From IMG/VR virus record IMGVR_UViG_3300013117_000358, positions 1 through 32,614 of that record: a stretch of 32,614 nucleotides of DNA; one strand, given 5' to 3'. Below are positions 1 to 32,614 of the stretch, in pieces; within the stretch, counting starts at the first letter, position 1, and each line of letters opens with the position of its first letter. This stretch comes from a virus. The notes under the pieces were generated by a model that worked only from the letters and a program-made list of their open reading frames with translations, was not told the DNA's origin and searched no databases. The translations under genes were made by a program, and so were the position numbers.

Positions 1-406
1 TCGTCGCCTTGAGCAAGAAGATGAGCAGCGTGTCGCTGTAGCGCCGAATATGTCCACAGATCTCGCCCTGGTAGAAGACTGGCTCGTCCACGCCTTTAGC
101 TGCTCGACGAAGCGCTTCCCCCTCGAGGCGATCCGCTGCCTCCTCTCGCGCTGAGTCGAACTTCTCAGCGTAGCTTTTGTCCTTCTTGAGCCAGAGGTAA
201 TGGAGTGTCCGGTCAATGCCGGCCCTCTTCGCTGAATAGGTGATGTTGCCTGTCTCGGCATAGCTCTCAAGAAAGCGCCCTCTTTTTTTTGCTGTCGATC
301 TTGTCGAGCGCCTTGAATGCTTGGGCGGAGCCTTTTTCTTGGTCGTCCGTGTCGGGCGCCTTTTACGCTTTTGTGGGGCTTTCTTCTTGGTTGCCTTCTT
401 GGCCAT
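1..406 (-). CDS. Terminase small subunit-like DNA-packaging protein (partial, C-terminus beyond left edge)
   Basis: The reading frame opens at an ATG at 406 and runs off the left edge, giving about 135 residues. The first 45 residues are a Lys/Arg/Pro-rich tail (starts MAKKATKKKAP). They are followed by a helix-turn-helix-like segment (ESYAETGNITYSAKRAGI), then EPVFYQGEICGHIRRYSDT and LLIFLLKA. The 'G.I.RYSDTLL.FLLKA' block is characteristic of HTH terminase small-subunit-like phage proteins, which recognise DNA for packaging with the large terminase. The large terminase would be expected just beyond the edge. The start follows the DUF523 stop by 15 bases with an AGAAGAG ribosome site. The basic N-terminus resembles that of the ParB fusion protein (775-2076). 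Family assignment is by motif only. Confidence 0.75.
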   Translation of the reverse strand, partial: MAKKATKKKAPQKRKRRPTRTTKKKAPPKHSRRSTRSTAKKRGRFLESYAETGNITYSAKRAGIDRTLHYLWLKKDKSYAEKFDSAREEAADRLEGEALRRAAKGVDEPVFYQGEICGHIRRYSDTLLIFLLKAT

Positions 407-421
407 TTCTCTTCTCGAAAT

Positions 422-787
422 CTATATAGAGATCACATCAACGCCGGCCGACTCTAATAGTCGTGCCGTCAATCCATAATTCTTGCCACATGAAGGTGAA
501 TCGTGCAGTAAATACGCCCTTGTTATGCCCAACTTCTGACATAAAGCCAAAGTTCTTTCCGCCCCTAGCTTGTAATGGGTGGTATAATCTCGTCGCGTGC
601 GTCTTCCTATAATACGATCGCCCTCCACATTACAGCCCTCGCGTGGTAAGGTTAGGCCTCCCATCATCTCTGGGCAGACCGCCACATAATCTTCCCTCTC
701 ACCCAACTCTAGCAACAATTTCCGAAAATAACCATTACCTCTATAGCGACACTTAACACCTGCGCAGCATTTACTTATGAGGAACAT
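422..787 (-). CDS. DUF523 / TudS-like iron-sulfur desulfidase family protein
   Basis: This 121-residue protein carries the DUF523 signature: ISKCCAGVKCRYRG at the N-terminus, VCPEMMGG near residue 37 and HDSPSCGKNYG near residue 96. Cys7, Cys13, Cys38 and Cys100 are likely cluster-ligand positions. DUF523 includes TudS, a [4Fe-4S] enzyme that removes sulfur from 2-thiouracil. The domain is slightly shorter than usual (about 150 residues). The ATG at 787 lies inside the end of the upstream ParB/PP-loop gene (13-base overlap) and has a GGAGAG ribosome site, so the two are translationally coupled. It ends in TAG. The gene is AT-richer than the early operon. A desulfidase beside a PP-loop ATPase suggests joint sulfur chemistry on nucleobases or DNA, but the substrate is unknown. 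Confidence 0.8.
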   Translation of the reverse strand: MFLISKCCAGVKCRYRGNGYFRKLLLELGEREDYVAVCPEMMGGLTLPREGCNVEGDRIIGRRTRRDYTTHYKLGAERTLALCQKLGITRAYLLHDSPSCGKNYGLTARLLESAGVDVISI

Positions 788-2076
788 CCGTTCTCTCCTT
801 TGTCGGCCAACGTTTCAAAACACTTAGGCGCGCCTTCCCATGAACTCCAATAGCCCACACCTAATTTTTTTTCCAGCCACAACAACTCTTTCCACACATC
901 AGGATAATTACGACGTATGGCCGCATAGGTGGCTGGCGTCTGTCCAGGGCAGATGCGGCATGCTGTACGGCCCAAACCGCGTTCATAACCACACCATATA
1001 CTCAAACCAGCTTCGCGCAACATCTGCTCTGCTAAATTTTTATTCGTGAAGTATAACGGCTGAAAAAACAAATATTCTGGCATGCGCTTCAGAGTCAGGA
1101 ATCGATCGGCCTGTTTTTTCGCTCGCGCCGCTTTTTCTAAATATCTCCCTCCTCGTAGAATAATGATGTCCTTCGGGGCTTCTCTCAACCAACGCACATC
1201 CATAGGGCCATGCAGATAATTATGGCAATAGGGGTGGGTATGATGCGGCCACTCCCTTTTTTTTAGAAAGACATCTATTATATTCAGCTCCGACCGTAAT
1301 ACCTCCAATTCACACTCCAAACAATTAGCGACGCTATCTAGATGTTGATGAAAACCTACGTAGTCCGCGCCCATATCAACGTAGCACAACGTTATCTTGC
1401 TCTCTGGATAAAACTTCTTAGCCCACAATACGGCTGATGTCGAATCCTTGCCTCCTGAGAATTCCACAAGGAAGCGCTTCCCCTTCAATTTCGCCCTTTC
1501 TTCTCGTGTTGGTTTAAGTTCCTCCCAAGAGCAGTGTCTAATATCCGCAGTTTCTATCTCTGGCGCTTCGTCCTTGAACCAACCCACCTCCAGCTTGCCC
1601 ATGTGAATCTGCGGAAGATCCATCTCAAGCTTCAACTCCGAGAAGTCGAGGCCGCCCTCGCCGATGAACTCATAGACACTCTCCTCCGTGTACCTCCCGT
1701 ATTGCGAAGCGGCGAGCAAGACTTTCTTCTTCGCCTCCTTCTCGGAGTTCGCCTCGATCCAAGCCACCGGCAACTTGCCGCCCGCCAGTGTGTAGCCCTC
1801 TTTCATCATCTGCTGAATGGTGAACAGCCGCTGGTGACCATCGATCACTTTATGGCAACCTCGCTTGTCTCGCCAGACGAAGAGCGGGAAAGAGAAGCCG
1901 CTCGTCTCAATGGCTTTTCTGAGCTTCGCGTACTCCTTCTCACTCAGCGTCTTCAGGTTGCTTTGAAAGTGCTGTAGACTGCAAAGGAGCACCATCGCTG
2001 CGCCTTTGCAGGTGATTCTTATCTGCTTCGGGAGCGGCTTTTTCCTAGTCGTCTTCTTGGCTTTCTTCTTCGCCAT
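775..2076 (-). CDS. ParB-like domain fused to PP-loop ATPase (PAPS reductase/DndC-like)
   Basis: This 433-residue two-domain protein has a Lys-rich start (MAKKKAKKTTRKK) and a ParB/Srx-type module with the hallmark DGHQRL at residues 79-84. From about residue 200 there is a PP-loop adenine nucleotide alpha hydrolase domain with VEFSGGKDST (SGGKDS at 207-212). The later cysteines at 284, 373 and 376 (CRIC) could bind metal or carry sulfur. PP-loop proteins of this class activate a substrate with ATP, often before sulfur insertion (DndC, PAPS reductase, tRNA thiolases). ParB-like domains occur in DNA-binding or nuclease proteins such as DndB. The DNA half encoding the PP-loop is visibly AT-richer than the ParB half (shift near 1545), suggesting a mosaic origin. 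It overlaps the DUF523 gene. The substrate is unknown. Confidence 0.85.
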   Translation of the reverse strand: MAKKKAKKTTRKKPLPKQIRITCKGAAMVLLCSLQHFQSNLKTLSEKEYAKLRKAIETSGFSFPLFVWRDKRGCHKVIDGHQRLFTIQQMMKEGYTLAGGKLPVAWIEANSEKEAKKKVLLAASQYGRYTEESVYEFIGEGGLDFSELKLEMDLPQIHMGKLEVGWFKDEAPEIETADIRHCSWEELKPTREERAKLKGKRFLVEFSGGKDSTSAVLWAKKFYPESKITLCYVDMGADYVGFHQHLDSVANCLECELEVLRSELNIIDVFLKKREWPHHTHPYCHNYLHGPMDVRWLREAPKDIIILRGGRYLEKAARAKKQADRFLTLKRMPEYLFFQPLYFTNKNLAEQMLREAGLSIWCGYERGLGRTACRICPGQTPATYAAIRRNYPDVWKELLWLEKKLGVGYWSSWEGAPKCFETLADKGENGCSS

Positions 2077-2080
2077 CTCT

Positions 2081-2248
2081 TCACCTTGCTCCGTACAGCA
2101 CCATTATAACCGCCGGGGAGTTGGGGGAGCGACAGTGCCGCCCCCCTCCCTCTTGCGCCGCCTCCCTCTTACGCCGCCGCTCCCACATGAAGCGCCGCCA
2201 ACGACGTTCCTGGTCGCGGATCTGCTCAGGGGTAGGGCGGTGTATCAT
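2081..2248 (-). CDS. Small basic protein, unknown function
   Basis: A 55-residue frame whose ATG overlaps the stop of the upstream coiled-coil gene (ATGA) and which ends 4 bases before the ParB-fusion start. It begins MIHRPTPEQIRDQERRWRRF and is strongly basic and helical in its first 35 residues. The second half (EGGGRHCRSPNSPA onward) is low-complexity and less convincing. The overlap geometry matches its neighbours and is the main support. No known family recognised. Confidence 0.45.
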   Translation of the reverse strand: MIHRPTPEQIRDQERRWRRFMWERRRKREAAQEGGGRHCRSPNSPAVIMVLYGAR

Positions 2249-2475
2249 TTCTTTCTGGTCTTTCTCCGCCTGGCGGCGTCATCTCTCATCCGCTTCCTCT
2301 CCCGCTCCTTGAGCCGCCGGACCTCGGCGACCAGGTTGTCAACACCCCTGGCGAGCATCGCTTCCCGTGCTTCGGAATTCTGGAGCTTCTTTCTCAACTT
2401 GGAGTACTCCGCGCACGGCTCCTTCTTTCGCCGTGGCACTCGGGCTCGCTCATGTTTCCTTCGACTCAAACCCAT
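2245..2475 (-). CDS. Small highly charged coiled-coil protein
   Basis: A 76-residue protein, very rich in Arg, Lys and Glu, predicted to be one long helix. The pattern from LRKKLQNSEAREAM through NLVAEVRRLKERER is typical of a short coiled coil. The ATG at 2475 lies inside the extended frame of the Cys-rich gene upstream and has no clear ribosome site, so it may depend on coupling. It overlaps the next gene by ATGA. No family is recognised; a DNA- or protein-binding accessory role is only a guess. Confidence 0.5.
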   Translation of the reverse strand: MGLSRRKHERARVPRRKKEPCAEYSKLRKKLQNSEAREAMLARGVDNLVAEVRRLKERERKRMRDDAARRRKTRKK

Positions 2476-2518
2476 TGCACGCCGTCAGGAACGCTGGGTT
2501 GAAGTTCGCCGGCCAGGT

Positions 2519-2707
2519 CTACCCACCCCCACGTATCCCAAGCTCCACCGCCGCGCCTGACGCCTTTCCCATGAATGATTGTGCGAGTGCTGCGATGTAA
2601 TTATCATCAAGGCCAGTCTTTCGGATCTCTGGATGCGAGCACATCGAATGAGCGTCGCCGGGGATATCCCTTCTGTGCCTGAACTCGTAGCAGTTCGGTT
2701 TCTTCAA
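2519..2707 (-). CDS. Cys/His phage protein with in-frame TAG before its conserved C-terminus
   Basis: The likely start is a TTG at 2707: it overlaps the upstream stop in the form TTGA, and a strong GGAGGAG ribosome site sits 5 bases before it. The product starts with KKPNCYEFRHRRDIPGDAHS and contains MCSHPE, a layout familiar from small phage proteins of the type C-Y-E-x-H-R-x-x-P-G-x-A-H-S-x-C-x-H-P. It stops with TAG at 2519-2521 after GIRGGG. The same frame then continues with TWPANFNPAFL and TACNGF to a TGA at 2450-2452, matching the usual C-terminal pattern GIRxGWxxWPxNFxPxWL of these proteins. The TAG therefore looks like a premature stop (a broken gene or readthrough), not the natural end. 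Function unknown. Confidence 0.6.
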   Translation of the reverse strand: MKKPNCYEFRHRRDIPGDAHSMCSHPEIRKTGLDDNYIAALAQSFMGKASGAAVELGIRGGG

Positions 2708-3159
2708 TGCTTCTCCTCCCTCCCGAATCCCCACCGAGCCCGCTTTCGCCACCTCGGCCATAACCAGAGCGGCAAGCACCAAGGCGAGCCGAGGACGCGC
2801 ACGCCGGCGTACATGGCGCGACTCTGGATATACGCCCGCAGCTCGGAACCTGTGCGCGCCATCACGCGCTTGAAAACGCAATCCCGGAATATCCGATCCG
2901 CCAGGCGCCGACCGTAATAGCCGCCTTCACCCTGCTCGTAGAACACGTCGTGCTCCTCGCAGCAGATGCCCCAGTAGCCATCTGGGACACCCGTACAGCC
3001 ATCGTACTTGGCGCTGGTGTAGTAGTCGCAGAGATCGTGTGCCTCACGCAGCTCGGGATTGTTCTTGCGCCGCCGGCACCAACCAATTAGTTCAGCGCCT
3101 ATCGTGCAGTAAATACGCCCTTGTTTTGGCCAACGTCGGCACCCTTTGCAGCTTGCCAT
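2704..3159 (-). CDS. Phospholipase A2-like protein with N-terminal Cys-rich segment
   Basis: A 151-residue protein starting at ATG 3159 behind GAGGAGGTGAAGCG. Residues 1-56 hold several cysteines (CKGC near 4-7, C18, C28, C44, C55). Residues 62-95 contain YWGICCEEHDVFYEQG followed by ADRIFRDCV. CC-x-x-H-D-x-x-Y is the phospholipase A2 active-site motif (His70/Asp71), and the later D-x-x-F-x-x-C agrees with that fold. PLA2-like domains cleave glycerophospholipids at sn-2. A calcium-loop motif is less clear (DGCTGVPDGYWG may serve). The C-terminal part is Trp- and Arg-rich and could contact membrane. Its place in an early operon gives no direct functional hint. Enzymatic activity is inferred. 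Confidence 0.65.
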   Translation of the reverse strand: MASCKGCRRWPKQGRIYCTIGAELIGWCRRRKNNPELREAHDLCDYYTSAKYDGCTGVPDGYWGICCEEHDVFYEQGEGGYYGRRLADRIFRDCVFKRVMARTGSELRAYIQSRAMYAGVRVLGSPWCLPLWLWPRWRKRARWGFGREEKH

Positions 3160-3164
3160 CGCTT

Positions 3165-3652
3165 CACCTCCTCGCGCGTGATTCCGGTACGACGCCCGGC
3201 AAAGCCCCGGACGAATGCGCGCCCCTCGCCCTCTTGGTCATCTCCTCTGCGTGCCCGCGCTGCCGGACTGCCACTGATACCGGCCTCGGTAGCCGAGGGC
3301 GTGATCCCTCAACATCCACTCCAATCCTGGCGCAGGCTGCCCGCGCTGCCGGATTCCCCCAACGCGGTGAACGTACCGCCTTCTCCCGTCCACCGGCATT
3401 TAACGGCCCACCCATCGCTCGGGCCGACGCGGGCCCCGCGCTACCAGATTGGGCTACGTTGGAGCATGCCACATCTGGCCTATGGTCTAGCACACCCCTA
3501 ACCCCCAGCGCGGGCTTCTCGCGGCTGACGTTTTCCTCGAGTGACGCCGAGCCGCGAGAACTCAATCTCTCCAACATGCATTGAAGATCCGTTCAATTTT
3601 CAGGATTCCTCGTACTTCCATTCTCTTCCAATACAATCAAACATTCCCATTA
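3165..3652 (-). other. GC-rich stretch without a convincing gene; diverged direct repeats
   Basis: About 490 bases between the phospholipase-like gene and the small genes to the right. Open frames exist on both strands but are Arg/Ser/Pro/Gly-rich with no family features. A 16-base element TGCCCGCGCTGCCGGA occurs exactly at 3252-3267 and 3338-3353, with a diverged copy near 3434-3448. A 16-residue minus-strand frame (MGMFDCIGREWKYEES, about 3603-3653) may be a gene remnant. No tRNA, terminator with a T run or clear promoter was found. Confidence 0.4.
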
Positions 3653-3781
3653 TCAACTCCGATCCGCTCTTATATGCCGGGCGCCTGCCAGGCCCGGCGA
3701 GTCCGCCGCGGTATTGCGCCTCGTGGCCGTCTTCATACCAATTTTAATGAGAGCGGCATTCGTGCGGCCGAATAGAATCAT
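3653..3781 (-). CDS. Very small hypothetical protein (42 residues)
   Basis: The ATG at 3781 overlaps the upstream stop (ATGA). The product begins MILFGRTNAALIKIGMKTAT and is Arg-rich toward the end. Only the overlap and position support it; composition is unremarkable and no family is recognised. It may be a truncated remnant. Confidence 0.3.
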   Translation of the reverse strand: MILFGRTNAALIKIGMKTATRRNTAADSPGLAGARHIRADRS

Positions 3782-3945
3782 GGCTCATGTCTCCTTCGCT
3801 GCCGAACGAATATCCTTCCACGCCGAATCCCCCGCCGTTTCGCAGGTCTCACCAAATAGAGCGCAATAGCGGCGAGTATTAACATGACGACCATGTCTAG
3901 CCAATTCCTTACAATTCTTGTAACGCGCTTAATCCGAGAAGCCAT
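3778..3945 (-). CDS. Small single-pass membrane protein (55 residues)
   Basis: It starts at ATG 3945, three bases after the stop of the upstream gene. The sequence has a basic N-terminus (MASRIKRVTRIVRNW), one hydrophobic segment (MVVMLILAAIALYLV, residues 18-32) and a long Arg-rich tail, the layout of a single-pass membrane protein with positively charged flanks. Its stop overlaps the next start. No family recognised. Confidence 0.5.
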   Translation of the reverse strand: MASRIKRVTRIVRNWLDMVVMLILAAIALYLVRPAKRRGIRRGRIFVRQRRRHEP

Positions 3946-3948
3946 TCG

Positions 3949-4311
3949 TCACCACCCTAAAATATATTTCAGCCGGTTGACCGCGTCTCTCATTGTCATC
4001 GGCCTCCATCCCCTGCCTTCCATCACTGCCACAAGCTCGTCAGGAGATAGACCGCCGCGCTCCGCAAGCCGTTCGAGACTCTGGTAGTGGTTTCTCCGTG
4101 CCTGCCACTCGTGCGGCTCGATGAGCTCCCAGGGGATAGACTCAGGGCAGTCTTCGTATTGGTCACGCTCCCAATGAGTGAGCAAAACAGGGAACCGTTT
4201 CATTTCCACACCCTCACCTTCCAACATTGCGAAAAAGCCGAAATTGCCCAGACCGACTGTCTTCAGCCGGGCGTTGATCATGCATCTGATAGGGTTGACT
4301 TCGAACTTCAT
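3949..4311 (-). CDS. Conserved phage protein of unknown function
   Basis: A 120-residue protein. The start ATG at 4311 overlaps the DUF4031 stop as ATGA. It begins MKFEVNPIRCMINARLKTVG. The C-terminal half contains WELIEPHEWQARRNHYQSLE and RLAERGGLSPDELVAVMEGR, a helical segment resembling one often seen in uncharacterised phage early proteins ('PHExQAxxNHxQSLERLAERGGLSxxE'). The function of that family is not known to me. The surrounding genes (DUF4031, RuvC) place it in the nucleic-acid-processing part of the operon. Confidence 0.65.
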   Translation of the reverse strand: MKFEVNPIRCMINARLKTVGLGNFGFFAMLEGEGVEMKRFPVLLTHWERDQYEDCPESIPWELIEPHEWQARRNHYQSLERLAERGGLSPDELVAVMEGRGWRPMTMRDAVNRLKYILGW

Positions 4312-4565
4312 CGCTTCTTTTTGAGCGCTGAGTGAAATATGTGAACCGGCTCGCGAAAGGTAACAGCTCTCGCCCCGAGCCGAATCGCCTTTCGGCGCTT
4401 CGCCTCGCAGACGTCGTAGTGTACGTAGCGGCGGGAGCTTTGCTTCCACTCTCTTTTGAGGCCGAGCTTTCGGGCCATCTCCTCCAGCTCTTCCTCGGTG
4501 TCGGCCATCATGTGTGATAGCCTCATCCTGCCAAACGGCGCTCGGTAGTCATCAACGTAGACCAT
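4308..4565 (-). CDS. DUF4031 family protein
   Basis: An 85-residue protein that opens with MVYVDDYRAPFGRMRLSHMM, directly followed by ADTEEELEEMARKLGL. This is the typical DUF4031 start, found in many phage and bacterial proteins of about 80-90 residues. The conserved YVDD and SHMMAD elements are intact. The biochemical role is unknown. It starts at ATG 4565 after GTGAGGA and overlaps the downstream gene by four bases. Confidence 0.88.
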   Translation of the reverse strand: MVYVDDYRAPFGRMRLSHMMADTEEELEEMARKLGLKREWKQSSRRYVHYDVCEAKRRKAIRLGARAVTFREPVHIFHSALKKKR

Positions 4566-4574
4566 TCCTCACGC

Positions 4575-5183
4575 CTACACTTGGTGATCTGCCACAAGAG
4601 CGTCTCTGACGATGCCGTGTACCCTCATCCCGAATGCCGCCAAGAGCAGGGCATCCGAATATCCACTATCCGGCTTCCGGCATTTCTCTGTCCGCTTCAG
4701 GCTCTGCCCGGGAAAGAGCCGTTGCGCGGCAATGATGCTCTTCTGCTTCGTGTCTTTCCCACTTGTGCCAGCGAGCATCACTTTCTGCCACGCTCTTGGT
4801 AAAACGAGCTGATAAGGGATTCCCATTCCAGTGAGCATGCCCTCAAGTAAAGCGAGTCCATAGCCGCGCTGGAAGTTGGTGATGATACCGCCGCCGAGCT
4901 TTGGCGGTAGCGGCTGGAGCTTTTCGGCGGTGACGAAGAGATAGCCATGACTGCGCGCCAGTTCGAGGATGTTGCGGATCTCGAGGAGGTCGTATTCCGT
5001 GCGAGATTTTGTAGCCTTGATTACCGGCATCGGCTGGATATCGATTTCCATGGTGTCTTCGTCGATAGAGGCGATAGCTCCAGATTTGCCGGGATCGATA
5101 CCGATATGGATCATTTCACATCCTCTCACCGGGTTCCAGGTTTCGTCGGTCCATGTGATGCCGTGCTCACCTTGCCTTGCCAT
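4575..5183 (-). CDS. RuvC-like Holliday junction resolvase, with an N-terminal DUF5131-like remnant
   Basis: From Met24 (5114) the protein reads MIHIGIDPGKSGAIASI, with a later AEKL acidic position and C-terminal GYSDALLLAAF. These fit the Asp/Glu/Asp metal-binding catalytic residues of RuvC-fold resolvases, which cut four-way DNA junctions during recombination, replication or packaging. A ribosome site (GAGAGG) precedes that internal ATG. The frame extends upstream to 5183 with GITWTDETWNPVRGC, which matches the N-terminal signature of DUF5131 (Gp37/Gp68-type, 'WTDxTWNPxxGC') proteins. That family does not normally precede RuvC, so residues 1-23 are probably a deletion remnant fused in frame. 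The true start could be 5183 or 5114. Confidence 0.8.
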   Translation of the reverse strand: MARQGEHGITWTDETWNPVRGCEMIHIGIDPGKSGAIASIDEDTMEIDIQPMPVIKATKSRTEYDLLEIRNILELARSHGYLFVTAEKLQPLPPKLGGGIITNFQRGYGLALLEGMLTGMGIPYQLVLPRAWQKVMLAGTSGKDTKQKSIIAAQRLFPGQSLKRTEKCRKPDSGYSDALLLAAFGMRVHGIVRDALVADHQV

Positions 5184-5187
5184 GGCT

Positions 5188-5337
5188 TCACCACCTCTTC
5201 TTCCGCTCGTGACTCTTCCCGCAGACGGCCATGCCGATCCCGTTGTAACGCACCGCCGGCGCCTGGCCGCACATCTGGCACCGGATGCGCAGCCGCTTGA
5301 GCTTTTTCGCTTCGTCTCTACGCTTGGTCTTTTTCAT
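5188..5337 (-). CDS. Small zinc-ribbon-like protein (49 residues)
   Basis: The ATG at 5337 overlaps the stop of the cytosine methyltransferase gene (ATGA). The protein is Lys/Arg-rich (MKKTKRRDEAKKLKRLRI) with CQMCG, then C-x-x-SH near the end, consistent with a single zinc knuckle. It is separated by 4 bases from the next start. The first 11 bases of this gene are identical to the start of the other methyltransferase at 7147 and lie within a 23-bp direct repeat. Function unknown; nucleic-acid binding is plausible. Confidence 0.6.
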   Translation of the reverse strand: MKKTKRRDEAKKLKRLRIRCQMCGQAPAVRYNGIGMAVCGKSHERKKRW

Positions 5338-5349
5338 TGAACCGTGCCC
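5327..5349. repeat. 23-bp direct repeat, copy 1 (left boundary of methyltransferase pair)
   Basis: The sequence GTCTTTTTCATTGAA-C-CGTGCCC spans the stop/start junction between the cytosine methyltransferase and the small zinc gene. It matches 7137-7159 at 22 of 23 positions. Confidence 0.7.
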
Positions 5350-6164
5350 TCCTCGAAGAGACGCCGCTGTCCTCCGGCCTCCTTCTTTGGTCGCTTGTCC
5401 CGGCCTTTCTTTCCGGCTCCTCGCTTGACGAGCCTCCGTTCCTCGCCCGTCATCAGGCTTCGGATCGCCTCGAATTCGCCGAAGTCCCCGCGCTCGAGTA
5501 TGCGGCACAGCTCGTCCAGGACCGTCCCGCCATCCATGGTCTCCATGTTCACGATGCCGGGGACGTTCTCCATGCACATCGTTCGGGGTTGCATCTCCGT
5601 CACGAGCCGGGCGAATTCGAAGGTGAGGTTGTTCCGCGGGTCGGCTACCTGCCGCTTTCCCATGAAGGAGAAGCCCTGGCACGGCGGCCCGCCCACGACC
5701 AGGTCGAGTTCGCCCCGCTCGAGGCCGATGGACTCCAGGATGCGCCTACCGCTCAGCTTCGACGCGTCGCCGAACCAGTAGACCGGTACGCCTTCCCACC
5801 CAGGCGGGCCCCAGTTCTGCCGGTTCGATCCCGATACGCACGCCATCTCGACGAGGCCGCCCTCGCTCTTCTTCAGCATGTGCTTCTGCATGAACGCCTC
5901 CAAGCGCTTCTCGTCCTCAGGCTCGACAAACCGTATGTCGACACGGTCAGCGCCGAGATTGACCAGGTAGGTCAGCAGGCAGTTCTCGTCGTTGTCCACG
6001 CCGGCGAGCACGTGGAAGCCTGCCTCGAGCAGGCCGAGGCTGAAGCCCCCGGCTCCACAGAACAGGTCAACGGCCGTCAACCTCTTCATGAGGTGAGCTG
6101 GCACCGCTAGACCGGAGGGGTGCTCACACCACTCGACCGCGTCGTTGTTCCCGTCAATCAACAT
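5334..6164 (-). CDS. DNA (cytosine-5) methyltransferase, short form lacking the target-recognition region
   Basis: A 276-residue protein with motif I VDLFCGAGGFSLGL (from residue 32), motif IV GGPPCQGFS (158-166, catalytic Cys162) and motif VI ENVPGI (199-204). It would transfer a methyl group from SAM to cytosine C5. After motif VI only about 75 residues follow, ending Lys/Arg-rich. I see no motif VIII (QxRxR), no target-recognition domain and no motifs IX-X, so it is shorter than the usual 330-450 residues. Similar short forms occur in phages; activity may need a partner or be lost. The start ATG 6164 follows GGAGG at 6 bases and overlaps the upstream methyltransferase gene by 7 bases. Confidence 0.88.
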   Translation of the reverse strand: MLIDGNNDAVEWCEHPSGLAVPAHLMKRLTAVDLFCGAGGFSLGLLEAGFHVLAGVDNDENCLLTYLVNLGADRVDIRFVEPEDEKRLEAFMQKHMLKKSEGGLVEMACVSGSNRQNWGPPGWEGVPVYWFGDASKLSGRRILESIGLERGELDLVVGGPPCQGFSFMGKRQVADPRNNLTFEFARLVTEMQPRTMCMENVPGIVNMETMDGGTVLDELCRILERGDFGEFEAIRSLMTGEERRLVKRGAGKKGRDKRPKKEAGGQRRLFEEGTVQ

Positions 6165-7147
6165 CCCCGGCCTCCGAGCTCTGAATTGAAAAGCGGCATG
6201 TCTTCCTTGATCCGCCTCTTGGCCATCTCGGCGTATTCAGGGTTGAGCTCGATACCGATAAAATTCCGCCCGTTTCGAAGTGCTACAACGCCTGTCGTGC
6301 CCGAGCCACAGAATGGATCGAGGACGGTACCCCCAATAGGGCACCCGGCCAGAATACAGGGCTCTACCAGCTTCTCTGGGAATGTCGCGAAGTGCGCTTC
6401 TGGATAGGGCCGGGTGGCGATTGTCCAGACGGAACGCTTATTGCGGCCTAATTCTGGGCGATTATACCCAAGATTGCCGCCCTTATGCCCTGCACCCAAT
6501 CCAGCGTTTCTATATGCTTCGCCGCGTCTTCCCCCATCGTTCCGGCTAGTCTCTGGGCGAGGTGTACATCGCGCCCTCTCCGCTATCGCCTCCGCGTCGT
6601 AGTAATAACTCTGACTCTTCGCCAGCAAGAAAATGTACTCATGTGCTTTGGTCGGCCTGTCCGTCACGCTTTCGGGCATCGGATTCGGCTTGCTCCAGAT
6701 GATGTCGGAGCGGAGCCACCAGCCGTCCGCCTGTAAGGCAAAGGCTACCCGCCACGGGATGCCTACTAGATTCTTTGGTTTGAGAGTCGTTCGCCGTCTT
6801 GGCCGTATCCTGTCAATGCCCGCCTGTTTATTTGCTGAAGAATGCTTGCCATGCCAACGCTCGTTAAAGCCTTCATCTCTTCGCGGATTACCAGAATAAC
6901 TATCCCCAAGATTTAGCCAAGCTGTGCCATCCTTCCTCAACACCCGACGCAGCTCACGGAATACCTGTACCATTTTCTCGATGTATTCCTCTGGCGTGTT
7001 TTCAAGTCCGAGCTGCCCTTCGATGCCGTAGTCCCGGAGCCTCCAGTAGGGCGGTGAAGTCACGACGCAATTCACGGAGCCTTCGGGTAGACCTGGTAGA
7101 AGCCCCAAGATGTCGCCCTGTAGGATCCGTGAATTTGTCTTTTTCAT
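6158..7147 (-). CDS. DNA methyltransferase, beta-class (N4-cytosine or N6-adenine)
   Basis: A 329-residue protein with motif IV first (VVTSPPYWRLRDYGIEGQLG, residues 28-47) and the SAM-binding motif I near the end (DPFCGSGTTG, 277-286, followed by NFIGIELNPEY). That order defines beta-class amino-methyltransferases. SPPY favours N4-cytosine but does not exclude N6-adenine. The central region (about 85-240) should hold target recognition. The start ATG 7147 overlaps the upstream stop by ATGA. Together with the cytosine methyltransferase it forms a pair bracketed by 23-bp repeats. The likely role is protection of phage DNA from host restriction; no matching restriction enzyme is present. Confidence 0.92.
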   Translation of the reverse strand: MKKTNSRILQGDILGLLPGLPEGSVNCVVTSPPYWRLRDYGIEGQLGLENTPEEYIEKMVQVFRELRRVLRKDGTAWLNLGDSYSGNPRRDEGFNERWHGKHSSANKQAGIDRIRPRRRTTLKPKNLVGIPWRVAFALQADGWWLRSDIIWSKPNPMPESVTDRPTKAHEYIFLLAKSQSYYYDAEAIAERARCTPRPETSRNDGGRRGEAYRNAGLGAGHKGGNLGYNRPELGRNKRSVWTIATRPYPEAHFATFPEKLVEPCILAGCPIGGTVLDPFCGSGTTGVVALRNGRNFIGIELNPEYAEMAKRRIKEDMPLFNSELGGRGC

Positions 7148-7159
7148 TGAATCGTGCCC
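7137..7159. repeat. 23-bp direct repeat, copy 2 (right boundary of methyltransferase pair)
   Basis: GTCTTTTTCATTGAA-T-CGTGCCC, 22/23 identical to 5327-5349. It too lies across a stop/start junction, so both junctions read '...GT(V/I)Q stop / MKKT'. Confidence 0.7.
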
Positions 7160-7605
7160 GCACTCAGTAGGGGCGGCACCTTTCCCGTCTCATATGCCTG
7201 TTCGATCTGCGGCGTAGCCCACTCCGAGACCGTTCTACCGTCCGGCATGACGATATGAGCCATGAACTCGTCCTCGAAGACCGTGATACCGGATTCGACG
7301 GACTCAAGCTTCGCCTTGACGAGCAGGGTGAGAGCGCGCCAGGACTGACGTACTGCCTGATCCCAAGCTTTCTCCGCCGTGATGTTGGAGCGCCGGCGTC
7401 GGCCGGTCGGGGTACTCTTGAAATCCTCCTGTTGCGGCACGGTCAGCTTGAAGCGGATGAACTTCCCGTTCATTCGGAAGCCGATCATGGCTTTGCCGTC
7501 GCCCCAGCCGTAGGCGAATTGATCAGCGCCATACCGCTTCAGCGTCCGTTCGATCTCATTGCGAGATCGATCAGCGGCGACCGTCGTTCTAGATGCGTAT
7601 TTCAT
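7144..7605 (-). CDS. Conserved phage protein, unknown function
   Basis: A 153-residue protein that begins MKYASRTTVAADRSRNEIER and then TLKRYGADQFAYGWGDGKAM. I recognise this pattern as a widespread uncharacterised phage protein found among recombination and replication genes. It has a mixed alpha/beta look without catalytic signatures. It starts at ATG 7605 after GCAGGA, overlapping the upstream gene by 17 bases. It ends GTIQ at the 23-bp repeat that marks the edge of the methyltransferase cassette. Confidence 0.75.
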   Translation of the reverse strand: MKYASRTTVAADRSRNEIERTLKRYGADQFAYGWGDGKAMIGFRMNGKFIRFKLTVPQQEDFKSTPTGRRRRSNITAEKAWDQAVRQSWRALTLLVKAKLESVESGITVFEDEFMAHIVMPDGRTVSEWATPQIEQAYETGKVPPLLSAGTIQ

Positions 7606-8017
7606 TCCTGCTCACTCCATCACCAGTCCGTTGCCAGGTTCGGCCGGCGGGAACGGTGGAATGGTCTGCCCTGGCGGACGTATCGACGCTGAGGATTCGC
7701 CTCTCCGTTCCCGCGCGGATGCGCCGGCGTCTCCCAATTCCAATCTCGTGGATGATGGTTGCGCTGACGTCGGAGGCAGCGGCGACCGCTCTGCGCCCTA
7801 CGCCCGCACGGGACAGCTTCCTGAGGTGTCGGCGGGCCCGGTCTGCGGGCCCGATTCCGTTCCATTCGCCGCACCGGCGTGCAGCCGCACGCCCACACTC
7901 GTATCGCGAGTTGACGGCACGGCACAGCAAGCACCGGCAGCCGGAGATGTAGCGTAGACGCGTGTCGTGAGGGCGGTCGCGGAAGCTTTCTGGAGAAGGC
8001 AGCGTCTTTGGTCTCAT
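7589..8017 (-). CDS. Zinc-knuckle/helix-turn-helix-type phage DNA-binding protein
   Basis: A 142-residue protein. The chosen ATG is 8017, overlapping the upstream stop by one base (TGATG). The N-terminal part has HDTRLRYISGCRCLLCRAVN, a C-x-C-x-x-C knuckle. It is followed by GPADRARRHLRKLSRAGVGR and AVAAASDVSATIIHEIGIGR, which look like an HTH with the recognition pattern 'DVSxTxIxEIxxGRR'. The C-terminus contains TERRILSVDTSARADHSTVP. This architecture is common in phage proteins of unknown role; DNA binding or regulation is inferred. Confidence 0.65.
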   Translation of the reverse strand: MRPKTLPSPESFRDRPHDTRLRYISGCRCLLCRAVNSRYECGRAAARRCGEWNGIGPADRARRHLRKLSRAGVGRRAVAAASDVSATIIHEIGIGRRRRIRAGTERRILSVDTSARADHSTVPAGRTWQRTGDGVSRNEIRI

Positions 8018-8424
8018 CACTTTTTCTGCTCAAGGCTGTTCCTCGAACAGGAATGCTTACAGCCCTTGCCGCTGTTTAGGCTCTGCATCTCGCGAACAAA
8101 GTGCTGAAGTTCTCCGCGTCCACATCTACGAGATCGATAGGCCACAAGGACTTGCCGTTTTTTGACGATTAGAAACGGTTCTATCATATTCAGAATGACC
8201 GCAGCTTCCCGGCCGAAACAACGCCAGTAGAATGCAGGCTTCCGTATGCCATCACGTCGGTCATGACGCCGGACGGTGCCAAGACGCGTGATCCGCTGTA
8301 GCCTCAACACAAGCTCCTCGGTGGTGGATGCGACAACTAGGCGAAGGTAACCTTCTTTCGACAATCCTATATAGCCTTCGCCGTCGATAATTCCTGCCAA
8401 GTACGCACCTTCTGTCTTCGTCAT
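8017..8424 (-). CDS. LAGLIDADG homing endonuclease
   Basis: A 135-residue protein starting at ATG 8424, eight bases after the upstream stop. Residues 9-17 are LAGIIDGEG, a good LAGLIDADG motif with the catalytic acidic residue, followed by YIGLSKEGYLRLVVAS and the helix/strand pattern of the fold. A single motif in a short protein implies it works as a homodimer. Such enzymes cut a specific DNA site and promote their own spread. It is free-standing, not visibly inside an intron or intein, and inserted between small zinc-protein genes. The C-terminus is Cys/Lys-rich. Confidence 0.85.
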   Translation of the reverse strand: MTKTEGAYLAGIIDGEGYIGLSKEGYLRLVVASTTEELVLRLQRITRLGTVRRHDRRDGIRKPAFYWRCFGREAAVILNMIEPFLIVKKRQVLVAYRSRRCGRGELQHFVREMQSLNSGKGCKHSCSRNSLEQKK

Positions 8425-8432
8425 GAACAATC

Positions 8433-8636
8433 TCAAAAAGGAATGGGATCCTGCTCTTGGTCTCGCTTCTTTCCCTTGCCCGACTTCCGACGTGCCGCAC
8501 TCTGCCCCTCCGACGTGCTCTCGATATACCGACGCTTCGCCTCGCCACTGGGGCAGTCGCACAGGACCATGGCCTGCCGCTCCTCGTTCCAGAGCATCCC
8601 CTTGCCGTGACATTCGCGGCAGGACCAGTCACTCAT
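8433..8636 (-). CDS. Small zinc-finger protein (DnaJ-type CxxCxG knuckle)
   Basis: A 67-residue protein. The ATG at 8636 overlaps the upstream stop (ATGA). It starts MSDWSCRECHGKGMLWNEER and continues to VLCDCPSGEA, giving two Cys pairs (C-x-x-C-x-G-x-G and C-x-C) as in DnaJ-type zinc ribbons. The rest is charged and disordered (GKGKKRDQEQ). Function unknown; it is probably a nucleic-acid or protein-binding accessory of the replication region. Confidence 0.7.
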   Translation of the reverse strand: MSDWSCRECHGKGMLWNEERQAMVLCDCPSGEAKRRYIESTSEGQSAARRKSGKGKKRDQEQDPIPF

Positions 8637-8836
8637 GCGCCCCGGCCTCCTGCGCTCGTTAGGCGAGCCACCTCCTCCCTGCGCACAGGCCGGGGCTCCG
8701 CGTAGACATCCAAAGCGGCGAACAGCTTGACGATCGCGTCGTGGAGATAGAGCCGTCGGTCGTCGCCGGTGACATCCAGCGCTTTCTCGCAGCGCTCCTG
8801 CGCCGCCTGGCAGAGCTCGGAGATACTAAGCGACAC
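8633..8836 (-). CDS. Small hypothetical protein (67 residues)
   Basis: It begins at a GTG (8836) with AAGGAGAG 6-8 bases upstream, inside the end of the previous gene; an alternative GTG at 8842 is too close to the ribosome site. The product reads SLSISELCQAAQERCEKALD, then VTGDDRRLYLHDAIVKLFAA, a helical protein with conserved-looking acidic positions. It overlaps the next gene by four bases. No family recognised. Confidence 0.6.
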   Translation of the reverse strand: MSLSISELCQAAQERCEKALDVTGDDRRLYLHDAIVKLFAALDVYAEPRPVRREEVARLTSAGGRGA

Positions 8837-9530
8837 CGGCACTCTCCTTGAGCTTGCTCTTGCGCTCCTCCCATTGCTCGTCGGTCATCTCTTCCCCGAG
8901 AAGCTTCATGCTCACGATGGTCTGATGGATCGAGCGGGGCCTGCTTGGTGAGGCCACCTCTTTTCTGCCGAGAAGCCTCGCTCTATCTGTGCGAGTAACC
9001 GTGCTCGCAGCATTCGCCTCGAGGCGCTTGAGATACTTCGCTGCAATCTCCCTTGAAAGATCGGGCATGGTCTCCTCTCGGTACGCCTGCTCTCGGAGAC
9101 GCTCATAAGACTCGTAGAAGCGCGCGCGGTCGGAGACGCTATTCTCGGAAGAGCAGAGATATTTCCATCCGCCGATCGCACGGAGCGCCTTGCCGACCGC
9201 CGGGTGGGAGAACTCGGGGCAAGGATTCCAGTAACCGATTCGCCGCATGGCCGTGGTCACCTCCTCGTAGGCCTCGCCGGTACTGGGGATCCGGCCCTCA
9301 CAGGTGATCTCCCGGCAGACCTCGAGGATCTCAGCCAGGGAGGGAAAGAACGTATGCCGCTCGATGAGCACCAATGCGGCCGCGACGAGGACCTCCTGCG
9401 AGACCCTGGTCAGCCGGGCGCCCCAAATATCGAGAGTCTTTGCTGATACACTATCGGCTCCTTTCGGGATGGCTTCCTTGAGCTCTCTGAGCCATTTGAT
9501 GGCTTGGGACTTACTCGACTTTTCCTCCAC
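8826..9530 (-). CDS. Replicative helicase loader/inhibitor-like protein (G39P-like)
   Basis: The start is a GTG at 9530 (GAGGAAGAGC before it), giving 234 residues and a 20-base overlap with the initiator-like gene. Residues 1-80 contain IKWLRELKEAIPKGAD and RHTFFPSLAEILEVCREI, resembling the N-terminal domain of phage helicase loader/inhibitor proteins of the G39P type, with WLxxLxxxYP-like and 'FPSxAEI' elements. The later part has PEFSHPAVGKALRAIGGWKY and DRARFYESYERLREQ, also typical of phage loaders. Following a replication initiator-like gene supports a role in loading the host replicative helicase. It ends in TAG. Assignment is by pattern and order. Confidence 0.6.
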   Translation of the reverse strand: MEEKSSKSQAIKWLRELKEAIPKGADSVSAKTLDIWGARLTRVSQEVLVAAALVLIERHTFFPSLAEILEVCREITCEGRIPSTGEAYEEVTTAMRRIGYWNPCPEFSHPAVGKALRAIGGWKYLCSSENSVSDRARFYESYERLREQAYREETMPDLSREIAAKYLKRLEANAASTVTRTDRARLLGRKEVASPSRPRSIHQTIVSMKLLGEEMTDEQWEERKSKLKESAGVA

Positions 9531-10347
9531 GCTCTTCCTCCTCTGCTTTGCGGATCGCCTCGTCAAACGCGTCGTTGGCTCGTTGACTTTTCGCGGTTGG
9601 CCCCCGGATTCGGTTTGGATCGCGTAGATCGTTCTCGAACCAATTGACGACGATCGGTGGCAAGCTTTTCGGCCCCCGGCACTGGCGGTTTCGCAAAAGG
9701 TTGCCGTTGAGCCGCCCCCATCCACGCTGTAGTTCTTGGCGATTCAATGGCCGCAGGTTCTCCTCTTCGGCGATCTCCGTTAGGTGTGCGGCGAGCTCGC
9801 GTTTTGCATCTTCGCTGAACTCCACCTTTCGAGCTTTCTTGTTCCAGGTGATCCCCGCGTACCAACTCGGCCAGGAATCGGCGTCCGCCGATTCACCTGT
9901 AGAAGATCCCGTAGGGATCTTCGTAACAGAAGATGAAGATGAAGATGAAGATGAAGAACGGCGTTTCTTTAGCGTTACATCCCCGTTACTTTTTTTCTTC
10001 TTAACTCTATGCTTCTTAACACGTTTACGCGTGAGCTGTCTTTGTTCTTCATCCCGAACCATGCGCCGAGAATAGATAATTCCATCCTCGTTTTTACTGA
10101 ACACGTGGTTGTTTTCCAACTCCTGTAACGCTCGTGTAACGGTGGCCTCATCAGCCCTCACGTAGAGGCTGAGTCGGCGGGGATCCACGGGCTCGGCACC
10201 ATTGAGCTGAAGGTGTCCGTAGGGCTGCCCCTTGTGCATGAGGCGCATCATCTCAATCCAAAGACCTCGCGCTTCGAGGGAGCACATTTGGAGGCCTGGG
10301 TCGTCGCCCCAATCTTGCGGGTAGAACTGGAAGCTTGGACGGTTCAT
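9511..10347 (-). CDS. Phage replication initiator-like protein (winged-helix N-terminus, Ser-rich linker)
   Basis: The preferred start is ATG 10347 (an in-frame GTG lies at 10353), giving 278 residues. The N-terminus (PSFQFYPQDWGDDPGLQMCS, then LEARGLWIEMMRLMH) and a winged-helix segment with EATVTRALQELENNHVFSKN match the DNA-binding head of phage replisome-organiser or DUF1376-like proteins. A basic and poly-Ser linker follows (about residues 107-145). A C-terminal domain contains LTEIAEEENLRPLNRQELQR, then GWGRLNGNLLRNRQ and PPIVVNWFENDLRDP. The linker DNA carries direct repeats and a hairpin that could be an origin. It lies just before the helicase-loader-like gene, the usual order in phage replication modules. 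Confidence 0.65.
   Translation of the reverse strand: MNRPSFQFYPQDWGDDPGLQMCSLEARGLWIEMMRLMHKGQPYGHLQLNGAEPVDPRRLSLYVRADEATVTRALQELENNHVFSKNEDGIIYSRRMVRDEEQRQLTRKRVKKHRVKKKKSNGDVTLKKRRSSSSSSSSSSVTKIPTGSSTGESADADSWPSWYAGITWNKKARKVEFSEDAKRELAAHLTEIAEEENLRPLNRQELQRGWGRLNGNLLRNRQCRGPKSLPPIVVNWFENDLRDPNRIRGPTAKSQRANDAFDEAIRKAEEEERGGKVE
9902..10020. repeat. Repeat cluster in the linker of the initiator-like gene (possible origin)
   Basis: Within 120 bp there are: a perfect 9-bp inverted repeat with a 3-base loop (GAAGATCCC GTA GGGATCTTC, 9902-9922); 4.7 tandem copies of GAAGAT (9929-9956); two CGTTAC 11 bp apart (9973 and 9984); a T-rich run; and two CTTCTTAAC 15 bp apart (9997 and 10012). Repeats plus AT-rich DNA in the middle of an initiator gene are the arrangement seen at lambda-type origins. 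Origin function is inferred. Confidence 0.4.
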
Positions 10348-10349
10348 TG

Positions 10350-10418
10350 TCACGCGATAATGGTGATTTCCTTCAGCCGCTCAGCGTTGTCCAATGTCAC
10401 GAATTTCTCTTCAGTCAT
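10350..10418 (-). CDS. Tiny open frame (22 residues), possible leader peptide
   Basis: It starts at ATG 10418 with GGGAGGTGACAGAGG upstream, the best ribosome site in this gap. It reads MTEEKFVTLDNAERLKEITI plus two residues, and ends with TGA three bases before the initiator-like ATG, which itself has no ribosome site. Translational coupling of the initiator to this peptide is likely. It could instead be only a coupling device. Confidence 0.4.
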   Translation of the reverse strand: MTEEKFVTLDNAERLKEITIIA

Positions 10419-10424
10419 CCTCTG

Positions 10425-10562
10425 TCACCTCCCGTTCTTCTTGCCCGGCCCGGACGACCACCGGGCATTCTCGGCGGAATTGTCGAGTCTGCGCTGGGCC
10501 ATGTGTGAATAGAGAGCTGAATCCATCTCGTCCAGTCGCGCAGAAATTGGAGCCGGCGTCAT
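10425..10562 (-). CDS. Small hypothetical protein (45 residues)
   Basis: The ATG at 10562 overlaps the stop of the DUF6166 gene as ATGA. It starts MTPAPISARLDEMDSALYSH, then MAQRRLDNSAENARW, and ends basic (GPGKKNGR). It is predicted helical and charged. It is supported by overlap and composition only; no family recognised. Confidence 0.4.
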   Translation of the reverse strand: MTPAPISARLDEMDSALYSHMAQRRLDNSAENARWSSGPGKKNGR

Positions 10563-10921
10563 GCCGCTTCTTTGCCTCCTGGAGCCGGTGGAGGCGACAA
10601 GACGCCCCTTGGAAGCTCCCGGTTCAAATGGGGCCACGATTCGATCGCGTCCGAGCTCAAGATCCAGTCCTGGTCTGTCGGCCAGGTAGCGATGTAGTCG
10701 ACCTTGAACTTCTGATAGAGATCGCGATGGGGCTCGAAGCCGAGGTGATCCCAGAGTATGCAGCGGGCGAGCTCGGCGGGCCCACTGCCGTGATAGCCCC
10801 AGGAGAAGCCGGTAGGTGAGTGACAGACATGATGCTTGAGCTCGCGCTTCGCCCCGCTCGCCAAGGTGACGTAGACCTTCCTGTCGCCATTCCCACAGAT
10901 ACCTTTATAGAGTTTCTTCAT
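10559..10921 (-). CDS. DUF6166 family protein
   Basis: It starts at ATG 10921 (AGGAGGCAAAGC before it), overlapping the metallo-hydrolase gene by 17 bases; 120 residues. The core LKHHVCHSPTGFSWGYHGSG followed by PAELARCILWDHLG fits the DUF6166 hallmark 'SPxGFxWGYxGSGPAxLAxxIL'. The domain is often carried by phages and plasmids; its function is unknown. Residues after about 90 are less conserved and end in a Pro-rich tail. Confidence 0.85.
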   Translation of the reverse strand: MKKLYKGICGNGDRKVYVTLASGAKRELKHHVCHSPTGFSWGYHGSGPAELARCILWDHLGFEPHRDLYQKFKVDYIATWPTDQDWILSSDAIESWPHLNRELPRGVLSPPPAPGGKEAA

Positions 10922-11630
10922 GCTTTGCCTCCTGGCTGGCGTCGGCAACGTAGACAGGCTTTCCCGTTGCTTCCTCGACCAGCCGCTTGAACTGCTCTGC
11001 GTCGCTGTGCGCATCGGACAGATGCAGCAGATGGATCTCTCTCACTTTGCTGAGATCGGTCACCGCGAGGAGACCTAGTACGCGCTCGATGGACATGTGA
11101 TATCGAAGCGCGCGCATCTTGCGACTGGCCACTTCGTCGCTCTCCCGGAGAAGAGCCTCGGAATAGTTGGCTTCGATAGCGATATGGGTGAGCCCCGAGA
11201 AACGGTAAGGCACATATGCCGTGTCCGTGATGTAGAGCAGTTTCTCTTTGCCGGCCTGGACGAGAAAGCCCAGGGCTGGTACATCATGGCGGAGCTCGAA
11301 CGGAAGAACTCGCCAGTGGCCCTTGATCTTGAACGCCGTCATAGGTGCGACCGCGTGTGCGTTGTGATGACCAGCGAGCCCGAGCGAAGCGAAGGTCTGT
11401 CGCAGCGCGTACACATCGACACCAGCGCTCAGCACCCACTTCAGCGCCCGCGCATGATCGCCGTGGGAATGTGAGAGCAGCACACCGTCGAGCTCGGTCA
11501 CGCGGTAGTCGAGCCGTTGTTGCATCTCGGAGTAGCGGAGCCCGCACTCGATAGCGATCCGGCGCCCGTCGCCTTCCTCGAGCAGATAGAGATTGCCGGC
11601 GCTCGAGCTGGAGATGGGGGAGAAGATCAT
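10905..11630 (-). CDS. Metallo-beta-lactamase-fold hydrolase
   Basis: A 241-residue protein. The ATG at 11630 overlaps the HNH gene stop (ATGA). It begins MIFSPISSSSAGNLYLLEEG, and contains VLLSHSHGDHARAL (the H-x-H-x-D-H metal motif) and, further on, LLYITDTAYVPYRF and HLLHLSDAHSDA, which supply further metal-binding positions. It resembles YycJ/WalJ-type MBL proteins, which in phages often sit beside RecT. No RecE/lambda-exo homologue is visible, so this protein could be the nuclease acting with RecT, though that is inference from gene order. Confidence 0.85.
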   Translation of the reverse strand: MIFSPISSSSAGNLYLLEEGDGRRIAIECGLRYSEMQQRLDYRVTELDGVLLSHSHGDHARALKWVLSAGVDVYALRQTFASLGLAGHHNAHAVAPMTAFKIKGHWRVLPFELRHDVPALGFLVQAGKEKLLYITDTAYVPYRFSGLTHIAIEANYSEALLRESDEVASRKMRALRYHMSIERVLGLLAVTDLSKVREIHLLHLSDAHSDAEQFKRLVEEATGKPVYVADASQEAKHEETL

Positions 11631-12199
11631 TCTAATTTCGCCCCCTTGCCTTGATTGCAGCTCTGGCAAAGCGTGCGCAGATTATCAATTCTCGTCATTC
11701 CGTTCTTGGAAACAGGGACGATATGGTCTATAACCAGCAGTGTTTCTTTTCCGGTAGCGCCGCAAAGGACGCAACAAAACCGATCGCGCCGCATGATTCT
11801 GTATCGGAGCGAGTCACTAATCGCCGAGCGTTTAGGTTTGGGTGTTTTCGTCTCTATCGACAGGACATTCTTAAGTTCACCAGCCGCCATGCTTATCAAC
11901 TTCAACGCAGCCCCAACAGAGAATCCTCCGCACATGAGGCGCGCGGCCTCTATGGCGAAGATCGTGGCCGAGCGTGTGCGAAAATCACAACAGCCAATGA
12001 AGAACTCCCAGTTGTCTTCTTCGTTCCACCACTGATCTACGTACTTCCCGGCTTCTGCCTCAAGGTCGAGTCGTTCGATCGGTGCGGTGATATTTCCAAA
12101 CCCGTCGGATGGGGCGGATGGTCGGTACTTCGCTTCAGTGCTCATGCGTCGATACGCTGACTTGATCTGAGCTTCAACCTTGACCGTAGGCCGAAACAT
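11627..12199 (-). CDS. HNH endonuclease
   Basis: A 190-residue protein with a C-terminal HNH domain: FCCVLCGATGKETLLVIDHI (Cys143/Cys146, Asp158-His159), followed by RIDNLRTLCQSCNQGKG (Asn173, Cys178/Cys181). Two Cys pairs flank the catalytic His, giving a zinc-stabilised beta-beta-alpha metal fold that nicks or cuts DNA. The N-terminal 120 residues are helical and unassigned. It lies two bases after RecT and overlaps the MBL gene, so it is part of the recombination cluster rather than an obvious mobile insertion. It may also be a homing-type enzyme. Confidence 0.85.
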   Translation of the reverse strand: MFRPTVKVEAQIKSAYRRMSTEAKYRPSAPSDGFGNITAPIERLDLEAEAGKYVDQWWNEEDNWEFFIGCCDFRTRSATIFAIEAARLMCGGFSVGAALKLISMAAGELKNVLSIETKTPKPKRSAISDSLRYRIMRRDRFCCVLCGATGKETLLVIDHIVPVSKNGMTRIDNLRTLCQSCNQGKGAKLE

Positions 12200-12201
12200 T
12201 T

Positions 12202-13314
12202 TCAGAACCCAGGCCCGCCCAATTTCGCCTGTGTGCCCGACGCTGGATACTGCTTACGGTAGCGCCCCAGGAAGCCTTCCGTGTCGGCGAGAATTGCGGC
12301 GTAGTCCTCGTTCCCAACATGCCTCACGTCCTTCACCTTACGTATCGACGCGATCAGCTTTCGCGCCTTCGAGGGGTTGAGTTCGCACTCGTTGACAAGA
12401 TCCATGAAACGCGCCGCCGGCGAGCTCGGGCTCTCTTCTTCTTTGTTATCCGCCGGCTCTTCCGCCTTCTGTGCTTTCTCTTCTGGGGCTGGTGCTGGCG
12501 TCTCGCCCTCAGCCGGCAGGTCGATGACATCCTTGTTCGCCTCTTCCTCTACCCGCGCCTGCATCTCGGTCTCGGCGATGAGATGCTCCTGGCGCTCTAA
12601 TGCGCGCACGAGATAGGAGTCGTTGGACGAATTGATCATGCGCTTGCAGGCGCGCGCGATTACGGTCTTCTTGACGAATTCCTCCGGGTGATCGGTGTGC
12701 GCGCTTTGCTTCCCGTCTTTCGCCGGCCAATTCTGGCCCCGACTCCACGCCTTCTGGATCTGGTCCAACGTCATGATTTCGCAGTGGGACTCATGCGAAT
12801 CGCCTGGCTCAATGATGGCGTAGGCGGCGACGATACTCTTCAGATCGCCGACATTGCCGAGCTTCTGTTTGTGCTTCGTTACCATCTTCCTCCCCCGAAC
12901 GATCTCGTACTCGAGTTCGTCGCCGCGGTATACCGGCTCTGCATAGACCCTGGCTCCCGGATAGACGCGCTGTAGAAGAGCCTCATCACCGAAATACGAG
13001 CGCAGGCAGACGAGCTTGTCGCCGTAGACGACGAAGTAAACTTGATCTTTGACGGGTGAAAGACCTTGAATGATCATATCCATCAAGGCGTTGGCGACGC
13101 TGTCGTGGGTGCATACGCTGAGTGCTGACCTTCCAGACTTGTCCTTGGTGGTCTGCAACTTCAGCCACGCCCCCATGAGCGCGTTCTCGGCTGAGTAGTT
13201 CTCCGGTAAGTGGAGATTTCCGTCGCCAACAAGGTCGGTGACACGTTTCGTGACGACGTCCACGATGTCGCGCTTCACGAGAGCGAGGTCTTTGCTTGGG
13301 TTCTTTTCCGTCAT
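12202..13314 (-). CDS. recT: RecT family single-strand annealing protein
   Basis: A 370-residue protein starting at ATG 13314, overlapping the SbcC-like gene stop (ATGA). The RecT core is seen in LPENYSAENALMGAWLKLQT, SVANALMDMIIQGLSPVKDQ, VYFVVYGDKLVCLRSYFGDE and EFVKKTVIARACKRMINSSN. RecT binds single-stranded DNA and anneals complementary strands during phage recombination. From about residue 255 comes an acidic, Pro/Ala/Glu-rich linker (PAPAPEEKAQKAEEPADNKE), then a small C-terminal helical domain (LVNECELNPSKARKLIASIR) of unknown role, which makes it longer than typical RecT. Neighbours (SbcC-like, HNH, MBL) form a recombination module. Confidence 0.93.
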   Translation of the reverse strand: MTEKNPSKDLALVKRDIVDVVTKRVTDLVGDGNLHLPENYSAENALMGAWLKLQTTKDKSGRSALSVCTHDSVANALMDMIIQGLSPVKDQVYFVVYGDKLVCLRSYFGDEALLQRVYPGARVYAEPVYRGDELEYEIVRGRKMVTKHKQKLGNVGDLKSIVAAYAIIEPGDSHESHCEIMTLDQIQKAWSRGQNWPAKDGKQSAHTDHPEEFVKKTVIARACKRMINSSNDSYLVRALERQEHLIAETEMQARVEEEANKDVIDLPAEGETPAPAPEEKAQKAEEPADNKEEESPSSPAARFMDLVNECELNPSKARKLIASIRKVKDVRHVGNEDYAAILADTEGFLGRYRKQYPASGTQAKLGGPGF

Positions 13315-15320
13315 CTCGCTTCCTCCATACGGAGCTTCTTATCCGGCTCCGAAACAATAAGTTGAATCTGCTGTCCAGGCGTCTCGATAAGCCTCGTTAC
13401 GCTCTCGGAATGATCGATAAAGATCGGCGGGGCAATGCCGTAGTGCTCCGAGAGCGTCCGGATGACGTCCAGGCCGACATTGACCTGGCCCCCGGTGTTG
13501 AGAGACGACCAGGGAACACCCTCGAAGCTCACTTCGCAGCACTCTTCGATGCCGCCGTTGACGAGAACGTTGAAGAGCTTGAACCGCGCGAGCTCGAACC
13601 GAGAGTTGATGCGATCCGTTAGCATCGAGACCTTGCGGCGCGTGAACTCGTCGCAGAGATAGAGTTGACGCTCAAGATCCTCGAACTCTCCGGCCAGCCG
13701 GCGCTCTTGCCGTTTCAGGTCGGCGATGCGCTCGAGCCCGAGCCGCCGTTGCTCTTCGCGGGAGGCGAATACCTCCAGGTCGTGAATCTCAGAATCGAGG
13801 CCGCCGATCTTCATGGTCACAGCCTCCAAAGCGGCGGCATTGCTTCCGCGCAGGCTGGTGAGGTCCGCTTCGACCGCCCGCTTTTCCTGCGTGAGCTCAT
13901 ATTCGCGGTGCGAGGGATTGCGAACGCCTTGGTTGATTCGGATTTCCGTAGCTTGGTCGCGGAGTGTTGCCAACGACGCGGCGAGTTCGCGCTCGCTCTT
14001 TTCTGCTGTCTGGAGATTGTCTTGCAAGCTTGCGATGTCCGACTTGAGCGCATCCGCTCGTTCGCGGAGCCGTTTACCCTCATCTGTGATTGCTTTTAAG
14101 CGTTTCGCCTTCGATGCATTGAAATCCGCCAAAGCCTTCCCGCGAGCCTTGTCGACCTGGTCCGCAGGAAGAGCCTGCCCGCACGCTGCGCAGACATCAT
14201 CACCAGCCACCGGTATGAAGGTTTCTGAGTCGACCTCGTGCCATTCCTTGCGCATCGCTTCCATGCGCGGCTCGAGCGAATAGAGCTCCTCCGTTGCTTC
14301 CGCGAACTCTCTTCGTAGCCGATTGCCGGCACGCTCCGCGCCATCGAGTACAGCCTGGACATTGCTCAGCTCCGACCGCAAGCCCTCCGCCTCTCTGTCT
14401 CGGGATTCGCGCTCGCGAGTGACATCCAAGAGGATGTCCGCTTCTATTTCGCGAAGCCGCTTCGTCTTTTCGGCTATCTCGCCGCCGTATTCGATGCGTG
14501 ACCGGTCGGCCTCCGCGTCTTGCCTTGCGTTTCTCGCCGCCTCGAGACGATCCTTGATGGTGTCGAGGTCGCCTTCTGCCTCTGGTAGGTTGCGGGACAC
14601 CTCGTCGATGCGTACAGGGATACGCTGCAGCTCGTCGTTGATCTTCCGTCGCTGGGCCTGCGCTACCTTCCGATGGTCCGCGATTGAGCGGCCTTTGAGA
14701 ACACCGGTAAGGTCGGCGAGCTCCGGAGAGGAGGCGAGGATATCGGCGTCCGAGATATCGCCGCATATCTCGAGCAGGATGCGCCGGCGTTCCTGCCAGT
14801 GTATACGCTCGGCGAATTCGATGGGGTTGTTGAGCAACCGGAAGACCCGCTCACTGCCCAAAAGCTCGTTCCGTCCCTCGTACTCGGATTGACTGACAGG
14901 GACGCCGTTGATGGAGTGTTCCCTCGTGTGGCCTGTGAACTCCTTCTCAGCAGAGCCCCGTCGTTTCGTCCACTTCTCGCGGTAAACCTTGCGCAGCTCC
15001 GTCGCTCTGCCGTCGGTTTCAATGCGAGCCTGGACGGCATGTTCCAGGCCGTGGAAGGCGTTACCCGTAGAGTCGAGCGTCTTGATGTCGAAGTCGGCCC
15101 GCCCTTGAGAGTCCTTGCCGAAGAGCAGCCACGAGAACCCGTCGGCTAATGTCGTCTTGCCGGTCCCATTGTCACCCAGCACCCGCATGTCACGCCCTTG
15201 TGGCCTGAGCGAGAACCGGCGCAACCCTTTGAAGTTTTCAAGAGACAACTCCGTGAGTCTAATGTGCTGGAGTTTTGCAGCTTCCTTGCTTTTGTTCTGG
15301 GATTCTGCTACGTTCTGCAT
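13311..15320 (-). CDS. SbcC/Rad50-like SMC-family ATPase
   Basis: It starts at ATG 15320 (AAAGGAG, 5-6 bases before), 669 residues. The Walker A GDNGTGKTT is near residues 47-55. Long coiled coils flank a Cys pair (DDVCAACGQALP, near 375) resembling a Rad50 zinc hook. The signature-like SLNTGGQVNVGLDVI lies near 608-621 and the Walker B-like PPIFIDHSE near 630-640. Such ATPases handle DNA ends with a nuclease (SbcD/Mre11). No SbcD-type gene is visible here, so a partner could be the MBL or HNH protein or a host enzyme. The third Walker B hydrophobic/acidic position reads F-I-D-H-S-E, unusual but compatible. It overlaps RecT by four bases. Confidence 0.88.
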   Translation of the reverse strand: MQNVAESQNKSKEAAKLQHIRLTELSLENFKGLRRFSLRPQGRDMRVLGDNGTGKTTLADGFSWLLFGKDSQGRADFDIKTLDSTGNAFHGLEHAVQARIETDGRATELRKVYREKWTKRRGSAEKEFTGHTREHSINGVPVSQSEYEGRNELLGSERVFRLLNNPIEFAERIHWQERRRILLEICGDISDADILASSPELADLTGVLKGRSIADHRKVAQAQRRKINDELQRIPVRIDEVSRNLPEAEGDLDTIKDRLEAARNARQDAEADRSRIEYGGEIAEKTKRLREIEADILLDVTRERESRDREAEGLRSELSNVQAVLDGAERAGNRLRREFAEATEELYSLEPRMEAMRKEWHEVDSETFIPVAGDDVCAACGQALPADQVDKARGKALADFNASKAKRLKAITDEGKRLRERADALKSDIASLQDNLQTAEKSERELAASLATLRDQATEIRINQGVRNPSHREYELTQEKRAVEADLTSLRGSNAAALEAVTMKIGGLDSEIHDLEVFASREEQRRLGLERIADLKRQERRLAGEFEDLERQLYLCDEFTRRKVSMLTDRINSRFELARFKLFNVLVNGGIEECCEVSFEGVPWSSLNTGGQVNVGLDVIRTLSEHYGIAPPIFIDHSESVTRLIETPGQQIQLIVSEPDKKLRMEEAR

Positions 15321-15378
15321 TGATTCTCCTTTCTCTCGGCCCGGCTTCACGCTTTCCAGGCGGCCGGGCCAATTTCGT

Positions 15379-15654
15379 TCACGAGCTATACACTTCGAAT
15401 TCCACGTGTACCCGCGTCATGGCCTTGATAGATTCGGGTGGGTGTCCAGGGTTTTCCGCTCGGTGTATGTCGACCACCGACAGCGCATGAGCAGAGGCCG
15501 TAAGCCCGTCCTTGATCAGCTTCGAGCACGCCTCGCACCACACAAACCACGAGACCCACCCCTCTTCTTTTTGCTTTGGTGAAGCTGGGACCACCTTCCC
15601 AATTTCGTCGATGGTCATCCGCTCCGGCTTTTCCGCGAGAGTCGTAGCCGTCAT
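15379..15654 (-). CDS. Small hypothetical protein
   Basis: A 91-residue protein. The ATG at 15654 overlaps the upstream stop (ATGA). It contains WFVWCEACSKLIKDGLTASA, so one C-x-x-C pair and a later His (VVDIHRAENPGHPP) might bind zinc. The C-terminus is beta-like (TRVHVEFEVYSS). No family recognised. A gap of 58 bases with a GC-rich palindromic stretch (GGCCCGGC...) separates it from the SbcC-like start. Confidence 0.6.
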   Translation of the reverse strand: MTATTLAEKPERMTIDEIGKVVPASPKQKEEGWVSWFVWCEACSKLIKDGLTASAHALSVVDIHRAENPGHPPESIKAMTRVHVEFEVYSS

Positions 15655-15836
15655 GGATCATCCACGCCCTTTTCGATCCAGCGCGGGTAGAGCTGTGACT
15701 CACCAGGAAACCGCACCATCCACTGCTCCCGATCCCATTGCTCGCCAATCTTTCGGACAAGAGTCGCCTTACCCTCAATAATTGGTTTGCCGCTCATGGT
15801 GCAGTTCTTGATTTCACGAACTTCGCCTTTCTTCAT
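15651..15836 (-). CDS. Small phage protein, 'EGxAxLV...YPR' type
   Basis: It starts at ATG 15836 with GAGGAG 8 bases upstream; 61 residues. Sequence: MKKGEVREIKNCTMSGKPII, then EGKATLVRKIGEQWDREQWM and VRFPGESQLYPRWI. The core EG-x-A-x-LV...E-x-W-x-VRF-x-x-ES-x-x-YPR recurs in a plus-strand remnant at 21974-22102 (about 17 of 33 positions identical), so the two are homologous. The fold is probably a small beta-barrel (SH3- or KOW-like), as inferred from the pattern. Function unknown. It overlaps the next gene (ATGA). Confidence 0.65.
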   Translation of the reverse strand: MKKGEVREIKNCTMSGKPIIEGKATLVRKIGEQWDREQWMVRFPGESQLYPRWIEKGVDDP

Positions 15837-15838
15837 TG

Positions 15839-15973
15839 CTACTCCTCGTCGAAGGGATTGACGCGATGGATGATGTTGCCGACGAAGCTCGCAAATGCTA
15901 TCGACACGATGAGCCACAGACACCCGAGAGCTACGACGTATCCCAGAAATTGCCAGAAACTTTGTTCAAGCAA
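15839..15973 (-). CDS. Small single-pass membrane protein with TTG start
   Basis: 44 residues. A TTG at 15973 is preceded by GAGGAGG six bases upstream, the best ribosome site in this interval. The protein starts LEQSFWQFLGYVVALGCLWL and continues IVSIAFASFVGNII, a single long hydrophobic helix, then a short charged tail HRVNPFDEE. It ends with TAG two bases before the next gene. It is the first gene after the tRNA-like region and heads the early operon. No family recognised. Confidence 0.6.
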   Translation of the reverse strand: MLEQSFWQFLGYVVALGCLWLIVSIAFASFVGNIIHRVNPFDEE

Positions 15974-16034
15974 ATATGTCCTCCTCTCGCATGACAAGCC
16001 TCTGATTCGCCCTGGGCCGTGATGCCTCTCAGCT

Positions 16035-16075
16035 TCCCTCCCTTTGCATCGGGAGGGAGCGGGACTCGAACCCGC
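16035..16075 (-). other. tRNA 3'-end-like segment (candidate attachment core) with inverted acceptor copy
   Basis: On the minus strand, 16075-16059 form a perfect T-arm (GCGGG TTCGAGT CCCGC), followed at 16058-16051 by an acceptor-like strand TCCCTCCC. No matching 5' acceptor, D-arm or anticodon arm precedes it, so this is not a complete tRNA. Instead the perfect complement GGGAGGGA follows after 8 bases (16042-16035). Identity to the 3' end of a host tRNA gene is the usual form of an integrase attachment core. It lies about 2 kb from the integrase start. Confidence 0.45.
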
Positions 16076-16153
16076 GAACCACCCAGGGCTATCTGGTCGA
16101 CTACGGCGCCTTGCCTTAGCCCGGGGCCGCGTCCAACCAGAATAAGGGAAGGA

Positions 16154-16188
16154 GTGTCCGATTCCGGACACCCTAGAAGCTCTAGGGT
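16154..16188. other. Two abutting perfect hairpins
   Basis: GTGTCCG ATTC CGGACAC (16154-16171) and ACCCTAGA AGC TCTAGGGT (16170-16188) share two bases. Neither is followed by a clear T run, so they are poor intrinsic terminators. They could act as a processed-RNA structure or as protein sites near an attachment region. Confidence 0.45.
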
Positions 16189-16244
16189 TTGTCCCAGATT
16201 TGTCGCCTTCATGGAGTTCGGGAACCCCGTAAGTTCTTGCTCTC

Positions 16245-16271
16245 AGTTCATGGAGTTCATGGAGTTCATGG
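16245..16271. repeat. 9-bp tandem repeat, three copies
   Basis: AGTTCATGG is repeated three times head to tail, with partial flanking matches (GGAGTT). No coding function is assigned. Confidence 0.6.
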
Positions 16272-16413
16272 AGTTGCTTGGAGTTGGGTAGAGCGTAGAA
16301 TCCTTGATTCAATTCTAGGGGTATCAAAAAAATGCGGAAGTCTATTGAAGTGTTTGGTTTAGGTTGTGTTGAGAGGTGGTTTTGTTCCACGATTTGTCTC
16401 AACCTCAACTAAA

Positions 16414-16599
16414 TTATGAAGCTTTCCCCAAAAGCTCCTCTGCAGTACGGCGAATGTGTTTCTCCATTGCTGGAATTATCTTGTGTTCGCCACTCAACCA
16501 TCGCGATATTGTTGACTGTTCTACTGCAAGCTCCTCTGCGAACTCGCTCTGATTCATTCCGAGTGATTCGAGGATTTTTCTCAGTTCATTTGCCTTCAT
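16414..16599 (-). CDS. Small XRE-family repressor-like HTH protein
   Basis: 61 residues from ATG 16599. An XRE helix-turn-helix is seen in LRKILESLGMNQSEFAEELA and VEQSTISRWLSGEHKI, with the recognition helix around STISRWLSG, then a short C-terminal helix. It is only a DNA-binding domain with no dimerisation or RecA-cleavage domain, like Cro or very small repressors. It lies between the tRNA-like region and a zinc-finger gene, downstream of a promoter with a palindromic operator. It probably controls the lysis/lysogeny choice. A TTGACA promoter precedes it so closely that the transcript may be leaderless. Confidence 0.8.
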   Translation of the reverse strand: MKANELRKILESLGMNQSEFAEELAVEQSTISRWLSGEHKIIPAMEKHIRRTAEELLGKAS

Positions 16600-16606
16600 G
16601 TTTCCC

Positions 16607-16635
16607 TTTATGCTGTAAGCAAACGTCCATGTCAA
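16607..16635 (-). promoter_or_regulatory. Candidate sigma70 promoter for the XRE repressor gene
   Basis: On the minus strand TTGACA (16635-16630), a 17-base spacer and CATAAA (16612-16607). The -10 ends only 7 bases before the ATG at 16599, so transcription would start within a few bases of the start codon. Confidence 0.45.
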
Positions 16636-16698
16636 GAACTATTTTCAATTATTTTTAGGCACCACGATGTGATACCTACAAGAAAATGGACATTCATT

Positions 16699-17151
16699 TC
16701 ACGCCTCCTCGTCCAATTTGCGGACTGCCTCTGCCTGTGCCAGATGCTTCCGCACCCGATCCCGCTCCTTGCCGGGCATTGCCGCGAGCTCCTCGTCCGG
16801 CACATAGATCTCGCGCCCCTTCCAGCGCTCCTCGCAGACGGACCAATATGTCACCGAGCCGTCTCGGTGAAATCTGGTTGCTGTCTTTACGCGGGGCCGA
16901 CCGCCTTTTTTGGCGTTCTCTTGGGCGGCGGCGGTTTTGGCGGGGGATTTGGCGCGTCCCATCTGAGCGGCGGCTTTTCTGCGGTGTGCTTTCTCTTCGT
17001 CGAGCAGGTCTCCGGCGCAGTCCACGCACAGCTGCGAATCGGACTCGCCGAACGAGCCGTCCATGCGCTCGTAGTGGGTACCGTCGTCGCGCTGAGCTAC
17101 AGAGTACAGATCGGCCAGTTCTCCGCATCCCTCACATTTTTGACTCTCCAT
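16699..17151 (-). CDS. Zinc-finger/basic putative DNA-binding protein
   Basis: 150 residues from ATG 17151, with AAGGAGGGCGAA immediately upstream. The N-terminal C-x-x-C (KCEGCGELADLY) and a second pair (LCVDCAGD) make a zinc ribbon. A Lys/Ala-rich stretch (AAAQENAKKGGRPRVKTATR) carries an AT-hook-like GRPR. It ends with a charged helical tail (KERDRVRKHLAQAEAVRKLD). The gene follows a strong promoter with a palindrome in its spacer, so it is probably under repressor control and could be an early regulator. No exact family recognised. Confidence 0.65.
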   Translation of the reverse strand: MESQKCEGCGELADLYSVAQRDDGTHYERMDGSFGESDSQLCVDCAGDLLDEEKAHRRKAAAQMGRAKSPAKTAAAQENAKKGGRPRVKTATRFHRDGSVTYWSVCEERWKGREIYVPDEELAAMPGKERDRVRKHLAQAEAVRKLDEEA

Positions 17152-17184
17152 TTCGCCCTCCTTTTTCTTTATCATCATGCCTAC

Positions 17185-17213
17185 ATAATATATCCCAACG
17201 TTGGGTATTTCAA
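17185..17213 (-). promoter_or_regulatory. Sigma70-like promoter with palindromic operator in the spacer
   Basis: On the minus strand TTGAAA (17213-17208), a spacer of exactly 17 bases and TATTAT (17190-17185). The spacer contains the perfect 12-bp palindrome CCCAACGTTGGG (17194-17205). Binding there would block RNA polymerase, so this is a good repressor operator candidate for the early operon. Confidence 0.65.
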
Positions 17214-17355
17214 GTAAAAAATGACACGTTTTTCCGAGCCTGTTACCCCTCTACTTGCAATGACTTACAGCCCCGTTTTGCGGCTCGATTGCAACCGGGA
17301 GCAAAAAGTCGTAACCGCTTAAATCGGGGCATATAAACTCTTTATTTGCAGCTAT

Positions 17356-17408
17356 TTACAAAAGCGGAAAAACGCCCCCGTAAGCCTATTATTTACAAGG
17401 AGTTACAA
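17356..17408 (+). repeat. TTACAA motif cluster (left of integrase)
   Basis: TTACAA occurs at 17356-17361, 17393-17398 and 17403-17408; the last two are 10 bp apart. The opposite orientation of the same motif clusters on the other side of the integrase gene. Helically phased short direct repeats are typical of integrase arm-type or excisionase sites. Confidence 0.45.
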
Positions 17409-17512
17409 GCGCCAGGATCGCGCTGTAAGGCCTCTAGGGAGGGGGGTGGAAGGCTAGGGCACCTGGCCGAATCCCTGAGTGGCATACAGCGCCAGTGTGC
17501 GCCTCGGCCCGC

Positions 17513-17899
17513 TCAGATTCGGGACGCAATATCCCTCACTCGCCGAACCATCTCCCCCACGGCAAAGCGTATCTCGGCGTCCATGTCCTCGGGCTTGTCC
17601 TCGGGCTTGGGCTGGCGGATCGGGCGGTTGGCTCGGTACCGCTCCAATTCGCGCCGGGTGATACCTCGCCATGGTCGTCCGGTCGTGGGAATCTCGACGA
17701 CCTGGAGTCCCCCCCGCTCTATCGCATACCTGACGGCATACCGGGATATCCCGAGCTCACCGGCGGCGGCGGATATCCCGAGCGGTTGGTTGCGGCGCTC
17801 CTTCTGGCGGCGATGCCATTTGTCCTTACAGCCGGATCGGCAAAATCGCTGTGTGCGCCTCTGAGGGCGAAATTCGGAGCCGCAGTGTACGCAGATCAT
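17513..17899 (-). CDS. Zinc-ribbon plus helix-turn-helix protein, possible excisionase or regulator
   Basis: 128 residues from ATG 17899 (GGGAGG, 6 bases before). The N-terminus MICVHCGSEFRPQRRTQRFC with RSGCKDKWHRRQ is a C-x-x-C...C-x-x-x-C zinc ribbon. Next is a MerR/excisionase-like HTH: GISAAAGELGISRYAVRYAI followed by ERGGLQVVEIPTTGRPWRGI, in which 'SxxAVRYAIxxGxLxxxxxxGR' resembles the winged HTH of excisionase-type domains. The C-terminal part is helical. It is divergent from the integrase, with 235 bp between the two, which favours an Xis or int regulator, but it is longer than most Xis proteins. Confidence 0.65.
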   Translation of the reverse strand: MICVHCGSEFRPQRRTQRFCRSGCKDKWHRRQKERRNQPLGISAAAGELGISRYAVRYAIERGGLQVVEIPTTGRPWRGITRRELERYRANRPIRQPKPEDKPEDMDAEIRFAVGEMVRRVRDIASRI

Positions 17900-18026
17900 G
17901 GATAGCCTCCCGTTGCCGTCAGCTTGCGTGTCCACGCTTCTGAGCGCCAATTCCATGAGCGTCTATACCCCGTTTTTCGCCTTTTTGTCAACTGAGACAC
18001 TCCCGCGAGACATATATATGACTATT

Positions 18027-18042
18027 TGTGACCCAGATCACA
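18027..18042. promoter_or_regulatory. CRP-type site (TGTGA-N6-TCACA)
   Basis: TGTGACCCAGATCACA is a perfect match to the CRP/FNR-superfamily half-site arrangement, 93 bases upstream of the integrase start and between two divergent genes. A CATATA -10-like hexamer lies at 18072-18077. Confidence 0.5.
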
Positions 18043-18088
18043 GAATGATGTAACAGATTCCGTCGAAATGCCATATAGGGGAAAGGCC

Positions 18089-18127
18089 CCGATCATCCGC
18101 TCGAGCAGCTCTTATTCGGACGATCGG
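18089..18127 (+). promoter_or_regulatory. Inverted repeat overlapping the integrase ribosome site
   Basis: CCGATCATCCG (18089-18099) and CGGACGATCGG (18117-18127) pair at 10 of 11 positions with a 17-base loop. The right arm overlaps the first two bases of the GGAGG ribosome site (18126-18130) of the integrase. It could occlude translation or be a protein site. Confidence 0.5.
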
Positions 18128-18134
18128 AGGCATC

Positions 18135-19241
18135 ATGGCTTGTATACGCTATCGTCCATTTGCGAAAAAATGGGGGGTCGACTATCGGGATGAAGACGGG
18201 AAGCGCCGGTGGATAACCTGCGAGAGCCGGGCGGCGGCAAAGCAATTGCTCGCCGAAAAAACGCGGGATCCGGGGAGGGATCCACGGGAAACATTCGGCG
18301 CTGTTGCAATGCGCTGGCTAAATATTACGAAGGCGCTCATCCGGCCACAGTCCTGGAAGCATTACGAGGTGCACCTTCGCTTGCACCTACTCCCGAGATT
18401 CGGCGAGCTCAAGATCGCCAAGATCACGAGGAGCATGCTTCTCGAGTATCTCACCGGGAAAATGGCAACACTCGCGCCGCGGACGGTGTACGGACTGCGC
18501 ACCACGCTCTATTCGATCTTCGAGTTTGCCGTGGAGTACGAAGGGCTGTCGAAAAACCCGGTGAAGGGCTTGTCCAAAAAGCTCAAAATCAAGCTCAAGA
18601 CGACCGCGGGAGTCAGCAAGGCGTTCACGAAGGAACAGCTCCAGAAATTACTTGAGGCGGCGCGAGCCATCGGCTCCGCTATATACCCGCTGATCATGGT
18701 GATGGCTAGAGCCGGGCTGAGGACTGGAGAAGCCACGGCGCTCAAGTGGACGGACATGGACTTCAAGGAGCGGACGATCTTGGTGGCGCGCACCTGGGTG
18801 GGGACGAGGCTCCAGGCATTCCCGAAAACGGCGAGCTCGTACCGCAAGGTGGATATGAGCCTCCAGCTCCGTGATACACTCCGAAAATTGCAGAAGGAGC
18901 ACAAGGAGAAAAAACTGGCTCTCGGCTGGCGCGATATGCCGGACTGGGTGTTCACCACGAGCACGGGGAAGCCGATGCGAAGTTATGGGCGCATCTCAGC
19001 ATTGTTCAAGGACGTGCTCAGGGCGGCGCGCTTACCGCTTCACTTCTCGCCTCACAGCTTGCGGCATACTTTCGCGTGCCTCCACCTCCAGGCCGGCGCG
19101 AATCCTGCCTACATTCAGAAGCAGCTCGGCCACGCGAGTATCCAGATGACGGTGGACTTGTACGGCTCATGGTTGCCGCTTCGGGATCTCGACGCGGCGG
19201 ATCGGTTGGATGATATTTCGGAGCAGAGGAGTTTGTGGTGA
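18135..19241 (+). CDS. int: Tyrosine-type phage integrase
   Basis: A 368-residue protein on the plus strand, opposite to nearly all neighbours. The start ATG follows GGAGGCATC. It has an N-terminal arm-binding-like part (about 1-55), a core-binding SAM-like domain (about 55-150), then the catalytic domain. Box I is ARAGLRTGEA (Arg196) and a beta-hairpin Lys lies in KTASSYRKVDM. SLRHTF follows with His307 and Arg310, LGHASIQMT with His333, and DLYGSW with the nucleophile Tyr343. All catalytic residues are present. It would insert the phage into the host chromosome, probably at a tRNA gene. It is bracketed by TTACAA/TTGTAA clusters, with a CRP-like site and a hairpin upstream. Confidence 0.95.
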   Translation: MACIRYRPFAKKWGVDYRDEDGKRRWITCESRAAAKQLLAEKTRDPGRDPRETFGAVAMRWLNITKALIRPQSWKHYEVHLRLHLLPRFGELKIAKITRSMLLEYLTGKMATLAPRTVYGLRTTLYSIFEFAVEYEGLSKNPVKGLSKKLKIKLKTTAGVSKAFTKEQLQKLLEAARAIGSAIYPLIMVMARAGLRTGEATALKWTDMDFKERTILVARTWVGTRLQAFPKTASSYRKVDMSLQLRDTLRKLQKEHKEKKLALGWRDMPDWVFTTSTGKPMRSYGRISALFKDVLRAARLPLHFSPHSLRHTFACLHLQAGANPAYIQKQLGHASIQMTVDLYGSWLPLRDLDAADRLDDISEQRSLW

Positions 19242-19244
19242 GGA

Positions 19245-19314
19245 TTGTAACTCTTTGTAAGAGTATTGTAAGCTTCTTCTTGCTCATAAATTGCTGAAAT
19301 AGCTAGGTTTGTAA
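19245..19314 (+). repeat. TTGTAA motif cluster (right of integrase)
   Basis: TTGTAA occurs at 19245-19250, 19255-19260, 19266-19271 and 19309-19314; the first three are 10-11 bp apart. They are the inverse orientation of the TTACAA cluster at 17356-17408. This looks like an array of protein sites on one face of the helix, probably for integrase or a partner. Confidence 0.45.
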
Positions 19315-19326
19315 AACGCTACCCAT

Positions 19327-19443
19327 TACTTTCTGGGACTTAGAGGGTATATCGCGGGTACTTTCTGGGACTTAGAGGGTATATCGCGGGTACTTTCTGG
19401 GACTTAGAGGGTATATGGAAGGATCTTTTTAGGACTTTGTGGG
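19327..19443 (+). repeat. 32-bp tandem repeat, 2.8 perfect copies plus a decayed copy
   Basis: Two identical 32-bp units occupy 19327-19358 and 19359-19390 (beginning TACTTTCTGGGACTTAGAGG), and the first 26 bases of a third occupy 19391-19416. A diverged version (CTTTTTAGGACTTTGTGGG) lies at 19425-19443. There are no spacers, so it is not a CRISPR. It sits between two converging genes, just after the TTGTAA cluster. Confidence 0.8.
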
Positions 19444-19456
19444 AATGCGGGCGGAA

Positions 19457-19984
19457 TTAAAGGTAACCTCCCAGGAGTTCCAGGAGACGGTCTTCCCGCT
19501 TCTTTGGGAGAGGCTTCTTTGCACTCTCCCAAAGGGAGACGTCCTTTTGAGAAACTCCGACCTTATCCGCGAGCACCGCTTGTTTCCACCCGGCTTTCTG
19601 GCGAGCCTTCCGTATGTCCGCCGGCGAGAGCCCTCCGGGTCTCGATGGTATGAGGACCGACGGAAGCAACTCCTCCTCGTCCACGGTCTTTATGCCAGCC
19701 TCCTCCAAACGGGCTTGGAGGCGGTCTTCTAAATCCGCGGGAAGATAGAATTTAAGCTTCAGGTCATATGCGGCCGGCGGGTTGTTACGGTAGGCCTGAA
19801 GCGTATTAATGGCGCTTTTGTCGCGATCTACGGCTTGCAGCTCCAAGTGGAGGTCTAGAGCATCCGCGAGTCCCTGGAGATCCTCAATGAACTTCTCGAA
19901 CGCTCGGGATCCACCTCTGGGCCCCGTGCGCTTCTCGTGCTGAAAACGCTGCTTGAGCTGGTCGATGAGCGCCTGGAGGATCAT
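19457..19984 (-). CDS. XRE-domain protein coupled to the PglX-like gene
   Basis: 175 residues; the ATG at 19984 overlaps the upstream stop by one base (TGATG). The first two thirds (from MILQALIDQLKQRFQHEKRT) are helical with a beta segment (YDLKLKFYLPADLEDRLQAR) and match nothing I recognise. The C-terminal 55 residues are an XRE helix-turn-helix: LSPADIRKARQKAGWKQAVL, then ADKVGVSQKDVSLWESAKKP. It could regulate or partner the preceding specificity protein, as controller proteins do for restriction-modification operons. It ends next to the 32-bp tandem repeats. Confidence 0.7.
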   Translation of the reverse strand: MILQALIDQLKQRFQHEKRTGPRGGSRAFEKFIEDLQGLADALDLHLELQAVDRDKSAINTLQAYRNNPPAAYDLKLKFYLPADLEDRLQARLEEAGIKTVDEEELLPSVLIPSRPGGLSPADIRKARQKAGWKQAVLADKVGVSQKDVSLWESAKKPLPKKREDRLLELLGGYL

Positions 19985-21906
19985 CACACCACTTTCCCGA
20001 TGCGCAGGATCCCGGCCTTCTGCAACGGCTCGATGTTGACCTTCACACCGTCGTCGATGTCCGGGTCCCATCCCTTGGGTCGATTCTCCGGCGACTTCCA
20101 CGGCGTCAGGATGCGATAGTCACGGTCGCCGCCCTCGGCACCTTCGTAGTGACCTTCCTGAACCGCTTGAAGCCGGCGGTCGAGGGCCTGCGCTTCCTCG
20201 AGCTTCGCCTGGCAATCGACACGGTCGTCTGCGCGGCCCTCCTTGTCGGCCAGCGCAGCTTCGCGCCGAAACGCCTCGATAGCATCGCGCAGGTAGCCGG
20301 CGCGCAGCTTGGCCATGCGGTTCCCGTCAAGCTTGTGGTAGTGGCAAAGCGCGCCAAACGCGAAAGGCGAGCTGCCCTGAGTGCTCGCGATGTGCCAGAT
20401 GATGGGGCGCTTCTTATAGAGCGCGACGTGGTAGTCGAAGTAGACGTTGTCGAGCCATTCCGCGATGCTCGATGCATGCTTGTAGCCCTTGACCTTGCGC
20501 TTCAGCTCGTTGGTGATCTCGACCTCGACCTGGTTGATGTCCTGTTCGGGGAAAAGCCGGGCGAGCTCCTGCTGAACGCGGTAGAGCAGGCTTGTCTCGC
20601 CGGAAAGGGGGGAGAAGGGAACGATACCATCTTCGTCTGCCTCGACGACGCTTTTGGCCACATAGGAGAGCAGACGCCAGACGTGCTCCATACGCTTCTG
20701 TTCAACGGTCTTGCGCTCCATCTGCGGCCACAGAATCTCGGGCGGCCGTTCGCCGAGGGTCTCCTCGATGATCGTCCGAGTGCTGTCGGAGATGCCGTAG
20801 AGCTTGTAGACCTCGTCGTTCAGATCTGCATACAAACTTTGAATTCGGGACTCTTCACTGGCCGCGTGTGACGAGATGACCTTTAGGCGGTCCGAGATGG
20901 CGACGTTGTCTGTATTTGTCGTCTTAGAGATTAGCCATGGCAGATGAAATGTTGTCGAGATTTCATTACCTTCGTCCCACTTCAGTTTTGTATCGTGAAT
21001 TGAGCGAGCCCATTCGCCAAGCCGTTCCTTCCTTTCCTTGTTTATCCGAGGGACTGGAACCCGTCGCAGGACGCCCGCCTCCCAGCTAAAGGATGTGAGA
21101 GACCCCATAATGAACTCAACCATGGCCGAATTTAAGATTCCCGCGATCATGGCAGTATCCGAAACGTCATTAGGGAAAAAGGCTGGCCCCTTGTCTCCAA
21201 ATATGCATCCTTCAGGCATCCAACGAATGTTGAATCCCTTGGCAGTACGTCTCGGCCAAGTCAGACCAGGTCGATGCAGATATCCCGAACTGCTTGACGT
21301 TAGGAGCACATTGAAATTGGATTTGCGGTCCGCATAAGCTCTGTGAGCACGATCATCCCAACGAACGACCAAATAGACATCGCTATGGAATCTGGAAAAG
21401 CCGCCGCCCTTTGCGAAAGGCCGCCACTTCTCTCCTGCGCCAACGGAGTCAGGGTCTACTTCCCACCACATTCGAACAAAGCGATCATCATTGAAAGTCT
21501 GATGGCCGATCTTGGTCTCCCCAATGGAAGGACACACTGGCACGTGGTCGCGGAAGAGGTGCGCCACCACGCCGATTCTGGAATAGGCTAGTGGCGCACC
21601 TTCAATGATCGCGAAATCTCGCCGAGCCACGTCAAATCGAGTGCGTTTCTCCTTGCCGCCGACGGCCTGAACGAAGGCATCGCGCCTTCGGTCCAGAGCA
21701 TCTTTTCCTGACCGAAACATCTCTAGGTTAAAGAATGCGACCTTCTCTCCCTCACTAACGATGTAGTACGCCCGATCCGCTTGCTCCTCGGTCGTGTCGA
21801 TTCCTTCCCGCGCCTGCGTTGCTTGAATCGTGGACACCATCAGCTTCCGCCGGAGATCCGGATCGGCCAGGATGGCCTTGACGTTGACGCGCTTATTCTT
21901 CGCCAT
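19984..21906 (-). CDS. PglX/type IIL-like specificity (C-terminal) module without a methyltransferase domain
   Basis: 640 residues from ATG 21906 (GGGAGG before it). Residues 1-50 (RVNVKAILADPDLRRKLMVS, AREGIDTTEEQADRAYYIV) look like a separate small domain. From about 96 the sequence RDFAIIEGAPLAY, then FVRMWWEVDPDSVG and KWRPFAKGGGFSRF, GLTWPRRTAKGFNIRWMPEG and CIFGDKGPAFFP (about 214-245), matches the region after the catalytic core in BREX PglX and Eco57I/type IIL enzymes. The end (KRPIIWHIAS, FGALCHYHKLDGNRMAKLRA, DIDDGVKVNIEPLQKAGIL) is the PglX-type C-terminus. The N-terminal SAM and NPPY motifs are absent and no such gene lies upstream. It may be a decoy, a specificity subunit or a relic. 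Confidence 0.75.
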   Translation of the reverse strand: MAKNKRVNVKAILADPDLRRKLMVSTIQATQAREGIDTTEEQADRAYYIVSEGEKVAFFNLEMFRSGKDALDRRRDAFVQAVGGKEKRTRFDVARRDFAIIEGAPLAYSRIGVVAHLFRDHVPVCPSIGETKIGHQTFNDDRFVRMWWEVDPDSVGAGEKWRPFAKGGGFSRFHSDVYLVVRWDDRAHRAYADRKSNFNVLLTSSSSGYLHRPGLTWPRRTAKGFNIRWMPEGCIFGDKGPAFFPNDVSDTAMIAGILNSAMVEFIMGSLTSFSWEAGVLRRVPVPRINKERKERLGEWARSIHDTKLKWDEGNEISTTFHLPWLISKTTNTDNVAISDRLKVISSHAASEESRIQSLYADLNDEVYKLYGISDSTRTIIEETLGERPPEILWPQMERKTVEQKRMEHVWRLLSYVAKSVVEADEDGIVPFSPLSGETSLLYRVQQELARLFPEQDINQVEVEITNELKRKVKGYKHASSIAEWLDNVYFDYHVALYKKRPIIWHIASTQGSSPFAFGALCHYHKLDGNRMAKLRAGYLRDAIEAFRREAALADKEGRADDRVDCQAKLEEAQALDRRLQAVQEGHYEGAEGGDRDYRILTPWKSPENRPKGWDPDIDDGVKVNIEPLQKAGILRIGKVV

Positions 21907-21973
21907 CGCTCGCCTCCCAGCGCTCAAGTGCGGCGTCTTCCCACTCACTGATGAGCGAGGCCATTGGCTCGTA

Positions 21974-22102
21974 GTGAAGGATGAAGCGAAGTCCTTTGTC
22001 GAGGGGGAGGCGCGTCTCGTGAAAAGGTTGCGCGAAGAAAAAGACTGTGAGTACTGGCTCGTGCGCTTCCTGAATGAATCCGGAACTTACCCTCGAAGAG
22101 AA
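21974..22102 (+). pseudogene. Plus-strand remnant of an 'EGxAxLV...YPR' small protein
   Basis: The frame reads KDEAKSFVEGEARLVKRLRE, then EKDCEYWLVRFLNESGTYPR. It is clearly homologous to the protein at 15651-15836. A GTG at 21974 could start it, but there is no clear ribosome site, and after YPRRE the frame runs on without a stop into the antisense of the next gene. It is therefore probably a fragment. Confidence 0.5.
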
Positions 22103-22172
22103 ACGCAAGCTGAAGTAGAATTGACCTGGAGCGAAACACCTTCCGTGATGCCGTTGACGCTGACCAGCCCCA

Positions 22173-23591
22173 TCACTCCTCTGGATGATTTTCCGCGTAC
22201 TCCTCAGACCGAATCATCTCCTCACGCATCTTCGCCTCGGTCATGCCCTCGCGCATCTTGCGATCCTTGAACTCCAGACCGCCCTCGTCACCGTGGAAGC
22301 CTCTATACCTGCCCCGCCTGTTCCTGGGCCGTTCAAGGATCTCGTCGTATGCGAGACTGATGACGGGTATATACGACGCCTTTTTCTCCGGTGGCGGCGG
22401 AGGCGGGGGAGGCGGTGGCGGTGGCTCATGCTCACTGTCGGTGATTCGACACACAGTCTCCTCGACTACCGTATGGGGCGTGGCGGGCCATCCGCCGTCC
22501 ATACCGCCGAAGGTGTGAAGTGTCGTGTAAATCTCGTTCACGATGAAGTTCTCATGCATGCGCTCCCACTTCGCCATATCGGTGCTACCGAGACCAGCCC
22601 ACTTCGGGATGAGCGGCACCCAGAAATCGCGCTGTTCCTGTGTAAGGCCGAGCTGGGACTCGTTGGCATCGATAAGCTCACTCGGCCACATCTGTCGCGC
22701 GGCGGCACCGGTCTTGTCCCAATCCACCTTCTTTCCGTGTGAGTTCTTCTCTTTCGAGCGGGGAAAATGCTTGCAGGGGCCGTCGAATCCTTCCACGCCT
22801 TTCTTGCTTTCGAGCGGCGGATCGTACTCGTCCATCAAGCCCGACGCCTGTGAGATGAGAATCACCGGCTGTGAGGGGGCGTCCCGCGTCTGCCAGCGAC
22901 GCGCGAGGTTGCGGAGCTGTCCCCGAGTGAATACATCAGCATGGACCTGGTATTCATTACAGAAATCGGACATGAGGTTCAGCCCGCCGGGGTCGACGCG
23001 GTCAGATCCCTCGCCGTCTCCCTCGGTTGCGAGCTGCTCGAGGTATCCGCCGATGCCGCGGGCTGCGAGGTAGTGCTCATTCCACGCGCTGATGTTACCC
23101 GTATCAAGTCTAGGATCGGGGTGGAATTTGGTCCGCTTACCTGCCTGGCCTTTGATTGTCCAGAGCCAGGGAACCTCGATCACGATGCCGAACTCCCTTG
23201 CCATCCGCACGTAGATTCGGATGACCTTCTTGAGCTTCGCTGCCATTTTGAAGCGCGAGCCCTTCTTGCTGCGGAGATCCACCAGATCGAGCGTATTGGC
23301 CACGTTCGGTACGTTGTATGGCGCGATCCCATCCGCTGGAAGGTCAAAGTATGGTGGTCCCCAGAATAGGAGCTCGACGGGAGAGCGCATCCGTCGGCAA
23401 CCGAGCCCGAGAACGCCTTGCTCTATGTAGCGGCGGGCGTTGTCGAAGTGCCGCACGTCCCCGGTATCGATGCCAGCAACGATGTGGTTGATCCACTTGA
23501 AGCCATCTATCCCGATAAACTCATGAGGCTTCACGATCTGCCCGTTAAGCGTGTAGAACTTTCCTTTGCGGCCTACATCAATCTTAGTCAT
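22173..23591 (-). CDS. 472-residue protein of unknown function with poly-proline hinge
   Basis: It starts at ATG 23591 with GAGGTAAGCG upstream. Hydrophobic strand/helix alternations (VELLFWGPPYFDLP, KVIRIYVRMAREFGIVIEVP, NLMSDFCNEYQVHADVFTRG, QPVILISQASGLMDEYDPPL) are reminiscent of a TIM-barrel hydrolase, with acidic residues after several strands. No signature is decisive. A run of 12 prolines near residues 388-400 separates a charged C-terminal tail (KMREGMTEAKMREEMIRSEE). It lies beyond the putative lysis/appendage genes, so a glycan-cleaving or particle-associated role is possible. No endolysin is otherwise evident. Confidence 0.7.
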   Translation of the reverse strand: MTKIDVGRKGKFYTLNGQIVKPHEFIGIDGFKWINHIVAGIDTGDVRHFDNARRYIEQGVLGLGCRRMRSPVELLFWGPPYFDLPADGIAPYNVPNVANTLDLVDLRSKKGSRFKMAAKLKKVIRIYVRMAREFGIVIEVPWLWTIKGQAGKRTKFHPDPRLDTGNISAWNEHYLAARGIGGYLEQLATEGDGEGSDRVDPGGLNLMSDFCNEYQVHADVFTRGQLRNLARRWQTRDAPSQPVILISQASGLMDEYDPPLESKKGVEGFDGPCKHFPRSKEKNSHGKKVDWDKTGAAARQMWPSELIDANESQLGLTQEQRDFWVPLIPKWAGLGSTDMAKWERMHENFIVNEIYTTLHTFGGMDGGWPATPHTVVEETVCRITDSEHEPPPPPPPPPPPPEKKASYIPVISLAYDEILERPRNRRGRYRGFHGDEGGLEFKDRKMREGMTEAKMREEMIRSEEYAENHPEE

Positions 23592-23796
23592 CGCTTACCT
23601 CTGGATTTTCGTAGCTCTCTTCGCCCTCGGGACCATCCTCAGTCGGCGTCATTTCGAGATTGAATTCGGCAGACGCGGCTGCATTGCGATTAGGGTCAAG
23701 AATAACCGATATGCAGTCGCACAGGCCGGTCGTCGATAAGCCATCGGCATCGAAGTCGAAGTCTTGGTGCTCTTCGCCAGTTGTTGGGCACTTCAT
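23584..23796 (-). CDS. Small acidic protein (70 residues)
   Basis: The ATG at 23796 follows a G-run ribosome site (GGGGGGCGAC). It begins MKCPTTGEEHQDFDFDADGL and continues GLCDCISVILDPNRNAAASA, with a very acidic tail (EDGPEGEESYENPEVSDD). A few Cys/His residues (C3, H10, C28, C30) might bind metal. It overlaps the next gene by 8 bases. No family recognised. Confidence 0.6.
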   Translation of the reverse strand: MKCPTTGEEHQDFDFDADGLSTTGLCDCISVILDPNRNAAASAEFNLEMTPTEDGPEGEESYENPEVSDD

Positions 23797-23805
23797 GTCG
23801 CCCCC

Positions 23806-24459
23806 CTAGAAGTTGTAGAGCACTGCAAAATAGATCGGGCGCCCATCCTCAAGACTGTAGATCTCTATCGAGATTCTACTTTCCGAACTTGGTAACTTGA
23901 GCCTCGCTCCGACTACTAACCGTATCGCGAAATCAGGATCGGTCTCCCTTGTGATCCGCATGTCGGTCCCCGTGTAGAATCCGTCAGTGACCTTGACTCG
24001 ATTCAGTGACCAGAGCGAGTACACCGCCCGCGCATCCGGGTACTCGGGGAAGCTGAACTCTATGCCAAGTCCGCTTCCTGTATTCATCGGCAGCTCCACG
24101 CCGCTCCAATGAATCGCTACGAAGAGAGCATCCCGATCAAAGGTGATGTCCTCCTCGCCAAACACGCTTCCTGCGCCAAGCGATATGTCGCTTTGGATTG
24201 ATTGGGCCTGCGCGGGCTGAGAGCCAAGCAAGAGAAACGGGGCCAGGATAGCCACACCGAGCGCGCTCCTTCCGCCCTTTCCGAACTTCAATCGGCTCAC
24301 GGTGCGCCCGTTCTCTTTCACTAACCACTGCAAAGAGAAAACTATAATCAGCATGATCGCGTCTTGCAGTCCTTCCGGAATCTCGACGTCTGGCGCAATC
24401 CAACGGATAACCATGATGATCCCGGCCACCAAGCCTCCATACTTCACTTTGTTTAACAT
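23806..24459 (-). CDS. Holin-like membrane segments fused to an outer-membrane beta-barrel-like domain
   Basis: The start ATG 24459 has AAAGGAGAAGTGAG upstream and lies one base after the previous stop; 217 residues. Residues 1-45 hold two hydrophobic helices (GLVAGIIMVIRWIAP, AIMLIIVFSLQWLV), like a small holin. Next comes a signal-like stretch LGVAILAPFLLLG with SQPAQAQS. The rest alternates beta strands (ISLGAGSVF, FVAIHWSGVEL, FAIRLVVGARLKL) and ends with YFAVLYNF, the terminal aromatic typical of outer-membrane barrels. A holin head with a barrel tail is unusual; a lysis or envelope role is inferred. Confidence 0.6.
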   Translation of the reverse strand: MLNKVKYGGLVAGIIMVIRWIAPDVEIPEGLQDAIMLIIVFSLQWLVKENGRTVSRLKFGKGGRSALGVAILAPFLLLGSQPAQAQSIQSDISLGAGSVFGEEDITFDRDALFVAIHWSGVELPMNTGSGLGIEFSFPEYPDARAVYSLWSLNRVKVTDGFYTGTDMRITRETDPDFAIRLVVGARLKLPSSESRISIEIYSLEDGRPIYFAVLYNF

Positions 24460-24460
24460 C

Positions 24461-24826
24461 TCACTTCTCCTTTCGGTTATTCTTGACCCTTTGGAGAATC
24501 GCCCAACCGCGATCTCCAGTGATGAGCAGGCCGAGGACAATCACAATCCATTTCTCGGTCTCGTCGTTCTGCTCCCTGAGAATCTGTTTGATCTCGCTTG
24601 TTTGCCGGCGAAGCTCCTCCCGGAGCTCCTCGACGGCCCCGCTCAGATATTTGAAGTCGCGCTCGAGCAGGGAGACGCGCTCGCTGACCGGCTGGGGCTC
24701 CAGGATGATTTGCTGTGGAGGATTACGCAGGACCTCACCATCGCTCTGAGGCGGAAGCAACGCCTGTACCCCGGTCACCACCAAGACGGTTAGAAGCGCC
24801 ACGAACATCAAGACGTCGTATTTCAT
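24461..24826 (-). CDS. Membrane protein with coiled coil, spanin/XhlA-like lysis candidate
   Basis: 121 residues; the ATG at 24826 overlaps the lipoprotein gene stop (ATGA). Layout: an N-terminal hydrophobic segment (YDVLMFVALLTVLVVTGVQA), a Pro-rich linker, a coiled coil (ERVSLLERDFKYLSGAVEEL, REELRRQTSEIKQILREQ), then a second hydrophobic segment (KWIVIVLGLLITGDRGW) and a basic tail. This resembles XhlA/holin-accessory or inner-membrane spanin proteins. Adjacent to a lipoprotein gene (a possible outer spanin partner), it suggests a lysis group, but sequence evidence is structural only. Confidence 0.55.
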   Translation of the reverse strand: MKYDVLMFVALLTVLVVTGVQALLPPQSDGEVLRNPPQQIILEPQPVSERVSLLERDFKYLSGAVEELREELRRQTSEIKQILREQNDETEKWIVIVLGLLITGDRGWAILQRVKNNRKEK

Positions 24827-25428
24827 AATCGCTCCTTGCAGGCGCCCGCGATGCCGTTGAGACGAGCCACGATACCTTCGTCGAATAACAACTCGGCTGC
24901 CCCGACATACCAGCGCTCGAAATACTCTTTACGAACGCTGGATCTATCTGCCCACGCCGTATGCTCTTTGCCCAGTCCGTGCAAACGCGTCCAGTTGCCC
25001 GTGGGGATCGCCGCTTCGGCGTCCACGAAATCGAGCAACCGGTCGAAAGCCTTCTGGCTTGCACGCACAGCGGCGCGCGCCTCGTCAGCCGAGATTCCGT
25101 TCCATGGAAACATGCCCAGGCACCTGTTCAGCGCGTACGTCGGATTTCGCACCCCGTCCCAGATGAGTTGCTGTTTCATTGCCCAAAGAGCGCTCTCATA
25201 GCTGACGTGCCGATAGTCCCCCGGCCGGCCGAATATCTCGTCCTTCATGAGAGACCAAAGCTGGAAATACTCCTTTGGGCAGCGACACTCCTTACGCCAG
25301 ATCTGACATGGCTCTGAGCAAGGCGGCGGGGGGGGAATTGTAGTAGTCGTTGGTGGTGGTGGGGGTGGCGGCGGTGGACCGTTACACCCAATAAGGACGA
25401 GTAGAATAACTGAGGCGATTGTTCTCAT
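24823..25428 (-). CDS. Lipoprotein with poly-proline linker, unknown function
   Basis: 201 residues from ATG 25428 (GAGGTAAATA upstream). The signal peptide RTIASVILLVLIGC ends in a lipobox (L-I-G-C), so the mature protein would carry a lipid at Cys15. A Pro/Thr linker (PPPPPPPPPTTTTIPPPPP) follows, then a Cys-rich region (CSEPCQIWRKECRCPKEYF) and a helical domain (AALWAMKQQLIWDGVRNPTY would be read as SALWAMKQQ...). It overlaps the coiled-coil membrane gene. It might be an outer-membrane lysis partner or a superinfection-exclusion lipoprotein. No family recognised. Confidence 0.65.
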   Translation of the reverse strand: MRTIASVILLVLIGCNGPPPPPPPPPTTTTIPPPPPCSEPCQIWRKECRCPKEYFQLWSLMKDEIFGRPGDYRHVSYESALWAMKQQLIWDGVRNPTYALNRCLGMFPWNGISADEARAAVRASQKAFDRLLDFVDAEAAIPTGNWTRLHGLGKEHTAWADRSSVRKEYFERWYVGAAELLFDEGIVARLNGIAGACKERL

Positions 25429-25439
25429 TATTTACCTCA

Positions 25440-25649
25440 CTATTTGATTGTCGGTGGTGGTGTTTGACGCTGCGCGTATTCCGGATGCGCCTGAATGAAT
25501 GCCCGCTCGATAGCGTTCAACCGTTGCTCGTGAGCGTTTATTGCAGCGTCTATATCGCTTCCCCGCCCCCAGATTTGCCAGAGAATGAAAAACGCGATCA
25601 CCGCTAAGGCAATCCACCATCCAAGCTTTTCCTTTTTTTTCCTCTTCAT
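25440..25649 (-). CDS. Small single-pass membrane protein (69 residues)
   Basis: The ATG at 25649 overlaps the upstream stop (ATGA). A basic start (MKRKKKEKLG) is followed by one hydrophobic helix (WWIALAVIAFFILWQIW) and a short periplasmic helix (DIDAAINAHEQRLNAIERAF) ending QTPPPTIK. This topology is compatible with a small holin or inner-membrane lysis protein. It ends in TAG. Confidence 0.55.
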   Translation of the reverse strand: MKRKKKEKLGWWIALAVIAFFILWQIWGRGSDIDAAINAHEQRLNAIERAFIQAHPEYAQRQTPPPTIK

Positions 25650-25963
25650 GGCACACCGAGTAGGTTTTTCACCCGGTCCTTGGTGGACTCATCCGCCGCC
25701 TCCCACGCCTCGAATATCGCTTTGTGCTCGCGCTCATCCACCTCTCGGATGAGCTGCTTTGTCTCACGGATAAGTAAATCCAGAAGCATTGCATCTACAT
25801 CAGCGAAAGGCGTCTCGCGACTCGTATTCACCCATGTGAGAACCTTCGCCAGCTTGGCATCCTGCGCGGCGGTCGTCGAGACGCTGAGGTTAACGTCCGC
25901 ACCGGCGGTAGAGACAAATATCATCCCCACCACAACCATTGTCGCAAGCAGTTTCTTTTTCAT
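25646..25963 (-). CDS. Exported small protein, unknown function
   Basis: 105 residues from the ATG at 25963; an ATG at 25972 is too close to the GGAAGG ribosome site. The signal peptide KKKLLATMVVVGMIFVSTAG-A is followed by a helical mature part (QDAKLAKVLTWVNTSRETPF, ADVDAMLLDLLIRETKQLIR, KAIFEAWEAADESTKDRVKN). No family recognised. Neighbouring genes also encode exported or membrane proteins, forming a cell-envelope block. Confidence 0.65.
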   Translation of the reverse strand: MKKKLLATMVVVGMIFVSTAGADVNLSVSTTAAQDAKLAKVLTWVNTSRETPFADVDAMLLDLLIRETKQLIREVDEREHKAIFEAWEAADESTKDRVKNLLGVP

Positions 25964-25981
25964 TTTAGACATCTCCTTCCT

Positions 25982-27019
25982 TTACGGCGGCTCTGTGGCG
26001 AAGCACTGAACCGCACCCGTCGCAAACAGGGCGCACAACTGCGTCTTGCCACTCCCGTTATCTTGCGAGAATAGATAGGCTTGGTTACTTGATGGTGCGG
26101 CGGGCGCACTTCTTTCGGTGAATTGTACGTACTCGTCCTGGACCCAGAGATCCACACCATTACCCAGTGTTACCGTCAGCGGATTTATATTAAGAAGCAA
26201 TGAGCCGCCACCATAAACATGCCAATAGCCTGTACCCAAGCTCTCTATGTAGCTATCCGTATCCCCCAGATCCACGAGCCGGTCGGTGAAATAGAAGTAG
26301 CCGCTGGAGTCGATCCGCATCCTCTCGGTTCCGGTCGTGGTTGTGTTGTTGGCGGCAGTGAAAAGCTTGATCATCGTGGCGGCGTTCCCCAGGGCCGTTC
26401 CCCCTCCGATGTTAAGAGTGTTCGCCGCTGTGGTGGCTATGCTCACCATAGCGAAGACCGGCTCCTCGTCCACGTCGTAGTGCTCTGTCCCGAGCCGCAG
26501 GGCCTTGTCGTTGTTATCCGCTTCCGAGTCTGCCCACAGGAACTTTCCCGCTGTCACCACGCCATGCAGCCCCACCGCTGGGCTCGTCGTGCCGATGCCG
26601 ACATTGCCGTCACTGCCTTGAACAAACAAGGCATTCGCCTCCCCGGATGCCTCGACCCTGACGTCTTGATCGTTCCCTCCCTCGTTGATGACCGTCTCGC
26701 TACTCGTGATGTGAAAGCCACCGTATGTGGTGGCCCCATTCTCGATCTCCGAGATGACGGTCGAGGTGTCTAGGATCCTGAGGCTCTCGTCGGTTTCCAC
26801 CCTCAAGAGCCACTGGTTTGCATCATTCTCCAGGGCGATGGCCGCGTTTCCGTCGGCGGTCGTGTTCTCCACGTGGAGCAACTCGTCCACGTTGAGCGAG
26901 CCCGTCATGCCGATGCCAAGTTTCTCGAGCACCACAACTCGCTGCGCTGCTCTAGTCGTATCCCACAGGATGACCGATACGAACGCCGCTACAATAAAAA
27001 GCATTATGCTACGCTTCAT
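25982..27019 (-). CDS. Tail-fibre-like appendage protein with a signal peptide
   Basis: 345 residues from ATG 27019 (GAGGAAGAAG just before it). The N-terminus MKRSIMLFIVAAFVSVILWD-TTRA-A looks like a cleavable signal peptide. The mature part has many beta/turn repeats and the motif GNVGIGTTSPAVGLHG, frequent in phage tail-fibre and chaperone-tailed proteins, with NIGGGTALGNAATMIKLFTA and ERMRIDSSGYFYF similar to such repeats. No intramolecular chaperone peptidase domain is visible. The C-terminus is short with two Cys residues. Signal peptides are not expected on virion fibres, so it may be exported to the cell surface or carry an unrelated hydrophobic N-terminus. Confidence 0.6.
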   Translation of the reverse strand: MKRSIMLFIVAAFVSVILWDTTRAAQRVVVLEKLGIGMTGSLNVDELLHVENTTADGNAAIALENDANQWLLRVETDESLRILDTSTVISEIENGATTYGGFHITSSETVINEGGNDQDVRVEASGEANALFVQGSDGNVGIGTTSPAVGLHGVVTAGKFLWADSEADNNDKALRLGTEHYDVDEEPVFAMVSIATTAANTLNIGGGTALGNAATMIKLFTAANNTTTTGTERMRIDSSGYFYFTDRLVDLGDTDSYIESLGTGYWHVYGGGSLLLNINPLTVTLGNGVDLWVQDEYVQFTERSAPAAPSSNQAYLFSQDNGSGKTQLCALFATGAVQCFATEPP

Positions 27020-27027
27020 CTTCTTCC

Positions 27028-27495
27028 TCACTTGATGACCGCCTGCGCGGACGCCACAACTAACGGTGTCGCCGCCGCCGCCGTAAGGCACTGCGCCTTG
27101 TACTCCTTCGTCGACGCGGGGACGGAGAGCGCGACGGACCGCTGCCGGTCGAAGGCGTCGGCGGTAAGGTTGACCTGGCTGTCCGCGACCGCACCCGCGT
27201 CCGTGATGTTGTATAGCCGTACACTGACCTGGTTGTCCGCGTTCTCTCCCTTGAACGTCGCCTCGAAATAGAGTTCGAGGTGGTTCGTCGTCAGGTTGGT
27301 GCCGTCGATCTCGATGATGGCGGCGTTCGGAATGTCCACCCAGCTCGTGTCCGGAATATATGTGGTGCTACTGCCACCCAGGTGGATGTGCAGCCCCACC
27401 GTGCGGATGGCCTCGATGTTGTTAGAGACGCGGGCATGTTGAGACTCTTTGGTTGCGCCACCAACAACCGCAGTGTAATTTCTGTTATAGGCCAT
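27028..27495 (-). CDS. Putative virion or appendage protein, beta-rich
   Basis: 155 residues; it starts at ATG 27495 and ends 8 bases before the fibre-like gene. It begins MAYNRNYTAVVGGATKESQH and then has long beta strands (TNHLELYFEATFKGENADNQ, VSVRLYNITDAGAVADSQVN), a pattern seen in small phage decoration or tail-associated beta-sandwich proteins. It lies between the large tail protein and the fibre-like gene, supporting a particle-associated role. No family recognised. Confidence 0.55.
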   Translation of the reverse strand: MAYNRNYTAVVGGATKESQHARVSNNIEAIRTVGLHIHLGGSSTTYIPDTSWVDIPNAAIIEIDGTNLTTNHLELYFEATFKGENADNQVSVRLYNITDAGAVADSQVNLTADAFDRQRSVALSVPASTKEYKAQCLTAAAATPLVVASAQAVIK

Positions 27496-27523
27496 CTATC
27501 ACACCCCTCTCAGGGGAGCTGTT

Positions 27524-30154
27524 TCACCACCACACGCTCACGTTGGCACTACCCAGATCACTCGGATCGGCGCGACCGTTGTCGTCGCACCAGAAGCCGG
27601 ATGCGGCTTTTTCCTCATCCGTCGCCACACTCCACGCAGGGGCGTCATCTTCTGTCCACATACCGACCTTATTGACGAGTCCACGCAGATCGCCGAGTCG
27701 CCCGGAGACCTGTGGCGTCACAAAATCAATTTTGAGCTCGAGTATTTCCATCAACCGGCTCAAGAAACAACCTGCCGTGGAAGGCGCACGTGTTTTCGTG
27801 ACCTTCACTCGCTCATAGAGCTCATGTGCAATCATTCGAACACCAAGCTCAACGAAGTCTATTTCGATGGTAATTCCCCGGTAGAGGAGGTTAATCCGCT
27901 GTGCTAGGGTCTGCGCGTCTGCGGCATTCTTCAGATAGGTCTCGACGATGATAGAATTGCTGCTGTCGGTGAGGTATTTCGTCGCATTGTGGGACGCAGT
28001 CTCTACTTGAAAACTGCCTGGTTTTGCAGGATTCTCGTCGTAGCGCACATTCGTCTCATAGTAGACTGTGTCCATCTTGACATCGGTTTCGAATCGCGAG
28101 AAGTCCTCATCGCTAAGCTCGATAGCGCTTGCGCTACCCGACCATGGATCCCAGACAAAGAACTCGACAGTCCCGTCCTTTTTCGGACGGATCGTACCAA
28201 GGGCGGATCGTTCGATGCCTCGCAGTGCCTCCCGCACCGTGGTTTCGGACTTGAAGTACTTCGCCAGCACGAAGGGCACCTCGGTGTCTACAGAAGAGAA
28301 GGAAGGTAGGTCAAGTTTTGCGTCTGTATAACCAAGAAAGGTTTTCAAGATCCAGCGCGCGACCTCCCCAGGCAGCTTGATGTAGTCGGAGCTCGTATCC
28401 GCGCCCGCTGCCGGTTGGCCGATCGCGTCGCACCTGATCTCGTATGCCTCGGCCACGTCCTCGGTCCCGCCTACCGTCCAGTCGTCGTTGACCGTGATCG
28501 TGCAGCCGCTCAGGTCCACGGTGTAGTGAGTGGTCTCGGTCAGCGTAGTGACGGCCCCCGTGCTCTTCTTGATGGCGCGAACGGCGGATACCTGGTACAG
28601 CTCCTGGTAGTTGCTGTCAGCAATGCGGTACTTCCACTCGCCCGAGGCGGCATCCTCGTCGTCGATCAGATCAGGTATGATGTCAGTCTTCGGTCCGAGC
28701 AAAACCGGGATGCGGGTACCGGCAACACCCTCGCCGAGCGCATCACTGCTCGCGTAGGTGTTGAGCGGGAACTCTTGCCGCCACGCGTCGATCTCCGCGA
28801 CGAGACTGAGCGTGAAGCGCTCTCCGAGGGGGGCGATATCGTCCACCACGAGCCGGCCTGTCGTCTCGTACTCCGAGAGAGCGATATCGTCGAGCCCGAA
28901 ACGGTAGCGTGCTGCCTTATTCTTCCAGTTCCACGCGCGGCTCAGTTTGTCGAAGAGTCCATCAGTATTGTCCAGCGAGATCTCACCTCGAGAGGTGCGC
29001 TGCCTCCCTATGACGAGATCAGCCGTCTTCTCGATCACATTCGCCGAGCTGTCCACAAGGATGCGTTTCTCAAAATAGACATAGTGGCGTGGTGTCGGGC
29101 CTACCGCCTCTACGGGGTTGCCGTTCGCCGTGAAGTTGCCGCCGTATCCGAGGTTGTTAGAAGCGTCACCGTCAGGTGTGTAGATGATTGGCTGCGAGCC
29201 CGTGGGGAGGCTGCCATCGGCGCCGAGATAGACAGGTTTACCGTCGGCATCAATGAACCTGCGCCGCATGGAAACATCAAAGGTGCCGGGATAGTCGAGA
29301 GTGAGGTAGACTTCAGAGAGGGCGCCATTGAGCTTGTATGCGGCGTAGGCGGGGGGCGCACCGACACCCCATCGGCTATCGTTGTAATAAATATCCCCAC
29401 TCGCTAGCGTCATCGGCGTGTCGCCCACGGAAACGTCGTTAACCCACATCTCGGCGATGGCGTTGGCTACATCCCAAACCAGTAAGATGTGGATATAGTC
29501 TGTGCTAACGCCGTATGTGGTCGTACTATCCTGAAGCAGAAGTGCCGTGCCGCCGGAGTCCGCGCAAACGATCCGAATCTTGTGATCGGCCCGCATCTCG
29601 ATGTAGAAATGATCGCCATCGATAATCCACTGCTCGCCTGTCGCGTCTCGCCGAAGTAGGCACGAGAAGATCCCTTTCTTGCCATTCTCGGAGCCTTCGA
29701 GGCCCGAATTTGTTTCATAGTAGTCATTGCTCCCATCGAGATCGCGTGCCTCGTATCCCGCTGGCGTCACGTTGTATATCCGGCCTGATGTCGAGAAGTG
29801 CAGACGGAAGATCGCCGCCATCATGTCCAGCGTGTCGGGATCAACACTGCCTGTGGTGTGGGCATAGATCTTCTCTGCCGATGAGTCGTGGTACCAGCTC
29901 CCGGCATTGGCGTCGACGAGCGCGATGCTGGCTCTCTCTGTGAGCGCAGTCCCGTCCTCCTCGATGCTGATGAGTAGCCGATATAGGCCGCCGGTTATGA
30001 CATCGGTGGCGGCGTGGTGCGCCCACGCTATTTCATAGACGTTCGTATAGCCGCCCGTCTTGGTCCAGCTCCAGAGCTCCTCCGCTGGCTCCACCTCGAA
30101 GAGGAGATGCTTCTGGCTCGAGACTTTGGCGACGGCTTCGGCGAACGTCGTCAT
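27524..30154 (-). CDS. Large tail/baseplate protein with a concanavalin/LamG-like insert
   Basis: 876 residues; the ATG at 30154 overlaps the upstream stop (ATGA). An N-terminal tail-like domain (to about 100) is followed by a region with GSNDYYETNSGLEGSENGKK and IFSCLLRRDATGEQWIIDGD, then ALSEVYLTLDYPGTFD. This is the jelly-roll pattern of concanavalin/LamG domains that bind glycans. The C-terminal half (DLVIGRQRTSRGEISLDNTD, YKLPGEVARWILKTFLGYTD would be read as DYIKLPGEVARWILKTFLGY, TIRPKKDGTVEFFVWDPW) looks like a phage tail hub or tip protein. It probably forms the distal tail and receptor-binding part. Confidence 0.7.
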   Translation of the reverse strand: MTTFAEAVAKVSSQKHLLFEVEPAEELWSWTKTGGYTNVYEIAWAHHAATDVITGGLYRLLISIEEDGTALTERASIALVDANAGSWYHDSSAEKIYAHTTGSVDPDTLDMMAAIFRLHFSTSGRIYNVTPAGYEARDLDGSNDYYETNSGLEGSENGKKGIFSCLLRRDATGEQWIIDGDHFYIEMRADHKIRIVCADSGGTALLLQDSTTTYGVSTDYIHILLVWDVANAIAEMWVNDVSVGDTPMTLASGDIYYNDSRWGVGAPPAYAAYKLNGALSEVYLTLDYPGTFDVSMRRRFIDADGKPVYLGADGSLPTGSQPIIYTPDGDASNNLGYGGNFTANGNPVEAVGPTPRHYVYFEKRILVDSSANVIEKTADLVIGRQRTSRGEISLDNTDGLFDKLSRAWNWKNKAARYRFGLDDIALSEYETTGRLVVDDIAPLGERFTLSLVAEIDAWRQEFPLNTYASSDALGEGVAGTRIPVLLGPKTDIIPDLIDDEDAASGEWKYRIADSNYQELYQVSAVRAIKKSTGAVTTLTETTHYTVDLSGCTITVNDDWTVGGTEDVAEAYEIRCDAIGQPAAGADTSSDYIKLPGEVARWILKTFLGYTDAKLDLPSFSSVDTEVPFVLAKYFKSETTVREALRGIERSALGTIRPKKDGTVEFFVWDPWSGSASAIELSDEDFSRFETDVKMDTVYYETNVRYDENPAKPGSFQVETASHNATKYLTDSSNSIIVETYLKNAADAQTLAQRINLLYRGITIEIDFVELGVRMIAHELYERVKVTKTRAPSTAGCFLSRLMEILELKIDFVTPQVSGRLGDLRGLVNKVGMWTEDDAPAWSVATDEEKAASGFWCDDNGRADPSDLGSANVSVWW

Positions 30155-31254
30155 CTCGCTTCCTCGAAGGTGAATCCAACGGTCCACCAGTGCGGGGATG
30201 TGAAGCCGAACCTCGGCTCACGGTCCAGAAAGTAGCCGTACATACCGCCGAGCTTTGCCTCGGAGTGCAAGGTTTGGCCTGGGTCCGGCATGAAGAAGAA
30301 GTGCGAGAAGGCGCCGATACTGCGGTAGATTGCGAGCAGGATATTCCGATCTGCCTCCGAGACGCAGGCAAAACAAAAAGGCACGCGGTGATACATGTCC
30401 CTGATATGCTTACCGACGACGCCCTCCGGCGTGGCGCTGATGGGGCTTTCGTCCACCGGGATCAAGGCGTAATTATAAATACTCGCCGACACCGAAGGCT
30501 GGGTCAGCGTGCCAAGAAAGGCGCGCCCCATCTCGATGTAGCTATCTTCATTGTCGATATCGTCGATGTGGATCCACCAATACTGATAGGTCGCGTCGAA
30601 CTCGAGGACCATGAAGTCGGCGTCGTAGGTGAAGGCGCCGACCTCCGTGGCGGCGGGGAGGGAATCCGCGGTATGGCGGTAGAGCTTGACGACGGCTGAA
30701 GAGCTGAAGTTGTGAGGGCTGACGATGACGCACCGCCTGCACTGAGTCGCTGAGTCCAAGTCGATCCCGATCCACTCGCGGGAGCACCGGCAGGGGTTAT
30801 CGCCGACATAGCTCGTCGATCCCGTGTCGTCCGCGCTGGTGTCGTACCCGAGGTCCTCGCCCGCCGACGTCGACGCGTTCGCGCCCGAGTCCCAGTCGAG
30901 CTCGAACGTCGTGCCGTCGCTCGCGATGGTCATCTTCCGGGTGCCTGAGCTGTACGTGCACGTGATCGTGTCCACGCTCGCCGCGTCCATCTGCGTCTGC
31001 ACGTGGGCCGCCATCAGCGCCCCAGTAGCGTAGTTTCCCGCCGTGAGCGTAGCGACCTTGACCCCGCCGTCGTCTTCAAAATCGATCTTGTCGTTGACGC
31101 CGGCGACGATATTCCAACCCAACTTGCTCCGCCATTTCTTTGTGCGGGCGAGGCTCTGAATGTACTCCGCCGGCAAGCTCGATTCCTCGGAGGAATGGCT
31201 GAGCGTGGCGCTGTCCAGTAGGTTCAGCGTCATGAATTCGGGATTTGCCGCCAT
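30151..31254 (-). CDS. Phage tail protein (distal tail/baseplate-like)
   Basis: 367 residues from ATG 31254, choosing MAANPEFMTLNLLDSATLSH; upstream in-frame codons lie in the promoter region of the divergent gene. It is rich in Asp/Ser/Thr turns (TYSSGTRKMTIASDGTTFEL, GEDLGYDTSADDTGSTSYVG). A central sandwich-like segment includes REWIGIDLDSATQCRRCVIV and YQYWWIHIDDIDN. The C-terminus FFFMPDPGQTLHSEAKLGGM, YGYFLDREPRFGFTSPHWWT is tail-module-like. It sits between the tape-measure end and the large tail protein, the usual place for distal tail proteins. No precise family recognised. Confidence 0.65.
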   Translation of the reverse strand: MAANPEFMTLNLLDSATLSHSSEESSLPAEYIQSLARTKKWRSKLGWNIVAGVNDKIDFEDDGGVKVATLTAGNYATGALMAAHVQTQMDAASVDTITCTYSSGTRKMTIASDGTTFELDWDSGANASTSAGEDLGYDTSADDTGSTSYVGDNPCRCSREWIGIDLDSATQCRRCVIVSPHNFSSSAVVKLYRHTADSLPAATEVGAFTYDADFMVLEFDATYQYWWIHIDDIDNEDSYIEMGRAFLGTLTQPSVSASIYNYALIPVDESPISATPEGVVGKHIRDMYHRVPFCFACVSEADRNILLAIYRSIGAFSHFFFMPDPGQTLHSEAKLGGMYGYFLDREPRFGFTSPHWWTVGFTFEEAR

Positions 31255-31454
31255 GGCTATCTCTCGAGCCCCGAATCGGACAAAACCATGACCTCGCCCC
31301 CAAACCCACCCCAGCAAGCGTACGTACGCGGGAGACGGCCAATCTCGTGGCTGTCCACAGCCCAGACTTCCGGCGTCTCGAAAAAAGTGGTAGGGTGGCC
31401 GTAACAGATCAGCCCAAATCGCCATATATGGGTAGACTGAGAAAGGAGAACATC
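31255..31454. promoter_or_regulatory. Divergent intergenic region ahead of the plus-strand exported gene
   Basis: 200 bases between divergent genes. A TATATG -10-like hexamer lies 20-30 bases before the plus-strand start, but no good -35 is visible. An own promoter for 31455-31922 is expected because every neighbour is on the other strand. Confidence 0.35.
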
Positions 31455-31922
31455 ATGAGATTTTCCACTTTCGTTCTCTCGGTATTTATATATCTTTGCT
31501 GTGCTATGGTTTACGCCCAGGACGAGCCCGCCGAAAGGGTCAAGGTTTACTGCTTCTCGGCGGATTTGGAGGCGGGATTCAAGGACGAAGTGGCTAGCTT
31601 CTTTTGCAGTAAGTTCGAAGAAGACGATGATTGGCTGATCCTCACCGACAAGGAAAGCGCCCAAGTAACGGTTGAGTTTCTTGGCATTCAAGAAATTACT
31701 GCGCCCGGCAACACGACCTACCTTCTCGGCGGCTATGCTTGGACACCTGATCAGCACAAAAACGGGGTGCGCTCGGTTCTGTCTATCGGCGATTTCAAAA
31801 AAGGTTTCTATGGTGAAGGGATTAACGCCGTGGCTATCCAGCGCAATCAAGCATTTGTCAGCGTATGGATTCGAGATAACCGCGAAGCCATTCTCGCCAA
31901 AGCCAAGGGAAAGAAGAACTAA
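31455..31922 (+). CDS. Exported protein in moron position inside the tail module
   Basis: 155 residues on the plus strand, with GAAAGGAGAACATC right before the ATG. A signal peptide (RFSTFVLSVFIYLCCAMVYA) is cleaved after A-Q-A-like AQ. The mature part has alternating strands and helices (RVKVYCFSADLEAGFKDEVA, ESAQVTVEFLGIQEI, GEGINAVAIQRNQAFVSVWI) and a basic end (LAKAKGKKN). Its orientation is opposite to the tail genes, it has its own start region, and it ends 8 bases from the tape-measure stop. It is probably a lysogeny-expressed cargo gene acting in the periplasm. No family recognised. Confidence 0.75.
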   Translation: MRFSTFVLSVFIYLCCAMVYAQDEPAERVKVYCFSADLEAGFKDEVASFFCSKFEEDDDWLILTDKESAQVTVEFLGIQEITAPGNTTYLLGGYAWTPDQHKNGVRSVLSIGDFKKGFYGEGINAVAIQRNQAFVSVWIRDNREAILAKAKGKKN

Positions 31923-31930
31923 AAGCGCTT

Positions 31931-32614
31931 TCATCCCGCCCTCGGATCTGCGATGTCTGATGTGAAATCAAACTCCCCGTACCGTTGCGCCCTCGCTACC
32001 GTCTTGATAGTTCTCTTGTCAAGCACATGACCGTCCAGTTCGAACGTTTGGTGCTGAACAATTACGATCGGGGAGTCTACGCTGTGGCCCGAGGACACCG
32101 GCGCCGCTGCTATCTGGCTCCGTGGCGAAATATCGACTCGCTCGCCACGATGCGCATGAATCAACGCGTCGCGAGCTAGCCACTCATGCATGCCAAATTG
32201 AGCGTGACGTGACTCACGGCCGCCTCGACCTTCTCGGGCACTGTCCACACTGGGAACGTTGGGGATACCCCGTATCGTGTCGCCGAGTGCTCCCGCCTTT
32301 TCAACGGAGGCACCCAGCGCTTCGGCAATTTTCCAGATGGCGTCCTCGATAGAACCGAGGATATCCTTCGTATCCCGCGGCGGTTCCATACCCTTGACCT
32401 TCTCGCCGATGTCCTCCAACCATGGCGGGACGGCTATCCCCATTTCCTTGTACGCGTGGTAGAGCGACGCAAGCTCAGGACCGATGGCAGCTACCGCCAA
32501 TTCCAGACTACCGCCGGATTCAATCAATTTGTCGAACTGGGATTTCATGGAATCGGAATACGCACCCATATCCTGCGAGGTGAGGAGACCCGCTCTGGCG
32601 AAGCCTCGCATGGC
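31931..32614 (-). CDS. Tail tape measure protein, C-terminal part (partial at right edge)
   Basis: About 226 residues remain; the 5' part lies beyond the right edge. The visible part has long amphipathic helices (SQDMGAYSDSMKSQFDKLIE, SLELAVAAIGPELASLYHAY, GSIEDAIWKIAEALGASVEK), then a Gly/Arg-rich region and a terminal domain (IVIVQHQTFELDGHVLDKRT, IKTVARAQRYGEF). C-terminal 'xxFxLDGxVLxKxxxxVARxQ' sequences are characteristic of phage tape-measure proteins, which set tail length and enter the host envelope. Capsid, portal and tail-tube genes are expected further right. Confidence 0.75.
   Translation of the reverse strand, partial: AMRGFARAGLLTSQDMGAYSDSMKSQFDKLIESGGSLELAVAAIGPELASLYHAYKEMGIAVPPWLEDIGEKVKGMEPPRDTKDILGSIEDAIWKIAEALGASVEKAGALGDTIRGIPNVPSVDSAREGRGGRESRHAQFGMHEWLARDALIHAHRGERVDISPRSQIAAAPVSSGHSVDSPIVIVQHQTFELDGHVLDKRTIKTVARAQRYGEFDFTSDIADPRAG

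Follow-up and report, generated by a model that had tools for sequence, protein, structure and literature searches.

PglX determines the specificity of BREX systems, in methylation and in defence alike (PMC11341690). In the published PglX structure, residues 662 to 849 form the target-recognition domain, residues 850 to 960 a helical spacer and residues 961 to 1225 the C-terminal region (PMC11341690). In type I restriction systems, solitary hsdS genes carried by plasmids or chromosomes broaden the available specificities (PMC13335696). Also relevant here are the Fic antitoxins, which carry the inhibitory motif [S/T]xxxE[G/N] (PMC5033356). The motif glutamate pairs with the second arginine of the Fic protein.

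Here we describe a gene, pglX-C, in a 32,614-nucleotide stretch of viral DNA (IMG/VR record IMGVR_UViG_3300013117_000358, positions 1 to 32,614; hereafter the window). Sequence comparison makes it almost certain that this is a complete recognition-subunit gene captured from a bacterial split-PglX BREX-1 operon and now situated next to a temperate-phage integrase gene.

Results

The phage gene encodes the recognition half of PglX

The pglX-C gene extends over positions 19984 to 21906 of the minus strand, where 640 codons run from an ATG without interruption. It is preceded by the ribosome-binding site GGGAGG (21913 to 21918, minus strand), located 6 nt before the ATG and within the remnant of a fic gene, and GGGAG stands at the equivalent spot in bacterial split-PglX operons. 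The initial annotation had described a full open gene with a good ribosome site, which is borne out. The span that it gave, 19457 to 21906, is right as to the start at 21906, but 19457 is the stop of a neighboring XRE gene and pglX-C ends at 19984.

The open frame, the family matches and a 14-member alignment identify the intact 640-residue product as the half of a split BREX-1 PglX that comprises the target-recognition, spacer and C-terminal regions. It matches the NCBIfam family BREX_1_MTaseX (4.4e-65), with residues 40 to 415 aligned on positions 605 to 981 of the 1210-position profile. Its score of 220 bits falls under the family cut-off of 500 bits because the first half of PglX is missing. 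The PADLOC PglX profile also matches (2.6e-51). From its residue 92 onward, the product aligns with the solved PglX/BrxX proteins 8c45, 8zek and 9ewz (2.8e-22), beginning at their residue 645. A structural model derived from 14 members of the family was compared with the PDB by fold; the top six hits are all PglX/BrxX, and nothing but PglX/BrxX is significant. Given the published domain limits (PMC11341690), pglX-C thus spans the target-recognition domain, the spacer and the C-terminal region. The AlphaFold model has a mean pLDDT of 68 and is unreliable at residues 135 to 223, and we therefore make no claims about DNA contacts.

The recognition, spacer and C-terminal regions of a one-piece PglX are thus all present, whereas the N6-adenine methyltransferase with SAM and NPPY motifs is absent from the chain, and no Eco57I-type methylase domain was found anywhere in the window. 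The family, structure and fold matches therefore uphold the proposal of a PglX-like specificity module without methyltransferase in a phage. The window also contains adjacent C5-cytosine and N6/N4 methylase genes (5334 to 7147, minus strand) with no restriction enzyme seen; both belong to families other than the Eco57I type.

PglX is encoded by two genes in a group of BREX-1 operons

A scan of 84,980 genomes revealed 15 relatives of the phage gene, and a scan of the viral collection one more. Most of them align from residue 1-6 to residue 636-640, and the full-length relatives in BREX operons are 52-64% identical to the phage protein. The gene order around them is brxA-brxB-brxC-pglX-N-fic-pglX-C-pglZ-brxL, in which brxA is named by position only and the other genes by Pfam or family matches. 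All eight genes are found together at ten loci (L001 to L007, L010, L013 and L014). Locus L009 begins within brxC and has an insert between its fic and pglX-C genes, and the remaining loci are cut by contig ends. The pglX-N product, about 695 residues long, has an Eco57I domain and the motifs DPACGT and NPPY, and aligns with residues 6 to 610 of PglX. The methyltransferase half is thus a separate gene, two genes upstream of pglX-C. As read from these genes, PglX is divided into two subunits, of which pglX-C would be the natural second.

This arrangement replaces part of the earlier interpretation, in which the SAM and NPPY domain was said to be replaced by about 95 residues, implying a new architecture that arose in the phage protein. 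Similarity to PglX starts at about residue 40 in the profile match, and only residues 1 to 60 are additional. They form an extension that is common to the whole split-PglX family and absent from one-piece PglX. A methyltransferase in frame with pglX-C in relatives, the result that the initial annotation had named as contrary to its proposal, was sought and not found, since it lies in its own gene.

The split form is rare: in a sample drawn from a phylum, 1 of 396 genomes has it, and in one drawn from a class, 2 of 369, and each of these counts includes the sample's own centre genome, chosen for having the gene. No lone pglX-C was found in bacteria except for fragments at contig ends; a 151-residue match in genome G010 follows the end of pglX-N and a fic gene. 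This genome, which holds locus L011, contains a second split-BREX piece (G010:C183, L034) made of the pglX-N end, fic and the first part of pglX-C. The words "split" and "Fic" are absent from a 2026 survey of BREX diversity, and neither a description nor a published name of the split-PglX variant was found in the searchable literature, a search that extended to neither subscription papers nor preprints. BREX-1 operons with pglX-N, fic and pglX-C as separate genes are apparently undescribed in that literature.

Several of these loci show additional features. In two Chromatiaceae operons, a small gene and a gene for a P-loop protein of about 870-900 residues (KGGVGRT) are inserted between fic and pglX-C (L009, 6780 to 9917; L016, 6164 to 9270). 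In L008 (1933 to 2683), two small genes between pglX-C and pglZ resemble, by eye only, a toxin-antitoxin pair of a short regulator-like and a PIN-like protein. Locus L001 is IMGVR_UViG_3300001567_000262, a 133-kb record filed in the viral collection in which the entire split-PglX operon of the BREX-1 type is present.

In the collections searched, no other phage had the short form. Six matches in the phage collection are 21-24% identical; of those examined, H1 is a one-piece gene on a Salmonella chromosome, H2 a one-piece gene within an entire BREX operon that had been classed as phage, and H5 a short unannotated fragment.

The phage carries a fragment of a split-PglX operon

Homology to the bacterial operons ends within fic on one side of pglX-C and within pglZ on the other, and the captured fragment therefore extends from about 19928 to 21977 (about 2.05 kb) and takes in the end of fic, all of pglX-C and the beginning of pglZ. 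The fic remnant (21893 to 21977, minus strand) comprises about 24 codons and the stop of the upstream fic gene and overlaps the pglX-C start. It shares 74-76% DNA identity over 72 nt with the fic ends of L002, L003 and L006, and none beyond. The pglZ start (19928 to 19984, minus strand) comprises the first 19 codons (MILQALIDQLKQRFQHEKR) and overlaps the pglX-C stop as TGATG. The 57 bases from this overlapping start codon are 79-86% identical to bacterial pglZ starts, after which similarity stops. The phage thus retains the TGATG overlap of the operon, and after 19 pglZ codons the frame enters an XRE-type helix-turn-helix protein. The resulting fusion gene (19457 to 19984, minus strand) matches HTH_3 at residues 125 to 161 (2.9e-07) and phrog_2104 (3.3e-10). 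The coupled XRE gene seen by the initial annotation is therefore real as an overlap, but the pairing is a by-product of the fusion of the pglZ start to the XRE protein. Homology to the split family covers the full length of pglX-C, including the conserved residues 1 to 60, while of the operon context only the fic and pglZ stubs remain, the other BREX genes being missing from the window.

The junctions also bear on whether a scrap of bacterial BREX sequence was joined to phage sequence during metagenome assembly. The fragment is present in a single contig of the viral collection, and a search for a second copy of the junctions found none. Such an error would nevertheless require two separate junctions 2 kb apart, one of which is an in-frame fusion yielding a full-length XRE protein, and G+C is even over the segment (0.55-0.59). 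We consider an assembly artefact highly improbable.

The fragment lies beside a phage integrase

A tyrosine integrase gene (18135 to 19241, plus strand; Phage_integrase, 1.1e-26) adjoins the fragment. Between it and the XRE gene, a repeat scan detected a 32-base tandem repeat in 2.8 perfect copies (19327 to 19416), which may possibly serve as an attachment region or as arm sites. Beyond this opposite-strand integrase and repeat, the left side encodes RecT, an SbcC-like protein, and HNH and Holliday-junction nucleases. The genes on the right match phrog_8917 (7.7e-16) and phrog_8610 (9.1e-10), and there is a weak match to tail fibres. A search of the contig with a single large-terminase model found nothing, and the phage collection gave no matches for the two right-hand proteins compared with it; the label "phage" thus rests on the integrase, the replication genes and the phrog and tail-fibre family matches. 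Exact-peptide scans and tblastn with the 887-residue, 472-residue, integrase, 424-residue and XRE proteins found no relatives of the phage. No tRNA was found near the integrase. In a promoter and terminator scan, sites were no more numerous than in shuffled sequences and no promoter was better than chance. Elsewhere in the window, a 433-residue protein (775 to 2076, minus strand) matches GmrSD_N weakly (0.00046), has a part similar to PAPS reductase and SspD (SspD, 7.8e-08), and is possibly the product of a DNA-sulfur-related or nucleotide-modifying gene.

Age of the capture

The phage protein departs from the family at 4 of the 135 positions that are invariant in the other 13 members, whose own range is 1 to 23, and its tree branch measures 0.49 against a family median end branch of 0.38. 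The frame has therefore not decayed. The fic remnant, which no longer yields a Fic protein, provides a measure of time: it is 74-76% identical to bacterial fic ends, and the fic ends of L002 and L003, which belong to working genes, are 69-71% identical to that of L006. The remnant has thus drifted no more than working fic genes, although the ribosome site also constrains part of it. The phage may therefore have acquired the fragment recently, which makes the undecayed frame weak evidence of selection.

The small drift of the remnant supports the main rival explanation, in which illegitimate recombination or an excision error brought a random piece of a host BREX operon into the phage, where it has no function and is still open because little time has passed. 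Broken pieces of fic and pglZ lie on both flanks, the fragment is near the integrase and a single phage is known to carry it. The undecayed pglX-C frame speaks against it, and so does the extent of the fragment, which takes in a single complete gene together with its ribosome site and reaches less than 90 bases past it at each end. The latter argues mildly for use, with the reservation that the argument from the ends was made after the fact. We regard a passenger relic as a possible explanation, if a less than probable one.

The recognition segment varies between conserved ends

Identity of the phage protein to the family is 73% at residues 1 to 60, about 43% at 61 to 345 and 72% at 401 to 640. 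The same pattern is found between bacterial loci. The PglX-C proteins of L008 and L009 are 96% identical at residues 391 to 640 and 36% at 111 to 300. Those of L007 and L009 are 92% identical in the C-terminal part and 36% in the recognition part, with both PglX-N and PglZ at 92%, and those of L013 and L014 share 85% and 41%, respectively. As close operons differ only in the middle of PglX-C, the recognition segment appears to have been exchanged between conserved ends in bacterial operons, as in HsdS.

The best-supported function for the phage protein is that of a subunit that swaps or blocks specificity in hosts with a split BREX, a role that we propose tentatively and stop just short of calling probable. 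In an infected or lysogenic host of this kind, the conserved ends of the phage PglX-C would dock on PglX-N, the methyltransferase subunit that the host encodes separately, and the phage subunit would bring its own recognition segment. The host BREX might thereby gain a second specificity, or its resident specificity might be competed with and blunted. The phage segment could also recombine into the host operon through the conserved ends, with the phage RecT annealase as a possible helper. The initial annotation had suggested a decoy, partner binding or retargeting; of these, retargeting gains in plausibility, since bacteria have a protein whose natural counterpart is such a subunit. The presence of the gene in only one phage of the collections searched counts against a specificity subunit, as do the little-drifted fic remnant and the lack of a promoter better than chance.

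The phage protein could act as a decoy instead, binding and blocking BREX sites or partners such as BrxC or PglZ by itself, with no need for a split PglX in the host. It retains the DNA-recognition, spacer and C-terminal regions that such binding would use. It belongs, however, to a split family, for which PglX-N is the best partner, and the C-terminal domain of a one-piece PglX could not be produced in isolation (PMC11341690), which makes a free decoy very improbable.

A possible Fic antitoxin motif in the N-terminal extension

Residues 30 to 35 of the phage PglX-C, TQAREG, fit the motif [S/T]xxxE[G/N]. A motif of this TQAREG/SQRQEG type is found in 12 of the 14 family members, L replacing the S/T in L004 and L005, and its E and G are invariant in all 14. 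Residues 1 to 60 might thus be a helix that silences the Fic protein of the operon; the phage would then supply an inhibitor but no toxin, and a disturbance of BREX would release no Fic. Consistent with this, the extension is the best-kept stretch of the protein and is absent from one-piece PglX, fic sits immediately upstream of pglX-C in the operons, and phage-borne antitoxin mimics are known for other systems (PMC11481870). The motif nevertheless arises in 4% of shuffled N-termini, and no similarity to VbhA or another antitoxin was found at pglX-C with PF18495 or in Pfam, NCBIfam and PDB scans. In addition, all 14 operon Fic proteins (L001, 7145 to 7999, and those of 13 other loci) read HPFREGNGR(T/A)AF, with phenylalanine for the second arginine of HxFx[D/E]GNGRxxR, the residue that an antitoxin glutamate would pair with. 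On balance, counter-defence of the antitoxin type is unlikely. From this substitution, the chemistry of the operon Fic may be other than ordinary AMPylation.

Both activities might be united, if temperate phages carried exchangeable BREX specificity subunits that double as inhibitors of a Fic guard toxin, one protein retargeting BREX and silencing the guard. We consider this combination quite improbable.

Discussion

In an apparently undescribed BREX-1 variant, the recognition half of PglX varies as a swappable module. If its specificity subunit is detachable, such a BREX would resemble type I restriction, in which lone specificity genes on mobile elements retarget the resident system, and a phage that carries such a subunit makes BREX retargeting testable. 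The phage gene also provides a natural, separately encoded PglX recognition subunit, unlike the C-terminal domain of the one-piece protein (PMC11341690).

The BREX-1 PglX/BrxX enzymes (8c45, 8q56, 9ewz, 8zek) share the recognition domain, helical spacer and C-terminal region with the phage protein from its residue 92 to its end, but these one-piece enzymes hold the methyltransferase in the chain, whereas the phage protein lacks it and has the added residues 1 to 60. The split-PglX operons L001 to L016 share with it full-length homology, gene ends, the ribosome site and the TGATG overlap with pglZ; of the operon, the phage has only pglX-C and stubs of fic and pglZ, and none of the other BREX genes. 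The 743-residue partial PglX near an integrase in Lactobacillus rhamnosus (PMC7513527) is likewise a PglX piece encoded as a separate gene, but it shares its locus with a full-length pglX, whereas the phage contig has no other pglX. Class I Fic antitoxins (VbhA, FicA) also have a helix with [S/T]xxxE[G/N] and a neighboring fic gene; the phage protein differs in showing no profile similarity to them, in its partner Fic without the second arginine and in its fusion to a DNA-recognition protein. Finally, orphan HsdS proteins of type I systems (PMC13335696) belong to a different protein family, but the phage PglX-C may work in a similar way: like them it would be a lone specificity subunit on a mobile element, and it has a variable recognition segment between conserved parts.
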